DNA of 64,000 nt from Candidatus Omnitrophota bacterium. Its GTDB lineage: Bacteria > Omnitrophota > Gorgyraeia > Velamenicoccales > Velamenicoccaceae. This document shows positions 1 through 64,000 of this stretch, piece after piece; the stretch's first letter is position 1; each line of letters starts with the position of its first letter. The notes beneath the pieces are model-generated. The model saw only the letters and a program-made list of their open reading frames with translations. It was not told where the DNA came from and ran no database searches. The translations under genes and the position numbers were made by a program. Location: NCBI GenBank assembly GCA_016235185.1, contig JACRLT010000023.1:1-64000 (forward strand), in the 5' to 3' direction.

Positions 1-13
1 AAGCCCCAGGTAA

Positions 14-48
14 ACGATACAACCTATAACCTATCTACTCTCCAGACC
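14..48. repeat. degenerate heptamer array 1
   Basis: Five consecutive 7-base units resembling AACCTAT, two of them identical (21-27 and 28-34). It is the first of a set of at least thirteen arrays with the same period but different words. The flanking 1-13 and 49-111 hold no reading frame I can support. Confidence 0.5.
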
Positions 49-111
49 ATTCGAGCTACTATATCGATAATCCAGAGAATTCACCAACTCATTTGACTTT
101 TATCGTATCAT

Positions 112-207
112 CTCCTTCATTTTGCTAATAGCAGGTTTCTTGCCCTACAAAATGAACTCCGCAGCCTATCCGCCAATGAATCAATGGCGGATGTCTAGGC
201 AAGGAGT
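112..207 (-). promoter_or_regulatory. double-hairpin leader element, copy A (orphan)
   Basis: Read on the minus strand, this begins with CTCCTTGCC. It forms hairpin 1 (GACTCC with GGAGTT, GCCTA with TAGGC, ATCCGCCA with TGGCGGAT) and hairpin 2 (TTCATTTTG with CAAAATGAA), and ends in AAGGAG. The hairpin 2 arms differ from those of the other copies at a paired position (TTGATTTTG/CAAAATCAA elsewhere), which is a compensatory change. The AAGGAG is followed only by very short frames ending in stops, so no gene is evident downstream inside the window. The copy is either an orphan or precedes a decayed gene. Confidence 0.55.
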
Positions 208-210
208 CAA

Positions 211-2352
211 TTATTTGCTGAAAGCATATCCCTTGTCCTGGTGTTGCAAAAACTCTACATCGCCAAGTACAATGCTAGCTGGCGGCCCGCTGAATACAGA
301 AGGCCTGAAATCTAATACAATGCTGCCGGAGGCGATCCTTATGGGCGCATAGATAAAAGGAAGATCGAACTGACCTTCCCTGATTTCAGAGGCGTGATGC
401 CGGACTGTGGATGAACGTTCAACCCCATCGTCATTAACAAAATTAAGCGTGCAATCAAAAAATCCCTGATTCCATAATTTGTCAAGCTTGTGATACTTGA
501 ATTTAATTTTAAGCCGCAACAAGGAACACGGTTGTGCCAAAGGCTCGGAAAGATCAAAAGCCAGAGTAACGGTCTTGTTTATGTCCGAAAGACTTAGCGC
601 ATCTTCCGTTAGCCGGACCTGTTTTGCACCATCAAGCTCCCAAGACTGGTATAATTCTTTAGCCCGAAAGTTTTTAATTGATTTTTCTGGAGGATAAGAT
701 AACGCGCTGTTCCGTTTTTTCAGAATCACGGCAGCCGGCAGAATAGCCTCCGTCTCGTAATTCACAAGTATGAATTTTGCTATCTCGGACCTCACAATAG
801 AGACATCTTTTGGACCTCCCCAGCAGTAAAAATCTGCTACATCGCAACGCGGCCCCAGAGCTACTACGCCTAATGTATTCTGCCTGTTTACTATCACATG
901 GTTGATGCTGCGTTTTTTTAAATCTTCGATTATCATCCGTTCAAAAAAGAGCGGGTCAGCCAATCCGAGATAATCGCTGTTGATACGTACGGGAACGCGG
1001 CGCTCAAGAAAATAATTGTAGAGGCCCCAAGGGAAAGTATAAAAATCCTCATTTTCAGGTATATTTTTTTCGATATATTCCAAGACTTCGCGGCATGGCT
1101 GGACCTCGTCTTTTCGAAATAACATGCCAGCTTTTTCAAAATATTCTAATTGTGCAGCAGGCGCAGGGGCAATCGGCGCAGAAAAAAACCGGCCTTTTAA
1201 AAATTGGACATTAAAACTCGTCATAAGAGAAAATATACAAACACAACCTACAACGCCGCTCTCTATAACAATAGCCAGTGCCTTGCTTTTGATGTTTTTG
1301 ACCGCCTGCTCGAGATTAAAAAGGACAAAAACGACCAATGGAACTATAACGATCCCCAGAATGCGCCAGTATTCGATAAAAACCCGCCTGGAAAGGATCC
1401 CGCCTACTAAAAGCAACAAAAACGAAACTTGAAAACGCATATCGATCTTTTTTTTCATAAAAAGACTTAAGACCAAATATATCAATGCAGCCGCATATGC
1501 AAACAATACAACCAGGTAATAAAACTGCTGTTGGAAGAAAACAGATATGTTTTTGAAATTAGCAGGGATATCAAGAAAATAAGCCGGCACTTTGTCTACC
1601 AGATGTCCGATAAAAATAAACGTTTCAAAAAAGGTGCGGCTGAACGCAAAAAACAACGCCCATAATAACAGGGGTATCATGACGCCTATGGCGAACTTTG
1701 ATCCATCCTGTAAAGTCTTTTTTGATCCTTGACTCATAAAAGAGAACAGAAAATAAAATAGCGTTACTAACGTAAGTGTTATGAAAGCAGGATATTCATA
1801 CATAGAAGTCATACCGATAATGATCCCTAAAGGGAGCAGCCAATTTTTTGGCCCCTCCATTGATCGGCGCAAAATAAGAAGACAAAGAAAGATCGGAAAT
1901 ATACGAAGTATATATCCATTTGAGCCATCTGCGTCCAGGCCGAAGGAATTAAAAATAAGGACCAAAAGCATAAAATAGCCGGCGAACCTTTTAGCCCTAA
2001 AGAAAAACCATGCAAATACAGAAAAGGCCAGTACGCCCAAAAAAGGCATAATGAATCCGTATAGGCGGATATAGCTGGCCAGCTGGCCGCCCATTAGCTT
2101 ATAAATAAAGAAAAGGCCGTACAGAAAAAGCGGGCCATAAACAGGATAGAAATCCACAAAAGGCACTTCTGCGTGCCCTATTCTGAAAAGATATGTGCTT
2201 AAACGGGAAAAATCCGGCCCGCCCAGGCTAAATGGTTCCTGCAATTGATACGTAAATCGTATCGAGAAAAAATAAAGGACGATCACTGATAGCAAAAAAA
2301 GGAATGCCCTATTTTTTACGATATTTTGTAAAACAAATAAAAGTTTACGCAT
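211..2352 (-). CDS. polytopic membrane protein, GT-C-like glycosyltransferase candidate
   Basis: A 713-residue protein whose first ~390 residues are hydrophobic, with about ten predicted membrane segments starting at residue 15. The last ~310 residues are mainly soluble. An acidic loop after the first segment (EVPFVDFYPVYGP, about residues 62-74) resembles the first extracytoplasmic loop of GT-C/GT39 enzymes that use polyprenyl-phosphate sugars. The gene overlaps the preceding glycosyltransferase gene by 8 bases and is last in the sugar operon. A role in adding or modifying surface glycan at the periplasmic face fits the context, but no family signature is strong enough to name a substrate. 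It could also be an unrelated conserved membrane protein. Confidence 0.75.
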   Translation of the reverse strand: MRKLLFVLQNIVKNRAFLFLLSVIVLYFFSIRFTYQLQEPFSLGGPDFSRLSTYLFRIGHAEVPFVDFYPVYGPLFLYGLFFIYKLMGGQLASYIRLYGFIMPFLGVLAFSVFAWFFFRAKRFAGYFMLLVLIFNSFGLDADGSNGYILRIFPIFLCLLILRRSMEGPKNWLLPLGIIIGMTSMYEYPAFITLTLVTLFYFLFSFMSQGSKKTLQDGSKFAIGVMIPLLLWALFFAFSRTFFETFIFIGHLVDKVPAYFLDIPANFKNISVFFQQQFYYLVVLFAYAAALIYLVLSLFMKKKIDMRFQVSFLLLLVGGILSRRVFIEYWRILGIVIVPLVVFVLFNLEQAVKNIKSKALAIVIESGVVGCVCIFSLMTSFNVQFLKGRFFSAPIAPAPAAQLEYFEKAGMLFRKDEVQPCREVLEYIEKNIPENEDFYTFPWGLYNYFLERRVPVRINSDYLGLADPLFFERMIIEDLKKRSINHVIVNRQNTLGVVALGPRCDVADFYCWGGPKDVSIVRSEIAKFILVNYETEAILPAAVILKKRNSALSYPPEKSIKNFRAKELYQSWELDGAKQVRLTEDALSLSDINKTVTLAFDLSEPLAQPCSLLRLKIKFKYHKLDKLWNQGFFDCTLNFVNDDGVERSSTVRHHASEIREGQFDLPFIYAPIRIASGSIVLDFRPSVFSGPPASIVLGDVEFLQHQDKGYAFSK

Positions 2353-3580
2353 CTTTTCTTTGCGCCCCTTTCAACAACTCGCCATAAATATGAGACGCTC
2401 TTTTTCTCCAATCCCAATCATTCTCTATCAGCTTGACAGCTTGTTGGGAAAACAACTGGTAATAAGAAACGTCTTCGCTTAGCTTGAGTATTTCTTTTGA
2501 AAAAGCTGATAGATCGCCGCAGCGCACCTTGACCATGCCTTGAGGATAGTATGTCCTTAACGCCTCCAGGTCAAAGCTGACCCCGGGCAATCCCCATGCC
2601 ATGGCTTCGGCAGCCGCCATACCGCCGCTGTCAAAAGTAGCAGGATGAACTACCAACCTGCTTTGTTTAAAAATCTCAAATTTGGCCTCCCCGTCTAAAA
2701 ACCCGAAAAAATCAATTTTTTCAAGCAGCCCGCTTTCTTTTGCTTTTTTTTTGACTTCTTCCTCGAGGGGGCCGTTGCCGATCATAGCAAGCCGCGCTGT
2801 GGGCCTATTTTGCACGACTTTTTGCCAAATATCTATGAGCTCTAAAACGCCCTTTTGCTGATGGAACCTGCCGACAAAACAAGCGTCATATTTACGGTCG
2901 CCTGCAGGAATAAAATTACCGTTCTTAAGATAACGGGCGGATGCATCCGTATTCACCCCGCCGCGCACGACGATCACTCTTGAGATATCCCTGTTTTTTG
3001 TAACAAACTTTATCCTGTCGGGTTCTGAAGTCACGAAAACAAAATCTGCCCAAATATTTACGATCCAAAAAATCGGCCTCTGGGATAACCAATACAGGGA
3101 TCCTCTCAATAGATCCCTTCCTTTGTATGGACTGTGTTTTTCCCATGGGGCCGGCGTAAACAAGTAAAAGGCCGCTATCCAAATTATCCTGGGATTCATT
3201 AATTTGACTATAAAAGCCGGCAAGGAATCAGGGTAAAAGTCAGAAGATGAATATACAAAACTCCCATCACGAAAGATCTTTTTGTTTTTAAGAACAAACC
3301 ATATCCCGCGCGTTAATTTTATAAAGAAATTCGTAAAGATCGACCATAATGAAAAAATATTTTTTATTCTTAAGTTTGGGCTTGTAAGATAATAGTCAAT
3401 TTCCGTCAGACCTTCCCTCTTGGCAATAATAACAGCCTCGCCGCAGCCGACTATTGAAACCTTGGCATTCTGTTTCCAGGCGCGAGCTAGTTCTATATAG
3501 ATCCTGTCGCCGCCGCTTAACCCTGTATCGCCTATAGAGCTATTGGAAATAAAAAAGAATTCTTTTTGCTCGCTCATCAT
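2345..3580 (-). CDS. glycosyltransferase, GT4-like
   Basis: A 411-residue protein with the two-domain GT-B layout. The C-terminal nucleotide-sugar domain (about 225-385) contains a VGRFHQQKG strand-loop, an IGNGPLEEE segment and a retained acidic motif around EAMAWGLPGVSFDLE. The first acidic position of the usual E-x7-E motif appears to be Asp. Family members transfer a sugar from a nucleotide donor at the cytoplasmic membrane face. The start ATG overlaps the upstream rfbH-like stop in an ATGA arrangement, indicating translational coupling; a second ATG one codon on is equally possible. It presumably assembles the dideoxysugar-containing glycan made by the same operon. Donor and acceptor cannot be read from sequence. 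Confidence 0.85.
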   Translation of the reverse strand: MMSEQKEFFFISNSSIGDTGLSGGDRIYIELARAWKQNAKVSIVGCGEAVIIAKREGLTEIDYYLTSPNLRIKNIFSLWSIFTNFFIKLTRGIWFVLKNKKIFRDGSFVYSSSDFYPDSLPAFIVKLMNPRIIWIAAFYLFTPAPWEKHSPYKGRDLLRGSLYWLSQRPIFWIVNIWADFVFVTSEPDRIKFVTKNRDISRVIVVRGGVNTDASARYLKNGNFIPAGDRKYDACFVGRFHQQKGVLELIDIWQKVVQNRPTARLAMIGNGPLEEEVKKKAKESGLLEKIDFFGFLDGEAKFEIFKQSRLVVHPATFDSGGMAAAEAMAWGLPGVSFDLEALRTYYPQGMVKVRCGDLSAFSKEILKLSEDVSYYQLFSQQAVKLIENDWDWRKRASHIYGELLKGAQRKDA

Positions 3581-4893
3581 GTATGTTTAGCTATAAAAAT
3601 ATCGAAGGTTTTGGCCATATATTCCAGCATTTTACTCTCAAGCCCCGGATAGACGCCTACCCAAAAAAGGTTATTCATGACCGCATCCGTATTATCCAGT
3701 TTACCCGCAACACGGCACTTGATGCCTTTATAAGCAGGCTGGCGTAAGAGATTGCCACCAAAAAGCATGCGCGTAGCTATCTTATTTTTTTCTAAAAAGG
3801 TAACGACATCGTTCCTTTTAAACGGCGCGCTATCTTTCACGAATAACGGGAAACCGAACCAGGAAGGTTCGGCATCTGGCAATGCAGAAGGCAATATGAA
3901 ATATTTTTCATATGCTTTAAGCCGCCTGTAAAGAAATGAAAAATTTTGTTTTCGTGTTTTTATAAAACTCGGCAGTTTTTTTAATTGCGCGCAACCGATA
4001 GCTGCCTGCATATCTGTGGCTTTGAGATTGTAACCGATATGAGAATAGATATATTTATGGTCATAACCAAAAGGCAAAGATCCGAATTGCTGATTGAAGC
4101 GGTTTCTGCAAGTGTCATCTTTGCCGGGGACACACCAACAATCCCTGCCCCAGTCACGTAAAGACATAAGTATCCTATTGAGAAGCACGTCGCTGGTTAG
4201 TACAGCCCCTCCTTCTCCCATGGTTATATGGTGAGCAGGATAAAAGCTGCTGGTTGAAATATGCCCAAAGGAGCCTGTGCGTCTGCCTTGATAAACGGAT
4301 CCAAGCGCGTCACAATTATCTTCGATGAACCAAAGGCCGTGCTTGTATACAAACTTTAAGATCTCCTTTAAATTAACCGGATTGCCGAGCGTATGCGCCA
4401 AAACGATCGCCTTGGTCTTTTTCGAAATAGCTTTTTCCAACAAGTCCACCCGTATATTGTATGAACCCAACTCTATGTCTATAAAGACAGGCACAAGCTG
4501 GTTCTGTAATATAGGGTTCAATGTGGTCGGGAATCCGCATGCAGTTGTAATGACCTCATCCGCGGGTTTCAACCTGTGTCTTCCCAACAACGGAGATGTT
4601 AGAGCTGTTAAAGCCAAAAGGTTCGCCGAAGAACCTGAATTTACCAGCAAACAATGTTTTACCCCAAGGAAATCTGCAAATTTCTTCTCAAAATCATGTG
4701 CAAAGCGTCCGGCTGTCAGCCAGAAATCAAGCGATGCATCAATAAGCGAAATGATCTCGCAGGCGTCATATGTCCTGCCGCCATAATGTACAGCGCTTGA
4801 CCCCGGCACAAACTTGCTTTTCCGGTGGGCCGCTCTGTAAAACTCGGCAACTTTTTTAAAGATCTCTTTTTTTAACTTGTTGCTTTTGCTCAT
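3577..4893 (-). CDS. rfbH: CDP-4-keto-6-deoxyglucose 3-dehydrase (E1 / RfbH / DdhC)
   Basis: A 438-residue DegT/DnrJ/EryC1/StrS-fold protein. The lysine that normally binds PLP is replaced by His221 in the FYPAHHITMGEGG segment, and cysteines at 194, 252, 254 and 262 have the C-x57-C-x1-C-x7-C spacing of the [2Fe-2S] cluster in Yersinia E1. These are the diagnostic residues of the PMP-dependent, iron-sulfur 3-dehydrase that removes the C3 hydroxyl of CDP-4-keto-6-deoxyglucose on the way to 3,6-dideoxyhexoses. The gene shares one base with the upstream ThDP enzyme gene (TAATG). The usual partner reductase E3 (DdhD, with plant ferredoxin and FNR domains) is not seen in this window. Confidence 0.93.
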   Translation of the reverse strand: MSKSNKLKKEIFKKVAEFYRAAHRKSKFVPGSSAVHYGGRTYDACEIISLIDASLDFWLTAGRFAHDFEKKFADFLGVKHCLLVNSGSSANLLALTALTSPLLGRHRLKPADEVITTACGFPTTLNPILQNQLVPVFIDIELGSYNIRVDLLEKAISKKTKAIVLAHTLGNPVNLKEILKFVYKHGLWFIEDNCDALGSVYQGRRTGSFGHISTSSFYPAHHITMGEGGAVLTSDVLLNRILMSLRDWGRDCWCVPGKDDTCRNRFNQQFGSLPFGYDHKYIYSHIGYNLKATDMQAAIGCAQLKKLPSFIKTRKQNFSFLYRRLKAYEKYFILPSALPDAEPSWFGFPLFVKDSAPFKRNDVVTFLEKNKIATRMLFGGNLLRQPAYKGIKCRVAGKLDNTDAVMNNLFWVGVYPGLESKMLEYMAKTFDIFIAKHT

Positions 4894-6632
4894 TATCTAA
4901 ATTGCTTCTTCGTTAACAAGGAAGACAATTCTGGCCGCGACAGAGCCGGGTCCTGGTCTTCAATGGGTTTATTTACGGAAAGTTTGGGCAATACCTGGGT
5001 CTTCCGTGGAATTATAACTTCAAGAAAAGAAGGCCCTTTTGTGGCGAATAGATGCTTTATAGCACCTGGGACCTGGGAATTTTTACTGATTTTTTTAACC
5101 GGTATTTTATAAGCGGAGACAACTTTTTGGAAATCAGGATAGCTATAGCCTATTGCAGTCGATTGAAAACGTGAATTAAAATACTGCTCTTGAAATTGAC
5201 GCACCATTCCGTAGCATGAATTGTTCAAAAGAATGATCTTTACAGGCAGGCGATGATGGATAATGGTCTGTAATTCTTGAATGTTTAGCTGGAACCCGCC
5301 ATCCCCGGTTATAGCGACCACGGGCTTTAGTGCCTTGGCAAATGAAGCCCCTATAGCCAATGGCAGGGCTGACCCCATTGTTCCCATGCCACCCTGGGTC
5401 AAAAACCTGCACCCTTTCTTCAACTCCATAGATTGGGCTGACCAGATCTGATTTTGTCCGATATCAGTGCATACGGCAGTATCTTTCGGCAAATGAACGG
5501 ATAATTGATGGACAAAAAAATTCGGGTGGATAGTTTCGCCCGAAGGAAGAGCATGGGAAGGAAAGCGCTCTTTGTAATACTTGATCTTTTCTCTCCAGGC
5601 GCGTGTCTTGTTCGGATCATATTGTTTTAAATAACCGTTTAAGGTTTGTAAAAATGCCTTTATATCGGCCCTCACAGGAAAATCAACTTTTAACTTATTA
5701 TTCAACTCGTATTTATCAATATCAACGTGTATCTTGATCGCTTTTCGGGCGAATGTTTCAGGCTTGGTCCCTGTCTGCCGCGTATCTAACCTGGTACCAA
5801 GGCACAAGAGGAGATCGGAATTAGCTGTTGCCAGGTTAGCATAACGATTTCCGTAAGTGCCTATCATGCCCACAAAAGTACTTTTGTGGGCCATTGCGGC
5901 ATCCAACCCCAAAAGTGAGGAAACAACCGGAATTCCCGTCAAAGATACGAGCCTGGCTAGCTCCTTATCTGCTTTAGATAGGACAACACCGCCTCCGACC
6001 AGAATGACAGGACGTTTTGAAGAAATAATGCTTCTTGCTATATCTTTTACCAAACGAGCTTCCATCCTCGCACTTTTCTGTTCAGGTTTAAAAGAAACTG
6101 ACGATCTTGGGTTAATTTCAGCGCGTTGGACATCTAACGGTATATCCAATAATACAGGGCCGGGCCTGCCGGAGCGCGCAAGGAAAAATGCCTTCTCAAG
6201 GTAATATTTGATCTTCGAAGGATCTTTTACTAATATCGCCTCTTTAACGATCGGTTTTACGATCCCTACAATATCTGTCTCCTGAAAACCGATCTGCCTG
6301 ACAGGTTTGTTAAACTTGAACTCGTATGTGTTGACCTGTCCGGTTATGAATACAGCCGGCACGGAATCAAAGTAACAGCTTGCTATGCCTGTGATCATGT
6401 TCGTTGCACCCGGTCCGCTAGTAGCCATTGCAACACCTACATCACCTTTAATACGGGCATACCCTTCGGCAGCTATGGCAGCAGCCTGCTCGTGGTGGAC
6501 GGATATGGTCAATATATCTTTTCTTCCGTAAAGGGAATCAAGCAAATGCGCTAAAGCGCCTCCGCAAACTTCGAAAATATGCGTGACTTTTTCCTTGACC
6601 AAAAAATCAATTACAAAATCAGAGACTTTCAT
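4893..6632 (-). CDS. ThDP-dependent acetolactate synthase-like enzyme, YerE-type candidate
   Basis: A 579-residue protein with the three domains of acetohydroxyacid synthases. It has the activating Glu48 in VHHEQAAA, a central domain, and a C-terminal ThDP/Mg site (ITGDGGFQLN then LLNNSCYGM). No regulatory small subunit or branched-chain amino acid gene is nearby. It sits between rfbH and an SDR gene in a CDP-dideoxysugar operon, which is the setting of Yersinia YerE, a ThDP flavoenzyme that adds a two-carbon unit from pyruvate to C4 of CDP-3,6-dideoxy-4-keto-glucose to make yersiniose. I infer that role. Ordinary acetolactate synthase remains the alternative. It overlaps the upstream gene by 14 bases. 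Confidence 0.8.
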   Translation of the reverse strand: MKVSDFVIDFLVKEKVTHIFEVCGGALAHLLDSLYGRKDILTISVHHEQAAAIAAEGYARIKGDVGVAMATSGPGATNMITGIASCYFDSVPAVFITGQVNTYEFKFNKPVRQIGFQETDIVGIVKPIVKEAILVKDPSKIKYYLEKAFFLARSGRPGPVLLDIPLDVQRAEINPRSSVSFKPEQKSARMEARLVKDIARSIISSKRPVILVGGGVVLSKADKELARLVSLTGIPVVSSLLGLDAAMAHKSTFVGMIGTYGNRYANLATANSDLLLCLGTRLDTRQTGTKPETFARKAIKIHVDIDKYELNNKLKVDFPVRADIKAFLQTLNGYLKQYDPNKTRAWREKIKYYKERFPSHALPSGETIHPNFFVHQLSVHLPKDTAVCTDIGQNQIWSAQSMELKKGCRFLTQGGMGTMGSALPLAIGASFAKALKPVVAITGDGGFQLNIQELQTIIHHRLPVKIILLNNSCYGMVRQFQEQYFNSRFQSTAIGYSYPDFQKVVSAYKIPVKKISKNSQVPGAIKHLFATKGPSFLEVIIPRKTQVLPKLSVNKPIEDQDPALSRPELSSLLTKKQFR

Positions 6633-7551
6633 ACCATTTAATGGTTTTTTTTAATCCTTGCTCCAAACTGAACTCCGGCTTCCAGCCCAGCAATTTTTTA
6701 GCCTTAGCGATATCCGCCTGCCAATGTTTCGGTTCATAGCGCGGGTTTTCCATGCTCCCCCATTTAGGCTTGGCCTTAGTTGTGGCCAATCGGGCTGCTA
6801 CGCGGGTGATATCCGACACGCTGTATTGCCTGCCTGAACCTATATTGATTATCTCTCCTGCCGCTGACCCTATATTTTTAATCGCTTTTGAATAAGCGCT
6901 CAAAACATCCTCGATAAATACAAAATCACGTACGCAGCCCGGAGAAGAAACCTCCGGAGCTTCCCCCTTTAAGTACGCCTTGATGACCGATGGTATAAGG
7001 CGCGAAGCGCCTTCGTAATAACCATAGGGAGAAAATAACCGCAGCGTAACGACCGGCCTATTTTCTTTCTTTGCTAAAGCGTGGACATATAATGTTGCTG
7101 CCGCTTTAGATACGCCGTAATCCGTGACAGGCTCTAACGTATCGCTCTCCTTCATCGGAAAAGATTTTATACCGTATTCCGAGGAAGACCCTGTATTTAC
7201 AAAAAGCTTGAAATCGAAATCCCTGCAGGCGTTTATCAGGTTGACTGTCCCTAAAAAATTAACTGAAATTATCTTTTGTGTCTCGTTTTGAAAAAAGTAT
7301 CCACCATATGCAGCGGTATGAATGATGTAAGCCGGCTTGATCTTAAGGACAGACCTCCTCACCGTCCCCGCATCAGTTAAATCTATCCCGTATGTCCTGA
7401 TATTATTTAGTATGCTTTTGATCCTCCAGACATCCGAATTGTTTCGCATAAAAGCATGGACATCAAAACCCAGTTTTAAAAAATAACGTGTCAGGTTGGC
7501 TCCGACAAAACCTGTTGCGCCTGTTATCAGGATACTTCTGTTTTTACGCAT
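6619..7551 (-). CDS. NAD(P)-dependent epimerase/dehydratase/reductase (extended SDR)
   Basis: A 310-residue extended SDR with the Rossmann motif GATGFVGA at 11-18, the Ser region SSSEYG at 122-127 and the catalytic pair Tyr145/Lys149 (YGVSK). Such enzymes epimerise, dehydrate or reduce nucleotide sugars. Its place between the CDP-glucose dehydratase and the YerE-like enzyme makes a YerF-like carbonyl reductase, or a CDP-abequose/paratose-synthase type 4-keto reductase, the most likely role. Sequence alone cannot choose between these. It overlaps both neighbours (14 and 8 bases), so it is certainly co-transcribed with the dideoxysugar genes. Confidence 0.85.
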   Translation of the reverse strand: MRKNRSILITGATGFVGANLTRYFLKLGFDVHAFMRNNSDVWRIKSILNNIRTYGIDLTDAGTVRRSVLKIKPAYIIHTAAYGGYFFQNETQKIISVNFLGTVNLINACRDFDFKLFVNTGSSSEYGIKSFPMKESDTLEPVTDYGVSKAAATLYVHALAKKENRPVVTLRLFSPYGYYEGASRLIPSVIKAYLKGEAPEVSSPGCVRDFVFIEDVLSAYSKAIKNIGSAAGEIINIGSGRQYSVSDITRVAARLATTKAKPKWGSMENPRYEPKHWQADIAKAKKLLGWKPEFSLEQGLKKTIKWYESL

Positions 7552-8527
7552 TTTTGAAAATACCTCTATACCAACGGATCGTTCTTTCTAGGCCGTCTTC
7601 TAAACTATATTTCGGCCTCCATCCAAGCACCTTTCTTGCTTTATTTGCAGATAAGTACTGGTTTTTGATCTCGTATTTTACCTGATTTAGGATCTTGCAC
7701 TCGGAAGCATACCCCGCGCTCCGGCATATCTTCTTAACTAATTCCAGGACTGTGACAGGGTTTTCTGTGCTGAAGTTAAATGCCTCCCCTGCCAAGCCCA
7801 GTTTCTGCGCCCTTTGGGCAAGCAATAGATAGCCTTGGACTATATCATCTACATAGACATAGTCCCTTGTAAAATTACCGTCGCTACGGATGATCACCGG
7901 TTTATTTAAAATTATGCTTCTTATGGAATCCGGCACAATGCGCGAAAAATTATATTCCCCCGGCCCATAAATATTGCCGCAACGCGTAACGACTACGGGC
8001 ACGCCAAATGTATGAAAATAGGCATGCGCCAATAGATCTGCGCAGCTCTTCGAAACATCATAAGGGTGCTTGCCTTGCAATGGATAGGTCTCTTTGTAAG
8101 GCAGCCTATCGTGACTTCCGTAGGCCTTGTCGCTTGAGGCGATTACTATTGCCTTGACTATCCCCGAATTACGGCATGCCTCAAGCAAACTCCATGTTCC
8201 GCGGATATTAGATTGAAAAGCGCGCATCGGCCTTTTTAAACATTCCCCTACGATAGCCTCTGCCGCCAGATGGAAGACGTATTCGATCCTATGCTTTTGT
8301 ATAATGCCGTTTAATAATCCGTAATTTGCAACATTGCCTTTGACTGCCGTTATCTTTTTGCGGTCAAGATCTGAAAAGACCGTATTTTTGCGGCCTAACA
8401 GTATATCCAATCCCACGATTTTCGCGCCGCAAGATACAAGATATTTCGTAAGGTGAGACCCTAGAAAACCTTCATGTCCGGTTATTAAAACACGCTTATT
8501 TTCCCAGAATTTTTTATTTGGCTCCAT
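7544..8527 (-). CDS. rfbG: CDP-glucose 4,6-dehydratase
   Basis: A 327-residue extended SDR. The Rossmann motif GHEGFLGS lies at 17-24, the SSDKAYG segment forms the active-site Ser/Asp/Lys region, and YDVSK supplies the catalytic Tyr and Lys. This combination is typical of RfbG/DdhB, which turns CDP-glucose into CDP-4-keto-6-deoxyglucose. I place the start at 8527, where ATG overlaps the rfbF stop by one base (TAATG). An upstream in-frame extension to 8683 lies wholly inside rfbF and has no family similarity. Its substrate comes from RfbF and its product goes to RfbH. Confidence 0.92.
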   Translation of the reverse strand: MEPNKKFWENKRVLITGHEGFLGSHLTKYLVSCGAKIVGLDILLGRKNTVFSDLDRKKITAVKGNVANYGLLNGIIQKHRIEYVFHLAAEAIVGECLKRPMRAFQSNIRGTWSLLEACRNSGIVKAIVIASSDKAYGSHDRLPYKETYPLQGKHPYDVSKSCADLLAHAYFHTFGVPVVVTRCGNIYGPGEYNFSRIVPDSIRSIILNKPVIIRSDGNFTRDYVYVDDIVQGYLLLAQRAQKLGLAGEAFNFSTENPVTVLELVKKICRSAGYASECKILNQVKYEIKNQYLSANKARKVLGWRPKYSLEDGLERTIRWYRGIFKNA

Positions 8528-9306
8528 TACTTCCACGCCTTCCAAGGAGCATTGCCTGATTGCCATAGCTTCTCTAATTCGATCTTGTCTCTTAAAGTGT
8601 CCATGGGCTTCCAAAAACCTGTATGCTGATAAGCCGCAAGCTGTCCTGCGCGTGACAAAGCCTCCAGAGGTTCTTTTTCCCAAGCTATTTGATCACTGCT
8701 GATGAACGAAAGCACTTTTGGTTCCAAGACAAAAAAACCACCGTTTAGCCATGCGTTGTCGCCTTTGGGCTTTTCGAGAAAAGTTTTGACTTTGCCGAGC
8801 TTCCCCAGCTCCATCAGTCCGAAACGGCCGGATGGCTGAACCGCCGTTACAGTAGCCAGAACCTTGTTCTTGCGATGGAATTTCAGGAGTTTATTGATAT
8901 CAATATCAGCCAGGCCATCCCCGTACGTCAGCATAAAAGTTTTGTTTCCCACGAATTTCTCAATTCGTTTAAGCCTGCCTCCTGTTAAAGTTTCTAAACC
9001 TGTATCAACGAGAGTGATCTTCCACGGTTCGGACGTAGTGTTATGTATGATCGTCTCGTTCTTATCAAGGTCTATCGTCACATCCGACATATGCAGAAAA
9101 TAGTGCGAAAAATACTCTTTTATAAGATAGCCCCTATAGCCGAGGCATATTACGAAATCGTTGAGACCATAGCTCGAATAAGTCTTCATTATATGCCACA
9201 GAATGGGCTTGCCTCCGATCTCAACCATCGGTTTTGGTATCGTCAAGGTTTCTTCACTGATGCGCGTTCCACGGCCGCCGCACAAGATCACTGTTTTCAT
9301 GTTCAT
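8527..9306 (-). CDS. rfbF: glucose-1-phosphate cytidylyltransferase
   Basis: A 259-residue nucleotidyltransferase matching RfbF along its whole length. It has the N-terminal CGGRGTRISEE signature, IPKPMVEIGGKPILWHIM, the HYFLHMSDVTIDL region typical of the cytidylyl enzymes, and a late LSRAGQLAAYQHTGFWKPMD segment. It activates glucose-1-phosphate with CTP to form CDP-glucose, the first step of the 3,6-dideoxyhexose pathway. Two possible starts (ATG at 9306 and at 9300) differ by two residues. It overlaps the upstream glycosyltransferase by 4 bases and is coupled to rfbG downstream. Confidence 0.95.
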   Translation of the reverse strand: MNMKTVILCGGRGTRISEETLTIPKPMVEIGGKPILWHIMKTYSSYGLNDFVICLGYRGYLIKEYFSHYFLHMSDVTIDLDKNETIIHNTTSEPWKITLVDTGLETLTGGRLKRIEKFVGNKTFMLTYGDGLADIDINKLLKFHRKNKVLATVTAVQPSGRFGLMELGKLGKVKTFLEKPKGDNAWLNGGFFVLEPKVLSFISSDQIAWEKEPLEALSRAGQLAAYQHTGFWKPMDTLRDKIELEKLWQSGNAPWKAWK

Positions 9307-10304
9307 GCCCCCAGTCTTATATTATTTAGGAGTTTTGTATTGATGCTCTTCTTAAAAAATTTGACCAAACCTTTCAACAGGCAAGGTGGTATAACGATAC
9401 TGCCTATCGAGTAAACCCAGAACTTAATGCACAACAAGTTGGCTTTTCTATATTTGATCAACTGCGAGATCTCCCTTAGCAGACATCTAAAGCCGCCGTA
9501 ATTCCTGACCTGGGCAAGGCCGACATAGTTAGTGGCTACAAAATCTTTTATGCAATGCTCTTTTAAACTTTTAAATTCGGTGCCGCCAAAGACCGTATCA
9601 AACATATCAACCCAACACTGCATCGGTGATTTTTTATAAACAAGCGGGTTCTGCGAGCCGCTGTATTCCAAAGCAGGACAGGCCATCGTATAATTCTTTA
9701 ATAATACAACTTTGTGTTTCTTTAATATCGAAGCAAAAGGATAAATAAATTCCACGAATGGATCACTGTGGAACGGCATATCCATAAATTCTTTTTTGTA
9801 AGCCAACCCACCGGGGTTATCCACGGTTTTAAAGACTTCGATAATATGCCGGGGGTCGTCATGGACAGAGACTAAAAGGTCCGATTTTTCTGCAAAACGA
9901 TCCTTTGCCCTCACGACCTGGCCGAGATCTTCGCCGTACCAGTAATAAGGCCTTGTTACGGCGCCGACATCTTCCGACAATGAAAAAGCCCTGCAAGTCT
10001 CTTCCAAGGCATCTTGCGAGATCCTGCTTTTAGCAGACATTAAAAATATGATATCCCCTTTGGCATGCCCTACGCACAGATTAAGATTGGCTGCATAACC
10101 TACGTTGTTTTGGTTCTTGAAATACCTGATGCGGCTGTCGTTATAGCTTTCTACAATTTTTTGTGTTTCATCTGTCGAGGCGTTATCAGAAACGATAATT
10201 TCGTAATTATTATAAGATTGGGCCAGGACATCATCCAATGTCCTGCCGATCAAAGATCCCATGTTATAGGTCGCAATACAAACACTAAACTTAAAGCTGT
10301 CCAT
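9303..10304 (-). CDS. glycosyltransferase family 2 protein, DXD motif not evident
   Basis: A 333-residue GT2-fold protein. The N-terminus (CIATYNMGSLIGRTL, IIVSDNASTDET) is a standard GT2 nucleotide-binding half. Where most members carry the metal-binding DXD after a hydrophobic strand, this one reads IIFLMSAKSRIS with no aspartate. The C-terminal third has a hydrophobic stretch around residues 285-305. It lies between a second GT2 gene (14-base overlap) and rfbF (4-base overlap). It probably transfers one sugar of the glycan, but the missing DXD leaves open a metal-independent or inactive enzyme. Confidence 0.85.
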   Translation of the reverse strand: MDSFKFSVCIATYNMGSLIGRTLDDVLAQSYNNYEIIVSDNASTDETQKIVESYNDSRIRYFKNQNNVGYAANLNLCVGHAKGDIIFLMSAKSRISQDALEETCRAFSLSEDVGAVTRPYYWYGEDLGQVVRAKDRFAEKSDLLVSVHDDPRHIIEVFKTVDNPGGLAYKKEFMDMPFHSDPFVEFIYPFASILKKHKVVLLKNYTMACPALEYSGSQNPLVYKKSPMQCWVDMFDTVFGGTEFKSLKEHCIKDFVATNYVGLAQVRNYGGFRCLLREISQLIKYRKANLLCIKFWVYSIGSIVIPPCLLKGLVKFFKKSINTKLLNNIRLGA

Positions 10305-11280
10305 TAGAGCGCCCCAAAAGGAAATTGCGGCCTTTTTCCGTACCTAAAACTAAAAGAATGTACGTCCAACATTGCAAAAAACTTACCAGAGGGTGATAAA
10401 GCCAATAACGGTTCTTCTCTCGCAGGGCAAGATAGATCGAGTGCCCCACGGAAATGAAAAAAAGGAAGTTATAAAAGATCCACATGATCAACTTACGTTT
10501 GAAACCAGCGATAATGACCCAATTCATGTTACGGCTTTCTTGTTTGTCGGCAAAATGATGAAGGAAATTTCTGCGCCATTTTTTAACCCAATCAGATATT
10601 CGCGCCACATGATGGTGGTACACGAACGGCCTGTCGCAATAAGCTGCAACATCATCTCCCCGCTCAACCATGGACTGAAACGCGTCATTATCGCCCATAT
10701 AGGCTTCTTTCGTCCATGAAGGGCGTATCTTTTGAGTCCGGCAGACCAGTCCGTTAGCTCCCCAGACCAGGGGGCGTCGCGAATCAACCTTAAACTTAAA
10801 ACATGAAGGCTCAATAAACAAAGCGTTCTTCTTGTATATTTGTAAATTATTATTTAAAAACCAATTAAGCGGATCGCTTTGTATAAGCTCAAAATACTTG
10901 TTTAACGCAGGGTCATTCGGCCCCGACGCCAACTTACCCCAAAGAGCTGAAATGTCACTGTTATTTTCAAATACTGACTGGACTCCAGACAGCCAATCTT
11001 TGCCGACCAGTTCATTATCAGCTGCAAAAACGACCGCAAGCTCGCCTCTGGCTTCTCTCATCCCAAGCCCAACACCATACTCGGCTAATCTTTTTTCGTT
11101 GTATAAAATTCTTGCCCCGTATTTCTTCGCCACTTCCAGAGTCTTGTCCGTTGAGGCGCCATCGGCTATTAGGATCTCCACTTCATTCTGCGGGAAGGAC
11201 TGCTCCCGGATGCTCTTCAAACACACATCCAAATATCGTTCAGCATTATAAGTCGGTATGATAAAACTGAACTTGGGCAT
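10291..11280 (-). CDS. glycosyltransferase family 2 protein
   Basis: A 329-residue GT2 enzyme beginning FSFIIPTYNAERYLD with ILIADGASTDKT. The expected DXD position reads VVFAADNELVG, a degenerate version. Residues ~240-310 contain two hydrophobic segments that probably bind the membrane. I choose the ATG at 11280 because AGAGG stands 8 bases upstream and the family start (MPKFSFIIP) fits. A 13-codon upstream extension overlaps the acyltransferase gene. Only 4 bases separate it from the acyltransferase stop. Donor sugar unknown. Confidence 0.87.
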   Translation of the reverse strand: MPKFSFIIPTYNAERYLDVCLKSIREQSFPQNEVEILIADGASTDKTLEVAKKYGARILYNEKRLAEYGVGLGMREARGELAVVFAADNELVGKDWLSGVQSVFENNSDISALWGKLASGPNDPALNKYFELIQSDPLNWFLNNNLQIYKKNALFIEPSCFKFKVDSRRPLVWGANGLVCRTQKIRPSWTKEAYMGDNDAFQSMVERGDDVAAYCDRPFVYHHHVARISDWVKKWRRNFLHHFADKQESRNMNWVIIAGFKRKLIMWIFYNFLFFISVGHSIYLALREKNRYWLYHPLVSFLQCWTYILLVLGTEKGRNFLLGRSNGQL

Positions 11281-11284
11281 ATAT

Positions 11285-11755
11285 TTAACCTCTGTAGGGG
11301 CGCGCTGGGACACCGACAACAGTCCCGTGATCAGCTACATCTTTTGTAACGACAGCACCGGCGCCTACAAAAGCTCCTTTTCCAACCGTAATGCCGCCCA
11401 TAAGAATGGCGCCGCTGCCTATAGTAGCGCCGTCTTTGATCAAAATTGGCTCCAAGGTCCAGGACTTATCCAACGTTTTTCTTACAGACGGTTTTTTATC
11501 ATTAATAAAAATAACGCCGTGCCCTATAAAAACCTCGTCTTCGATCGTAACACCTTCGCAGATAAATGTATGAGATTGTATACGGCACCGCTTCCCGACC
11601 TTTGCGCCCTTTTGTATTTCCACGAAAGCACCGATCTGTGTACGATCGCCGATGGAACATTCGTAGAGATTGACAAAATCAAAGATCTTTACATCTTTAC
11701 CGACCTTAACTTTTCTTATGTTTTTTTTAGCTGTATTAACGTTTAAAATTTTCAT
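11285..11755 (-). CDS. hexapeptide-repeat N-acetyltransferase for an amino sugar (WlbB/WbpD-like)
   Basis: A 156-residue left-handed beta-helix protein with serial hexapeptide turns (IGDRTQIGAFVEIQ, IGSGAILMGGITVGKGAFVGAG). A loop carries EDEVFIGHGVIFINDKKP, a hallmark of the WbbJ/WlbB group that acetylates a 3-amino sugar nucleotide with acetyl-CoA. It lies 16 bases after a Gfo/Idh dehydrogenase and follows a DegT aminotransferase, giving the oxidise, aminate and acylate trio. The product is probably a 3-acetamido (possibly 2,3-diacetamido) sugar nucleotide. Other acyl donors cannot be excluded. Confidence 0.88.
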   Translation of the reverse strand: MKILNVNTAKKNIRKVKVGKDVKIFDFVNLYECSIGDRTQIGAFVEIQKGAKVGKRCRIQSHTFICEGVTIEDEVFIGHGVIFINDKKPSVRKTLDKSWTLEPILIKDGATIGSGAILMGGITVGKGAFVGAGAVVTKDVADHGTVVGVPARPYRG

Positions 11756-11771
11756 GGTCTTATTCCTTTTA

Positions 11772-12791
11772 TTACAATTTTACAAGAGTTGAATTTTGAT
11801 CAAGGGATTGCTGGATAGCCGAGATTATCCTGACAACATCCAGGCCGTTCTGGCCATCGGTAAACGGCTTTTTATTGTTAGCGACGCAGTCGATAAAGTG
11901 ATTGAATTCCTCTTTGAGGGGCTCCCTGTTTTCTATGGCCGGCACTAAAATATCGCCGGAATGCAGTGAGATCTGGTATTCCCCAAAACTTACATCAAGC
12001 GTATTTTTTATGATATTTGCGTTTTTGTTAAAGATCTTCACTCGTTCCGATTGAGCGACATCGTCAAAAAGGACCATCTTATTCTCACCCACTATCGCAA
12101 TATCCCTAACCTTGACCGGGTCTATCCAGCTAAAGATCATGTTCACCATGACGTTATGCGGAAATTTAAGGCTTGCTGAAACAACATCGAGAATACCTTT
12201 TTGCAGGAAAGACTCGCCTGAAGCTATGACAGAGAATGGCTTATCACCTATGAAATGAAGCGCCATAGAAATATCGTGCGGAGCCAGGTCCCATAGGACA
12301 TTCACATCCTGCCTTATCGGCCCTAAATTCCTTCTCTGAAAATGAAGATGCCGCAAGCGCCCGATATGGCCGCGATCTATCAGGTCTTTGATGAACTTTA
12401 CTGCTGAATTAAATAGAAAAACATGGCCGACCATAAGCTTGACTTTATAATCTTGAGCCAGCAAGATCAACTCCTGCGCTTCTTTAACGTTTTGGCATAA
12501 TGGTTTTTCTATAAAAACATGCTTTTTTGCCAGAATACATTCTTTTGCGATCTGATAATGCGTTTTTGTAGGGGTCACTATGATCACGGCTTTCACGTCA
12601 CCGTCAGACAATATATCCCGGTAATCTTTTGTCGTGATCAAAGTCGGATACTTTTTTTTAGCTCGCTCAAGCGACCTATCATCTGAATCTGCGCAATATT
12701 TAAGGGTGCTATTGGAGGATTCGCCGATCACTCTGGCAAAGTTAGGCCCCCAATATCCGTAGCCAATCAGTCCCAATTTTATTTTTTCCAT
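11772..12791 (-). CDS. Gfo/Idh/MocA-family sugar-nucleotide 3-dehydrogenase (WlbA/WbpB-like)
   Basis: A 339-residue NAD(P)-dependent oxidoreductase. Residues 1-120 form a Rossmann domain (LGLIGYGYWGPNFARV) with the family EKP motif at 95-97. The rest is the alpha/beta substrate domain, including a WDLAPHDISMALHFIG segment with the conserved Asp/His pair. WlbA-type members oxidise C3 of UDP-N-acetylglucosaminuronate. The neighbouring aminotransferase and acetyltransferase support an equivalent 3-keto intermediate here. No UDP-GlcNAc 6-dehydrogenase gene lies in the window, so the exact sugar is uncertain. Confidence 0.87.
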   Translation of the reverse strand: MEKIKLGLIGYGYWGPNFARVIGESSNSTLKYCADSDDRSLERAKKKYPTLITTKDYRDILSDGDVKAVIIVTPTKTHYQIAKECILAKKHVFIEKPLCQNVKEAQELILLAQDYKVKLMVGHVFLFNSAVKFIKDLIDRGHIGRLRHLHFQRRNLGPIRQDVNVLWDLAPHDISMALHFIGDKPFSVIASGESFLQKGILDVVSASLKFPHNVMVNMIFSWIDPVKVRDIAIVGENKMVLFDDVAQSERVKIFNKNANIIKNTLDVSFGEYQISLHSGDILVPAIENREPLKEEFNHFIDCVANNKKPFTDGQNGLDVVRIISAIQQSLDQNSTLVKL

Positions 12792-12812
12792 GACAATTCC
12801 CCTTATATTTAT

Positions 12813-13919
12813 CTAACTCTGTTTAAAGAAATCTTTGATGCAGCCAACAACCTCGTCGATCTGGCCTTCTGAAAGTTCCGGATACATAGGCAAAGAAACG
12901 ATCTCTTTTGAAAATTTTTCGGTAACAGGATAATCAAGCGCCGAAAGACCAAGATGGGCATAAGCCCCCAACGCATATATAGGCACAGGATAATGGATGC
13001 CGGCCTGTATTTGACGCTCCTGCAGGTATTTCAATAGGCTGTCCCTCTGCTTAGACCTTATGACAAAAAGATGGAACACGTGAGCGCCTTCCGAAGGAAT
13101 TTTGGGAAGAATGATATCACCTACGCCGCGAAGCTTTGTATTGTAAAGCTGGGCATTACGGAACCGCTTCTTATTCCATTCAATTAAGTGTTTTAGCTTG
13201 ACGTTTAGAACAGCTGCCTGGAGCGTATCCAAACGGCTATTGTATCCCTGGCTATCATGATAATATTTTTTAGGAGAACCGTAATTACGCAGCATCTTCA
13301 GGCTTTTGTTTAAGGTGTCGTCGGAAGTAACAATAGCACCTGCATCCCCATAAGCACCTAAATTTTTCCCGGGATAAAACGAAAAACATCCCATAATGCC
13401 GAACGACCCGACTTTTCTTTTTTCCCAAACGGCCCCGTGCGCCTGGCAGGCGTCTTCAACAACCTGGATGCCGTGTTTTTTCGCCAAATCCATCAATAGC
13501 CCCATTTTAAGAGCGCGACCGTAAAGATGGACCGGCACAACAGCTTTAGTCTTTGGAGTAATTTTTCCCTCCAATTTAGCCAGATCCATATTAAACGTCC
13601 TCGGATCGATATCAACCAAAACAGGCTTGGCACCGACATAAGAAATTGCCAGGACTGTTGCGACAAAAGTATTGGCCGGTGCAATAACCTCGTCACCAGG
13701 GCCTACCCCGAGGACCCGCAAAGCCAAATGCAGGGCATCTGTGCCGGAGGCAACTCCAATGCAATATTTTGAGTCACAGAAAGCCGCAAATTCTTTTTCA
13801 AATTCCGCAACAGGCTCTCCCAATATAAAATTGGTCTGCTCAAGCACCTTGTGCATTTCGAGATCAACCTCTTGAGCGATTGAATTGTATTGGATCTTTA
13901 AGTCAACGAAAGGTATCAT
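12813..13919 (-). CDS. DegT/DnrJ/EryC1/StrS-family 3-keto-sugar aminotransferase
   Basis: A 368-residue fold-type I PLP enzyme. Lys185 in CFSFYPGKNLGAYGDAG is the Schiff-base lysine, in contrast to the His of the RfbH paralogue 8 kb away, and EDACQAHGA supplies the PLP-pyridine Asp. The FYPGKNLGAYGD form is closest to what I know of QdtB/FdtB/DesV-type 3-aminotransferases. With the downstream Gfo/Idh and acetyltransferase genes it makes a 3-amino-3-deoxy sugar nucleotide. First gene of the tightly spaced sugar block; the gap to the upstream peptidase gene is 34 bases. Confidence 0.9.
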   Translation of the reverse strand: MIPFVDLKIQYNSIAQEVDLEMHKVLEQTNFILGEPVAEFEKEFAAFCDSKYCIGVASGTDALHLALRVLGVGPGDEVIAPANTFVATVLAISYVGAKPVLVDIDPRTFNMDLAKLEGKITPKTKAVVPVHLYGRALKMGLLMDLAKKHGIQVVEDACQAHGAVWEKRKVGSFGIMGCFSFYPGKNLGAYGDAGAIVTSDDTLNKSLKMLRNYGSPKKYYHDSQGYNSRLDTLQAAVLNVKLKHLIEWNKKRFRNAQLYNTKLRGVGDIILPKIPSEGAHVFHLFVIRSKQRDSLLKYLQERQIQAGIHYPVPIYALGAYAHLGLSALDYPVTEKFSKEIVSLPMYPELSEGQIDEVVGCIKDFFKQS

Positions 13920-13953
13920 GATTAACGTCCTTTATTAAAATCAAAAATGTGGC

Positions 13954-14724
13954 TTAATACTTTATCGCCGAGCTTAACTTTCTTATCGTCCAAAAATCTG
14001 CGGCAAGGGTTTCCAAGTATTCATACGGCAGGGTAAAATACCCTTTTTTGCCCCAGTTTGCGCCCCAGGAATTTCGTATCAGGAACTGTTTTTCTTTTTG
14101 GTTAAAACCGACTCCCACGACCGCATGGCCGCCGAGCATCCGCTCGTCTTTTTTAGGCATTGGTGCGCGGCCTGTGCGCGCAACCACCTGTGACTCAAAA
14201 CTCTCATAGACAGCGAACCCGAATACAAACGGATACCCATCAGCAAGGCATGTAAGCATTTCGGAGATAGTGCTCAAACGGTGGTAAGACTCAATGCAGT
14301 GTTTTTTTGCTTCTAAGTAACAGTTACGAGGCGGTTTTATGGCAAAACGGCCTATTTCGTAAGGCCACAGGCTTTCCCAACAATAACCGGTTTTTACAAG
14401 AGTTTTTATTCCGTTACGCAAAGACGCGCCGGAATCAAAATCAATGGTCTTTTCAAGAACTCGCTCGTTATAATAGATAAAGAGCCGGCTTACATCCTCA
14501 TAGATAGAATCAATTTTATTATCGAGGAATTCCAGGTTTCCTGCCAGGGCTTGGGCTGTACAGCTACCCAGAGCCCCCTGATCTTCGACTTCCGAACAAG
14601 CCCTTGTCAAATCAACTGTTTTTGGCAGACGGATAACAGGCCGGATCGCCTTATAAAGAAAATCCCTCTGGTCCGGTACGTCCGGCTTCCATCCATAAGA
14701 AAAACAAAAAGCTTTATTTTTCAT
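13954..14724 (-). CDS. papain-like (C1 family) cysteine peptidase
   Basis: A 256-residue protein with the papain triad: Gln49 and Cys55 (QGALGSCTAQ), His200 (GGHAVVGVGF) and Asn218 (RNSWGANWG). It has no signal peptide and no inhibitory propeptide, only ~35 residues before the mature-like start (PKTVDLTRAC), so it is probably cytoplasmic. Its first codons overlap the end of the ATPase gene by 11 bases. Residues 10-32 (YGWKPD...RPVIR) are repeated almost exactly in a fragment 1.5 kb upstream that carries a different 5-codon start (MKRNK). The ATPase gene appears to have been inserted into this peptidase gene, with its 5' end rebuilt. Biological substrate unknown. Confidence 0.88.
   Translation of the reverse strand: MKNKAFCFSYGWKPDVPDQRDFLYKAIRPVIRLPKTVDLTRACSEVEDQGALGSCTAQALAGNLEFLDNKIDSIYEDVSRLFIYYNERVLEKTIDFDSGASLRNGIKTLVKTGYCWESLWPYEIGRFAIKPPRNCYLEAKKHCIESYHRLSTISEMLTCLADGYPFVFGFAVYESFESQVVARTGRAPMPKKDERMLGGHAVVGVGFNQKEKQFLIRNSWGANWGKKGYFTLPYEYLETLAADFWTIRKLSSAIKY
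14629..14701 (-). repeat. direct repeat, downstream copy (peptidase 5' end)
   Basis: About 60 bases here match the segment near 16157-16217 with roughly three mismatches and encode the same 23 residues. The two copies flank the DUF4143 ATPase gene in direct orientation, as expected for insertion with duplication of target sequence. Confidence 0.85.
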
Positions 14725-16048
14725 TCTCTATCTCCCGAACCAATCTTTTCATCTGTTCTGCCATATATAGCGGTACCGTTAATACTTTATCGTGCAAAGA
14801 TAGTTTATCTTGTGAAAAACGAACACCAAACAAAGATTTCTTTTCCTCAATAAACAGTTTTAACGATCTAAGCGTGCCGGTTTTACCGGCCTTAACCTCT
14901 ACCGGCAGCATTAGGGAATCTACCGCCACAACATAATCAACCTCTGCTGAACTATTCTTCTTATCGCGCGCCCAAAAAAATAGTCCGCGTTTTATATAGC
15001 TGTCAGAATAAGCTCTTAATTCCTGACCGATGAATTGTTCTGCTACGGCACCGGCGTTAATCTGAATAAAATCACTCGTTAATACAAGTTCTGCTTGCAA
15101 ACCACAGGCGTTTTGCATTAGCCCTACATCAAGAAAATTCAGTTTAAATTTCATTTCATTAACCTGCGCCTCCAAGGGAAGCCCTGAAGCGGACGTGGCA
15201 TATACCGGACAAATAATACCGGTTAATTTTAAAAGATTAAGAGCCTGTTTAATATCTCTTGATTTAGTATCCGCATCAATATTCGAATACTTAATGCGAT
15301 CGCCAACAAGCCGCGGAGATTCATCTAATACCTTTTGTAAATATTTGTGTTCGGAAGACTTAGCATATTTTCCAAAATCATTTCGATATGCTTGAAGCAG
15401 AGAATTTTGGATTCGCTGACAATTTAAAAAATTTCTGTTTTCGAGATACTCTTTAACTACAGCCGGCATTCCTCCTACAATGAGATAAATCCGCAATAGA
15501 TCCATCAGCTTCTTATGTAGCGCGCCGTCAAACGCGCTGTTTAATCTTAACTGCCCCAAATAATGACGCAACTGTTCATTCCCTGAAGCCGTTAAAAATT
15601 CTCCAAACGATAGGGGCTCAAGATATATAAACTGAACCCTGCCTACCGGCATTCTGAAGCTTGAATTGTTAAGAACAAATTCTACTAATGAACCCGCCCC
15701 TATAACGGCAAGTCGTTCATGCTTTTCTTTAAAATACCTCAAGGCCATTATCGCATTAGGGCATTCCTGTATCTCATCTAAAAAAAGCAATGTTTTCTCT
15801 GCTTCTATGTTTTCGCCCATAAGAAGCTGCAGCTTGTTAATAATCTCAATGGGATCAAGCGTAGCAAAACATTGCTTTAGTTCAGGCCTAAATTCAAAAT
15901 TGACAATGACTACATTTTTAAATGCTTTTTTTCCAAACTCTTCCACAATATAGCTTTTACCTACTTGCCGTGCACCTCGCAATAATAAGGGAAGCCTGTC
16001 TTTTCGTTCCTTCCAACTAAACAAATCTCTTTCCAGATCTCTTTTCAT
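14714..16048 (-). CDS. AAA+ ATPase with DUF4143 C-terminal domain
   Basis: A 444-residue protein of the AAA_14/DUF4143 type. Walker A is GARQVGKS (25-32) and Walker B is LLFLDEIQE (D91, E92). The domain ends near an IGAGSLVEF sensor, followed by a C-terminal region with nuclease-like residues near its end (AEVDYVVAVDSLMLPVEVKAG: the D/E-x-K of a PD-(D/E)xK-type fold). Members are abundant and sporadic in anaerobes and have no settled function. A good Shine-Dalgarno (GGAAGAG, 7 bases from ATG) and its own repeat-rich upstream region suggest independent expression. It interrupts an ancestral rSAM-peptidase gene pair. Confidence 0.92.
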   Translation of the reverse strand: MKRDLERDLFSWKERKDRLPLLLRGARQVGKSYIVEEFGKKAFKNVVIVNFEFRPELKQCFATLDPIEIINKLQLLMGENIEAEKTLLFLDEIQECPNAIMALRYFKEKHERLAVIGAGSLVEFVLNNSSFRMPVGRVQFIYLEPLSFGEFLTASGNEQLRHYLGQLRLNSAFDGALHKKLMDLLRIYLIVGGMPAVVKEYLENRNFLNCQRIQNSLLQAYRNDFGKYAKSSEHKYLQKVLDESPRLVGDRIKYSNIDADTKSRDIKQALNLLKLTGIICPVYATSASGLPLEAQVNEMKFKLNFLDVGLMQNACGLQAELVLTSDFIQINAGAVAEQFIGQELRAYSDSYIKRGLFFWARDKKNSSAEVDYVVAVDSLMLPVEVKAGKTGTLRSLKLFIEEKKSLFGVRFSQDKLSLHDKVLTVPLYMAEQMKRLVREIENEK

Positions 16049-16068
16049 AGCAAACTCTTCCTATATAT

Positions 16069-16123
16069 GGCTAATATCCAAGGCTATAATATAACTAAAC
16101 TGGCTATAATACAAGGTATAATA
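16069..16123 (-). promoter_or_regulatory. reiterated TATTATAGCC boxes upstream of the ATPase gene
   Basis: On the minus strand four versions of TATTATAGCC occur (near 16115, 16102, 16082 and 16069), spaced 13, 20 and 13 bases, equivalent to two tandem ~33-base units. The boxes resemble -10 hexamers and end about 20 bases from the ATPase start. They may be overlapping promoter elements or an operator. No recognised regulator gene accompanies them. Confidence 0.45.
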
Positions 16124-16156
16124 CTTATTTCCAGCATTACTTCAATATAGCGTATT

Positions 16157-16233
16157 ACCGGCCGAATTGCCTTATAAAGAAAATCCCTCTGGTCCGGTAC
16201 GTCCGGCTTCCATCCGTATTTATTTCTCTTCAT
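16157..16233 (-). pseudogene. truncated 5' end of the papain-like peptidase gene
   Basis: The frame starts with ATG at 16233, two bases after the radical SAM gene stop. It encodes MKRNK and then the same 23 residues as codons 10-32 of the intact peptidase, before passing into unrelated sequence (YIEVMLEIS) that ends near 16084. It is best read as the original start of the peptidase gene, cut off by insertion of the ATPase unit. A product of up to 50 residues could still be translated. Confidence 0.8.
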
Positions 16234-16234
16234 A

Positions 16235-17716
16235 CTATTTCGTCCTTTTCTTAAAATCCAAAATATGCCCAAAAACTTTTTTTGCGCCGCGGCCAAAATA
16301 TGACAGATCTGAAAAACTACGCACTGATGCAAGGCGGTTCAAGATAAACTCCGGATCAAAAGCAACTGCGTAAATACCCTGGACAAGCTGCATCATCTTT
16401 TTGTCGTCAATAGGGCTTCTCATAACAGGTTGTTTCATATCATAATCATTCCAATCCAAAGAACGCAACAACCCATCGCGCCTGCATTCGTCAAATAACG
16501 GTGAGCCGGGATAAGGGATAACGACAGTAGCTTGCACAGTATAGGCATACCCCTTCTTTAAAAGCCAGCGGCCCAGATCGAGGGTTTTAAGGGCATCATT
16601 ATAACTCTCCCAGGGATAACCGAACATTATAGTGATATGTGGATATAGGCCGGCTTTCCGCGCCGATTTGCAAGATTCGACTATCTCTTGAGTGGGAACA
16701 TTCTTATGTATCCTATCGAGGGTCACCTGATTGGCTGATTCAAGGCCGAATAAAACCAACCTAAAACCCGCTTCTCTCATCTTTATATACTGATTCTGGT
16801 TTAGGGCGCCGAAGCGCATATTGCAGTCCAGGGTGATTTTTTTATTCAATCCCCGCCCGATCATATCGCCGCAAAATTCTTCGAGCCAGTCTCCTACAGG
16901 GAACGTACCCGTGTCATCCATGATCTCACGCACGCAATGGTGCTCTACAAGTCGCTCGATCTCATCAACAACATTTTCCGGATTCCTTGAACGAAATTCC
17001 GGATATAAAGTTGGCCACGCGCAAAATTTGCACTTCCCCCACCAACAATCCCTTCCTGCCATGATATAAGTACCGGGGGTTCGCTTGAAGTTGCCATTTT
17101 TGTAAGCATAGTTATTCCACTGCGTAAGTTCGCGGTCGATAAAAGGCAGAGAATTCAAGTCATGGTCGAGTTTGAACTTACCGGTGTTCTTGACAGAAGA
17201 ACCGTCTCGATACCAGATACCAGGCTCAAGGAGTCGATAGTCGATGGTCGATGGTCTATGGTTTAAAGAATTGCATAAATTTAAAAGCAGAAAATCGTAG
17301 TCGCCGCCTGTCAGGACAAAATCCACTTTTGAATTATCAAAGGATTCTTGGGGCAATGCTGTTACATGGTCTCCGAATAAGACAGTCGACAGTCGATAGT
17401 CGATAGTCGATAGTTTTTTCAAATCATCAATAATGCGCCAATGCTGTTTGACTACAGGGGTTTTTGTTTCGATAGCTACAAGATCCGGCCTCTCGGCTTT
17501 GACCCTTGTCAAAAAATCCTCGTATGACAAGCCGGAGGCTATAGCATCGAGCCAGATACAATCGTGTCCTTCTTTTTTAAGCAGTGTGGCAGCTGTTGCA
17601 GGCACAACTGGATAAATATACGTGGGCTCCTTAAAATACTGGAACTGCCTGTTTTGAGACAACAGGGGTACGCCCATATCACTTTTTAGCGGCGGATAGG
17701 CGATAATTATCTTCAA
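16235..17716 (-). CDS. B12-binding domain radical SAM protein
   Basis: A 493-residue protein. Residues ~1-170 form a B12-binding-like Rossmann domain, and the radical SAM core begins at ~215. The cluster cysteines are C224, C229 and C232 (CWWGKCKFC), a CX4CX2C spacing rather than the usual CX3CX2C; CWWG-type motifs with widened spacing occur in some rSAM subfamilies. The first domain contains the peptide STIDYRL twice (103-109, 156-162), both encoded by in-frame heptamer arrays. The start is TTG at 17716, six bases after AAGGAG, which is the 3' end of a leader element. It may act in methylation or rearrangement of a lipid or envelope sugar; substrate unknown. Confidence 0.88.
   Translation of the reverse strand: MKIIIAYPPLKSDMGVPLLSQNRQFQYFKEPTYIYPVVPATAATLLKKEGHDCIWLDAIASGLSYEDFLTRVKAERPDLVAIETKTPVVKQHWRIIDDLKKLSTIDYRLSTVLFGDHVTALPQESFDNSKVDFVLTGGDYDFLLLNLCNSLNHRPSTIDYRLLEPGIWYRDGSSVKNTGKFKLDHDLNSLPFIDRELTQWNNYAYKNGNFKRTPGTYIMAGRDCWWGKCKFCAWPTLYPEFRSRNPENVVDEIERLVEHHCVREIMDDTGTFPVGDWLEEFCGDMIGRGLNKKITLDCNMRFGALNQNQYIKMREAGFRLVLFGLESANQVTLDRIHKNVPTQEIVESCKSARKAGLYPHITIMFGYPWESYNDALKTLDLGRWLLKKGYAYTVQATVVIPYPGSPLFDECRRDGLLRSLDWNDYDMKQPVMRSPIDDKKMMQLVQGIYAVAFDPEFILNRLASVRSFSDLSYFGRGAKKVFGHILDFKKRTK
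17233..17263. repeat. heptamer array 2 (inside the radical SAM gene)
   Basis: Four 7-base units of the type GTCGATR lie within codons ~154-164. They keep the reading frame and encode STIDYRL on the minus strand. Confidence 0.8.
17384..17412. repeat. heptamer array 3 (inside the radical SAM gene)
   Basis: Four 7-base units GTCGAYA, three of them identical, encode residues ~101-111. The word is the same as in array 2, 120 bases away, and is read in the same codon phase. Confidence 0.85.
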
Positions 17717-17721
17717 ATCCT

Positions 17722-17820
17722 ACTCCTTGATTTTGTCTTTTTCGGTTATCCTTACAAAATCAACTCCGTAGCTTGCGTAGTAAATTTTGTTAGAAATTTA
17801 CAAGCGTTCAAGCAAGGAGT
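17722..17820 (-). promoter_or_regulatory. double-hairpin leader element, copy B
   Basis: Minus-strand leader of the radical SAM gene. Hairpin 1 pairs ACTCC with GGAGT, GCTTG with CAAGC and GTAAATT with AATTTAC; hairpin 2 pairs TTGATTTTGT with ACAAAATCAA. The element ends in AAGGAGT, the Shine-Dalgarno sequence of the TTG start at 17716. The inner stem differs completely from the GTCCGCCA/TGGCGGAC stem of copies C and D but stays paired. Confidence 0.65.
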
Positions 17821-17828
17821 TTCGGTAT

Positions 17829-18791
17829 TTATGCTTCAATTTCTTCTTTCAATTTAGGCATTGACAAACCGATCAAAAAATATAATCCGTAGGTCACGTG
17901 CGTAAAAAATGTGCCAAGAGCGACTAATTGAGTCATCTTTAAATCGTTCTCTTGCCGGCTCGATAAGAGAACAAAAAAAACATAAGCAAGTATCGACACG
18001 ATATATGCGCCAAGAAACGATAAATTAAACAACGAAATAAAGAACCCGATAGAAAACCATAGGAAGAACAATGATGGCATAAAATATTGCCACCTCAAGG
18101 AAGTCTCCGGGAACCGCTTCGCAAAATATCCCCTGTGCAGCCCGTAGTTTAATATCTGCTTTAAGTGCGGCAGCATGATGGCCCGGCGATGGTGAAAAAC
18201 AAGCACGTCCGGATCGTAGACGATTTTCTTCTTTAGCCGCTTTGTGATCTCCAGGCAAAGGAATGTATCTTCCCCAGGCCACAACTTTGTCCTGAATCCG
18301 CCTATCTCTTCAAAGATATCCTTACGGACCAAAAGATTGCATGAAGGGTAATCATCGACAAGCATCTTTTTTCCTTTTACGTAACGGTATCTGAAAGTTC
18401 CGCTGACCAAATACGATTCATAGACATGGCCGCCGGCACGCCTGGCAAAATCATCGCAAGGAGGAGTAACCGCAGGCCCCCCTACTGCACCCACTTCGGG
18501 ATCGTTAAAATTTTTAACGGCTGCCGATAGCCACTCTTGTGCAGGATAAGCATCATCATCCAGGAAAGCGAGTATTTCCCCCATTGCCAGTTTTGCGGCC
18601 ATATCCCTTTTTTCTGCCGGCAGGCATGGCCCGGTTGGAATAATACGTACGCGCTCTTGTTCGAATGCGAATTTTTCATCCGGCATAACCAGGACCTCAT
18701 AGTCAGAATAAGATAATTTAGAGATCTTCTGCAACGATTCCCTCAAAAAATTATTATCCCTTTTAACAGCAATAATGATCGTAACTTTCAT
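17829..18791 (-). CDS. glycosyltransferase family 2 protein with C-terminal membrane segments
   Basis: A 320-residue GT2 protein. It has a compact N-terminus (VTIIIAVKRDNNFLRESL), the metal-binding DDD in LAFLDDDAYP, a GGPAVTPP acceptor-loop region and a GED acid in KLWPGEDTFL. Residues ~235-310 hold three or four hydrophobic segments. It resembles the integral-membrane GT2 enzymes of surface glycan loci. It lies 14 bases after the next GT2 gene in the same run of minus-strand genes. Donor and acceptor unknown. Confidence 0.87.
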   Translation of the reverse strand: MKVTIIIAVKRDNNFLRESLQKISKLSYSDYEVLVMPDEKFAFEQERVRIIPTGPCLPAEKRDMAAKLAMGEILAFLDDDAYPAQEWLSAAVKNFNDPEVGAVGGPAVTPPCDDFARRAGGHVYESYLVSGTFRYRYVKGKKMLVDDYPSCNLLVRKDIFEEIGGFRTKLWPGEDTFLCLEITKRLKKKIVYDPDVLVFHHRRAIMLPHLKQILNYGLHRGYFAKRFPETSLRWQYFMPSLFFLWFSIGFFISLFNLSFLGAYIVSILAYVFFVLLSSRQENDLKMTQLVALGTFFTHVTYGLYFLIGLSMPKLKEEIEA

Positions 18792-18805
18792 TTGTCTTTT
18801 ATGCG

Positions 18806-19567
18806 TTATTTTCCGTTCTTCTCTGGATGAACCTGGTCGTAATAGCGCAAAATATTCATCCTGTAAAAAATAGCCAAGGTATCCCAGCCAGTCTGGAGCA
18901 TAGCCTTTAAACCAATGCGGCCAAACTGGCGATTTTGTTTTAAGACGATAGGGGCTTCAGCTATCTTAAAACCAAATCTGTGCGCATTGGCCAAGATCTC
19001 AAGATCAAGCGCGAATTTTTTGACAACGATCCTAGGTAGGACCTCCTTAAGCACCTTCCTTTTGAAGAGCTTTAATCCAGTCTGCGTGTCATGTATGGGC
19101 AGGCCAAAAAGTATTTTAATCACCAGGTAGTAAATAAAACTCACGGCCCTGCGAGAAAAAGGATACTCCACCTGGGAATTCGGGTGCAGCTTGGAGCCGA
19201 TCACGACATCGGCATCATCAAGCCTTAAAATGTCAAACAGGGTCTGTGCCTGTGCCGGATGAAGATCGAGATCGGCATCAAGAAAGACGATGTAATCACC
19301 CGTTGTATACCGAAATGCCTTCTTTAACGCGCGGCCCTTGCCGTAATTGACAAGATTTCGTTTCACTTTAATACGGCCACAGCGCTGGGCAACCTCAAGC
19401 GCTTTGGCAAGCGTATTGTCCTTTGAGCCGTCATCGATCACAACGATCTCATAATCGCATCCGAATTCGTCAAAGGTCCGGATAGTCTCAAGCAAGCTAT
19501 CTGATATTACGGCGCCTTCGTTATAAGCCGGGATTATGACCGAAACTTTACCTTCAAGGTTCTTCAA
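18806..19567 (-). CDS. glycosyltransferase family 2, polyprenyl-phosphate-sugar synthase-like (DPM1-like)
   Basis: A 253-residue protein with the short DPM1/GtrB-type GT2 domain: SVIIPAYNEGAVI, IVVIDDGSKDNT, the FLDADLDLHP metal site and a QTGLKLFKRKVL acceptor motif. Members load glucose or mannose onto polyprenyl phosphate at the cytoplasmic face, making donors for GT-C enzymes. A GT-C-like gene at the far end of the cluster could be a user of such a donor. The start overlaps the flippase stop by 14 bases. Confidence 0.88.
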   Translation of the reverse strand: MKNLEGKVSVIIPAYNEGAVISDSLLETIRTFDEFGCDYEIVVIDDGSKDNTLAKALEVAQRCGRIKVKRNLVNYGKGRALKKAFRYTTGDYIVFLDADLDLHPAQAQTLFDILRLDDADVVIGSKLHPNSQVEYPFSRRAVSFIYYLVIKILFGLPIHDTQTGLKLFKRKVLKEVLPRIVVKKFALDLEILANAHRFGFKIAEAPIVLKQNRQFGRIGLKAMLQTGWDTLAIFYRMNILRYYDQVHPEKNGK

Positions 19568-20822
19568 CTTTTTCCTTACTAGCCAGCCAGAGGCCGCAAA
19601 CCGATAAAAAAACAGAATCTATTAACAAGATCGACAGTACCTGCTCTAAGGCTGAATGCGCAAACCAGATGCCTGCTACCTGGAAAAACGAAACAATGCA
19701 TAACAGATAGATATATTTCATGTTGTGCAGGGACAAGTGGTACAGCATCAGGATGTTGACCAGTGCAAAAAATGTCATGCTTAAAGCAAAAAATTTAATG
19801 AGGCCAATGGCTTGAGGATGGGTGTGTCCGGTTAGACCTTTAAGAATAGACCCTGGAAAAAGTAAAGCAAAGATAGTCACAATTCCGCAAACTCCCCCGA
19901 CCGCCCAAAGGCACCGCTTTAAAAGCACATAAGTATCCAAATTTTTGGCATGGTTTTCTACTATCTTAGGGAACATGACAATACCTACGGCGCCAGGGAC
20001 AAATAAGACTATTTTGCCTACCATCTGCGCTACTGAATAATAACCTGCCGACGTAGCATCAAAGTAATGTTTCACAAGGATGACGTCCATATTCGTCAAT
20101 ACGAAAAAACAAAGCGTCGCAAGGCCGACAGGTATAAAATAATAATTGATCTCTTTTTTATCCAAAGGATACTTTGTCCCGTGGTGATGCGCCTGCCTCA
20201 ACCACGAAGGTAGTTGGAACAGAGAGAAAACCAAGGCAAATACGGAAGACAAAATAAACCCTAACAGAGCTCCGGCGACCTTAAAACCTAATGCCACCAA
20301 AGAAAAACCCATCCCTAATTTTACCAGTCCGGAAGCCACGGTATTAAAAGCGACTTCTTTGAATTTCTGCAGGCCGTAGAGCGAGCCCATTGTAATAGCG
20401 GCGCTTGATCCAAAAAGCAGCCCTAAACCTGTCAAGTAAACTAACCCAGCGCTCTGGAGGCGCAAAAAGCCGGCTACCCCTCTTCCCCAAAGAATAAAAA
20501 TAAAAAATATAAATATGAGAAAAAAAACAAGCGGCTTGGCAAAATAATAAACCAAGGCTTTGACGTCATCCTTGCGGTCATGCGCCATAAATTTGGCCAC
20601 ATAGCGAGTCATGACGGTTTGCAATACCCCCAAAGGCACTGAAAAGAACATCATCAAAGACACCAGCGAATTAAGGACTCCGTAATCTTGCGGGTCAAGC
20701 TTTCTGACCATGTAAAGCCAAAATACGAGGTTCGTGACGTTAACAAAAACACTTGAGACAAAGATCAGCGCGCTTTGCCTAAATAGCGATTCTCCAAAAA
20801 TAAATTTTATTAGCCGTCTCAT
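19554..20822 (-). CDS. polysaccharide/lipid-linked oligosaccharide flippase (MATE/Wzx superfamily)
   Basis: A 422-residue integral membrane protein with about twelve to fourteen hydrophobic segments and the flippase-like N-terminal layout (two long helices, then YGVLNSLVSLMMF). It would move undecaprenyl-linked glycan to the periplasm, in keeping with the neighbouring glycosyltransferases. It overlaps GT2 genes on both sides (14 and 4 bases). A precise Wzx subtype cannot be given. Confidence 0.87.
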   Translation of the reverse strand: MRRLIKFIFGESLFRQSALIFVSSVFVNVTNLVFWLYMVRKLDPQDYGVLNSLVSLMMFFSVPLGVLQTVMTRYVAKFMAHDRKDDVKALVYYFAKPLVFFLIFIFFIFILWGRGVAGFLRLQSAGLVYLTGLGLLFGSSAAITMGSLYGLQKFKEVAFNTVASGLVKLGMGFSLVALGFKVAGALLGFILSSVFALVFSLFQLPSWLRQAHHHGTKYPLDKKEINYYFIPVGLATLCFFVLTNMDVILVKHYFDATSAGYYSVAQMVGKIVLFVPGAVGIVMFPKIVENHAKNLDTYVLLKRCLWAVGGVCGIVTIFALLFPGSILKGLTGHTHPQAIGLIKFFALSMTFFALVNILMLYHLSLHNMKYIYLLCIVSFFQVAGIWFAHSALEQVLSILLIDSVFLSVCGLWLASKEKVEEP

Positions 20823-21475
20823 CGAATTTTAAAAACGAATTTAAAAAAACGCAGCGTATCTTTTACCGGATGTATGGCGCTGTATTGCCCCTCGTAAACC
20901 GTTGTGACGGGTACAGACTCTATCAAAAAACCTTTGCTGGAAGCATCCAATAACATTTCAGATTCGATCTCAAATTTTTCAGTTGAAAGATTTAGGGTTT
21001 TAAGGGCTTTCATATCAATAAGGCGAAAACCGCACTGCGTATCAGGTACATACTGTTTACACATGACGGATAAAACGTATGACATGAATTTATTGGTCAG
21101 CCAGCGTATCACCGGCATGCCTTTTGCTTTATACATACGATTGCCGACAATAATGCCCGGTCTTTTTTCTTTATATCGATCAACAAACTGGGCTATATCG
21201 CCAGGCAAGTGCTGGCCGTCACCATCCATGACAATAACAGCATCGTAATCACGGCAGGTCAACAAGCCGAATGCTTTTCTCAAAGATGCGCCTTTGCCGA
21301 GATTATGCTCGTTCATTATGACCTCGGCTCCGTTTTCATGGGCCAGCTGCGCGGTTTTATCACTTGAGCCATCGTCAATGACCAAGGCATCGTACCCGAG
21401 CTCACGAACAGCCTTAACAAGCCAGCCTATGGTCTTTTCTTCGTTAAAAGATGGGATAAGGCAGACAAATTTCAT
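20819..21475 (-). CDS. glycosyltransferase family 2, DPM1-like
   Basis: A 218-residue GT2 domain protein (CLIPSFNEEKTI, ALVIDDGSSDKT, VIVMDGDGQH as the DXD, PDTQCGFRLID as the acceptor motif). I choose ATG 21475, which overlaps the acyltransferase stop as ATGA and gives the standard family start; an upstream in-frame ATG at 21505 would add ten unlike residues. Like the previous gene it probably makes a polyprenyl- or lipid-linked sugar. Confidence 0.88.
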   Translation of the reverse strand: MKFVCLIPSFNEEKTIGWLVKAVRELGYDALVIDDGSSDKTAQLAHENGAEVIMNEHNLGKGASLRKAFGLLTCRDYDAVIVMDGDGQHLPGDIAQFVDRYKEKRPGIIVGNRMYKAKGMPVIRWLTNKFMSYVLSVMCKQYVPDTQCGFRLIDMKALKTLNLSTEKFEIESEMLLDASSKGFLIESVPVTTVYEGQYSAIHPVKDTLRFFKFVFKIR

Positions 21476-22314
21476 TCTTTCCAGAACTCCCTGAACATCA
21501 ACCATTGTGCAGGATATTGACGGATGATACTTTCAATGATCCCAACATATTCTTTCATAATGCGATCTTCTGATCCTTCGGTGGACAGAGGCGGCAAAAA
21601 TCTAAGCACATGAGAATCATCGGCTTGGCGGATCATAAAACCCGGCACGATCGACGCCCCTGTGCGCTTGGCCAGTACTGCCGGCCCCTTTGGGATGATC
21701 TTTTCCTCACCGAAAAAACTCATTTTTTTGCCGCCATTAGCAAAATCCCTGTCTCCCACTAAAGCAACAATGTGATTTTTTTTCAACGCATCATAGATAC
21801 GCCGAAGAGCTACGCCAAGCGACGGCACGACAACTACCCCAAGCCTCTCGCGCTGATAATTAAAAAGTTCATTAACTTTAGGGTGGCGATGAGGCAAAGC
21901 TACGGCAAACATCGGGTATCCCAAAAGCGACATAAAGATACCGCCCAATTCCCAATTACCAACATGCGCAGAAAGGATGATGACGCCTTTGCCTTTTTTT
22001 AAGGCTTCATCCACATATTTGAGGCCCTCGATCTTAAAATAGTGGCCCAGATCTTCTTTTTTTAAATATGATACCCTGAAGAACTCGATCATATATTTTC
22101 CAAAATTTACAAAAACCTCTTTTGCGTAGGAATGGATCTTTTTATGTTCCGGCTCGGGTAATATCCTTATTAAATTGCCTATAACAGCCTTTCTATCGCG
22201 CGGGGAAATATAATACTTCATGATAGACAAAAAAATCGCCACTCCATATGCAATTTTTAATGGGAGACGAATGGCGAGCAGATATACGATCTTATAGAGC
22301 CAGTAAGCTATCAT
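21472..22314 (-). CDS. lysophospholipid / Kdo2-lipid A acyltransferase (LpxL/HtrB family)
   Basis: A 280-residue protein with an N-terminal hydrophobic anchor and the catalytic H-x4-E pair (His117, Glu122 in SAHVGNWELGG). A later VGDRDFANGG block carries the family's conserved Arg-Asp region. LpxL-family enzymes add a secondary acyl chain to lipid A at the inner membrane, so the organism probably makes lipid A or a similar glycolipid. Neighbours are a lipid glycosyltransferase (4-base overlap) and a GT2 gene (4-base overlap). Confidence 0.9.
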   Translation of the reverse strand: MIAYWLYKIVYLLAIRLPLKIAYGVAIFLSIMKYYISPRDRKAVIGNLIRILPEPEHKKIHSYAKEVFVNFGKYMIEFFRVSYLKKEDLGHYFKIEGLKYVDEALKKGKGVIILSAHVGNWELGGIFMSLLGYPMFAVALPHRHPKVNELFNYQRERLGVVVVPSLGVALRRIYDALKKNHIVALVGDRDFANGGKKMSFFGEEKIIPKGPAVLAKRTGASIVPGFMIRQADDSHVLRFLPPLSTEGSEDRIMKEYVGIIESIIRQYPAQWLMFREFWKE

Positions 22315-23438
22315 AGGCCTAGGATGAACTGGGCGATGTCCAAAGAAGATGCTGGTCTTGAAAGTGGATTAATATTATCTATGAGCGAGTGAACGCCTTT
22401 CTGCAGGACTGAAGGATGCAACATTTTATCTATTGCCCCCAGGACTTCCTCGGGCCTCTCAATTTTTATGGCCGCTCTCCTTTTTGTCAGAAAATCAGTA
22501 TTACGGGTTTCCTGGCCCGGGATAGGGTTTAAGATGATCATGGGCAATTTTTTAGCCAGGGCCTCTGCGGCCGTAATACCTCCGGGCTTGGTAATGATCA
22601 GGCTAGCCATGCTCATAAGGCGCTCGATCTGGTCGGTAAAACGGAAGGCCATGATCCTATTTTTAAAATGTGTCAGGCGTATCCATTTGTAGAGTTTTTT
22701 ATTCATTCCACAGACTGCAATGATCTGAAATTCTTTATCTGATAGATCCAGCTCGAATAACAAGTCCTTGATCGGGCCCAAACCATGGCCGCCTCCCATG
22801 ACCATTATTACCGGTATGCCATCCTTTAAGCCATAATTTGCCATAAGCTCATTACGGTTTTGTTGGGCTGAAAATTTTGGGTCAATGGGAATGCCGAGTA
22901 TATGTATCTTTTGTGCAGAGACCCCTTTTCCAACAAGCAAATCGCGGCTTTCAGGAGTCGGTACGATATAATGATCTACATCATCATAAACCCAAAAAGC
23001 ATGAGGGGAAAAATCAGTAAGAACGCCTATCAGGGGAAGAGCGGAGTTATGAGGAGTCTTTCTTTTATAATCGGCTACGATACCGCAGGGAAATGCTTGA
23101 GTACAGATGATAATATCAGGTTTAAAATGATTGATCAGCCCGCGTATACGCCTGATACCCAAAGTATGGATCCAGTTCTTGACCATCTGGCTTCGGCCCA
23201 CAAGTTTAGGATTATCATACATCTTCTCCCAAATTTGTGGAACTCTTTTTATAACAGTCAGATAGAGAAAATGAGTCAACCTTTCAACAAAGGGAAAAGC
23301 ATAGCGAAATGCATTCACGCACTGCACCGCGCAAGCCGGATCCTTAAGTTCTATTGCCCTCTTAATAGCCTGTGCTGCGCTATGATGGCCGGAACGCTCG
23401 GTTATGTATAGAACAAGTACTCTTTTTCCATTTGCCAT
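22311..23438 (-). CDS. MGDG-synthase/MurG-like GT28 glycosyltransferase
   Basis: A 375-residue GT-B protein. The N-terminal domain begins VLVLYITERSGHHSAAQAIKRA, the MGDG-synthase signature, and contains VLTDFSPHAFWVYDDVDHYIVPT. The C-terminal GT28 domain has MVMGGGHGLGP and the donor-binding TKPGGITAAEALA. Relatives glycosylate diacylglycerol or similar lipid acceptors at the membrane. With the LpxL-like gene just after it, this is probably a membrane glycolipid module. Head of the glycan gene run; 180 gene-free bases precede it. Confidence 0.9.
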   Translation of the reverse strand: MANGKRVLVLYITERSGHHSAAQAIKRAIELKDPACAVQCVNAFRYAFPFVERLTHFLYLTVIKRVPQIWEKMYDNPKLVGRSQMVKNWIHTLGIRRIRGLINHFKPDIIICTQAFPCGIVADYKRKTPHNSALPLIGVLTDFSPHAFWVYDDVDHYIVPTPESRDLLVGKGVSAQKIHILGIPIDPKFSAQQNRNELMANYGLKDGIPVIMVMGGGHGLGPIKDLLFELDLSDKEFQIIAVCGMNKKLYKWIRLTHFKNRIMAFRFTDQIERLMSMASLIITKPGGITAAEALAKKLPMIILNPIPGQETRNTDFLTKRRAAIKIERPEEVLGAIDKMLHPSVLQKGVHSLIDNINPLSRPASSLDIAQFILGL

Positions 23439-23575
23439 AAGGCGCTATTTTAACACAAAACCTTATTGCTGACAACAAGTTTTGACAAATCAGGATGGCA
23501 AAAATAAGGTAAGAATTGAGTTATTTGTCCCGCCTTCACAGAATAGAATAAAAGCGTTGCAGCGTCCGCCATTGG

Positions 23576-23617
23576 TACGTTGGCGGACAGCCCGACAAAG
23601 ATTTAGTGGCGGGCGGG
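23576..23617. repeat. twin-hairpin REP-like element
   Basis: Two adjacent hairpins: GTCCGCCA with TGGCGGAC, then GCCCG with CGGGC around a 15-base loop. About 38 bases are identical, in inverse orientation, to the insertion at 56933-56983, so this is a dispersed element. It sits at the 3' end of the DUF3108 gene. The rest of 23439-23575 shows nothing I can name. Confidence 0.7.
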
Positions 23618-23620
23618 ATG

Positions 23621-24412
23621 TCACTGAATGGGCAAGCCAGCGGGGTTTCCACGGGTAACTTCTGTGGCAACAAGATACAACATTCCTCCGGCAACAAGGC
23701 CTTGGATCCTCAAAGGCAGGCGATCAGGCTCTGGACTCAACCAGATCCTGTATTTTGGCGGATTACTTTCAAGATAATACGCATTAAATACGCCAAGAGA
23801 CGTTTTTATCTTCCTCATACTTTTTACAAGAAGTTCAAAATTTTGTGTTGGAAGCGTAATTTTATACGATTTCCCGGGCTTGAGTTCTTTATCATTCCTA
23901 AGCTTGTATAGCAAGAGCAGGACATTATTCATGCCGTCTTTTGTATTTATGACTTGCGATTCGCTTTTTTTATCGTCGACACTTTTAGAGATGGTTACAG
24001 ACCTCTTATTCTCGGCATAAGACTCAAAGATCGTTTCGTCTTTGCCAAGAATCCTGATCTTTCGCTCAACACGCACAGGAGAAGCGAAATCGAGCGTTCC
24101 GAAGACGTTATCCTCGTCATTAACGGAGAAGGTCGTGACTTTAAAAATAACGTGCTGGACCTTTCGAGTGCCTTCTTCCACTAGTCCTTTATAGTGAAGT
24201 TCGCCTGAACCAACCCTGATCCCTGCAGAATAAACCCCGAATTTGATAAGTTCGCCAGAGTTAAAAACATTTACAGGTGAATAGATGGCGTTTTGCGGAA
24301 AAACAACGTTCTTATTTTGCTTCTCTGTTGCCTGGCAACCGGCATTTTCAATTTGTAGGCAAGCAAATACAAAAAAAAGTATAAGAAAAGTATTTTTTAT
24401 TGTCTTTTTCAT
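23621..24412 (-). CDS. DUF3108 domain protein, exported
   Basis: A 263-residue protein with an N-terminal signal sequence (residues ~5-22, possible lipobox-like Cys at 26). A beta-rich DUF3108 domain follows (SGELIKFGVYSAGIRVGSGEL at the start, YRIWLSPEPDRLPLRIQ near the end). The family is periplasmic or envelope-associated and has no established function. It overlaps the zinc-ribbon gene upstream by 4 bases. Confidence 0.8.
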   Translation of the reverse strand: MKKTIKNTFLILFFVFACLQIENAGCQATEKQNKNVVFPQNAIYSPVNVFNSGELIKFGVYSAGIRVGSGELHYKGLVEEGTRKVQHVIFKVTTFSVNDEDNVFGTLDFASPVRVERKIRILGKDETIFESYAENKRSVTISKSVDDKKSESQVINTKDGMNNVLLLLYKLRNDKELKPGKSYKITLPTQNFELLVKSMRKIKTSLGVFNAYYLESNPPKYRIWLSPEPDRLPLRIQGLVAGGMLYLVATEVTRGNPAGLPIQ

Positions 24413-24720
24413 TTAAAAATTTTCTTAACTTTCATGTGGTCAGCTATCTCTTTTACATCGCCGTATTCCACGTATACAAGGTCAGGTCTTTTTGCGCAAA
24501 GCTTGGCTATAGCACCCGTAGTGACTGCGCCGGATGACTTTCTATAAGAGATGTACTTAAAATCTGTTTTGCATTGCGGGCAATATTTTTCTCTTGAGTA
24601 ATTTATCCCTACCTCGCGGCACGAAAAGCAATCTCCGCTCAATTCTCCGACGATAAGTAAGTGTTTTGACACATCGTCATAGTCCATTTCGCGGCCCACA
24701 CGAAAATAATAATTAGCCAT
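24409..24720 (-). CDS. small zinc-ribbon protein, unknown function
   Basis: A 103-residue protein with two cysteine pairs (CFSC and CPQC, ~17 residues apart) that would bind one zinc ion, and no other recognisable domain. It starts one base from the upstream gene stop and overlaps the DUF3108 gene, so the three small genes form one unit. A nucleic-acid or protein adaptor role is possible but not shown. Confidence 0.75.
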   Translation of the reverse strand: MANYYFRVGREMDYDDVSKHLLIVGELSGDCFSCREVGINYSREKYCPQCKTDFKYISYRKSSGAVTTGAIAKLCAKRPDLVYVEYGDVKEIADHMKVKKIFK

Positions 24721-24721
24721 A

Positions 24722-25183
24722 TCAACGCCCCCTTAATATCGAGTCCCCTGGCCTGACTTGGCGAAAGACCTCAAGGCCTATCTCCTGGCCTGCGCGGGCC
24801 TTATCTATCGGCTGTCTATTGATCTGCATGGAGCCCACGGTCTGCTTAAAATCAGTGATTTTGCCTTTTACCCATATTGGCTCGCCAACCAGCAATGGTT
24901 TTTTTAATTTTACCACTGCTGCATTGACCTTTGGGAAATAATGCGTGATAAACCCAATAATTACGGCCCTGCTTTCTTTTAAGGGCCTTTTTGATCTTAC
25001 AGTTTTGCCTTTTCTAACTATTTTTTTCACCCGCCGCATCACCCTTCTTATCCGTTTAACAGGTTTCTTGCGGTGCTTTAAGGCCTTTCTCTTATATCGC
25101 TTTGCCTTTCGCTTTTTGGAACGGAATTTCTTGGCAGGATGAAGAATGCGGTCAAAAAATCTAAAGAAACTTTTTATTACCAT
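24722..25183 (-). CDS. basic protein with translation-factor-type beta-barrel
   Basis: A 153-residue protein. The first ~70 residues are extremely Lys/Arg-rich (KKFRSKKRKAKRYKRK type). The last ~80 residues resemble the EF-Tu domain-2 beta-barrel also found attached to U32 peptidases (GEPIWVKGKITDFKQTVGSM, AGQEIGLEVFRQVRPGD). The basic tail suggests RNA or ribosome binding. Function unknown; I recall no characterised homologue. The low-complexity start makes the N-terminus hard to place. Confidence 0.75.
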   Translation of the reverse strand: MVIKSFFRFFDRILHPAKKFRSKKRKAKRYKRKALKHRKKPVKRIRRVMRRVKKIVRKGKTVRSKRPLKESRAVIIGFITHYFPKVNAAVVKLKKPLLVGEPIWVKGKITDFKQTVGSMQINRQPIDKARAGQEIGLEVFRQVRPGDSILRGR

Positions 25184-25677
25184 TAAAACTTTTCCCTGTG
25201 TATGATCTCTTTAACAGGGCGCTTGATAGGATGCGGCGCCTCATCCGGAATCCCTAGCGCGATAAGGCTTACAAGTTTATAGCCTGATGGCACATTTAGA
25301 AAACCGCGCACCACCTCTGCATAATCTTTTTTATCCCCGGCGATCCAACAGGAGCCTATGCCTCTTCCCGTTGCGGCCAAAAGGCCTGAAGTTGTAGCAG
25401 CACAGCCATCTTCAAGATAATATTTGGTGTCCTTGCAAAAAACAGCAAGACAGGCTGCTGCGCCTTTGATAAGTGCGCCGTTGGGCATAGTTAAACCAGC
25501 CAAAGTTTTTAAAGACTCCTTGTCCTTAACAATAACAAACTCCCACGGCTGTATATTTCTTGCAGTGGGAGCTAAAGAGGCGGCTCTAACGATATATTCC
25601 AGGTCTTCTTCGCTTATAGGGCGGTCTTTAAATTTCCGGATGCTCCTTCGTTTAACAAATGCCTTCTGGAGATCCAT
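25183..25677 (-). CDS. nitroreductase-family flavoprotein
   Basis: A 164-residue nitroreductase: RRSIRKFKDRPISEEDL at the start, ASLAPTARNIQPWEFVIV for FMN binding, and a GIGSCWIAG segment with the C-terminal ALGIPDEAP loop. Short members of this family reduce flavins, nitro groups or quinone-like substrates with NAD(P)H. It shares one base with the ParA-CBM48 gene stop. Physiological substrate unknown. Confidence 0.9.
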   Translation of the reverse strand: MDLQKAFVKRRSIRKFKDRPISEEDLEYIVRAASLAPTARNIQPWEFVIVKDKESLKTLAGLTMPNGALIKGAAACLAVFCKDTKYYLEDGCAATTSGLLAATGRGIGSCWIAGDKKDYAEVVRGFLNVPSGYKLVSLIALGIPDEAPHPIKRPVKEIIHREKF

Positions 25678-26753
25678 TAGTCTTTAACGAGCAAAAGTGA
25701 ATCAAGCTCGCCGAAAGGATTAATTTCGGCTGCGGGATTGGCAGGGTCTTTTTGCCACTTGCCATCAATGACAAAACGGTATTTGTAGGAACCCGGCTTT
25801 AAATTCAGGCGTTTTTTCCATATACCGTCGACGTTATCGAGCCTTGCGTCATCGCCAGGGGTCCAGTTATTAAAGTCCCCCACTACAAAAACGCTGGCAG
25901 CACTACCTGCAGAGAATTCGAAGGTTACGGGAGAAATTTCTTTTGCCTTCTTTTGCACGATCTTTTTCATCTGTTGGGAGATCTTTTCGACTATGGCCTC
26001 TTCCTTGGAGATTATTTCACGCGATAGGCTGAAATAATCCTTGGAGCCGCGGCTATACTTATCGAATGTAAAGATCGTTTGGGCCACGGACTGCGCTTCT
26101 TTAATCTTAACGTTAATATGGACAATTGTGTTAAAGACTTTAGCGCCGAACGTCTCTTTGATCTTGTTCAGTATCCTGAAAGAGTGGCGCAGGCGTGAAT
26201 CAAAATTATTTACAAGGACTCGAAAATCAGCCGAATGGTTAAGACGCTCACGCACAAGGCCTACGATCTCAACTAAGCGCTTGACCCCGTCTACGGAGAA
26301 TCTCGAGGCCTCAACGGGAATGATAAGACTGTTTGCGCTCCTTATGGCATTGACAGTCAAAAGCCCTAAGTTTGGAGGGCAATCGATCAGGCAGAAATCA
26401 TACCCATCGGCTATATCTTTTACGCAATCAAAAAGCCTTGATTCACGCCCTATCTCTCCGGATAACTCCTGGTCAAGCGTAGAAAGCATGATATTTGACG
26501 GTGCCAGGTCAAAATTGGGCGCGATATTTACGATAATATCTTTGAGCGCGCATTTATGATTGCTTATCTTAGATAAGCAATCATAAATGCTTATTTCTTT
26601 ATCTACTCCTAAGCCTAATGAGGCATGGGCTTGAGGATCAAGGTCGATCAAAAGTGTTTTTTTGCCGTTAATCGCCAATGCCGCAGCCAGATTAGTGGCT
26701 GTCGTGGTCTTGCCGCACCCGCCCTTTTGATTGGCTATCGCAAAAATTTCCAT
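25677..26753 (-). CDS. ParA/MinD-family ATPase fused to a CBM48/AMPK-type glycogen-binding domain
   Basis: A 358-residue protein. Residues ~1-240 are a ParA ATPase with the deviant Walker A KGGCGKTTTATN, LLIDLDPQAH and CLIDCPPNLG. After a ~25-residue linker, residues ~270-350 form an early-set CBM48 domain (VFVVGDFNNWTPG, LKPGSYKYRFVIDGKW). ParA proteins position cargo on the nucleoid or membrane and CBM48 binds alpha-glucans, so the fusion could position glycogen or a glycan-bound enzyme. No ParB gene is adjacent. Three start codons compete (GTG 26759, ATG 26756, ATG 26753); the last is five bases from AAGGAGG. Confidence 0.92.
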   Translation of the reverse strand: MEIFAIANQKGGCGKTTTATNLAAALAINGKKTLLIDLDPQAHASLGLGVDKEISIYDCLSKISNHKCALKDIIVNIAPNFDLAPSNIMLSTLDQELSGEIGRESRLFDCVKDIADGYDFCLIDCPPNLGLLTVNAIRSANSLIIPVEASRFSVDGVKRLVEIVGLVRERLNHSADFRVLVNNFDSRLRHSFRILNKIKETFGAKVFNTIVHINVKIKEAQSVAQTIFTFDKYSRGSKDYFSLSREIISKEEAIVEKISQQMKKIVQKKAKEISPVTFEFSAGSAASVFVVGDFNNWTPGDDARLDNVDGIWKKRLNLKPGSYKYRFVIDGKWQKDPANPAAEINPFGELDSLLLVKD

Positions 26754-26757
26754 CATC

Positions 26758-26856
26758 ACCTCCTTGATTTTGATAATCCTATATATTGATTCCTTGCAAA
26801 ATCAACTCCGAAGTCTGTCCGCCATTGATTCATTGGCGGACGTTTAGACAAGGAGG
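26758..26856 (-). promoter_or_regulatory. double-hairpin leader element, copy C
   Basis: Minus-strand leader of the ParA-CBM48 gene. Hairpin 1 contains GTCCGCCA/TGGCGGAC; hairpin 2 pairs TTGATTTTG with CAAAATCAA. The final AAGGAGG is the Shine-Dalgarno sequence of the gene, and the 5' CCTCCTTG is complementary to it. Confidence 0.68.
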
Positions 26857-26866
26857 ATTCCGCATC

Positions 26867-27445
26867 TTAATTCTTTACAAATTGTATATCATCTATTAAA
26901 AGCTCGCCTTTTTTTGTATATGTATTCCAGGGTTCAAGCGTAAAAGATAAAGTAACCGGGCCTGACAGATCGCCTATCCTGCCAAAGTCAGAAAAAGGGA
27001 CAACAATTTTTTTCCAAGAGGAGTTTATCTTTTGAATGTATCGGCTGGACGTCTCTCTTCTTTTATTCACGAGACTGACTTTTAAATTACCTAGACGCTG
27101 TTTGTCTGCCGTCCGCAGACGGATCAAAAAAACTAACCTATGGAACTTGTTTAAGTCTATATCCGGCATATCTATATTCAAAGTTGCAAGGCTTGATTGA
27201 GACTGTGAAAAATCAAATTTTAATGAATAGGGCCCGTCATGGCGCTCCAATTTGATCGATTCCCCCCTTGTCGCCAGGCAAAGGGGTGTAAGATTCGATA
27301 GTAATGTTGCACCAAGAACGAAAACCCCGAGAAAACCGAAACTTACGGCTATATAAAAAAGAAAATTTTTCTCTTTACTCCCGTTTTGCCGGCCCTTTGT
27401 CTCAAAGAACGCCTTTGCAAGATGGTCTGAAATTTCTTTTTTCAT
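26867..27445 (-). CDS. membrane-anchored protein with CIA30/CBM-like beta-sandwich
   Basis: A 192-residue protein with a cytoplasmic N-terminal tail of ~25 residues, one membrane helix (about 28-50) and an exported domain. The C-terminal half (WKKIVVPFSDFGRIGDLSGPVTLSF then GELLIDDIQFV) resembles the galactose-binding-like sandwich of CIA30 and related carbohydrate-binding modules. It sits between a GH57 gene and the ParA-CBM48 gene, so carbohydrate binding is a reasonable guess only. Confidence 0.72.
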   Translation of the reverse strand: MKKEISDHLAKAFFETKGRQNGSKEKNFLFYIAVSFGFLGVFVLGATLLSNLTPLCLATRGESIKLERHDGPYSLKFDFSQSQSSLATLNIDMPDIDLNKFHRLVFLIRLRTADKQRLGNLKVSLVNKRRETSSRYIQKINSSWKKIVVPFSDFGRIGDLSGPVTLSFTLEPWNTYTKKGELLIDDIQFVKN

Positions 27446-27460
27446 TTTAGCATCTAACCT

Positions 27461-29002
27461 CTAAATGTCAATAGGGATATCTAAATCAACGGATGGTTTT
27501 TTGCCTATCATCTGGTATAAATTTTTTAAGTGGAGCCTGAAGAGATCGTCAAAGTGGCGGTGTTTATCGCCCAACCACCAAAACCAATCGCTGCCCTCCA
27601 AAATATGTATTTGTTTCATGATACGCTCATCGCTAAGTTGTTCTTGCGTCAATAAATTACGCGCCTCGGTCAACAGCTCCCACGCCCTATTTTTAGCAGG
27701 ATGCCCCATCCACTTATTAAGATCGCCGAATATCCAAGAGCCTGTAGCTAAGTCCGGTAAGTGATGTTTGGGCGGATGTTTTTTAAGATACTCGCTTATT
27801 GTCACGGTTTCCAGGTAACTTGCCTCTGATATGCGCTCATATAGCAGTTTTAAAAAGTCCCTGCCGTCATTACGGTAATATTCCCAGCAATTTTCACCGT
27901 CGAGCGCAATAGTCAAAAGACAATCATTGTTGCCGAAGTATTCTTTTATCTTTAATATGTGGTGCATAAAATTATCAACGGCGTCTTTGGTGCGCCAATT
28001 CTGATATTCAAAACCGATCAGGTCCGATAAAAATCTATCCCGAAAGACAACATTGAGCTCTGCGTCTTTTATCTTCAAGGTATATGGCCTGTAAAGCACC
28101 CTGCCGTCCCGTTTTACCTTGGGGCACGTCTTCCAAAGGATGGTCTCATCAGTAACGATCCAGTTAAGTTTTGCCTTCGTCAATATCGGCAAGATATCCT
28201 TTGAGACAGCCTGTTCCGAAGGCCACATACCCCGCGGCTCCATGCCGAATTTCTCCCTGTAATAATCGACAGCTGCCTGCACATGCCAGATCGCGTCTTG
28301 CGGGTGAGAAAATACCGTCTTAGGCAATGTGATATGCGCATTGGCATCGCGGCCGGCAAACGAAGAAAATAAAAGCGGCAGGATCGGATGAAAATAAGGC
28401 GTTAGACTTAACTCGATCCTTCCTTCTTGCTGATATTGCTTATAAGTCGGCAATATCTTCTTTAATATTTCCGATTGCTTATCGAGCACCAGTTTTTTTT
28501 CTTCTTCGGTAAAATAACGGGATTTTTTTACCAGCGCGCGCAATTCCGGTATATCCTGCCGAAACCTAGGGTCGAACCAGGCAAGATTAAACCAGACTTG
28601 CAGGTCGAGAAAATCCTGATCGCTGAACTCATAATCCGAATGCTTATGCAGAAAAAGATGGTAATATCTTGGATGAACGCCGACTATCCTATTGAGATCA
28701 GCGCTAAAGAAGTGTTCGCGTATGAAATATTTTTCGTCCGATGTTAATTGCGAGACATTTTTATAAGAAAGCCTTAAATACTTATCCGACAGGTTCCCGC
28801 AAGCATATTCCTCTATTTGTTCCAATAAAGACGGCACGACGTTGAATGTCTGGCGTATTTGCGGGAATTCATCCAACAAGAGCACCATATCAAGGTAGTC
28901 TTTAATACCATGCAGCCTGGCCCAGGGCAATTCAGCCTCACCTGTCAGAAGGTTCTTGTAATAAGGCTGGTGCATATGGAGGATGAATGCCAAATAAATC
29001 AT
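27461..29002 (-). CDS. GH57 family glycoside hydrolase / glucanotransferase
   Basis: A 513-residue GH57 enzyme showing the family's conserved regions in order: HMHQPY (9-14), YFHPILPLL (203-211), the nucleophile Glu263 in GMWPSEQAVS, and the acid/base Asp368 in ALDGENCWEYY. A late W-rich segment with TGSWIFGDLNKWMG closes the active site. Activities in the family include alpha-amylase, 4-alpha-glucanotransferase and branching; this sequence does not by itself decide. It has no signal peptide, so it acts in the cytoplasm, probably on glycogen. Heptamer array 4 lies directly upstream. Confidence 0.93.
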   Translation of the reverse strand: MIYLAFILHMHQPYYKNLLTGEAELPWARLHGIKDYLDMVLLLDEFPQIRQTFNVVPSLLEQIEEYACGNLSDKYLRLSYKNVSQLTSDEKYFIREHFFSADLNRIVGVHPRYYHLFLHKHSDYEFSDQDFLDLQVWFNLAWFDPRFRQDIPELRALVKKSRYFTEEEKKLVLDKQSEILKKILPTYKQYQQEGRIELSLTPYFHPILPLLFSSFAGRDANAHITLPKTVFSHPQDAIWHVQAAVDYYREKFGMEPRGMWPSEQAVSKDILPILTKAKLNWIVTDETILWKTCPKVKRDGRVLYRPYTLKIKDAELNVVFRDRFLSDLIGFEYQNWRTKDAVDNFMHHILKIKEYFGNNDCLLTIALDGENCWEYYRNDGRDFLKLLYERISEASYLETVTISEYLKKHPPKHHLPDLATGSWIFGDLNKWMGHPAKNRAWELLTEARNLLTQEQLSDERIMKQIHILEGSDWFWWLGDKHRHFDDLFRLHLKNLYQMIGKKPSVDLDIPIDI

Positions 29003-29008
29003 ATTCTG

Positions 29009-29050
29009 GTCACAAGTTTCAAGTCACAAATCACTAGTCACACGTCACAA
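29009..29050. repeat. heptamer array 4
   Basis: Six 7-base units close to GTCACAA begin seven bases upstream of the GH57 start. No clear Shine-Dalgarno is seen, so the array may be part of that gene's leader. Confidence 0.8.
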
Positions 29051-29109
29051 GTTAAAAACTTAATGAAAATAATAATACCATGTTCCAATGGAATTCTCAA
29101 GGTTTCCTT

Positions 29110-29139
29110 ACACCCAGCCCTATCGGATGGGCTGGGTGT
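29110..29139. terminator. strong hairpin downstream of the outer-membrane protein gene
   Basis: ACACCCAGCCC pairs with GGGCTGGGTGT around an 8-base loop. It has no U-run of its own but follows the terminator at 29155-29182 in transcription order and may act as a backup or as a processing site. Confidence 0.6.
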
Positions 29140-29154
29140 GCCGCTGTCTGCGAC

Positions 29155-29182
29155 AAAAAACACTGGAGGTATTATCCCCCAG
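29155..29182 (-). terminator. rho-independent terminator of the outer-membrane protein gene
   Basis: On the minus strand CTGGGGG-ATAATA-CCTCCAG (one mismatch) is followed by TGTTTTTT. It lies 60-90 bases after the stop codon. The plus-strand side also carries TTTTTT, so it could work in both directions. Confidence 0.75.
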
Positions 29183-29243
29183 GGTTTTTTGATAACACTT
29201 GGTTCTTACCCTTCGCATATGCTCAGGGTAAATGCTATCGCAT

Positions 29244-30629
29244 TTAGAACTTAACTGCACATGAAGCGATAACTTCATTAGCTGTCTGTTTCTGATTAAC
29301 AGCTGTTAAAGCCCTTCCAGGGAACAGCCAATCTGACATTAAGGCAAACTGGACATCCTCTGTGTAATCATAAGTAAGAGTCAGATCAATTTCCTGGCCC
29401 AACTCTCTCTTATTTGCAGCAAAACTAATACTATTACCCATAGCATTGGTTAATGAGGAAGCGCTACTGTTAGCCTTAGCCATAGACTGATATATCCACT
29501 CGGTCTTTAATGTAATATCTTCTAAAAAGCTAGGCTTAATTGTCAAATTAAGATTGACATTGTGCGCATTCCACTGTGGGAACATTGCATTGATTATGCG
29601 GCCTGATGTCTGATTTTCAAACATCGGATCCCATGCATGGTATGTCTTATCGCTATTTGAATTTGTCACGCTTGCATCACCTGAGAAATAGGAATAAGCC
29701 ATCCCAATCACAGGATTGTTCTTCCAACCAGGAGTAATTGTTGCAATTGACTGGGCTGCCCATGCATTACGATCGCGAGCTGCGCCACTAACAATCTTCT
29801 GTCCACCCTGCCAAGCAATTTCCTGCTGGAGATTAACTTTTGCCATAGGATTGGTGCTAACACGACCACCAATGGCATGCGTCACATCAGGCTTAACAGA
29901 ACCGCTTACAGTTCTTGTAAAGAAATAGCCTTCAGCAAATGAATTCCACTTGTCGCCAAATTTATAACCAGCATTGGCGCCATATAGATTTACATCATCA
30001 TTGTTATCACTGGCATTAATTGTGTTTTCATCAATCTTTGCAAAAACAACATCAATAACGAGCGGATCATAATTCAAAGTAGCACGAATCGCATCAAATG
30101 CCTTGCGATACGCTAAATCACCGCTATTAGATGTATAAGCAGGCGCCTCTGTAGTATTCGTAAACTGGTTCGTACCAATACCAGCTGAATTTACAACAGT
30201 ACCATTAGCATCTGCACCTACCCCATCACCAATAATCATATCATTACCAAAATGAAGTTCCTGACGGCCTACAGCAATTGTCAAAGGAGAATATAGAAAC
30301 TCCTTCATTGTCACATAAGCCAAATCAAGATCAATATCAGATGTTGTGGCTGTGTTTTCATCCCAATTTCTCTCATTGATCAAACGGATAGTTGTTTGTA
30401 CATTATCCGTCAAGTCAGCATCAACTCTTAAGCGGACAACGGAATTAAATACACTAACTTCATCATCTCCGCTAGTTCCGGTTCCCTTTGTCAAATCAAA
30501 ATCATTACGATTAATCATGCGGCCAATGATATCACCGCTAACCTTTACGTTCTGGACGGCTGCGAACGCAGGCACTGCAAAAGCCAGCGCCAGGACCGCG
30601 CAGAACAAAAGCACTAAGCGTTTACTCAT
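29244..30629 (-). CDS. outer-membrane beta-barrel protein (porin-like)
   Basis: A 461-residue protein with a classical signal peptide (residues 1-23, cleavage after AFAA), alternating beta-strand texture throughout, and a C-terminal Phe (AVKF) typical of outer-membrane barrels. Segments such as YSPLTIAVGRQELHFGNDMI recall alginate-export or OprD-like barrels. It shows strong expression signals: AAAGGAGG before ATG and a rho-independent terminator after the gene. The ~310-base leader is unusual. It is probably a major surface protein; cargo unknown. Confidence 0.85.
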   Translation of the reverse strand: MSKRLVLLFCAVLALAFAVPAFAAVQNVKVSGDIIGRMINRNDFDLTKGTGTSGDDEVSVFNSVVRLRVDADLTDNVQTTIRLINERNWDENTATTSDIDLDLAYVTMKEFLYSPLTIAVGRQELHFGNDMIIGDGVGADANGTVVNSAGIGTNQFTNTTEAPAYTSNSGDLAYRKAFDAIRATLNYDPLVIDVVFAKIDENTINASDNNDDVNLYGANAGYKFGDKWNSFAEGYFFTRTVSGSVKPDVTHAIGGRVSTNPMAKVNLQQEIAWQGGQKIVSGAARDRNAWAAQSIATITPGWKNNPVIGMAYSYFSGDASVTNSNSDKTYHAWDPMFENQTSGRIINAMFPQWNAHNVNLNLTIKPSFLEDITLKTEWIYQSMAKANSSASSLTNAMGNSISFAANKRELGQEIDLTLTYDYTEDVQFALMSDWLFPGRALTAVNQKQTANEVIASCAVKF

Positions 30630-30940
30630 TTTTTTCCTCCTTTAAGGCTTTAAATTATATATTTATACTAGGTATTACTGTTATTACCTTCCTAGGAGTT
30701 TCATCTATAGTTATATCGCCAACTAAACGACCGCTTCCGGCTAAAATTTATTCACCTCCTTTGGCGCCTTATTAAAGCCGTCTTTGGCGGTATAGCCTAA
30801 ATTCGTTATTACGAATTCCATAGGGGCTCACGCCCCTCTGGCGTCGCCCCGTATCCGACGGGTCTCCTGTCACCCCATAAGGGGAAAGCCCGCTTTCCCC
30901 TTATCAACCCCTCGGTGGTTTTCACTGCGTGAACACCATT
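30630..30940 (-). other. long structured 5' leader of the outer-membrane protein gene
   Basis: About 310 gene-free bases between the putative promoter and the ATG. They contain hairpins at 30917-30937, 30877-30904 and 30822-30837, a GC-rich hairpin region at 30767-30797, and a full-length consensus Shine-Dalgarno (AAAGGAGGTGA, 30753-30763) followed only by a four-codon frame (GTG to TAG). The true ribosome site for the gene is the second AAAGGAGG near the ATG. I do not recognise a known riboswitch. Confidence 0.5.
30877..30904. repeat. composite hairpin repeat, copy 1 (with 30822-30837)
   Basis: The pair of hairpins AGGGGCTCACGCCCCT (30822-30837) and AAGGGGAAAG...CTTTCCCCTT, linked by CTGGCG and TGTCACCC, recurs in the same order and orientation at 32622-32725 with different stem bases. 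Confidence 0.6.
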
Positions 30941-30946
30941 GCTATA

Positions 30947-30976
30947 TAAATACCATATATTGCAACAACTTGTCAA
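30947..30976 (-). promoter_or_regulatory. candidate sigma-70 promoter for the outer-membrane protein gene
   Basis: Consensus -35 TTGACA (30971-30976) and, 18 bases on, TATTTA preceded by TGG, an extended -10. It faces the outer-membrane protein gene and would give a leader of about 310 bases. A nearby A/T tract lies upstream. Confidence 0.5.
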
Positions 30977-31014
30977 TATTTTTTTTAGCACCTAATATTT
31001 TCTAATTTAGCGAA

Positions 31015-31048
31015 ATCCGCCTTCGGCGGATAAAGAAAACGCTTTCTT
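31015..31048 (-). terminator. tandem hairpins after the PHP gene
   Basis: ATCCGCCGAAGGCGGAT followed by TTCGCT on the minus strand, preceded by a weaker AAGAAA/CTTTCTT-type hairpin. The U-run is weak. The hairpins lie 20-55 bases after the PHP gene stop. Confidence 0.5.
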
Positions 31049-31069
31049 AGCAGTGGTAGTAAAATTTGA

Positions 31070-31711
31070 CTATGAGCGCCGGATGATGTTTCCAACGTCA
31101 TTGTAAACCTTGACGAGGTCTTTATTCGAAAGCCCTGCGCCCAAGCCTACTTCTTGCAGGGATTCGATGGAAGGAATATCCGAAGGGCTGTGAGAATCGG
31201 AATTAATGCAGAGTTTTGCGCCGAGTTTTGTGGCAAGCCTTGCTACATGGCCGTTGCCTAAACAATGTCCTTTACGCGTGCTGATTTCTAAAAAAATTCC
31301 GCGGCTAGCCGCCAATTTCACATCTTTATCGCTGATCAAACCAGGGTGGGAAAAAATATCTATATCAGCGCTCAAAGCCGCGTGCGCGGTCCCTTTTACC
31401 ACCGGCTCAACTAACGTTTCTCCGTGAGCTATAATAATTTTAATTCCGTGATCGCGCGCGTAAGTTGCGGCCTTCTTGAACTGATCCAAAGGCAGGTGCG
31501 TCAACTCAACACCTGGGATCACTTTGATGCGCCCCTTGGGCCACTGCTTGCAAAAATCGACTATTGCTTCAACCACAGGTTTGATATTGGACAGGTCAAC
31601 ATGGTCTGTTATGGCAATAGCGCGGAAGCCCTTCTCTTCATATCTGCGAGCAAGTTCAGAAGGGAGAAGTTCGCCGTCACTTAAAATTGAATGTGTATGC
31701 AGATCAAACAT
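31070..31711 (-). CDS. PHP-domain phosphoesterase (HisK/YcdX-like)
   Basis: A 213-residue PHP protein with the four metal motifs in order: DLHTHSILSDGE (3-14), AITDHVDL, the GVELTH strand with a following IIAHGE, and NSDSHSPSD. The standalone PHP domain resembles histidinol-phosphatase-like and other metal-dependent phosphoesterases. It has no his operon neighbours; the toxin-antitoxin module is immediately upstream (9-base gap). Substrate unknown. Confidence 0.88.
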   Translation of the reverse strand: MFDLHTHSILSDGELLPSELARRYEEKGFRAIAITDHVDLSNIKPVVEAIVDFCKQWPKGRIKVIPGVELTHLPLDQFKKAATYARDHGIKIIIAHGETLVEPVVKGTAHAALSADIDIFSHPGLISDKDVKLAASRGIFLEISTRKGHCLGNGHVARLATKLGAKLCINSDSHSPSDIPSIESLQEVGLGAGLSNKDLVKVYNDVGNIIRRS

Positions 31712-31720
31712 TGTTTAACT

Positions 31721-31990
31721 TTAAGAAAAAGATATTTTTAATCTTTTATGCAACGCACCGGCAATTTTGGCCAAAGTGCCTACATTGTATTTGTTATATT
31801 CACCACTCTCATAACGAGCTATGGCAGTTCTGCTGGTATGCACTTTTTTAGCAAGCTCCAACTGACTCATTCTTGCCTTATGCCTTAATTCAGCTATCTG
31901 CTCCCCGATACTCATCTTTGCAGAGACTTCATCATAGACAGCCTTGAACTTCCTATCTTCCATTTTTCTATCAAATATCGACTTTTTCAT
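31721..31990 (-). CDS. higA: HigA-type antitoxin, XRE-family HTH
   Basis: An 89-residue protein whose C-terminal half is a Cro/CI helix-turn-helix (AELRHKARMSQLELAKKVHTS, then AIARYESGEYNKYNVGTLAKIAGAL). I choose ATG 31990 because GGAGG stands five bases upstream; a longer frame to 32059 runs into the toxin gene. It follows the toxin by 16 bases, the HigBA order. It would neutralise HigB and repress the operon through the palindrome at 32408-32427. Confidence 0.88.
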   Translation of the reverse strand: MKKSIFDRKMEDRKFKAVYDEVSAKMSIGEQIAELRHKARMSQLELAKKVHTSRTAIARYESGEYNKYNVGTLAKIAGALHKRLKISFS

Positions 31991-32006
31991 TGCATCCTCC
32001 GTCACT

Positions 32007-32381
32007 TTAACGAACAAAATATTGATTGCGGATCTGTATCGCTTTATTAAGCTCGCCACGATCCAATTTTTGCCTTTTCTTTGTATGGGCTGATGTGACG
32101 ATTACCTTTTTACCCGTAAAGAAAAAACAAAAGAATCGTTCACTCCTTGGTTTAAAACAATATATCTTATTTCCTTTATCCTCAATACGAAATTTCGTTG
32201 TGTCATAGATACGCCCTTCATCAGCCATTCTCTTAACAAGGTATAACAGACTTGCTTGAGTGACATCATCGCATCCTTCAAAATATTCATGAACAATAGA
32301 TGAATTTCTTGCCTCTGCATGGAAATATACGGAATAATACGCACCGCTATATATTAAAAAATCTTCGTAATAATTCAGCAT
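32007..32381 (-). CDS. higB: HigB-like toxin (phage Gp49-like / DUF891, RelE superfamily)
   Basis: A 124-residue RelE-superfamily protein. The second half shows the typical pattern FFFTGKKVIVTSAHTKKRQKL then DRGELNKAIQIRNQYF, matching HigB-type ribosome-dependent mRNA endonucleases with basic catalytic residues. It is the first gene of the toxin-antitoxin operon, next to a tRNA gene with a partial duplicate, a usual place for horizontally acquired DNA. No strong Shine-Dalgarno precedes the ATG. Confidence 0.85.
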   Translation of the reverse strand: MLNYYEDFLIYSGAYYSVYFHAEARNSSIVHEYFEGCDDVTQASLLYLVKRMADEGRIYDTTKFRIEDKGNKIYCFKPRSERFFCFFFTGKKVIVTSAHTKKRQKLDRGELNKAIQIRNQYFVR

Positions 32382-32406
32382 TCGCGTGCTTTCTATTCCC
32401 GTAGAA

Positions 32407-32435
32407 AATGTATCATATTTGATACATTATGTCAA
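32407..32435 (-). promoter_or_regulatory. higBA promoter and palindromic operator
   Basis: Minus strand: perfect -35 TTGACA (32430-32435), 17-base spacer, -10 TACATT. A perfect inverted repeat ATGTATCA-tatt-TGATACAT (32408-32427) covers the spacer and -10, as expected for autorepression by HigA. Confidence 0.72.
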
Positions 32436-32454
32436 GAGGATTAATTAGTTCTTT

Positions 32455-32571
32455 CCCTTTTTAAGTTCTCGCCTTGCAGATTATCTAATCCTTCGCTATT
32501 TTTTGAATACTATCTGAAGTCGCGCAGGATGAATTTTTGTTGCTCAAAAATTCAATGCCCCCGGCAAGGCT
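32455..32571. repeat. duplicate of tRNA-flanking sequence and tRNA 3' end
   Basis: Bases 32455-32479 match 32732-32756 with one mismatch, and 32556-32571 repeats exactly the last 16 bases of the tRNA-Arg gene (32767-32782). The copies are 277 and 211 bases apart, so this is not a simple tandem duplication. It may be a leftover attachment site. Confidence 0.65.
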
Positions 32572-32621
32572 GCGTCAGCCTGCGGCTGACTCGAACTAGT
32601 CGTAGCTACGCTCCTCCCCAT

Positions 32622-32725
32622 AGGGAAACCCAATGGTTTCCCTTCTGGCGCTCGCTTCGCTCGCTGTCAACCCTTCCTTAGCATGCAAACGACTTGCTTA
32701 AGGGGAAAACAATCTTTTCCCCTTA
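32622..32725. repeat. composite hairpin repeat, copy 2
   Basis: Hairpin AGGGAAACC...GGTTTCCCT (32622-32643), then CTGGCG and TGTCAACCC, then hairpin TAAGGGGAAAA...TTTTCCCCTTA (32699-32725). The organisation is the same as at 30822-30904 with changed but still paired stems. The rest of 32382-32766 has no supportable gene. Confidence 0.6.
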
Positions 32726-32766
32726 ATAATCCCCTTTTTAAGTTCTCGCATTGCAGGAAGTTAAAA

Positions 32767-32840
32767 TGCCCCCGGCAAGGCTCGAACTTGCCACACCAGG
32801 TTTAGGAAACCTGTGCTCTATCCAGATGAGCTACGGGGGC
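32767..32840 (-). tRNA. tRNA-Arg (anticodon CCT)
   Basis: A complete 74-base cloverleaf on the minus strand. Acceptor stem GCCCCCG/CGGGGGC with discriminator A, D arm GCTC/GAGC, anticodon stem CAGGT/ACCTG around TTCCTAA (anticodon CCT, reading AGG), and T arm GCAAG-TTCGAGC-CTTGC. CCA is not encoded. Confidence 0.95.
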
Positions 32841-32847
32841 AAAAATA

Positions 32848-32930
32848 GCGAATGGCATATGGCAAATGGTGCAGAGCTAGATCTTCCGCTCTATGCTTGT
32901 ACGCCCTAAGCCCTATGCTCTACGCTAATA
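32848..32930. repeat. heptamer array 5 (two arms)
   Basis: Units like GCAAATG (32848-32882) and like GCCCTAA (32903-32930), each with period 7, lie between apt and the tRNA. The apt stop codon (TAG, 32925-32927) is inside the second arm. Confidence 0.75.
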
Positions 32931-33440
32931 TTGTATCAACGAATAGATGGGATAGCCTTTTAGCTTATCTCTGCCCTTGAGGCCGCAAAGTTCAATGAGG
33001 AAAATAATACCTACGATCTTTGAACCGATATTTTTGGAGAGCTGGCATACTGCGCTGACAGTGCCTCCGGTAGCCAAAAGGTCATCGACTATAAGGATCT
33101 TGGAATTTGGGCCTATGGCGTCTTTGTGCATTTGGAGCGTGTCAGTGCCATACTCCAAGTCATAGGTCACGGAGATCGTTTCTGCCGGCAGCTTTCCTTT
33201 TTTTCTTACAGGGACGAACCCAACACCTAACTTATAGGCTAAAGCAGCGCCAAAAATAAAACCGCGGGATTCAACTGCAACGACATAATCGATCTTTTTC
33301 CCTTTCACTGACTGGGCAAGACTATCTATGGCTTTCTTAAAAGCTGTCTTATTTTTTAAAAGCGTAGTGATGTCTCTAAACAGGATCCCCTGCTTTGGGA
33401 AATCGGGAATATTGCGGATATACTTTTTTAAATCGGCCAT
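32925..33440 (-). CDS. apt: adenine phosphoribosyltransferase
   Basis: A 171-residue type I PRTase. It has [12 protein letters not shown] at the start, the hood and active-site segment [12 protein letters not shown], and the PRPP motif [13 protein letters not shown], with length and order exactly as in Apt. It salvages adenine with PRPP to AMP in the cytoplasm. Its last codons fall in a heptamer array, and another array separates it from the LacI-like gene upstream. Confidence 0.95.
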
Positions 33441-33464
33441 AAAAAACCTCCCAATAAAAATTGC

Positions 33465-33527
33465 TTAGGGCTAATGGCACAGGGCTTAGGGTTAACCCTT
33501 TTGCCCTTTGCTCTATGCACTATGCCT
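33465..33527. repeat. heptamer array 6, opposed arms
   Basis: Nine 7-base units. The first four resemble TTAGGGC, the last four resemble TATGCCC, so the arms are roughly complementary and fold into a hairpin. Located between apt and the LacI-like gene, whose last codons it encodes. Confidence 0.82.
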
Positions 33528-34371
33528 TATTTAAAACCAGCGTCGACTCTCTCTTGATGAGCTTAGCCGGCAAAACGACTTTAACCGGCGGTTTTTCCTT
33601 TAAAAGCACAATTTGGTTCAATTTTTCCAAAGCCAGGCGCCCCATCTCGACAATAGGCTGGCCGACTGTTGTCAGGCGCACAGGGCTGTATCCGGCAATA
33701 GGATTATCATCAAACCCGACAAGCGATATGTCCCAAGGGATCCTTAAGCCTTCACTTTTAGCCTCGTCAACAACTTCCAAAGCCATGACGTCGCTGGCCG
33801 CAAATATCGCCGTCGGCCTATCTTCGAGATTTAAAATATGTTTTGCGGCGGCACGGGCCGGAGTCCTTAAGAAAAAACCCTCCTGTATATAACTTTTCGG
33901 GATATCCAGGCCATATTTCGCCATTGCCTGCTTATAACCTTCGAGCCTGGCTTCCCCTGCCTGCGTAGAAAGGTCCCCTACTATAGTCGCGATCTTCGTA
34001 TGCCCCAGCTTAACCAAATACTCCACGACATCCATAGCCGCACGACGATTATCAATAGCTATGCAATTAATATCTTCACTGAAGTAATTATTCATGACAA
34101 TATAGGGGATGCCGGTTTTTGCGAATTCCAAGAGATGTTTCTTGTCTCCGTCGATATCGGCGAAGATAACTCCTTTGACATACTCGGAGACGATAGACTC
34201 GCTCGTAACCCAGTCAGAATGCTTCTTTCTCTCCGTGATATGTATCAGGATATCGGCCTTCAGACGGCTGGCCGCTGCAGTAACGCCCTTTATGACTTCG
34301 GAAGCAAAAAAAGAATGGAAAACATCTTCAAAACGCGGGACTACCAAGGTATAGAATTTAGTTTCGGCCAC
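33520..34371 (-). CDS. LacI/PurR-type periplasmic-binding-like sensor without HTH
   Basis: A 283-residue protein aligning with the effector-binding core of LacI-family repressors from its first residues (FYTLVVPRFEDVFHSFFASEVIKGV through GFDDNPIAGYSPVRLTTVGQP). The N-terminal LacI helix-turn-helix (~60 residues) is absent and no signal peptide is present. The start is GTG, one base after the sigma-factor stop, with AAGGAGG encoded in the last codons of the sigma gene, so the two are translationally coupled. It may be a cytoplasmic ligand sensor acting with the sigma factor; that is inference. Confidence 0.85.
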   Translation of the reverse strand: MAETKFYTLVVPRFEDVFHSFFASEVIKGVTAAASRLKADILIHITERKKHSDWVTSESIVSEYVKGVIFADIDGDKKHLLEFAKTGIPYIVMNNYFSEDINCIAIDNRRAAMDVVEYLVKLGHTKIATIVGDLSTQAGEARLEGYKQAMAKYGLDIPKSYIQEGFFLRTPARAAAKHILNLEDRPTAIFAASDVMALEVVDEAKSEGLRIPWDISLVGFDDNPIAGYSPVRLTTVGQPIVEMGRLALEKLNQIVLLKEKPPVKVVLPAKLIKRESTLVLNKA

Positions 34372-34372
34372 T

Positions 34373-35191
34373 TTATTTCATTGCCTCCTTATCCTGCTCC
34401 GACATGAATTTTTTAAGTTTCTTGAGCGCATTTTCCTCTATTTGCCTTATGCGCTCCCTGGAAACCCCCATCTTCTTAGAAACATCCGCAAGAGTATGCT
34501 GCTTGCCGTCTACCAAGCCGAACCTTAGGTTTAAAACCTCATGCTCGCGCACATTGACCAGATCAAGCAAGCCGGTCAGCCGCTCTTTGGTGAAAAAATT
34601 ATTAAGCTCTGTTTCCGGGTTAGCGGAACTTTTATCTTCGACAAGGTCAATGATCTCGTTGCCGCCCTCTTCGTCAATAGGCGCATCCAAAGAAGAGGTC
34701 TTTGTAACAGTACTGCGGATCTTTGTGATCTTGTCGATAGTGACACGCATGACGCGGGCAACCTCTGTATCCGTAGGAACTCGTTTGAGCTTACCCATGA
34801 GCCGCTCATTCGTCTTTTTATACTTTGTCAACAATTCATTGACATACACCGGAATACGCACTGTCCGGGACTGGTCAAAAACCGAACGCGTGATACCCTG
34901 TTTGATCCACCAGGCAGCATAGGTTGAAAACCTGAACCCCTTTTTTGGGTTGAACTTTTCCACCGCTTTCATGAGGCCCACATTGCCTTCCTCAATCAAG
35001 TCCATGAGCGGTATCCCCAAATGCATATACTTCTTGGCAATATTAATAACAAGCCGCAAATTAGCGCGTATCATCCTGTCGCGCGCTGCGGCATCACCCT
35101 TTTTAGCACGCTTGGAAAGATCAATTTCTTCTTTCGCCGTCAAAAGGGGCTCTTTACGGACTTCTTTTATGTAGGACTTGATATTTTCCAT
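34373..35191 (-). CDS. RNA polymerase sigma factor, sigma-70 family group 2-like
   Basis: A 272-residue sigma factor. Regions 1.2 and 2 begin at residue 3 (YIKEVRKEPLLTAKEEIDL), region 2.4 reads FRFSTYAAWWIKQGI, region 3 follows, and region 4 ends with MGVSRERIRQIEENALKKLKKFM. Region 1.1 is missing, as in RpoS/SigA-like alternative factors, so it is probably not the housekeeping RpoD. It is followed after one base by the LacI-like sensor gene. Confidence 0.9.
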   Translation of the reverse strand: MENIKSYIKEVRKEPLLTAKEEIDLSKRAKKGDAAARDRMIRANLRLVINIAKKYMHLGIPLMDLIEEGNVGLMKAVEKFNPKKGFRFSTYAAWWIKQGITRSVFDQSRTVRIPVYVNELLTKYKKTNERLMGKLKRVPTDTEVARVMRVTIDKITKIRSTVTKTSSLDAPIDEEGGNEIIDLVEDKSSANPETELNNFFTKERLTGLLDLVNVREHEVLNLRFGLVDGKQHTLADVSKKMGVSRERIRQIEENALKKLKKFMSEQDKEAMK

Positions 35192-35197
35192 TGAATT

Positions 35198-35261
35198 GGC
35201 TTAGGGCCTATGGCTTAGAGCTTAGGGCAACTACTTTTTACTATGCCCTTTGCTCTATGCT
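35198..35261. repeat. heptamer array 7, opposed arms
   Basis: Five units like GGCTTAG (35198-35232) and three like CTATGCT (35241-35261), roughly complementary. It fills the gap between the PPDK stop and the sigma-factor start, so its hairpin could affect transcription between them. Confidence 0.82.
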
Positions 35262-38022
35262 ATTTCTTTTTTTCCTTTTTCGCCTTTTTTACTGGTCTGT
35301 TCGCTAATACCGCACGCGCTGCCGCAAGCCTTGCAATAGGCACGCGGAAAGGCGAACAAGATACGTAGTTCATGCCTGCGCGGTAACAAAAATCGATAGA
35401 CCTTGGGTCACCGCCATGCTCGCCGCAAATACCTACCTTTAAAGTTTTGTTGGTCTTTCGGCCGCGTGTTATGCCTGTCTGGATCAGCTCACCAACTCCA
35501 TCCTGGTCGATCGTCTGAAAAGGATCATCCGGCAATATGCCTTTCTTGAGATACTCAAGGAGGAACCCGCCGATGTCATCACGGGAAAACCCGAAACTCA
35601 TCTGCGTCAGGTCATTTGTCCCGAATGAAAAAAATGACGCGACTTCGGCGATCTTATCTGCCACTAACGCCGCACGCGGGATCTCGATCATGGTGCCGAA
35701 CATGTGGTCGATCTTCTTTAAGCCGAATTTTGCGAGAACTTCGGCATAAACTTTCTTGGCGATCTCTAACTGATCTGTCAACTCTTTCGGCGAGCAAACC
35801 ACCGGTATCATGATTTCAGGGAACACCAATTTGCCGGCCTTGATCAATTCTGCCGCTGATTCAAAAATAGCCCTGAATTGGGCCTCGCTCACCTCCGGAT
35901 ACGTTACTCCCAGGCGCACACCGCGATGGCCCATCATTGGATTAGACTCGGCCAGGCCGTTTGCCCTCTTCTCTAACTCTTCCATGGAAATATTCAAACT
36001 CTTAGCAAGGGCCTCACGCGCCTCTTGCTTGTGCGGGACAAACTCATGCAGAGGCGGATCGAGCAGCCTTACTGTTACAGGCAATCCTTCCATCGCCTCG
36101 AGCGTACCTTTGATATCGTTCTTCATATGCGGAAAGAGCTCGTCTAAGGCGCGCCTTCGCTCGTCTGTAGAATTAGACATGATCATCTTGCGCAATTTAA
36201 AAAGAGGCTCCTCTGAACCCTTGCCGTAAAACATATGCTCTGTCCTGAAAAGCCCGATTCCTTCGGCACCGAACTGGCGTGCCTTTTTAGCGTCAGCCGG
36301 GGTATCAGCATTCGTCCTGATCTTCAAAATGCGGATAGCATCGCAAATCTTTAAAAAGTCGCTTAAGATCTCATTTTCATGGGAAGCATCCATCATCTTA
36401 AGCTGGCCTTCGTAAACCGTGCCTTTTGTCCCGTTTAAAGTGATCCACTCGCCTTCTTTAATTACCTTGCCGTCAGCATCGATCTCTTTCTTGGCAATAT
36501 TGATCTCCAAGCTCGAGCAACCGACAACGCAGCACTTTCCCCAACCGCGGGCAACGAGTGCCGCGTGAGATGTCATACCTCCGCGTGCGGTCAAAATGGC
36601 CTCTGCGGCGCGCATCCCGTCGATATCTTCAGGGTTGGTCTCTTCGCGCACAAGAATGACCTTCTTGCCTTCTTTGTTCAGGCGAACGGCGTCAGTTGAA
36701 TTAAATACAATCGTGCCGCTGGCTGCGCCAGGGCCGGCAGGCAGGCCTTTGGCAACTGGCTTATGCTCTTTTTCTGCTACCGGGTCTATGATCGGATGCA
36801 GAAGCTCGTCGAGCTGTTCAGGCGTTACGCGCATGACAGCTTCTTCTTTTGTGATAAGATGCTCGGTTACCATGTCAGTCGCGATCTTGACCGCTGCAGG
36901 GCCGTTACGTTTTCCGATACGGCATTGGAGCATGAACAGCCTGCCCTTTTCGATCGTGAACTCTATATCCTGCATGTCGCGGTAATGTTTTTCTAAGCGC
37001 CTCTGTATATCGAACAATTCCTTGTAAGCCTTTGGCATTGCATCTTCCAAAGTCTTTAAATCTTTATTGTGCTCGCTTTGGGAATATTTATTAACAGGGG
37101 CAGGAGTCCTTATGCCGGCAACAACGTCCTCGCCCTGGGCATTGATAAGGTATTCTCCGTAAAACGCGGCGTCTCCGTTGCCGGGGTTTCTCGTGAATGC
37201 TACGCCCGTTGCCGAATCATTGCCCATATTGCCGAAGACCATTGTCTGGACATTGACCGCTGTTCCCCACTCATGCGGTATCTTTTCAATGTTGCGGTAT
37301 GCTATTGCGCGCTTGCCGTTCCATGAAGCGAACACGGCGCCAATACCGCCCCACAATTGGTCACCGGGCTCATCAGGGAACTCTTTACCCAAAACTTCCT
37401 TGATCTTCTTTTTGAAATCGCCGCAAAGGATCTTCAAATCCTCAACAGCCATATCGGTGTCGGATTTATACCCTTTCTTTTTCTTTAAATCGTCCATCAG
37501 ATGCTCTAGCTGCTTACGTATACCCATATCCTCTTTTGGCTCGAAGCCGCCGGCCTTTTCCATGACGACGTCCGAATACATCATGATTAGACGACGATAC
37601 GCATCGTATACAAACCTGGCGTTGCCGCCCGACTGTTTTATCATGCCGGGGATAGTTTTTTCCGTAAGGCCTACGTTCAAAACGGTCTCCATCATGCCGG
37701 GCATTGACTTCCTGGCTCCGGAACGAACGGAAACAAGAAGCGGATTTACGGGATCGCCAAATTTTCTATCCATCAGCGTCTCGACTTTTTTCAGAGACTT
37801 TCCCACTTCTTCTTTTAAGCCAACAGGATACTTTTTCTTATTTTTATAATAATATACGCAAACCTCCGTAGTGATAGTGAACCCGGGAGGAACAGGAAGT
37901 TTTAATTTAGGATGCCCTGCCATCTCTGCCAAGTTAGCGCCTTTGCCACCGAGCAGGTTCTTCATGCTTTCGTTGCCGTCAGCCTTACCACCGCCAAAGA
38001 AGTAAACATTTTTCTTACTCAT
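35260..38022 (-). CDS. ppdK: pyruvate, phosphate dikinase
   Basis: A 920-residue PPDK with all domains. The N-terminal ATP-grasp region starts FFGGGKADGNESMKNLLGGKGANLAEM, the swivelling phosphohistidine domain has LTARGGMTSHAALVARGWGK, and the C-terminal PEP/pyruvate barrel has MIEIPRAALVADKIAE and the late GICGEHGGDP cysteine. It interconverts pyruvate, ATP and Pi with PEP, AMP and PPi, and so supports glycolysis or gluconeogenesis with PPi. A Lys-rich tail (KKAKKEKKK) extends past the core. The start is preceded by AAAGGAG. Gene order toward GlyRS is tight but not overlapping. Confidence 0.97.
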   Translation of the reverse strand: MSKKNVYFFGGGKADGNESMKNLLGGKGANLAEMAGHPKLKLPVPPGFTITTEVCVYYYKNKKKYPVGLKEEVGKSLKKVETLMDRKFGDPVNPLLVSVRSGARKSMPGMMETVLNVGLTEKTIPGMIKQSGGNARFVYDAYRRLIMMYSDVVMEKAGGFEPKEDMGIRKQLEHLMDDLKKKKGYKSDTDMAVEDLKILCGDFKKKIKEVLGKEFPDEPGDQLWGGIGAVFASWNGKRAIAYRNIEKIPHEWGTAVNVQTMVFGNMGNDSATGVAFTRNPGNGDAAFYGEYLINAQGEDVVAGIRTPAPVNKYSQSEHNKDLKTLEDAMPKAYKELFDIQRRLEKHYRDMQDIEFTIEKGRLFMLQCRIGKRNGPAAVKIATDMVTEHLITKEEAVMRVTPEQLDELLHPIIDPVAEKEHKPVAKGLPAGPGAASGTIVFNSTDAVRLNKEGKKVILVREETNPEDIDGMRAAEAILTARGGMTSHAALVARGWGKCCVVGCSSLEINIAKKEIDADGKVIKEGEWITLNGTKGTVYEGQLKMMDASHENEILSDFLKICDAIRILKIRTNADTPADAKKARQFGAEGIGLFRTEHMFYGKGSEEPLFKLRKMIMSNSTDERRRALDELFPHMKNDIKGTLEAMEGLPVTVRLLDPPLHEFVPHKQEAREALAKSLNISMEELEKRANGLAESNPMMGHRGVRLGVTYPEVSEAQFRAIFESAAELIKAGKLVFPEIMIPVVCSPKELTDQLEIAKKVYAEVLAKFGLKKIDHMFGTMIEIPRAALVADKIAEVASFFSFGTNDLTQMSFGFSRDDIGGFLLEYLKKGILPDDPFQTIDQDGVGELIQTGITRGRKTNKTLKVGICGEHGGDPRSIDFCYRAGMNYVSCSPFRVPIARLAAARAVLANRPVKKAKKEKKK

Positions 38023-38068
38023 GCTACCTTGCTCCTTTCTAAAACATGACCATTAATTTAAACCTGAA

Positions 38069-39409
38069 TCATTCAGATTTCAGTTTATCCGATAAATATT
38101 CTTTTAACCTTGATACCTCGACCCTGTCCTGAAGCATAGTGTCGCGGTCGCGCACAGTAACTTTCTGGTCTTCCAAGGATTGGACGTCGACCGTTACGCA
38201 ATAAAGCGTGCCGACCTCATCCTGCCGACGGTAGAGCTTACCGATAGCTGCTGTGTCGTCGTAACAGATCGGAAATTCGCCCATCAAGCCTTCAGCGATG
38301 TCTTTAGCCATGCCTACGAGCTGTGGCCTGTTCTTTAATAGAGGTAGGATGGCGACTTTAATTGGCGCCAATTCCTTTGAAAATTTCAAAACAACCCTTG
38401 TCTCGTCCTTTACCTTTTCTTCATGATAAGCATCGATCAAGAAAGCCAAAGTCGCGCGGTCAACTCCGCCCGACGGCTCGATTATATGCGGCCGGATCTT
38501 TTTATTCTCCTGTGAATCAAAATAGAGCATTTCCTTGCCGGAGAATTGTTCATGCTGCCTTAGGTCAAAATCTCCCCTATTGGCAATACCTTCGAGTTCG
38601 GACCAGCCAAAAGGAAAGTTATATTCGATATCCGAGCATGCCTTTGCATAATGCGCCAGTTCATCTTTCTGGTGGGGCCTGATCCTCAAATTCTCTTTCT
38701 TGATACCGTATTTTAAATACCAGTTAAAACGCTCTTCTATCCAAGATTTATACCATTTCTCGTCTTCATCCGGCTTGACAAAATACTCGATCTCCATCTG
38801 CTCGAATTCACGGGTACGAAAAGTGGAATTACCGGGGGTGATCTCATTACGAAATGCCTTGCCTATTTGCGCAACGCCAAAAGGAAGTTTTTTGCGGGTG
38901 GTATCGAGAATATTCAAAAAATTAACAAATATCCCCTGTGCTGTTTCAGGCCGAAGATAAGTAATTGAACCTGCGTCTTCCACCGCGCCGACCGATGTCT
39001 TCATCATAAGGTTGAACATCCTGGGCGCAGACAAACGCAAGTCGATCTTGGACTTACACGATGAGCAAAGCTTTATATCGGGGTCATCGGTAGAAGTAAG
39101 GTGGTCCGCCCTAAAACGGTTCTTACACTCTTTGCAATCAACAAGGGGGTCTGTAAAACTGTCTACATGGCCTGAAGCCTTCCAGACCTGGGGGTGCATT
39201 AGGATCGCGCAATCCAGGCCGACCATATCCATGCGCTCCTGGACAACGGATCTCCACCAGAGGTTTTTGACGTTCCGTTTAAGTTCAGAGCCCAAAGGGC
39301 CATAATCCCATGTATTGGCAAGGCCGCCGTAGATCTCGGAACTCTGGAATATGAACCCCCTGCGCTTACACAGGGAAGATATCTTATCCATTAAGGAAGG
39401 TTCGGACAT
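38069..39409 (-). CDS. glyQS: glycyl-tRNA synthetase, homodimeric type
   Basis: A 446-residue class II synthetase of the alpha-2 type: KRRGFIFQSSEIYGGLANTWDYGPLG at the start, motif 2 around FRNEITPGNSTFRTREFEQMEIEYF, an ERFNWYL helix, and motif 3 with EPSGGVDRATLAFL. A CKECKNRFRADHL...CSSCKSK zinc-ribbon insertion (about residues 95-120) is intact. It charges tRNA-Gly in the cytoplasm. Confidence 0.96.
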   Translation of the reverse strand: MSEPSLMDKISSLCKRRGFIFQSSEIYGGLANTWDYGPLGSELKRNVKNLWWRSVVQERMDMVGLDCAILMHPQVWKASGHVDSFTDPLVDCKECKNRFRADHLTSTDDPDIKLCSSCKSKIDLRLSAPRMFNLMMKTSVGAVEDAGSITYLRPETAQGIFVNFLNILDTTRKKLPFGVAQIGKAFRNEITPGNSTFRTREFEQMEIEYFVKPDEDEKWYKSWIEERFNWYLKYGIKKENLRIRPHQKDELAHYAKACSDIEYNFPFGWSELEGIANRGDFDLRQHEQFSGKEMLYFDSQENKKIRPHIIEPSGGVDRATLAFLIDAYHEEKVKDETRVVLKFSKELAPIKVAILPLLKNRPQLVGMAKDIAEGLMGEFPICYDDTAAIGKLYRRQDEVGTLYCVTVDVQSLEDQKVTVRDRDTMLQDRVEVSRLKEYLSDKLKSE

Positions 39410-39414
39410 AAAAA

Positions 39415-39442
39415 TAGCGTGTAGCGTATTGCGTATAGCGGT
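39415..39442. repeat. heptamer array 8
   Basis: Four units close to TAGCGTA begin six bases upstream of the GlyRS start, in the spacer to panB. They occupy the position expected for a ribosome-binding site. Confidence 0.78.
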
Positions 39443-39497
39443 TAGAAAACAAAACTATATCAGAAGTTTATATTTTTACTCTAAAAAAGACACAATG

Positions 39498-40334
39498 TCA
39501 ACCATTTTCCAACCTCTTGTCCAACTTCTTTAATTCTTCAGGATTGATGCCGAAAGAGTGCTCCTTTGAAGGAAATCGATTTTCTAAAACATCATTTTTG
39601 TAATCCTCAAACGCCTTGACCATGACATCCGTCACATTTGCGTATTTTTTTACAAATTTCGGCGTGTGGCGCTCAAACAGGCCCAGCATATCGTGTGTCA
39701 CCAAGACCTGGCCGTCGCAATAGGGACCAGCACCAATGCCAATCGTAGGGACATTTGCTTTGCCAGTAATGATCTCTGCCACTTTATCGGGCACGCATTC
39801 AAGAAGTATTGCAAAACAGCCTAGATCCTCAAATTGCCTGGCCTGTTCAATTAATCTTTTCGCGGCATCAGCATCTTTACCCTGGACCCTAAAACCGCCT
39901 ATATTTTCCGCTGTCTGCGGCGTTAACCCAATATGGCCTATTACAGGAATACCGGCCTTGATCACCAAACTTGTCGCCTCAAGCGCCTGCTGGAACCACT
40001 CGAGCTTCACGGCATCGCATCCTGCCTCATCAATGAACCGTTTAGCATTTTTGACCGAGTCTCTAATGTCTTTTTGATACGCCTCAAAAGGCATATCGCC
40101 GACGATAAATGTATTTTTTGCGCCCCTGCGGGCTGCCTTGGCATGATATATCATCTGGTCCATAGTGACGTCTTTGGTAGAATCAAGGCCCAGGACTACG
40201 TTCGCCAGTGAATCGCCTACGAGGATGATATCTATGCCGGCCTTTTCAGCTGCGCCGGCCATAGGATAATCATAGGCGGTCAACATTACAATCTTACGCT
40301 TACCTTTGAGTTTTTTGATATCGTTAACAGTCAT
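39498..40334 (-). CDS. panB: 3-methyl-2-oxobutanoate hydroxymethyltransferase
   Basis: A 278-residue (beta/alpha)8 enzyme. It has MLTAYDYPMAGAAEKAGIDIILVGDSLANVVLG at the start, the metal Asp in GDMPFEAY, EWFQQ, and the catalytic LLECVPDKVAEIIT region. It makes ketopantoate, the first committed pantothenate intermediate. PanE, which uses the product, is encoded 15 kb away at 55352-56281. Confidence 0.95.
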   Translation of the reverse strand: MTVNDIKKLKGKRKIVMLTAYDYPMAGAAEKAGIDIILVGDSLANVVLGLDSTKDVTMDQMIYHAKAARRGAKNTFIVGDMPFEAYQKDIRDSVKNAKRFIDEAGCDAVKLEWFQQALEATSLVIKAGIPVIGHIGLTPQTAENIGGFRVQGKDADAAKRLIEQARQFEDLGCFAILLECVPDKVAEIITGKANVPTIGIGAGPYCDGQVLVTHDMLGLFERHTPKFVKKYANVTDVMVKAFEDYKNDVLENRFPSKEHSFGINPEELKKLDKRLENG

Positions 40335-40354
40335 ATTATAATTTTCGCTGTTTG

Positions 40355-40430
40355 GTCACCAAGTCACCATGTCACCACGTCACCGGTTAAAATCTTTTTC
40401 TGGTGACTGGTGTCTGGTGTCCTGGTGGCT
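40355..40430. repeat. tandem array 9, opposed arms (period 7-8)
   Basis: Four 8-base units GTCACCNN (40355-40386) face four units like CTGGTGT (40400-40428). GTCACC and GGTGAC are complementary, giving a long hairpin with a short A/T loop. The gltA stop lies in the first arm and its last ~10 codons are encoded by the second. Confidence 0.82.
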
Positions 40431-41816
40431 ACCTTTAATATAATTGTCTATCTCATGCGCTGCTTTTTTTCCTGCGCCCATGGCGGATATCACCGTGTCC
40501 GCACCTGTAATAATATCACCGCCGGCAAAAACACCCTTTATAGACGTCGCGTAATGCTTGTCCACCTTTATCGTGCTGCGGTCGGTAACCTCCAAACCCG
40601 GAGTGTTTTTTGCCAAAAGCGGGTTTGGACTTTGGCCTATGGCCACAACGACCGTATCGGTATCAATGATAAATTCTGAACCTTTGATGACGATCGGCCT
40701 TGGCCTGCCGGAAGCATCCGGCGCTCCCAATTCCATTTTTAGTGCAACAAGTGCCTTAACACTCCCTTTTTCATCCACTATGATCTTTTTTGGCGCTGTC
40801 AAAAACATAAAATTGACACCTTCTTCTTTGGCATTCTCGATCTCTTCGCGACGGGCAGGCATCTCGTTTTCAGTGCGCCTATATACAAGTGACACATCTG
40901 CCCCAAGGCGTCTTGCGCACCGCGCGCTATCCAATGCAACATTGCCGCCGCCGATGACAACAACGGTCTTGCCTACCTTCACCGGCGTGGCTGACTTGGG
41001 AAACTCATAAGCTTTCATGAGATTGACGCGGGTCAGAAACTCATTGGCTGAATAGACACCTCCGGCGTTCTCCCCTTCAATGCCCAAAAAATTAGGCAAC
41101 CCGGCTCCGGAGGCCATAAAAATAGCTTTGTAACCATCCCCAAACAGATCACTAAACGTGAAAGTCCTACCCACTAAAATATTAGTGTTTATTTGGACGC
41201 CTAACGATCTTATATAAGCAACCTCGTCGTGTACTATATTTTTAGGCAAACGGAACTCGGGTATACCATATGAAAGCACGCCGCCGGGCACATGCAATGA
41301 TTCAAAAAGAGTTACGCCATATCCTAAGATCGCAAGCTCCGCTGCGCAAGTTAAGCCGGCCGGGCCGCTGCCCACTACAGCGACTTTTGATATTTTTTTC
41401 TGTCCTCTGTCCTCTGTCAGCTGCACTCTGTCTTGTCCATGGTCCATGGTCCATTGTCCATGGACTGCTTTTTCATGGTCTGCCGCATAACGCTCCAGCG
41501 CCCCTATATTGATCGGCATCTTCTTCTTATTTAAGACACACACAGCCTCGCACTGGTCTTCTTGAGGGCATACCCGGCCGCATACGGCAGGCAAAAAGTT
41601 CTTCTCTTTTATTTTTTCCAGCGCCTCTTTCGGATTGCCTTCTTTTAATAATCTTATAAACGACGGGATATCTATCTCGACCGGACACCCTTTGACACAA
41701 GGCTTATCCTTACATTGAAGGCATCGCGCAGCTTCTTTAACTGCGTCTGACGCATCAAGACCAAGGGCAACTTCAAAAAAATTTTTTATGCGTTCACGGG
41801 CGTCTTGTCTTTTCAT
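40380..41816 (-). CDS. gltA: GltA/NfnB-type FAD/NAD(P) oxidoreductase (glutamate synthase small-subunit family)
   Basis: A 478-residue protein. Residues ~25-110 hold two [4Fe-4S]-type cysteine groups (CLQCKDKPCVKGCP and the CGRVCPQEDQCEAVC group). VVGSGPAGLTCAAELA binds FAD at ~145, and VVIGGGNVALDSARCA binds NAD(P) at ~290. Such proteins pair with a ferredoxin-reductase-like subunit (NfnA/SudB) in electron-bifurcating transhydrogenase or sulfide dehydrogenase complexes; a matching subunit lies at 43900-44733. The linker at ~118-136 (HGQWTMDHGQ...TEDRG) is encoded by a heptamer array, and so is the C-terminus. Confidence 0.9.
   Translation of the reverse strand: MKRQDARERIKNFFEVALGLDASDAVKEAARCLQCKDKPCVKGCPVEIDIPSFIRLLKEGNPKEALEKIKEKNFLPAVCGRVCPQEDQCEAVCVLNKKKMPINIGALERYAADHEKAVHGQWTMDHGQDRVQLTEDRGQKKISKVAVVGSGPAGLTCAAELAILGYGVTLFESLHVPGGVLSYGIPEFRLPKNIVHDEVAYIRSLGVQINTNILVGRTFTFSDLFGDGYKAIFMASGAGLPNFLGIEGENAGGVYSANEFLTRVNLMKAYEFPKSATPVKVGKTVVVIGGGNVALDSARCARRLGADVSLVYRRTENEMPARREEIENAKEEGVNFMFLTAPKKIIVDEKGSVKALVALKMELGAPDASGRPRPIVIKGSEFIIDTDTVVVAIGQSPNPLLAKNTPGLEVTDRSTIKVDKHYATSIKGVFAGGDIITGADTVISAMGAGKKAAHEIDNYIKGSHQDTRHQSPEKDFNR
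41400..41469. repeat. heptamer array 10 (inside gltA)
   Basis: Ten consecutive 7-base units. The first five resemble CTGTCCT, the next four GTCCATG. They encode an extra linker between the iron-sulfur and FAD domains and preserve the frame. Confidence 0.88.
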
Positions 41817-41837
41817 GTTATAGGCCTAAATAGTCAA

Positions 41838-42413
41838 CTAAATACGTTCAGAAGCCTCAATTGCCACTAACCCGTCTTGGGTCAGATATTGAGAAACCAC
41901 CATGGAGCTGGGGAAGTATACAATGGCGGCCTCCTGGCCTTCTTTATCAAAAAATACATAAGGCACGGTGCAGTCATCGTTGATCACATTAGCAAATTCG
42001 TCGAATACTGCTTCGTTAACATCCCTAAGCTTACGGCCTGTGGGATAGTCTATGATAACGATGAACGACCCGTCCTTCCTCTTGGCATAACCGATCTTTC
42101 CGCCGCCCGTATTGAAAATAATACCGTCAGATAAATTCTGGAAACGCGGGCTCTTATCATGCCGGATCACATTTTCACCGGTGTAGAGGTTCCCAGTCAC
42201 GCGCTTTTTTAAATCTTCGGATGTTACGATATAGTCCTGCGCTTGTTTACGTTTCAGGAAAGGTTTCGACATTTTCGCTTTCTTATCGATCTTTAAAAGG
42301 ACCTTTCGGTCACCTTCTATCTCCTGTAGGCTCATCGATTTTGCATGAGCTGTAGCAAAGCCTAAAACCAAAATTAACATCGTGATAAAACACATAAACA
42401 AAAGCTTCTTCAT
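41838..42413 (-). CDS. secreted protein of unknown function
   Basis: A 191-residue protein with a signal peptide (residues 1-24, cleavage after AHA). The mature part is a single domain with a FNTGGGKIGYAKRKDGSFIVIIDYPTG core. I recognise no family. It lies between the large GltA-type gene and a D,D-carboxypeptidase gene, so a periplasmic envelope role is possible. Confidence 0.72.
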   Translation of the reverse strand: MKKLLFMCFITMLILVLGFATAHAKSMSLQEIEGDRKVLLKIDKKAKMSKPFLKRKQAQDYIVTSEDLKKRVTGNLYTGENVIRHDKSPRFQNLSDGIIFNTGGGKIGYAKRKDGSFIVIIDYPTGRKLRDVNEAVFDEFANVINDDCTVPYVFFDKEGQEAAIVYFPSSMVVSQYLTQDGLVAIEASERI

Positions 42414-42425
42414 GGCACCTCCATA

Positions 42426-43298
42426 TTAATTCTTCTTTGGCCTGATCCCTAAGATCGCATATAGGTCAGCCCAGGGCTTGCGGCTCTTCATGATAACTAC
42501 GGAAACGTTACGGTCGTCAAAGTAGGCTATGCCGGCATAACAATGGCCGGCACTGCGCGTATATCCGGTCTTTCCCAAAACGCAAGGGACTTTAATGCGC
42601 CACAGAAGTTTATTGTGGTTATCACGGGTGATCACGCGGCCGTCAGAGCCGTCGATCGAAACCCGTTTCTTTTTCATGACAGACGAAATAAAAGAATTAT
42701 TGAAAGCTGCCCGGGTGATGATTGACAGGTCATAGGCAGTTGTATACTGACCTTTATTTGGCAAACCAGTAGCATTCATGAAATTAGAATCGCGACAGCC
42801 GAGGGCCCTTGCTTCTTTGTTCATCAAAACCGCAAAATCCGCCTCTCTCCCGCTTACAGCCTCGGCCAAGGCAACGCCGGCGTCATTAGCCGAGCTCGCA
42901 AGAAGGACTGTCAATAACTCCCTGACGGAGTACGTAGCCCCGCGTGTCAAACCGGCCTTTGTCGGCTGGACTCCTGCAGCACGCGCCCCAACCTTGACTT
43001 CTTTATTTAGATCAATGCGTTCCAAAACAACCAGGGCTGTCAAAAGCTTTACCGTGCTTGCGGGCTGAAACTTCAAACGCGCGTTGCGTGAAAATAACAC
43101 CTTTTTTTTAGTATGATCTACTGCGTAAACGGCCTGGGCCGTAACTGCCGGCCGGCTTTTTTTTCTACTTGAGGATGAAGTCTTGCACCACGCCTGTCCT
43201 GCGTGAGAACAAAACACGATCGCAAAAATTAAGATTAAGGTTATCCTACGCAATATGGCCGTATTCTTTAAAATAGGAGCACGTTTTGCAAAAAACAT
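42426..43298 (-). CDS. D-alanyl-D-alanine carboxypeptidase, S11 family (DacF-like)
   Basis: A 290-residue penicillin-binding protein with a signal sequence (to ~38) and all three active-site motifs: Ser81-x-x-Lys84 (STVK), SAN at 136-138 and KTG at 243-245. It is shorter than E. coli DacA because the C-terminal membrane-anchor domain is absent, so it is probably a soluble periplasmic enzyme that trims peptidoglycan stem peptides. Its 5' end overlaps the two-CW gene by 53 bases. Confidence 0.92.
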   Translation of the reverse strand: MFFAKRAPILKNTAILRRITLILIFAIVFCSHAGQAWCKTSSSSRKKSRPAVTAQAVYAVDHTKKKVLFSRNARLKFQPASTVKLLTALVVLERIDLNKEVKVGARAAGVQPTKAGLTRGATYSVRELLTVLLASSANDAGVALAEAVSGREADFAVLMNKEARALGCRDSNFMNATGLPNKGQYTTAYDLSIITRAAFNNSFISSVMKKKRVSIDGSDGRVITRDNHNKLLWRIKVPCVLGKTGYTRSAGHCYAGIAYFDDRNVSVVIMKSRKPWADLYAILGIRPKKN

Positions 43299-43476
43299 TT
43301 TTTACGCTTATGGGCCTTGGTGCCTCTTGATTTATCTTGCAGCAAGCTATATTTACCATCCAACACCTCCACTCCTCCACTTCAGACATAAGGCATTTCT
43401 TCTGTTCGTCTGATATGCAATGGAAAAAATCCCAGCATCGAACAATATCTTTTTTATTTGCCAGGGGTATTCTCAT
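43246..43476 (-). CDS. small two-CW domain-like cysteine-rich protein
   Basis: A 76-residue protein with ordered cysteines at 14, 20, 28, 38, 45, 46, 63 and 66 and two Cys-Trp pairs (CW at 14-15 and 38-39), the pattern of the two-CW domain. It probably binds zinc or another metal. It shares one base with the PilZ gene and its 3' end runs 53 bases into the carboxypeptidase gene in another frame, so all three genes are coupled. Function unknown. Confidence 0.78.
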   Translation of the reverse strand: MRIPLANKKDIVRCWDFFHCISDEQKKCLMSEVEEWRCWMVNIACCKINQEAPRPISVKNVFCKTCSYFKEYGHIA

Positions 43477-43760
43477 CAGCGTATAAAGGTGAGGCCGTTC
43501 AAATAACCTTTTGAGATATTGTCACTATAGGGCGTAGACCAAACGACTTTTCCTGTAATGGCCTTTGCGGGCACCTTTGAATCGTAAAAAAGTTTCACCT
43601 TGATGATCTGCCCCAATTTGACCTTTTTGTCGGAAAAAAAACATACCCCTCCAAGGCTGACATCCTTTGTCAATACATCAGCATGCGCCGAAAAAATACC
43701 GTCCTTATACTGCATAATAGTCGATGATCTAAACCGCACATGCTTTCTTCTGTCGTCCAT
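43476..43760 (-). CDS. PilZ-domain c-di-GMP-binding protein
   Basis: A 94-residue single PilZ domain with RRKHVRF (Arg4, Arg5, Arg9) and DVSLGG (Asp33-Ser35-Gly37/38), the two c-di-GMP-binding motifs. The rest is the beta-barrel (KGYLNGLTFIR). It would change conformation on binding c-di-GMP and control a partner, for example in envelope or motility functions. No cyclase gene is in the window. Confidence 0.9.
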   Translation of the reverse strand: MDDRRKHVRFRSSTIMQYKDGIFSAHADVLTKDVSLGGVCFFSDKKVKLGQIIKVKLFYDSKVPAKAITGKVVWSTPYSDNISKGYLNGLTFIR

Positions 43761-43804
43761 AATTTACCTCCCCGCAATTTTGACATGGAAAATTACCCAC
43801 ATAG

Positions 43805-43881
43805 ATCCCGATGCCTAATCGCTTCGCAGGCACGGGATAAATTCGCACAGTGACTTATGAGCGCTTCGCTCCATAAGTCAC
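43805..43881. repeat. twin hairpins
   Basis: Hairpin 1, 43805-43838 (ATCCCG...CGGGAT with inner TGCCT/AGGCA), and hairpin 2, 43850-43881 (GTGACTTATG/CATAAGTCAC plus GAGCG/CGCTC). They lie between the NfnA-like gene stop and the PilZ gene and could serve as a bidirectional terminator or REP element. Confidence 0.7.
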
Positions 43882-43899
43882 GTGCTCATTTAAGGTATG

Positions 43900-44733
43900 T
43901 CAAGAAACCCCCGGATCGTTTATTTGGCTTTCCTTGTCTTTAAAAAAAGAGAGCCGCTGGCTCAACTCATCGAAATCAACCTTGTGGGCGTCAAACTCCG
44001 GGCCATCAACGCAACCGAAGACGGTTTTTCCTTCCACCTTGCAACGGCAGACGCCGCACATGCCCGTGGCATCAACCATCAGCGGATTAAGGCTTACGAC
44101 TGTCTTTATTTTATATGGCCGCGTTATCTCCGCAACCTTTTTCATCATAGGCACAGGGCCTATGGCATATACATAAGAATACTCGCCGTCTCTGATCTTT
44201 TCGCTCAATACGCCGGTAACAAACCCCTTTTGGCCGTAGCTGCCGTCATCTGTCGTTATGGAAAGATCGTCACAGATATTTTTTAGTTCGTTTTCAAGTA
44301 TGATCAGGCTCTTGGTGCGGGCACCAGCAATGCAAGAGACGCGATTACCTGCGTTTTTTAAAGCTCTGGCCACAGGCCATAGTTCGGCTACACCTACGCC
44401 TCCACCGACGCAGAGTACGCTGCCGAATTTTTCTGTATGCGTGGGCTTGCCAAGGGGCCCTAAAACAGCGTAAAGAAGCTCTCCCGGACGCTTGCGGCCC
44501 AACGCAATAGTCGAAAAACCGACCTCCTGGAAGATAACCGTTAAGTCGCCTTTTCCCTTATCAAAATCGGCTATTGTCAGGGGAATACGCTCTCCTTTTT
44601 CGTCGACAATTATCACGACAAATTGCCCTGCATGTGCGTTCCTGACTATGTCAGGCGCGCTTATTGCCATCCGCACTACAGTATCGGCAAGCTTATCTAC
44701 GGAAAGTATATTATAGGTCAAAAAGTCTGTCAT
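43900..44733 (-). CDS. NfnA/SudB-type FAD/NAD(P)-binding [2Fe-2S] subunit
   Basis: A 277-residue ferredoxin-NADP reductase-type protein. The FAD domain spans ~1-95 (PLTIADFDKGKG), the NAD domain starts VLCVGGGVGVAELWPV, and the C-terminal cluster segment MCGVCRCKVEGKTVFGC carries the cysteines of the [2Fe-2S] site. It matches the small subunit of Nfn or Sud complexes, whose large partner is encoded at 40380-41816. Unusually, four unrelated genes lie between them. It overlaps the ApbE gene by 23 bases. Confidence 0.9.
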   Translation of the reverse strand: MTDFLTYNILSVDKLADTVVRMAISAPDIVRNAHAGQFVVIIVDEKGERIPLTIADFDKGKGDLTVIFQEVGFSTIALGRKRPGELLYAVLGPLGKPTHTEKFGSVLCVGGGVGVAELWPVARALKNAGNRVSCIAGARTKSLIILENELKNICDDLSITTDDGSYGQKGFVTGVLSEKIRDGEYSYVYAIGPVPMMKKVAEITRPYKIKTVVSLNPLMVDATGMCGVCRCKVEGKTVFGCVDGPEFDAHKVDFDELSQRLSFFKDKESQINDPGVS

Positions 44734-45685
44734 GTTCGTCGATAACTTTGGCGTACGCTCCGGGAAAACGCTTTATCAACTTGCGCCCTTTCTCCCGGCC
44801 CAGCACAACAATAGACGTGGACAGCGCGTCAGCGGTCATGGCGTCGCCCGCAACCACGGTAACGGATATGATCCCGTTTTCCGCAGGATATCCTGTCTTT
44901 GGATTTATTATATGTGAATACCTCTTATTTTGAAAGACGAAAAATTGCTCATAGTCTCCTGACGTTGAAACACCCGAGTCTTTCAACTCGATCTTTCTGA
45001 TCAAATTCTTTGCCACGCGAGGGTCCTGTATGCCGACGCGCCACGCCCTTGCGCTGTTGGCTCCCAGGCAATACATGTTGCCGCCGGCATTCACAACAGC
45101 AGAACTAACGCCTGCTTCCTTTAATTTAGAAACAGCTTTGTCGACCGCATAACCTTTGGCGATCCCGCCAAGGTCGATCTTGACTCCAAGTTTCAAAAAT
45201 CTCACCTGTCGAGTATTCTCATCCAAATAAACACTGTCGAAACCTACCGCGTCTAAGGCATCTTTAATATCATCCTCTTTTGGCAGCTCGGATTTTTTTA
45301 TGGCCCTCTTCCACAGCAGGGATAACGGAGCCACAGTTACATCAAAAGCGCCTCCCGAAACATCATAAAATTCTTTACTTTTTCTAAGGATAGCAAAAAG
45401 ATCTTCAGATGCAATTAGCCCGCCTGTCTGGTTGAGGCGGGAAAGCTCGCTATTTTCATCAAAGATATTAAAGACTTTGTCCAGCCTATTGAATTCATTA
45501 AAGACTATTGTTTTTGCCCTGGGATCGGGCGATATCACTTCAACGAAAGAACCCATCGTGAATTCGGAATCCCTGAAAAGCGGCTTTCCGCAACCGCTTA
45601 AAACAGAGAACAGAGAACAGAGGACAGAAGACAGAAAAACTAAAAAACCTAAAGACCGAAAAACAGTTCTTCTGTTTTTTATCAT
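44711..45685 (-). CDS. apbE: FAD:protein FMN transferase (ApbE), lipoprotein
   Basis: A 324-residue ApbE protein. It has a lipoprotein signal with Cys32 in LSGCG, then FTMGSFVEV, the FAD-binding VDLGGIAKGYAVD and AVVNAGGN regions, SGDYEQF, HIINPKTGYPA, and the Mg-binding DAMTADALSTS motif near the end. It attaches FMN to Thr/Ser of exported flavoproteins such as Rnf or Nqr subunits. Part of its signal peptide (SSVLCSLFSVLS) is encoded by a heptamer array. It overlaps the polX gene by 4 bases. Confidence 0.94.
   Translation of the reverse strand: MIKNRRTVFRSLGFLVFLSSVLCSLFSVLSGCGKPLFRDSEFTMGSFVEVISPDPRAKTIVFNEFNRLDKVFNIFDENSELSRLNQTGGLIASEDLFAILRKSKEFYDVSGGAFDVTVAPLSLLWKRAIKKSELPKEDDIKDALDAVGFDSVYLDENTRQVRFLKLGVKIDLGGIAKGYAVDKAVSKLKEAGVSSAVVNAGGNMYCLGANSARAWRVGIQDPRVAKNLIRKIELKDSGVSTSGDYEQFFVFQNKRYSHIINPKTGYPAENGIISVTVVAGDAMTADALSTSIVVLGREKGRKLIKRFPGAYAKVIDEHDRLFDL
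45602..45636. repeat. heptamer array 11 (inside the apbE signal sequence)
   Basis: Five 7-base units (AACAGAG, then GACAGAA) encode the hydrophobic core just before the lipobox and keep the frame. Confidence 0.85.
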
Positions 45686-47394
45686 TTCTTTATCGCTTTC
45701 AGCAACGCATCCAATTCGAGCGTATTAAGCACGTCATCCTTCTCCAGCCAGGCTCTCCGAGCCAGGCCTACACCGAACTTCATATAAGCCAAATGCGATG
45801 TTGCATGCGAATCTGTGTTTATAGCAAGGGGGACTTTATTTTCCTTGGCGAGACGGCTCGCGGTATCCGAGAGATCCAAACGGTATGGATGCGCATTGAT
45901 CTCCAAAGCCGTATTTGTTTCCCGCGCCACCTTGAAGATCTCCTTAAAATCTACATCGTAAGGCTCCCTCGTAGGCCAGAGTTTACCTGTGGGATGAGCA
46001 ATGATATGCACGTGCTTATTCTGACATGCGCGGACGATCCTTTTTGTCAGCTGTTTCCTGGATTGTTTGAAGCCGGAGTGTATTGCCGCGATCACCACAT
46101 CAAAACCAGACAAAATATCGTTCTTATAATCTATATAGCCGTCGCTGTCGATCTCTACCTCGGAACCGAACAGGATCCTGAAATTTTTTAGTTTTTTATT
46201 CACACTCTCGAGCTCGTGGCGCTTTTTTTTGAGCCTTGCGGTATCCAGGCCATTGGCAACTTTCAAGCTAACAGAGTGGTCGGTAAGGCAGATATAATCA
46301 TAACCTAAACTGGCCGCAGCCTGCGACATGGCCTCAACCGTATCTTTTCCGTCGGAATAGCTGGTGTGCGCGTGAAGATCTCCTAATATGTCCTTGATTT
46401 CAATAAGTTTCGGCAAGATATGCTTTGATGCGGCCTCGATCTCACCTGTATCTTCGCGCATTTCAGGCTCGATAAGATCCAAACGCAAAGAGCGGTATAC
46501 CTCTTCTTCTGTCTTTGAAGCAAGACAAAGGCCTTTTTTATTGAAGACACCGTATTCATTGATTTTGCAGCCCATCTTGATAGCTCTCGACCTCAAGGCT
46601 ATATTGTGATTTTTAGAACCTGTAAAATAAACAAGCGCGGCACCGTATGACTTTGGGTCAATAACGCGCAAATCAACCTGCACATCGTCCTTGGTCAAAA
46701 TTGAAGATTTTGTCTCGCCGCAAGCCAAAACGCGTTTGACATGAGGCAAGTTGATAAAAGCATCCGAGACCTTCTTCGGGTTTTTAGTTGCGGCCAGAAT
46801 ATCAATATCCCTGACTCTTTCCTTCATGCGGCGAAGGCTGCCTGCCGCAGAGATAATTTGTACATCTCTCAACCGTCGCAGCTCCAGGACAATGACCTCT
46901 GCTACAGTGGTCGCTGTCAACAGATCCATCCTCTCTTTGCCCTTTTTTAGCAACTCGATGCCTTTGAGAATATTTTCAATCGTCTTCTGTTTAATGCCAG
47001 GCAAGGTCAGAAGTCGGCCGCTCTTTGCTGCATTTTTAAGCTCGTCAACGGATCTTATTTTAAGCTCTTTAAAAAAAAGATTGGCTGTCTTTGGCCCGAC
47101 TGACGGGATCTCAAGCATAGACACCACTGTGTCCGGAACAAGTTTTTTTAGCTCTTCATAATATTTACATTTTCCTGTTGCGATTATTTCTTTGATCTTG
47201 TTTGCCAGGTCAACGCCAATGCCCGGTATCTCCTCCAGGCGTTCGCCTGCGGCATAATCCTGGATATCTTTTTCTAAGCCTTCGATCGTTTCTGCGGCTC
47301 TCAAATAAGCGCGTATACGGAACGGATTATCCCCCTTGATCTCTAAAAGTTCCGCAATTCCCCGGAATATAGCCGAGACTTCTTGGTTCTTCAT
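45682..47394 (-). CDS. polX: PolX family DNA polymerase / 3'-5' exonuclease
   Basis: A 570-residue protein: an N-terminal helix-hairpin-helix region (EEIPGIGVDLANKI), the family X nucleotidyltransferase with GSLRRMKERVRDIDIL (catalytic aspartates) and KNHNIALRSRA, and a C-terminal PHP domain from ~335 (GDLHAHTSYSDGKDT, ITDHS-type motif, INTDSHA) that supplies 3'-5' exonuclease or phosphoesterase activity. It fills short gaps during base excision repair. Confidence 0.95.
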   Translation of the reverse strand: MKNQEVSAIFRGIAELLEIKGDNPFRIRAYLRAAETIEGLEKDIQDYAAGERLEEIPGIGVDLANKIKEIIATGKCKYYEELKKLVPDTVVSMLEIPSVGPKTANLFFKELKIRSVDELKNAAKSGRLLTLPGIKQKTIENILKGIELLKKGKERMDLLTATTVAEVIVLELRRLRDVQIISAAGSLRRMKERVRDIDILAATKNPKKVSDAFINLPHVKRVLACGETKSSILTKDDVQVDLRVIDPKSYGAALVYFTGSKNHNIALRSRAIKMGCKINEYGVFNKKGLCLASKTEEEVYRSLRLDLIEPEMREDTGEIEAASKHILPKLIEIKDILGDLHAHTSYSDGKDTVEAMSQAAASLGYDYICLTDHSVSLKVANGLDTARLKKKRHELESVNKKLKNFRILFGSEVEIDSDGYIDYKNDILSGFDVVIAAIHSGFKQSRKQLTKRIVRACQNKHVHIIAHPTGKLWPTREPYDVDFKEIFKVARETNTALEINAHPYRLDLSDTASRLAKENKVPLAINTDSHATSHLAYMKFGVGLARRAWLEKDDVLNTLELDALLKAIKK

Positions 47395-48602
47395 GATAAA
47401 ACAACCCTCTGTGGCGAACTTGTAAGATATTTTTTAGCTATTATAAAATAAACGACCAGGCTGGTAGCAGACCCTAGGAATACGGTATGTGGCGCGCCGA
47501 TAAAATGAGCCAAGGCCCCGGCAAAAAGATTTCCTATAGGCATGAACCCTGTGAACATCATCACAAATACTCCCATGATCCGGCCTCTGTATTCATCGGG
47601 TATGCTCATCTGTAAGAGAGTATTTACTATTGACATACCGCTAGAACCTCCGAAACCGCACAAAAACAACATAAAGGCCGAGAGTATAAAATTACCGGAA
47701 CAAGCAAAAACCATAATTGAAGCAAAAAAAAGTCCCATACAAAACTTTAGAAGTGCCAGGTTTGACGCTGTATGCTTGAGCCTGGCAAGGTTCAATACGC
47801 CGATGAGTGCGCCGGCGCCGCTGGCAGACATCAATATAGCCAGGCCGTTAGCCCCTGAATGAAGTATTTCCTGGGCAAAGATAGGCATCAAAATAATGTA
47901 AGCCGAGCCGAAAAGGCTGAACATCGCAACAATAGCAAATAACGCCAGAAGAAAATGTTCTTTGCGGATATAGTCGACCACATTCCGTATATCCGATAAA
48001 AAAGATTTGTTTTTTACATTTACCGGAGCCGGAGTCGGCCTGATAAAAAATAAAGCAGCTAAGACCGGGATATAACTGAATGCGTTGACATAAAAACAGC
48101 CGGCCATACCTACCACGGCTATTAATACACCGGCAAGGGCAGGCCCGATAAGCCTGGCCGTATTAAATGCGGCAGAATTAAGAACTATTGCGTTAAAAAG
48201 ATGCTGTTTGCCAACGAGTTCTACGACCATTGCCTGCCTGGCCGGCGCATCGACAGCCATGGCTAATCCGCTTAAAACAGCTATGGCCATGATGTGCCAG
48301 ACTTGGACCATATCCCTCTGGACAAGATATGCAAGGACAAAAGCCAGAAGCGTGAAAACAGCCTGTGTCACAATAAGCAAATTCCGTTTTACTACCCTGT
48401 CAATGAAAACTCCCGACGGGAAGGAGAACAATGAGATCGGAAGATAAGCCAAGAAACCCACCAGACCCAAAAGAAAAGCAGAACCTGTGAGCTTGAACAC
48501 AAGCCAGCTCTGCGCCATGGATTGGACCCATGTGCCGATAAGGGAAACAACCATGGAAAACCAGAATATCCGAAACTCGCGGACCTTTAAGGAAGAAAAC
48601 AT
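47391..48602 (-). CDS. MFS transporter (EntS/MFS_3-like exporter)
   Basis: A 403-residue integral membrane protein with about twelve segments and the cytoplasmic-loop motif PSGVFIDRVVKRN after segment 2. The N-terminus FRIFWFSMVVSLIGTWVQSMAQSWLVF is typical of the MFS_3 group of exporters. I place the start at ATG 48602; a longer frame to 48647 would read into the structured element upstream and looks spurious. No strong Shine-Dalgarno precedes it. Substrate unknown. Confidence 0.88.
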   Translation of the reverse strand: MFSSLKVREFRIFWFSMVVSLIGTWVQSMAQSWLVFKLTGSAFLLGLVGFLAYLPISLFSFPSGVFIDRVVKRNLLIVTQAVFTLLAFVLAYLVQRDMVQVWHIMAIAVLSGLAMAVDAPARQAMVVELVGKQHLFNAIVLNSAAFNTARLIGPALAGVLIAVVGMAGCFYVNAFSYIPVLAALFFIRPTPAPVNVKNKSFLSDIRNVVDYIRKEHFLLALFAIVAMFSLFGSAYIILMPIFAQEILHSGANGLAILMSASGAGALIGVLNLARLKHTASNLALLKFCMGLFFASIMVFACSGNFILSAFMLFLCGFGGSSGMSIVNTLLQMSIPDEYRGRIMGVFVMMFTGFMPIGNLFAGALAHFIGAPHTVFLGSATSLVVYFIIAKKYLTSSPQRVVLS

Positions 48603-48618
48603 AATTGCTATAGGGTTA

Positions 48619-48791
48619 CGCAGAACTAATGGAATTTCTGAAAGCACACAATTAGGGATTTTTTGGCAAATGTCTATGAGGATTTACGGCCTGGGTGTAG
48701 CGACAATCTTCTATGGAGCGTAACACCAAGGCCGTAAACCGAAATAGACGGCAAAAAATTCCGTGTGCGAAGAGATTCCATTAGTTTTGCG
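48619..48791 (-). ncRNA. covarying structured element, copy 1
   Basis: 173 bases, read on the minus strand. Outer stem CGCA-AACTAATGGAAT...ATTCCATTAGTTCTGCG, then GCACAC/GTGTGC, GTCTAT/ATAGAC, TTTACGGCC/GGCCGTAAA and GGTGT/ACACC around a conserved loop (TACGCTCCATAG...GTCGCTA). AATTTTTTG pairs at distance with CCAAAAAAT. It ends 17 bases before the MFS start. No Rfam family comes to mind. Confidence 0.6.
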
Positions 48792-48798
48792 TTTTTCA

Positions 48799-49506
48799 TT
48801 AATATCCCACAAAATCTTCTGTAATGATCTTCTGCACAGGTATGGACAACTTATTCAAAAGCATAGAGCGCATAGCGTCTACCATGGCAGGCGGGCCGCA
48901 AATATAGAACACGCGTTCGCGGTAATCCGGAAGCTCCTGTTTCACCAACTCATCATCGACATAACCGGTCCTGCACCCTTCTACCTTTTCATCGCAGTCA
49001 GTCAGGGTATAGACTATCTTTAAGTTTTTATTCACTTTCTGCATCGTGTTGAAATCGTTCCTAAAGATCAGATATTCGGGAGTGCGGCTGGAATAAAACA
49101 GGGCCAGGCTTGAAGCAACCGACATATCGGTACAATATTTAAAAATACTGCGTATGGGCGTGATACCTATGCCTCCGCTTAAAAATGCGGCCCTGGAGTA
49201 TTCGCCCTCGAATGTAAACTTGCCCATAGGCATACGGATCTGATAGGCTCTACCAATTTCTAAAGAATCCAACTTGCGGGAAAACAGGCTGTCCGTGATC
49301 TTCTTTGTAAACTCGATGTATCCTTTTTCGGTAGGCGAGCTTGAAATGGAAAATGCCTTGGATATATTTTTTCCGTCGATATCAAGGGCCAAGACCAGAT
49401 ACTGGCCCGGCTTGTAAGAAACCCCTCCAACCAACTCAAACCTGAAAGTCTTGACATCACAACAGTGCGTTATAACCTCTATCAGCTCAAGCTCTAAATT
49501 TTGCAT
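48799..49506 (-). CDS. FAD-binding FR-type oxidoreductase (ferredoxin-NADP reductase-like)
   Basis: A 235-residue protein with an FAD barrel (KAFSISSSP for the isoalloxazine/phosphate contact) and an NAD(P) domain (GGIGITPIRSI, then YICGPPAMVDAM). No ferredoxin domain is fused. I place the start at ATG 49506, two bases after the nrnA stop; the longer frame reads antisense-like low-quality sequence out of nrnA. It passes electrons between NAD(P)H and an unidentified carrier. Confidence 0.88.
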   Translation of the reverse strand: MQNLELELIEVITHCCDVKTFRFELVGGVSYKPGQYLVLALDIDGKNISKAFSISSSPTEKGYIEFTKKITDSLFSRKLDSLEIGRAYQIRMPMGKFTFEGEYSRAAFLSGGIGITPIRSIFKYCTDMSVASSLALFYSSRTPEYLIFRNDFNTMQKVNKNLKIVYTLTDCDEKVEGCRTGYVDDELVKQELPDYRERVFYICGPPAMVDAMRSMLLNKLSIPVQKIITEDFVGY

Positions 49507-49508
49507 GA

Positions 49509-50474
49509 TCACAATAACTTTAAGACCCTCTTTATTAGCCTTTTTCTCTCTTTTTCTCTCTTGGGCAGATAGCAGCCAGCCACATCCGGATGGCCGCCGC
49601 CGCCGAACTCCTCGGCCACCTTCCCAACATTGATCAACCCTTTGGAACGCAGGCTTACGCGCCACTTTAAACCATGCATTTCCCTGAAAAGCAAAACAAT
49701 TTGGACATCTTTTAAGGTGCGGATCTGGTCGGCTATGGGGTCAACATCTTCCTGTCGCGCGCCAAGCCGTTTTAAGTCATTAAAGGTGATAGTGGTCATA
49801 GCCACCTTTTCGCCTTTCAAAAACTTTAACCGTGAAAAACATAAACCCAAAAGCATGGCTTCTGCGCGCGTTCGGCTCCAATAGCTATTTTCAACGACTT
49901 TGTAATAATTTACGCCGCGGGCAATAAGTTCTGAACAGATACGGAACGTCTGCGCATGGACCGATGGCAGCCGGAAAGACCCGGTTTCTACAATTATGGA
50001 TACCAAAAGAGGCACAGCAATAACGTTGTCTATTTTTTTCTCCAAGGCGCTGCATAAATGATAGATGATCTCGCCTACAGCGGCTGCATTTTCATCCACT
50101 AAAGATATGCCTGCGAAAACCTCTCTGAATACATGATGGTCTATCTCAATGGTCTGTTTTGCCTTGCCAAAAACTTTCTTATAAAGCCCGCCAAGCTGCA
50201 CATGTGAAGCGCAATCAATGGCTATGGCCAAATCAAATTTTTCTCTCCCCTTGGAAGAAGTTTTGATCTGCTTATAGAGAGGTAAAAAATTATAACGGTG
50301 CGGCAATTCGCTCGGAGAATAAAGATAAAATCTCTTTCTTAAGTGTTTCAAAGCTAATGCCAGTGCGATCATAGAACCAATGGCATCTCCGTCAGGGAAC
50401 ATATGGATGCAGAGCGCGATCTTCTTTGCGCTCTTTATTGCACGTGCAACTTTTGAATAATTTTTTTTATTCAT
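49509..50474 (-). CDS. nrnA: DHH-family phosphoesterase, NrnA-like (nanoRNase / pAp phosphatase)
   Basis: A 321-residue DHH-DHHA1 protein. Metal ligands are in HMFPDGDAIGSM (D-x-D), IDCAS and EIDHHVF, and the DHHA1 substrate motif GGGGHPDVAGC lies near the C-terminus. NrnA removes short RNA oligomers and converts pAp to AMP. Array 12 precedes the start. It ends in a basic tail (KREKERKRLIKRVLKLL). Confidence 0.93.
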   Translation of the reverse strand: MNKKNYSKVARAIKSAKKIALCIHMFPDGDAIGSMIALALALKHLRKRFYLYSPSELPHRYNFLPLYKQIKTSSKGREKFDLAIAIDCASHVQLGGLYKKVFGKAKQTIEIDHHVFREVFAGISLVDENAAAVGEIIYHLCSALEKKIDNVIAVPLLVSIIVETGSFRLPSVHAQTFRICSELIARGVNYYKVVENSYWSRTRAEAMLLGLCFSRLKFLKGEKVAMTTITFNDLKRLGARQEDVDPIADQIRTLKDVQIVLLFREMHGLKWRVSLRSKGLINVGKVAEEFGGGGHPDVAGCYLPKREKERKRLIKRVLKLL

Positions 50475-50479
50475 TTTCT

Positions 50480-50507
50480 GTCTATGGACTTTCGACTATG
50501 GACTGTT
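50480..50507. repeat. heptamer array 12
   Basis: Four units close to GACTATG fill the gap between the yjbQ stop and the nrnA start. Confidence 0.72.
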
Positions 50508-50508
50508 T

Positions 50509-50922
50509 TTATTCTCCCATGGCCTTGACTATGACGCGCTTTTTTCTCTGGCCGTCGAATTCAGCGTAATAAACCTGTTGCCAGGGGCCGAAATCAAGTT
50601 TTGAGCCCGTAACAGGTATAATGACTTCATGATGGATAAGTATGCTCTTTAGGTGTGCATCTGCATTGGTCTCGCCGGTGCGATGGTGTTCGTAATCCGG
50701 CCTGTAAGGTGCAAGACGCTCCAGCATACTATCGATATCATGGATTATTCCATCTTCATCGTCGTTGACATAAACGCCAGCCGTTATATGCATAGCCGAA
50801 ACAAGGATCATCCCGTCCTTGATCTTGCTTTTGGACAAGATCTCTTCCACCTGCGCAGTTATATTGATATAAGCCCGTTTTGTCTTTGTATTAAACCAGA
50901 GATATTCAGTATAAAATTTCAT
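50509..50922 (-). CDS. yjbQ: YjbQ-family protein (UPF0047, secondary thiamine-phosphate synthase)
   Basis: A 137-residue member of the YjbQ family, with the conserved [18 protein letters not shown], a His in [17 protein letters not shown] and the C-terminal [18 protein letters not shown]. Members are called secondary thiamine-phosphate synthases on weak genetic evidence; their true role is unclear. It overlaps the cysteine-cluster gene by 4 bases. Confidence 0.93.
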
Positions 50923-51200
50923 AATTGTTTTTTATAGGCACACTGCCAAGAACCGTTCCATGGTTCAAAAAGAATCTTGCGGACAGGCACGCATCTGAAT
51001 TCCTGGCCAAAGACAGTTTTCTGCAAACCAAGCCTGTTCTCGTAGGTGGTACATAAATATTTTCCATCTGCCCCTTTAGCAAGGCGGCTGCATGGGTCAG
51101 CCTCAAAAGCGCCACAACATGCCCCGCACCTAATACACGCGGCCTCATGATCTTCGGCCCTTCTTTTAAGATATGTCTCGTAAGCCAGGCCTTCGGGCAT
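50919..51200 (-). CDS. YkgJ-family cysteine-cluster protein
   Basis: A 93-residue protein with the CIRCGACCG motif (CxxCxxCC) at ~24-31 and further cysteines at ~39, ~52, ~72 and ~88, consistent with an iron-sulfur or zinc cluster. I use ATG 51200, preceded by AAGGA; a longer frame to 51245 overlaps the previous gene. Function unknown in the family. Confidence 0.85.
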
Positions 51201-51202
51201 CT

Positions 51203-51637
51203 TTATTTTCCTTCCATGACAAAACCAAGCGGCCAATATACACACTTTACCCTGGAATTTTCCGTGATCTTGACGTCAAACTCCCCTGACAAAGCGATAA
51301 CCCCATGCCAAACGCCTTTCTTTAAGATCACCGGCCTATCCAGCAAAAAACACTCTATTGCCGCAGGGTCTTTTTTTGTTGCGCAATAGATCAAACCCGG
51401 GCCCGATACAGGCTCAAAACTCTCTTTAGACCCCGGGTGCTGTTCCAACTTATCAATAAACATGTCCCTGACGACCAAATAAGCTATGCGCCAACCAGCA
51501 TCAGGCTCCCTGACAACTATTTTAAAAAGATTTATTGTTTTTGGGGATTTAGCCCTGTTCGGATACTCGATCAACCACCCAAAACGCTTAAAATTGGCGG
51601 CAGTGATCTTTTTTACCTCAATAGTCTTTTTAATCAT
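51203..51637 (-). CDS. ureidoglycolate lyase-like cupin (AllA-type)
   Basis: A 144-residue cupin with the family's FGWLIEYPN start, SKESFEPVSGPGLIYCA, FLLDRPVILKKGVWHGVIAL and a short VDVKITENS-like strand. AllA enzymes cleave ureidoglycolate, but no other purine-catabolism gene is nearby, so the physiological substrate may differ. Two bases separate it from the YkgJ-like gene. Confidence 0.78.
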   Translation of the reverse strand: MIKKTIEVKKITAANFKRFGWLIEYPNRAKSPKTINLFKIVVREPDAGWRIAYLVVRDMFIDKLEQHPGSKESFEPVSGPGLIYCATKKDPAAIECFLLDRPVILKKGVWHGVIALSGEFDVKITENSRVKCVYWPLGFVMEGK

Positions 51638-51693
51638 AATGTGCTTGTTATGATACAGGAAACGGGTAGGTTTTACAAGAAAAATGGAGGATT

Positions 51694-52374
51694 TCAGACG
51701 GGGAAATTGATGTACTTATCCCAAAGGCTGTGGAGTTCTTTGGTGGCAGCTACATCGCGCAGGCAGTAACGGGCAATATCGAAGTGCTTGCCCGCCTTAA
51801 AAAGGCCCTTTACATCCAATCCGGTGATGCCTTCATCCTTCGGGCTTTTAATACCAAAGGCATTGCACCACATGTGTAAGCTGAATTTCTTGCGCGAAGC
51901 TCCTAAAAAGGTAAGTTTTTCCATCAGGTCAATATGAGCTCCGGACCTGTACCTATCCGGCATAAGATTACGGCTGGCCTTGAGGCGATTGATGCCAGAA
52001 CGTATCATGATAAAAGGGCAATCAAAGGCCCTGCCGTTGAAAGTAATGAACTGGTCGTATTTCTCGATCTTTTTCCAAAAAAGCTCCAGGAGCTGCTTCT
52101 CGTTTGCAACAGAAATATATTCCGCATCGCCTTCGACGACTTTTTGCGGCTGCTCACCTGGCGTCTGGTAATAGACGAAGGCCTTGGCACAATCTACTTC
52201 GAGCATGGCGATAGTCACGATCTGCGCGGTCAAAGGATAAAAACTCATGGAATCCCTGACCTCCTGCTCCTCAACGTCTGTCTTGGCATATTTCAGAAGA
52301 GCAACCCTTGTGGCTTCATCAAAGGAATCCATCTCACATCCAACTGTCTCTATATCAAAAATTATCTTTGGCAT
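51694..52374 (-). CDS. 3'-5' exonuclease, DnaQ-like (PolB-exonuclease-related)
   Basis: A 226-residue RNase H-fold exonuclease with IIFDIETVG (DxE), a TFNGRAFDCPFI Exo II motif and a C-terminal YCLRDVAAT Exo III Asp. It resembles standalone proofreading-type nucleases. I use ATG 52374, which overlaps the helicase gene by 20 bases; a start at 52395 would add seven unlike residues. With the adjacent helicase it could act in DNA repair. Confidence 0.87.
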   Translation of the reverse strand: MPKIIFDIETVGCEMDSFDEATRVALLKYAKTDVEEQEVRDSMSFYPLTAQIVTIAMLEVDCAKAFVYYQTPGEQPQKVVEGDAEYISVANEKQLLELFWKKIEKYDQFITFNGRAFDCPFIMIRSGINRLKASRNLMPDRYRSGAHIDLMEKLTFLGASRKKFSLHMWCNAFGIKSPKDEGITGLDVKGLFKAGKHFDIARYCLRDVAATKELHSLWDKYINFPV

Positions 52375-54400
52375 ATGGAGAGTCAAAATAATCAACTAGT
52401 TTATGGTACAGGCCAACTTTATCCATTTTTTGTGTCGTCAGATCCTCTAATTCAGGACCCTCGTCTTCAAACCAAGCATAATCCTGCTCCAGCCTCTCCA
52501 TTACGCCTGAATCGCTGATAAAGCGCGAGAGCCGGTTAAAACTGCTCATACCGCCCTGCCGGCCCTCATTATGCATGGAAAGATGCAGGTGCCTTTTTGC
52601 GCGCGTCACCGCAACATAAAGAAGCCTGCGCTCTTCTTCGATCGACTCCTCATCATCCAAAGCGTAAGATACAGGCAGGCAGCCGTCCACGAGAGCGATA
52701 ATAAAAACGGCTTCCCACTCCAGCCCTTTTGCAGAATGTATTGTTGAAAGCGTTACCGGCCGCTCATCTTCTTTTTTTGCCTCCATTGAAACCAGGCTTC
52801 TTTCGGGCGGCTCAATAGTGACAAAATCCACTAAAAACTGCTCAAGAGAAGTATAAGACGAGGATATCTCTAAAAAAGCCTTTAAGTCATCCTGGCGCAA
52901 CGGATAATCATCGAATTTCTTTTTCAAAAACGGTGTATAAAAATGGATTATCTTTCTCACCTTGGCCTCTGTCCCTTCCGACTGGGCAAGCGACCTGAAC
53001 AGGCCCGAAACGCGTTCCAATTCTTTACGCACCGAAGGGTTCTTAACCACTCCTTTCAAGTCTTCGTCACGATAAGCTCCACCAGGCGCAGAAATGATCT
53101 CTTTGACTTTTTCTGCGGTACGCGGCCCGATGCCGTCTAACAGCATGAGGACGCGCGCCAGCGAAATTTCATCCTTGGGGTTATGGTGCACCTTAAGAAA
53201 AGCCAGGACATCCTTGATATGGGCTGTCTCGACGAACTTCATCCCCCCATAAACAGCGAATGGTATATTGAGCTTGGATAAAGCCAACTGAACAGGAAGA
53301 GATAAAAAGTTAGAGCGGTACAAAACCCCGATGGAACCCAAAAGGACGCCTTGGTCACGATATTCCTTGATCTTGGCAGCCACCCATTCAGACTCGGAAA
53401 AAGCATCCTTAAAATAGGAAAGCGTGGGCTTGTCGCTTCCCTGGCACGTCGTAAACAATACTTTGGAATATTTTCTTTTTTCCCCTTCTATCACGGCATT
53501 AGCCACATCGAGTATGGGCTGAATACTGCGGTAATTATATTCAAGCTTGATGATCTTCGTATCACTAAACACCTTTGGGAAATCGAACATATTTTTATAA
53601 TAGGCGCCGCGGAAACTATATATGCTCTGCGTGTCATCGCCTACAGCCATACAATTATGATGGCCGCGCGCCAGGGAATAGACGATATCAGCCTGGACCC
53701 TATTTGTATCCTGGAATTCATCCACCATAATATACTTGAATTGAGACGATACTTTTTTGTTGACTTCGGGGTCTTCCAAAAGAAATTTCAAGTAAATGAG
53801 CATGTCGTCATAATCTATCAGGTTACGGGCTATCTTATACTCCGCATACTTCTTCTGTATGTCCTGTAGCTGTGCTTCCTTAGGCAGGAAATGAGGGTAA
53901 TCTTTTGTCAGGACCTCACCGATGCTCTGATTGCGATTAATGCTCATACTCAAGATGCTCCTTAAAGTGTCCTTTTTCGGAAAGCGCGTCTTATCTTCCA
54001 GGCATCCTGCCCTCGCAGCCAAAAGATGCAGGGCATCCGCGCTATCACTCTCGTCGATAAAAGAGATATGGTCTCCTAATCCTATTACATTTTTATATTT
54101 TTTGATCACACGGTAGGCAAATGAATGGTATGTCCCGCCCTCTATCTTTTTGCATCTGGGATCATGCATAGAAGCTCGGCCCAACATCTCCCGAGCGGCT
54201 TTACGCGTAAAGGTCAACAACAAGATATTCTCTGGGGCGATGCCCTGTTCAATCATATAAAGACAGCGATACTCGATGACCCGCGTCTTGCCGGTCCCTG
54301 CGCCGGCTACGACCAAAAGTGGTCCGTCGATAGTCATAACAGCTTCCAACTGCGAAGGGTTGAGCCTCTTCTTAAAATCTTCTATTCTTAACTTATGCAT
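52355..54400 (-). CDS. UvrD/PcrA/Rep-family superfamily 1 DNA helicase
   Basis: A 681-residue SF1A helicase with motifs in order: Ia/Walker A GAGTGKTRVIEYR, MVDEFQDTN (II), AVGDDTQSIYSFRGA (III), YNYRS (IV region), TLSTIHSAKGLEWEAVF (V) and LLYVAVTRAK (VI). Length and motif spacing suit PcrA/Rep-type 3'-5' helicases of repair or replication restart. UvrD, PcrA and Rep cannot be separated here by sequence alone. Confidence 0.95.
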   Translation of the reverse strand: MHKLRIEDFKKRLNPSQLEAVMTIDGPLLVVAGAGTGKTRVIEYRCLYMIEQGIAPENILLLTFTRKAAREMLGRASMHDPRCKKIEGGTYHSFAYRVIKKYKNVIGLGDHISFIDESDSADALHLLAARAGCLEDKTRFPKKDTLRSILSMSINRNQSIGEVLTKDYPHFLPKEAQLQDIQKKYAEYKIARNLIDYDDMLIYLKFLLEDPEVNKKVSSQFKYIMVDEFQDTNRVQADIVYSLARGHHNCMAVGDDTQSIYSFRGAYYKNMFDFPKVFSDTKIIKLEYNYRSIQPILDVANAVIEGEKRKYSKVLFTTCQGSDKPTLSYFKDAFSESEWVAAKIKEYRDQGVLLGSIGVLYRSNFLSLPVQLALSKLNIPFAVYGGMKFVETAHIKDVLAFLKVHHNPKDEISLARVLMLLDGIGPRTAEKVKEIISAPGGAYRDEDLKGVVKNPSVRKELERVSGLFRSLAQSEGTEAKVRKIIHFYTPFLKKKFDDYPLRQDDLKAFLEISSSYTSLEQFLVDFVTIEPPERSLVSMEAKKEDERPVTLSTIHSAKGLEWEAVFIIALVDGCLPVSYALDDEESIEEERRLLYVAVTRAKRHLHLSMHNEGRQGGMSSFNRLSRFISDSGVMERLEQDYAWFEDEGPELEDLTTQKMDKVGLYHKLVDYFDSPYAKDNF

Positions 54401-54406
54401 TTACAT

Positions 54407-55339
54407 TTAGGGCTGCTCTTGCGGATGCGGCGGGGGTTTAGGATGGAATCCATCGATCAAAACCTCTCTCTTTGATTTGGATCTCTCTTTTTCCTTAAGG
54501 GCACCGGATGCGGCCTTCGGCGTTTCCTTAATTTCTACGGGAGGCTTATTTACATTTGTAAGCTTGAATGCGCCCTCGGCAATATCACCGGCTGCCTTCC
54601 CTGCGTCATTAGCCTGCCCGGCTTTCAAAAAATCCGTATCCTTTGGCACGTCCTGCCTGATCCCGATCTTTACATCGGGCTGTTTTTGAAAACCAGGTAT
54701 CTCTTCATGCTCAGGTTTTACTTCTGGTTTTACTTCAAGCTTTTGCTCTAATTTTGGCTCTGGCCTGGGTTCAGATATAGGCTCGTTTTTTGGCTCCTTC
54801 TTCTTTAACGCATCTTCGCGGACCTTCTGCAATTCAGCCTCGATCTCGTTATATTGGCCTTTGAGGCCATCGAACATCTGCGTTTTTGTCTTCAATTCGG
54901 TTTTTAAGCTCTCTAATTCTTTGCCCATCTTTTCAAGTTCCATGTCTTTTAAAGAAACTTCTCCCTGAAGCTTCTGACGGGCTACAGTTTCTTGTTGCAG
55001 CATCATATCTTTTTGCTTAAGGTCTGTCTTTGATTCACCCGACTCTTCTTTGATCTTTTCCAAGGCTTTGATCTTGACCATTAACTCCGAATTTTCTTTT
55101 TTGTAAATATCAACCTGGTCCTTGACTTTAAAGAACTCCTCTTCAAGTTTCTGGCGCTCCTCCATCATCTTCTTCATCTCAACGTCTTTACGCGCCATCT
55201 CTGTCTCGAGATCCGATATCTTGCGGGCCTTAGCATCTTCCATATTTTGTTGCTGCTTGGCATCATCTGAAGAGAATTTAAAGAAAAAAACTACCAACCC
55301 GATCAGGCCCAATAATAAAATACCTATCAATAATTCCAT
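54407..55339 (-). CDS. membrane-anchored coiled-coil protein
   Basis: A 310-residue protein with an N-terminal membrane helix (residues ~2-22), a long charged coiled coil (~25-195), a Pro/Glu-rich stretch (EPRPEPKLEQKLEVKPEVKP) and a basic tail. No known domain. It could organise proteins at the inner membrane. Gap to the helicase gene is 6 bases; gap to panE 12 bases. Confidence 0.8.
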   Translation of the reverse strand: MELLIGILLLGLIGLVVFFFKFSSDDAKQQQNMEDAKARKISDLETEMARKDVEMKKMMEERQKLEEEFFKVKDQVDIYKKENSELMVKIKALEKIKEESGESKTDLKQKDMMLQQETVARQKLQGEVSLKDMELEKMGKELESLKTELKTKTQMFDGLKGQYNEIEAELQKVREDALKKKEPKNEPISEPRPEPKLEQKLEVKPEVKPEHEEIPGFQKQPDVKIGIRQDVPKDTDFLKAGQANDAGKAAGDIAEGAFKLTNVNKPPVEIKETPKAASGALKEKERSKSKREVLIDGFHPKPPPHPQEQP

Positions 55340-55351
55340 AGATTTCCCCCG

Positions 55352-56281
55352 TTAAGAGATTTCAAATGCATACCTGGATTCGATGGTTTCGATCAGATCT
55401 ACCAATAAAGCGTTGACCGGCGTTCTTATCCCCAGGCTCTCCCCCTGCCGTACGATCACGCCGTTTAAAAAATCTATTTCCGTCTTTTTCTTCTTCAAGA
55501 CATCCGAAAGCATGCTGGAGACATTTGCTGCTGTAGCCTCGCAGACGGACTCGGCTTTCGCAATTGGATCGTCGTAGATCAGTTTTATCCGCTTTCTTTT
55601 TGCCACCTTTACCGCCTCGGCAATGGCTTCCCTGAAAATACGATGGCTGCCGTCAAACTCGATTATGCGGCCATTGGCCATGCGCGTAAGCGCGGAAAGC
55701 GCATTGATACCGACATTAATAACAAGCTTTGACCACAGGACAGCATTGACATCTTTCGAGATCTTGATCTGGAGTTTGGACTTCTGAAAAAGCTCCCTTA
55801 AGTCCCTAAGTTCAGGTCCCATGGAACCGTCGAGCCGTCCGGCTATAGTCTCCCCTTCGCCGGCATGGCGCACAACGCCTTCTTCTACCAAGGTCGCTCC
55901 AAGATTTGTCACACCTGCAAGGACTTTGTCTCTCCCCAATGTCTCGGAAAACATCTCTACATTGCCTATGCCGTTCTGAAGAGAAAAGATAAAGGCTCCC
56001 GGCCCTACTTTATCAGCGAGCCTCTTGACAATATTCTTCGTATCATATGACTTGACGCAAATGATCCAAAGGTTTGCGTCACTTACTTCGGAAGGGTCAC
56101 AAGTTATTTTAGGAGATTGGATCTTCAGCGAGGACAAACCTTCGATCTTTATGCCGGACTTCTTTAAACTCGAACAGCGCTCCGGCGACTTATCAAGGAG
56201 CCAGACCTCTTCCTTAGACCTTGAAAGAAGCCCGTACAATAACAGCCCTATTGCTCCCGGACCGACAATCACGACCTTCAT
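55352..56281 (-). CDS. panE: 2-dehydropantoate 2-reductase
   Basis: A 309-residue KPR enzyme with the NADP motif VVIVGPGAIGLLLYGLL (2-18), VKSYDT, SLQNGIGN and the C-terminal-domain signature SKLVINVGINALSALT containing the catalytic Lys. It reduces ketopantoate, the product of PanB, to pantoate. The catalytic Glu region (LDFLNGVIV type) is present. Preceded by an 850-base gene-free region. Confidence 0.93.
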   Translation of the reverse strand: MKVVIVGPGAIGLLLYGLLSRSKEEVWLLDKSPERCSSLKKSGIKIEGLSSLKIQSPKITCDPSEVSDANLWIICVKSYDTKNIVKRLADKVGPGAFIFSLQNGIGNVEMFSETLGRDKVLAGVTNLGATLVEEGVVRHAGEGETIAGRLDGSMGPELRDLRELFQKSKLQIKISKDVNAVLWSKLVINVGINALSALTRMANGRIIEFDGSHRIFREAIAEAVKVAKRKRIKLIYDDPIAKAESVCEATAANVSSMLSDVLKKKKTEIDFLNGVIVRQGESLGIRTPVNALLVDLIETIESRYAFEIS

Positions 56282-56487
56282 TATATCTCCCCTCGTATTT
56301 CGTTTAGACCCTTACCTTATAAGGAATAGGTAAGGTCTACACTTTCTGTGTTACGATAACATAGATGAAAGTGAATGTCAAATACAGGTCTATTATTCGC
56401 AGTACGTGTCCCTCCATTGCTCATGCAAATACTTGAGGGGCCGCTGCCGAGATCACCCTAGCACTGCTCTAACGTCATACACTGATC

Positions 56488-56764
56488 GCAACGCAACGTC
56501 CCTGTTCGCAAACTGGAATTTTTTGTCCCGTGGAATTCAAAGAATTCCCGGGATAAAATCCCCGCAATCCTCTGGATTGCAGGGGACCGTTGACTTCAGT
56601 TTACGTCTCGTCCGTAACGCGGACATTCCCTCGATAGGAAACAAAAAACCTGTATTATGCTTCGGTCAGGTCCGCAACGGCCTCGCCGTAAAGCCTCGTC
56701 AACCAAAGCGAAAGCGAAATGCCAAAAAATTCTTTATGTTTGCTCCACAGGGACATTGCATTGC
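56488..56764 (+). ncRNA. covarying structured element, copy 3
   Basis: 277 bases, plus-strand sense. Outer stem GCAACGCAACGTCCCTGT pairs with ACAGGGACATTGCATTGC, including G-U and changed pairs. AATTTTTTG faces CAAAAAATT; inner pairs are GTTGAC/GTCAAC and TTTACG/CGTAAA. The terminal domain is larger and diverged, but keeps the GTAACGC element and the TTCAG opposite GCCTC. Confidence 0.58.
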
Positions 56765-56816
56765 TTCTAGCATATATATATATATCTGCTAAGCAGACAA
56801 ATCCAGGTGGGGGTGG

Positions 56817-57066
56817 CTTGGTTTACCTATCTTAGCACTGTAAGTCTCTGTTAAAGCAGACAATCAGGGATTTTTTGGCAAAAGTCAGCAAGGGATTGCA
56901 TTTTGGCTGTAGCGACAATCTCCTATGGAGCGCCCGCCACTAAATCTTTGTCGGGCTGTCCGCCAACGCTTTAATGGAGGACGTAACAGCAAAAATGCAA
57001 ACCGAAGCTGACGGCAAAAAATACCGTCTGCGAACAGAGACTTGCAGTGCGAAAAAGCTAACCAAG
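56817..57066 (-). ncRNA. covarying structured element, copy 2
   Basis: 250 bases, minus-strand sense. Outer stem CTTGGTT.../...AACCAAG, then GCACTGCAAGTCTCTGTT/AACAGAGACTTACAGTGC, GTCAGC/GCTGAC, TTGCATTTT/AAAATGCAA and GCTGT/ACAGC. TATTTTTTG faces CAAAAAAT. The conserved terminal loop is interrupted at 56933-56983 by a REP-like insertion. Located just after recO in transcription order. Confidence 0.6.
56933..56983. repeat. REP-like twin hairpin inserted in the structured element
   Basis: 51 bases interrupt the conserved loop between TAC and GCTCC, and about 38 of them match 23579-23617 in inverse orientation. Without it, copy 2 aligns closely with copy 1, so this is a clean insertion. Confidence 0.75.
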
Positions 57067-57130
57067 ACAGGACCCCAGTACAATTATGTTGTCTGCGTGC
57101 AGGTAGCTTGCGTTGCGAAGGGACGATTCA

Positions 57131-57877
57131 TCAGGCCAGGTCGAGCAGTTCATTTACCGGCCTGTTGGTTTTCAGCGCCCTGCCGACATGATAATGGATA
57201 AAAGACGTCAGTATGCTTTCCAACTGCCTGCGTATAGGTAGCGCCATATTTAGCCTAAGCGCTTTATTCCAATCCGACCTCTCAATATAAAGGATGGTAG
57301 CTATGCTCCCCTGTAAAACAGCTTCCGCGTTCCTATCCTGAAAAATACAGCGGCCACACAAAAGGCCCCCTCTTGAGCGGCTGAAATATGCCTCTTTGTT
57401 TATTTTGGTATCACAGGCCAGACATGAATCAAAATGAGGTTTAAAACCTGAAAGGGACAATATCTTGATCTGAAAAATCGGCCGTGTATCGACAGGCACG
57501 TTTTTCAAGGTATTCAAAAAATCAAAAATAAGCTCAAAGACCTTTAAATGCGCATCCTCTAGCGGCATGAGACAATCAACCAACTCCGAAATATGGCTGG
57601 CAAAACCGAATGACTTCAAGTCAGGCCGCTGTAGCCCGAAATCGTCCATCTGGTCGCACTGCCCTACCAGATGGATCTCCGTATTTCTCTTCCTGTAAAA
57701 GACAATATGATTTAGCGATAAGGGGCTTAACGTTGTAGAGAACTTTCTCGGATCCCGGCGGATACCTTTTAAGATACCCTTTACCTTGCCGAAGTCCCTC
57801 GTAAAAAAAGTAACTATCTTACTGGTTTCCCGAAAGTCAAAGGCTTTCAAGACAAAGGCCGGAGTTGAACAGATCAT
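57131..57877 (-). CDS. recO: DNA repair protein RecO
   Basis: A 248-residue RecO: an N-terminal OB fold (AFVLKAFDFRETSKIVTFFTRDFGKVKGILKG), the helical middle region, and a zinc-binding segment with CLACDTKINKEAYFSRSRGGLLCGRC. It loads RecA with RecR during RecF-pathway repair. Array 13 precedes its start, between it and ybeY. Confidence 0.93.
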   Translation of the reverse strand: MICSTPAFVLKAFDFRETSKIVTFFTRDFGKVKGILKGIRRDPRKFSTTLSPLSLNHIVFYRKRNTEIHLVGQCDQMDDFGLQRPDLKSFGFASHISELVDCLMPLEDAHLKVFELIFDFLNTLKNVPVDTRPIFQIKILSLSGFKPHFDSCLACDTKINKEAYFSRSRGGLLCGRCIFQDRNAEAVLQGSIATILYIERSDWNKALRLNMALPIRRQLESILTSFIHYHVGRALKTNRPVNELLDLA

Positions 57878-57884
57878 AGTTTTT

Positions 57885-57951
57885 GCGTAGGGCTTATGGC
57901 TAAGAGCACAGGGTAAATCCTTTGCCCTATGCCCTACGCCCTAAGCATCTT
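57885..57951. repeat. heptamer array 13, opposed arms
   Basis: Four units like GCGTAGG (57885-57912) face four like GCCCTAC (57924-57951). The arms are roughly complementary. The array lies in the ybeY/recO gap and encodes the last ~8 codons of ybeY. Confidence 0.83.
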
Positions 57952-58346
57952 TTTAGCAATTCTTCCTGCCTCTTCCACATCTTCTTTTTTTCTACAAGGC
58001 TGGAATCATCGTAGCCGATCAAATGCAGTATGCCGTGGACTATGTAACGCATTAACTCTTCCTCAAAAGTTACCTTGATCTTTTTTGCTACAGCCGCCGC
58101 CGTATCGACACATACGACCACATCCCCGACTATGCCCATTTTAGACGAAAACGGATGCACCAGATCAAAAGAAAGAACATCCGTGCTTAGATCTTTTGAC
58201 ATGTATTTCCTGTTGAGGCGCCTGATCATGGCATCCTGCACCAAGACAATGGTCAAAAACGCTTTTTTCACCTTTTCTTCTTTTAAAATATTTTTTACGA
58301 TTTTTTTGATGGAAATAACGGAGATAGGGATTTTGCGATAAAGCAC
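57927..58346 (-). CDS. ybeY: endoribonuclease YbeY with altered metal ligand
   Basis: A 139-residue YbeY (UPF0054). The zinc motif is HGILHLIGYDDSS: His104 and His108 are kept, but the third ligand of H-x3-H-x5-H is Asp114. The core STDVLSFDL is normal. YbeY matures rRNA 3' ends and acts in ribosome quality control. The start is GTG, five bases after GAGG. It follows the HD-hydrolase gene and precedes recO, a common YbeY neighbourhood (PhoH, 7TM-HD, YbeY). Confidence 0.92.
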   Translation of the reverse strand: MLYRKIPISVISIKKIVKNILKEEKVKKAFLTIVLVQDAMIRRLNRKYMSKDLSTDVLSFDLVHPFSSKMGIVGDVVVCVDTAAAVAKKIKVTFEEELMRYIVHGILHLIGYDDSSLVEKKKMWKRQEELLKRCLGRRA

Positions 58347-58383
58347 CCTTACCTCGATGCCTTCATCAAAAGAGTGCGGGCAG

Positions 58384-59739
58384 TTACGGCCTTTTATCGG
58401 TTTGAGGATAGTCGATGCGTGAATGATAAAAACCTCCCAGGATATGGATAAAGATAGTAGATATCTTCTCTAGATCCCGTAACGTCAGGTCGCAAGCATC
58501 TAACTGGCCGTCAATGAACTTATTATTGATAATGCGGCGTACGATATCAGAGATGCGCTCGGCAGTAGGCTCATCCAATGCCCGGCAAGCCGCCTCCACC
58601 GAATCAGCCAAAAGCACTATGGCTGTCTCTTTGGTCTGGGGCTTGGGGCCCGGGTATCTGAATACCTCTTCCTGGACATCCTCTTTAGCCTCTGTGGCCT
58701 CAAGGGCTCTTCTGTAAAAATAGTAGACAAGGCTCGTGCCGTGATGCTGACTGATAAACTCAATAATGGCGTGATTTAACCTGTTACTTTTGGCCAAGTC
58801 CATGCCGCGTTTGACATGGTCCATAATGACAAGTCTGCTCATCGAGGCGCTCAATTGATCATGCTTGTTGGCACACCTGTCCTGGTTCTCGCTGAAATAC
58901 TCCGGTTTCTCTAATTTGCCTATATCGTGATAGTAAGCCCCTACGCGAGCCAACAACGCATTAGCGCCCACTACTTCTGAAGCCATTTCAGCAAGGTTGC
59001 CGACCATAAGGCTGTGATGGTAAGTACCGGGAGCCTCTAAAACAAGACGTTTGAGCAATGGATGGTTAAAATCAGCAAGTTCCAAAAGACTAATGTTAGT
59101 CACGACTTTGAAAAGGAATTCGAAAACCGGCAATAAGCCCGCCACTAGGAAGGAAGCTATGAACCCGTTTAAAAAAGGGATAAAGCAAAATTTCAATATC
59201 TGCGAAGAGCCGGTACCGGAATGTCTCAAAAAAGTCAGGAAGCACAGACCTTGGGCCAAGCCAACAAAAAAACCTGCGGTAATGATCTTGGACCTTCGCC
59301 TCGCCTGCCATACAAACAAGGATCCTAAGATACCTCCCACCAGGAGGACGCTCGTCAAATAAAGGTCTCCTCCGTAATTTATGCCTACAAATACACTAAG
59401 CGCTATGCTAAAGATCAAAGCGAGTTCCAGGTCGCGGTATAAAAGCGATACAAGCATCGCAAAAAAAGCAACAGGGAAAAAATAAGGAGAGATCTCGAAA
59501 TAGTCTTTAAGCAATTTGCTGCTGGCTACGCCAAGAAGAAAAAGTAACCCAAGAGATAAAAAATTATACTTCTTGGAACCTGATTTTAGGGAAATGATAA
59601 GAAGGTGTGCGGCCAGTACGAAAAATAGAAGGACAAATACAAGAGGGATATCCACTATGACGGCAAAAAAAACCGAAAAAACTATGCCGCCCAGGATAAA
59701 TATGGCCTGCTTAAGTGTGAAGCCTTTGTGATTTCTCAT
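58384..59739 (-). CDS. 7TM-HD family phosphohydrolase (PgpH-like), without extracellular domain
   Basis: A 451-residue protein with about six to seven membrane segments (~10-225) followed by an HD domain containing [13 protein letters not shown] and [11 protein letters not shown], plus [13 protein letters not shown]. PgpH degrades c-di-AMP. Unlike Listeria PgpH it lacks the large N-terminal extracytoplasmic 7TMR-HDED domain. It sits in the usual order phoH, HD, ybeY, overlapping phoH by 29 bases. Confidence 0.9.
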
Positions 59740-60682
59740 ACGCCTCTATGATCCTCTGGACAAGCTCGTGCCGGACGACATCGGCGCCGGTCAAATAAAT
59801 GAACTTGATACCGTCGATACCGGATAAAAGCTCCTGGGCCTGGATAAGCCCCAGAGGCCTGCCACCGGGAAGATCACTCTGCGTCACATCTCCGGTAATG
59901 ACCGCCTTGGAATCAAACCCCAGACGGGTCAAAAACATCTTGAGCTGTTCAGGCGTGCAGTTCTGTGCTTCATCCAAAATGATAAACGCGTCGTTTAGGG
60001 TGCGGCCGCGCATATATGCTAAAGGTGCAACTTCAATTATACCCATTTCGATATATTTTTCTATTTTTTCTGCTTCCATCATGTCATAAAGAGCATCGTA
60101 AAGCGGCCGCAGGTAAGGTGAAAGTTTTTCCTGGAGATCCCCTGGCAAAAACCCCAGGCTCTCTCCTGCTTCGATCGCCGGCCGGGTCAAAATGATCCTC
60201 CTGACCCTTCCCGATAATAGCGCAGAAACAGCCATGGCCATGGCCAGATACGTCTTTCCGGTGCCAGCCGGCCCTATCCCGAAAACAATATCATGCTTTC
60301 TGATAGAATCCGCGTAGTCCTGCTGGCCCCGAGTCTTGGGCACAGCCGTTTTTTCCTTCCTGGAAACATCAGCAGAAAACTCATCTAAGGTAAATTTTGG
60401 CTCCATTGCCTTTTCATGCTTTACACCGCGGCTTGCAAAAAGCATATGCTCTAATTCTTTACGGTCGGGGTTCCTGTTGGTCCTTATCAGATGAAGGAAA
60501 TTTTCGATAAGGTAAACAGCGCGGTCCAGCTTTCCCTTATTGGAAGAGCTGACCTTAAGGCCTTCAGCCTTAGAACTTATCTTGATGTCAAAGGCCTGTT
60601 CAATAAGCTTGGCATTCTCGTCGTGCATGCCGAATAAATCCCTGGCCTCTTTTTGGTTCTCAATTTTTATGATCTTGAACAC
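59711..60682 (-). CDS. phoH: PhoH-family ATPase
   Basis: A 323-residue PhoH: an N-terminal KH-like segment (residues ~10-75), then the P-loop ATPase with [15 protein letters not shown] (Walker A), [31 protein letters not shown] and [13 protein letters not shown] (Walker B). A predicted RNA-related ATPase widely linked to ybeY. Its start is four bases after the LysM lipoprotein gene stop. Confidence 0.95.
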
Positions 60683-60686
60683 GGAA

Positions 60687-61196
60687 TTACTCCTGTGGGA
60701 TCTTTAAGGTCTGGCCGGCGTAGATCTTATCCGGGCTCTTGAGCTGGTCGGCGTTAGCCTCATATATCTTCTTCCATTTTTTTGCCGTTCCGTAAACCTT
60801 TAATGAAATGCTTCCCAAGGTCTCATTTGGTCCGACGGTATAATTAGTGACTTTTTCTGTTTGAGCTGTCTTGCCCTCTTCCTGGGGCGCCTGCTCGGTA
60901 ATGGGCTGGCTTTCAGGTTCCTGGACAGTTTCAACTTGCATACCGGATTTTACAGATTTCTTCTGTGAACTGTACCGGCCCACTTCGATTTCCGTTACAT
61001 AAGTCTTGCGGGTCAATTTACGGGGTTTCGTTATGTCGGATTCTTTTGGTGTACCCGCCAAAAAACCCTGATTGCCGCTCTCTAACTGCTGATCAACTCT
61101 GTCTTTCTCAACAGCATAGGTCCTCACCCGGGTGCAACCTGTCGCAGACAATAATAGAAGCGCGGGCAACAAAATCACAAAAAAGATCTTTTTCAT
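60687..61196 (-). CDS. LysM-domain lipoprotein
   Basis: A 169-residue protein with a lipoprotein signal (LSATGC, Cys21), a low-complexity middle rich in Gln/Glu, and one LysM repeat at ~120-167 ([24 protein letters not shown]...[10 protein letters not shown]). It should bind peptidoglycan from the membrane. I use ATG 61196, five bases after AAGGGGG supplied by leader element D; a longer frame to 61301 reads through that element. Confidence 0.9.
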
Positions 61197-61201
61197 CTCA
61201 T

Positions 61202-61306
61202 CCCCCTTAATTTTGTATTTAATAGATATTTTCCTTACAAAATTAACTCCGAAGCCTGCGAAGTCCGCCATTGAGTCAGTGGCGGACAAGCGCATAGGCA
61301 AGGAGT
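61202..61306 (-). promoter_or_regulatory. double-hairpin leader element, copy D
   Basis: Minus-strand leader of the LysM lipoprotein gene. Hairpin 1 combines ACTCC/GGAGT, GCCT/AGGC and GTCCGCCA/TGGCGGAC; hairpin 2 pairs TTAATTTTGTA perfectly with TACAAAATTAA. It ends in AAGGGGG, the gene's Shine-Dalgarno sequence. The AspRS gene stop is 25 bases beyond the 5' end. Confidence 0.68.
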
Positions 61307-61330
61307 CAAACTATTCGTACTCAACGTCCG

Positions 61331-62737
61331 CTATGGATTCAATGGCTCCCTTACGCTCTCAATATACAATTCTTTAAGCTGCTTATCGCAAACCTGTGAT
61401 GGCGCATCTGTCAAAGGGCATACGGCCTTCTGTGTCTTCGGGAACGCGATGATGTCGCGGATACTCTCTGTGCCGAAAAAAATAGACATGATCCTGTCCA
61501 ATCCGAAGGCGATACCGCCATGCGGCGGCGCGCCATACTTGAAAGCCTCAAGTAAAAAACCAAAACGAGCGTTTATTTCATCGTCGGTTATCTTCAAGAT
61601 CTTGAATATTTTTCTCTGAAGCTCCTGGCTATGGATCCTTAATGAACCGCTGGCTATCTCGCTGCCGTTTAAAACCAAGTCATAGGAACACGAGCGTATA
61701 CGGCTCAAATCATCGCCTTCCAGCATATCCACGTCATCCGGGTGGGGCGCCGTAAACGGATGGTGCTCACTGTCCCACCGCTTCTGTTGTGTATCATATT
61801 TAAACAAAGGGAAATCAACTACCCACACAAAAGAAAATTCATTTGGATCATTCTTATCAAGCCTGGTATCAGGCTTATCGGTCCCGTATTCCTTCATAGC
61901 TTCTTTATGGCTAATACGGCGAAAAGGCGTTTTAAGCGTAATACCCAACAGGTCTTTCAGGACTTTGGAAAAAAGGTTTTCACTGATGGAAAAAATGTCT
62001 TCTTCGCTTAAAAAAGACATCTCCATATCCAACTGTGTAAACTCCGGCTGCCTGTCCGCCCTTAAGTCTTCATCACGGAAACACTTGGCTATCTGGAAAT
62101 ACCTGTCGAATCCGGATACCATCAAAAGCTGCTTGAAAAGCTGGGGCGACTGCGGAAGCGCAAAGAATTTACCGGGATTAACACGTGAAGGCACCAGATA
62201 ATCGCGCGCCCCCTCGGGAGTAGACTTTGTCAGGATAGGTGTCTCTACTTCGATAAACCCTTGCGATTCTAAAAAATTCCGGGCAATATGGTTAAGCTTG
62301 TGGCGCGCCTCCAGAAGATGGAACATCTTCGGCCGCCTTAGATCAAGATACCTGTAAGGAAGCCTTAAGTCTTCGGTAACGGCCAATGTATCTTCGATCT
62401 CAAAAGGCGGATTTAAGGATGTATTGAGTATCTCGAGCTCTTTTGCTATTAACTCAACTTCACCTGTGGGTATCTTCGGATTTATGTTATTTTTGGGCCT
62501 AGAGTTCACAAGGCCTTTGAGACGAATGACATACTCTGCGCGCAGGCCCATTGCTTTCGCATGCGCCTCTGGCGCGTCTTTCGGGCTGAACATCACCTGC
62601 GTATAGCCGTACCTGTCGCGTATATCTATAAATATAAGTTTTCCATGGTCCCTGCGGCGGTGCACCCAACCGCAAAGAAAAACTTCCTGGCCGGCATTAT
62701 CTTTATTCAATTCTCCACAAGTGTGTGTGCGTAACAT
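61331..62737 (-). CDS. aspS: aspartyl-tRNA synthetase, GAD domain absent
   Basis: A 468-residue class IIb synthetase with the OB anticodon domain (VFLCGWVHRRRDHGKLIFIDIRD), motif 2 (CFRDEDLRADRQPEFTQLDMEM) and motif 3 (GGIAFGLDRI). Bacterial AspRS is usually ~590 residues; here YGTDKPDTR passes straight into DPNEFSFVWVVDFPLF, so the inserted GAD domain (~110 residues) is missing. It may charge tRNA-Asp only or also tRNA-Asn. The start is ATG 62737. Confidence 0.95.
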   Translation of the reverse strand: MLRTHTCGELNKDNAGQEVFLCGWVHRRRDHGKLIFIDIRDRYGYTQVMFSPKDAPEAHAKAMGLRAEYVIRLKGLVNSRPKNNINPKIPTGEVELIAKELEILNTSLNPPFEIEDTLAVTEDLRLPYRYLDLRRPKMFHLLEARHKLNHIARNFLESQGFIEVETPILTKSTPEGARDYLVPSRVNPGKFFALPQSPQLFKQLLMVSGFDRYFQIAKCFRDEDLRADRQPEFTQLDMEMSFLSEEDIFSISENLFSKVLKDLLGITLKTPFRRISHKEAMKEYGTDKPDTRLDKNDPNEFSFVWVVDFPLFKYDTQQKRWDSEHHPFTAPHPDDVDMLEGDDLSRIRSCSYDLVLNGSEIASGSLRIHSQELQRKIFKILKITDDEINARFGFLLEAFKYGAPPHGGIAFGLDRIMSIFFGTESIRDIIAFPKTQKAVCPLTDAPSQVCDKQLKELYIESVREPLNP

Positions 62738-62771
62738 TATATTCTAAAAGTTAGTTGTAAACAAAACCTAT

Positions 62772-64000
62772 TCATGGAGTATCGCCTTGGTTTTCATCCG
62801 CACCTTTTTCGCCATGCGATAAAACTATACCGGCAACAGATCTTGCCAACTTTTCCTCTACGTCTTCAAGCTTATTCTTTATAAAGATCTCTTCCTTAGG
62901 ATTCAATTCAATGGCCTTTTTTAGGTCTTTCGTGGCTGCAAGAAAATCCCCCTGGCTTTCATATATGCCAGCCCGTAAAAGATAGCGGTCAAAATTCCTG
63001 GGTTCAAATTCAATGGCCTTGGTCGCATGGTCGAGAGCTTCCCGATACTCTTTTCTTTTCAGAAAGATCGTTGCAAGATTGTAATGCGGCGCACCATAGT
63101 TTTCTGTAAGCTCCAAGGCTTTCTCACAATGCCCCTTAGCCTCCTCCAAACGGTCCTGATTAACATAAATCCAACAGACGTAGTTATGCGCAACGGGCAA
63201 GTTAGGATTTAACTCTAATGCCTTTAAAAAATCCGATAGAGCATTTTCTATCTCTTGGTTATTAGCATAGGCTATCCCCCTAGAGAGATAATTATTTTCG
63301 TCCTGCGGATTGGCCTCAATGGCCTGATTGATACGGACTATTTTTTCATCAACAAATTTTTGATCACTGTATCCATAACGACCAGCATAGCCTCTCTTTT
63401 GTGTATCCACATTCTTCAGGACCTCTAGCAGGCTTTCTTTCATTATACCTTGAGAACTTCTATAAGCCTCTCCTATGATGTCGTGAACTCTTTGATGCAT
63501 CAAAGCGCCAACGCTCAGCGACATTTTGGCCGCCTGAATCAACGACGGGTTTATCTGGTCTTCCGCACGATCAAAGATACTTATTATTTTTTTAACAGGC
63601 TCTACATCGCCAGTTGCAGTAAACTCGGACCATAAAAGATCAAGCCCCTCAGGCAAGATAGGTTGAGACGAACGAAAATTATTAGCTTCCTCAAGAATCA
63701 ATGCCAATATCTGGCTTGCGCTATCAGTCAAATCAATATCCAAGCTTTTGAGCTTTGCAAGAAATAAGGGATCCTTGTGGGCGACGGCTGAAATAAAATG
63801 TTTTATTGTGGCGTAGCGAGTAGTATCCTTGTTTACCTCTACCTCATTCAGTATCATCCTAACAATAATCAATAATTTATCGGGTTGAGGCTTTTGATAA
63901 TAATACATCACAACCTCTCTCATTTCTTGTGGTGTAATATTACTCTGCGCAAAAACACAAGGCAAGAAAGCCAAAAGCATAGCCAAAAACAATGATACCT
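62772..64000 (-). CDS. TPR-repeat protein with signal sequence (5' end outside window)
   Basis: At least 406 residues. The hydrophobic start (LAMLLAFLPCVFA) looks like a signal peptide, but the frame stays open to the window edge, so the true start may lie beyond 64000. Residues ~225-385 hold about five tetratricopeptide repeats (ENNYLSRGIAYAN, PVAHNYVCWIYVN and the following repeats). A periplasmic scaffold role is likely. Confidence 0.85.
   Translation of the reverse strand, partial: VSLFLAMLLAFLPCVFAQSNITPQEMREVVMYYYQKPQPDKLLIIVRMILNEVEVNKDTTRYATIKHFISAVAHKDPLFLAKLKSLDIDLTDSASQILALILEEANNFRSSQPILPEGLDLLWSEFTATGDVEPVKKIISIFDRAEDQINPSLIQAAKMSLSVGALMHQRVHDIIGEAYRSSQGIMKESLLEVLKNVDTQKRGYAGRYGYSDQKFVDEKIVRINQAIEANPQDENNYLSRGIAYANNQEIENALSDFLKALELNPNLPVAHNYVCWIYVNQDRLEEAKGHCEKALELTENYGAPHYNLATIFLKRKEYREALDHATKAIEFEPRNFDRYLLRAGIYESQGDFLAATKDLKKAIELNPKEEIFIKNKLEDVEEKLARSVAGIVLSHGEKGADENQGDTP

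Follow-up and report, generated by a model that had tools for sequence, protein, structure and literature searches.

A two-hairpin repeat at gene starts of Omnitrophota, probably mobile

Four copies of a repeat in one window

The stretch of DNA considered here, a window of 64,000 nucleotides (contig JACRLT010000023.1, positions 1-64,000) from the 1.79-Mb genome of a Candidatus Omnitrophota bacterium (GCA_016235185.1), carries four copies of a repeat of roughly 100 bases (Table 1). A reading made from the sequence only had placed them at 112-207, 17722-17820, 26758-26856 and 61202-61306, all on the minus strand, and a covariance model run on the window returns exactly these four (E < 1e-16). 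As that reading had it, a Shine-Dalgarno sequence (SD) and then a gene follow directly 3' of three copies; the fourth, at 112-207, meets an IS-like repeat at the contig end. The pattern CTCCTTGN{4,30}TCCGCC matches the window three times against 0.02 expected from shuffles, and every copy folds far better than dinucleotide shuffles (z from -3.5 to -4.4). An Rfam scan of the window gave nothing beyond one tRNA, and the element has no Rfam family. Copy 1 is 99% identical to a copy at C38:71424 that has unrelated flanks. The 111-base sequence after it (window 1-111, minus strand) is also found, 100% identical, at the ends of contigs C46, C34, C28, C9 and C6, in each of its six occurrences directly 3' of a different copy of the element; it is probably a collapsed insertion sequence, for which the element is either an insertion site or its own leader.

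Table 1. Element copies in the window and features associated with copy 3.
Feature	Position	Strand	Remarks
Element copy 1	117..207	-	runs into the 111-base repeat, of which the genome has six copies
Element copy 2 (apex GTAAATTT)	17728..17820	-	followed by AGGAG and the TTG start (17716) of a B12-binding/radical-SAM gene
Element copy 3	26765..26856	-	two adjoining hairpins, CCTCC...GGAG and TGATTTTG...CAAAATCA
Hairpin 1 of copy 3	26806..26856	-	basal CTCC/GGAG, TT/TTC internal loop, AAAC bulge, interchangeable apex TCCGCC..GGCGGA
Hairpin 2 of copy 3	26765..26804	-	TGATTTTG (26804-26797) pairs with CAAAATCA (26772-26765)
AGGAG, SD of the gene downstream of copy 3	26760..26764	-	
Gene served by copy 3	25677..26753	-	ParA/MinD-type ATPase fused to a glycogen-binding AMPK1_CBM/CBM48 domain
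Element copy 4	61208..61306	-	followed by AGGGGG and the ATG (61196) of a LysM-domain protein

The element, about 90-130 bp long, is made of a hairpin (TTG)ACTCC...GGAGT and of an adjoining hairpin TRAYTTTG...CAAARTYA. The consensus of hairpin 1 is ACTCC-TT-GYYT-AAnC-(variable palindrome)-ARRC-TTC-GGAGT, that of hairpin 2 TRAYTTTG-(about 22 nt)-CAAARTYA. Internal loops (TT/TTC and the AAAC bulge) are kept while the stems vary: the apex of hairpin 1 is swapped between copies (TCCGCC..GGCGGA, CCCCACCGTTTTG.., GTAAATTT.., others), and in genome G006 hairpin 2 is often exchanged for a CCGCC..GGCGG palindrome. G006 also displays tandem arrays of two to three elements (L271, L272, L273, L280) joined by AAGGAATAAGCGTTG linkers of 14-15 bases, where the last unit alone abuts a gene. 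The exact 5' boundaries of the copies vary, and together with this linker they suggest that the mobile unit may be slightly longer. A separate subfamily in genome G001 (L179, L205, L209, L193) has CCTAGCC..GGCACGG in place of CCTTGYC..GRCTTCGG, which suggests that the repeat and its recognition factor changed together. A leader peptide, or a conserved upstream reading frame starting from TTG, was considered and rejected, its distance to the hairpin-2 stop varying modulo 3 (37/26/16).

The two hairpins had been recognized from the four window copies, together with a compensatory change in hairpin 2; over 132 copies this observation extends to both-sided changes at 24 of the 24 pairs, with 97.1% of stem cells paired against 80.1% in shuffles. 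The basal stem of hairpin 1 appears as CTCC/GGAG, TCCC/GGGA or CCCC/GGGG, the SD meanwhile staying AGGAG. Among 3114 pairs, G-U pairs (36) do not outnumber A-C mismatches (46), in an alignment that was fitted to the model, a bias that should favour G-U over A-C and not the reverse. Selection for an mRNA fold should tolerate G-U above A-C; the conserved folding thus does not look specific to RNA, and the constraint looks symmetrical on both DNA strands, as expected of a DNA palindrome and not of an RNA switch. The antisense strand of the element folds as well as the sense strand.

Distribution and placement at gene starts

With a covariance model built from 19 copies, about 93 copies are found in the 1.79-Mb genome. 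Five weak matches were left out, and the 87 readable copies correspond to 86 loci, one being counted twice at contig ends. Other genomes of the same family have 60, 54, 46, 50 (77 by a broader model) and 13 copies, with none in the incomplete genome G002; G001, which belongs to the same genus, has 7 only. The rest of the class has 17, 8, 5 or few copies, mostly none. A pattern scan of GTDB r220 yielded 45 matches, 44 of them in Omnitrophota; the single one outside, in Filomicrobium, is absent from the covariance-model results and is taken as chance. One copy belongs to a viral contig, where it stands exactly 5' of the SD of a major head protein gene, adjoined by portal and scaffolding genes. 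In the open-access literature we found neither an account of such a repeat in Omnitrophota nor a described family with such placement.

The copies are precisely placed. Fifty-four of the 87 (type A) end exactly 5' of an SD, all of these SDs beginning with AG and 44 reading AGGAG; in 51 of the 54, a distance of 8-16 nt separates the hairpin foot from the start codon. In 19 others (type B) the start codon itself stands exactly at the hairpin foot, and two copies abut the exact 5' end of a tRNA, as happens, again to the base, with tRNA-Ser in G021 and tRNA-Tyr in G006. For six, one and the same repeated sequence follows at a contig end, and six fall outside these classes, among them the copy before hflX, with ATG inside an arm of hairpin 2, and a duplicate contig end. 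Every gene-associated copy lies on the strand of its gene, and the expectation that copies found elsewhere would also be located at gene starts is borne out. A copy of G006 (262416-262523, minus strand; L283:417-524), one of the few oriented against the replichore, abuts an apparent tRNA 3' end on the other strand.

No common pathway was seen among the served genes. By annotation they comprise murA and the genes for malate dehydrogenase, EF-G, ribosomal proteins L6 and S14 and thioredoxin; others we take, by sequence likeness, to be smc, gyrA, secD, hflX and ilvC. The SMC-like and GyrA-like proteins downstream of G000:C12:45583 and G000:C50:48095 contain, as judged by eye, apparent inteins (GKCLRYDSLV.., GECFVKGTRV..). 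Some genes are served in several genera, such as thioredoxin (G000, G001, G006) and tRNA-Tyr (G000, G006), and at least 6 of the 39 genes served in G006, thioredoxin included, are also served in G000, above the roughly 5% expected. Ancestral shared insertions, hot spots or some benefit to the host could account for this.

Empty sites and the competing readings

In G001, the starts of orthologs of 41 served genes can be compared, and the element is absent from 39; the two exceptions are thioredoxin, whose copy belongs to another subfamily, and murA, which keeps a remnant. At those type A sites whose flanks align, the SD and spacer after the copy are native (C39:15984, AGGAGGTAACTAAGC; C38:40463; rpsN, AGAAAGGATA; rplF, AGGTGCTC). 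At type B sites the element meets the gene at the ATG, and a decayed native SD region is left upstream of the element: at C26:5014, TATAGGAGACAGTACA directly before ATG compares with TATAGGTTAAGGAATG followed by the element and then ATG (see also C50:48095 and C9:2411). The 3' AAGGAG, initially counted as a part of the element, is therefore the native SD of the host gene. Orthologous sites without the element indicate this, as do those copies that have an ATG or a tRNA as their 3' neighbour; by analogy, the AGGAG that follows copy 3 would also be the host's. The flanks of copies 97-99% identical to one another are unrelated, divergence starting at (TTG)ACTCC and at CAAAATYA, and no target-site duplication was seen at these copies. 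Empty sites in relatives and near-identical copies in unrelated surroundings, both marks of a mobile repeat, were found.

We therefore favour, with a probability of roughly 0.7, a non-autonomous mobile palindromic repeat of Omnitrophota (REP/MITE-like), with two hairpins, inserting at translation-initiation sites. Pointing to it are the number of copies and their precise placement, the restriction to certain lineages with empty sites in a same-genus genome, nearly identical copies in unrelated surroundings, stem pairs that all covary with no preference for G-U, and the phage copy. Against it, none of the 30 Y1 transposase loci compared links a mobilizer to the element, the base-exact placement fits no known target rule, and the sharing of served genes across genera above chance expectation could mean function or hot spots. 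The further idea that insertion is aimed at translation-initiation regions (SD or start codon, and tRNA 5' ends), a working ribosome site being left or rebuilt each time, is tentative and falls somewhat short of an even bet. Selection for working translation might account for the base-exact placement in type B, with more difficulty in type A, and would not account for the copies at tRNAs.

The sequence-only reading had mainly proposed a switch, riboswitch or thermosensor, in which the 5' CTCCTTG would alternate between hairpin 1 and the SD, and this is not supported; its second option, a mobile repeat providing ribosome sites to unrelated genes, is supported. To be sure, CTCCTT is complementary to AAGGAG, and when the two predicted folds are compared, pairing of the SD with the 5' end is predicted to dominate in 11 of the 66 SD-abutting copies only, that at 26758 (0.83) among them. 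However, covariation ties the 5' bases to hairpin 1 and not to the SD: in the 25 variant sequences where these bases differ from CTCC, hairpin 1 (at least 4 of 5) holds in 24 and a four-base pairing with the SD is possible in 4, so that the supposed complementarity to the SD is not kept. No exclusive pairing covarying with the SD was found; furthermore, the 5' ACTCCTTG is also kept in type B copies, which end without a 3' SD, and the SD is a property of the host. Covariation and empty sites led us to reject the switch, leaving it a very small probability. Even less credible would be integron attC-like recombination sites marking captured genes. These share with the element a single-strand-like fold, a variable apex and a position directly before genes, and GCYTAAAC superficially resembles RYYYAAC, but the copies are scattered before housekeeping genes (rplF, rpsN, murA) in ordinary operons, not in cassette arrays.

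Two other explanations deserve more weight. The hairpins might be a cis-regulatory leader binding a global translational regulator protein, with a regulon of unrelated genes and duplication of useful copies. The constant location where translation starts, in the orientation of the mRNA, the conservation of internal loops against varying stems, a lineage-specific loop variant common to the full-length G001 copies and the genes served in several genera would all suit such a leader. Against it stand the 39 of 41 starts compared in G001 that have lost the element or never had it, the unrelatedness of the served genes, the copies 5' of tRNAs and the lack of G-U preference, and we consider it unlikely. 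Alternatively, this might be a true REP/RAYT system, a REPIN-like composite mobilized by a Y1 tyrosine transposase of the host, which we consider unlikely while keeping it in view. High-copy intergenic palindromes with lineage-specific subfamilies are indeed present, their hairpins are of the kind recognized in single-stranded DNA, no target duplication was seen, and Y1 genes (IS200/RAYT-type) occur in most genomes and are widespread in the class. Yet their presence does not match element copy number, and the fragmented genome G007 has copies but no Y1 match. Among 30 Y1 loci, a set holding only part of the genome's own Y1 genes, none has the element at its borders, the nearest case being a copy some 800 bases from one locus, nor was a parental autonomous element sharing its ends seen beside them. 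For these loci, a Y1 transposase acting as adjacent mobilizer was rejected. Placement at SD or ATG is not a known feature of REPs. As to a tag of the GTAG/GGAG type 5' of the hairpin, the left flank shows a weak (A)TTG, and GGAG sits inside hairpin 1; apart from this (A)TTG and weak A-richness, no fixed target motif was found upstream.

Under the preferred reading of a mobile repeat, the element would spread through the genome and land, on the strand of the gene, directly 5' of an SD, an ATG or a tRNA. It may move as a single-stranded DNA hairpin recognized by an enzyme acting in trans, by analogy with IS200/IS605 and REP, and the conserved internal loops (TT/TTC, AAAC bulge, and the variant common to the full-length G001 copies) are likely contacts of that enzyme. 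In type A, the host SD would remain intact and exposed at the foot of hairpin 2, and translation would continue. In type B, the SD would be separated from the ATG, the old one decaying about 100 nt upstream, and the (A/G)GG that closes the hairpin-2 loop on its 3' side, 8 nt upstream of the ATG, probably becomes the new SD. The presence of GG at this position in 15 of the 19 type B copies against 23 of 52 of type A (Fisher p = 0.009, post-hoc) suggests such a replacement. As another candidate, the GGAG of hairpin 1 bridged over hairpin 2, is not specially kept in type B (12 of 19 against 39 of 52), it was discarded.

Significance and comparison with known repeats

Mobile repeats of bacteria are usually tolerated between genes only. 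If insertion is indeed aimed at translation-initiation regions, a selfish repeat could invade essential operons, such as those of ribosomal protein genes, without harm; landing to the base at the SDs and start codons of essential genes would be a new way to share a compact genome, and a natural source of new 5' untranslated regions. This raises the question of what recognizes a gene start at the DNA level. A caution follows for annotation: a 5' leader with strong covariation is not necessarily a riboswitch, and comparing G-U with A-C and looking for empty sites help to distinguish the two.

Correia and NEMIS are MITE-like short non-autonomous hairpin repeats, located near genes and transcribed into mRNAs, and neither they nor BOX/RUP are known to be fixed to the base at an SD or ATG. 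The BOX/RUP elements of pneumococcus resemble the Omnitrophota element in that they are short and non-autonomous, form hairpins, lie near genes and are transcribed into mRNAs (PMC3049150). In the Omnitrophota element, unlike BOX/RUP, Correia and NEMIS, no target duplication was seen. IS200/IS605 elements produce none either. Their ends are similar in having two imperfect subterminal hairpins and single-stranded intermediates (PMC6006769); by contrast, the Omnitrophota element has no internal transposase, and no fixed target tetranucleotide was found upstream of it. REP/REPIN and their RAYT (TnpA-REP) are the nearest kind of element found in the literature: high-copy, non-coding, palindromic and intergenic, with lineage-specific subfamilies and features compatible with mobility as single-stranded DNA (PMC3116915, PMC2817692, PMC3733652, PMC8266576). 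They differ in that the Omnitrophota element, of about 100 bp, has two non-equivalent hairpins, is co-directional with its gene, is exactly placed at the SD, ATG or tRNA 5' end, and had no linked RAYT at the 30 Y1 loci. The nearest positional analogue found is that of the TAACTGA repeats of marine Beggiatoaceae, present in many copies on the same strand, mostly a few nucleotides upstream of the start codons of unrelated genes, where they occupy the SD region (PMC4679880). These, however, are short tandem heptamers, whereas the Omnitrophota element is a structured unit of 100 bp with 24 covarying pairs and demonstrated empty sites.
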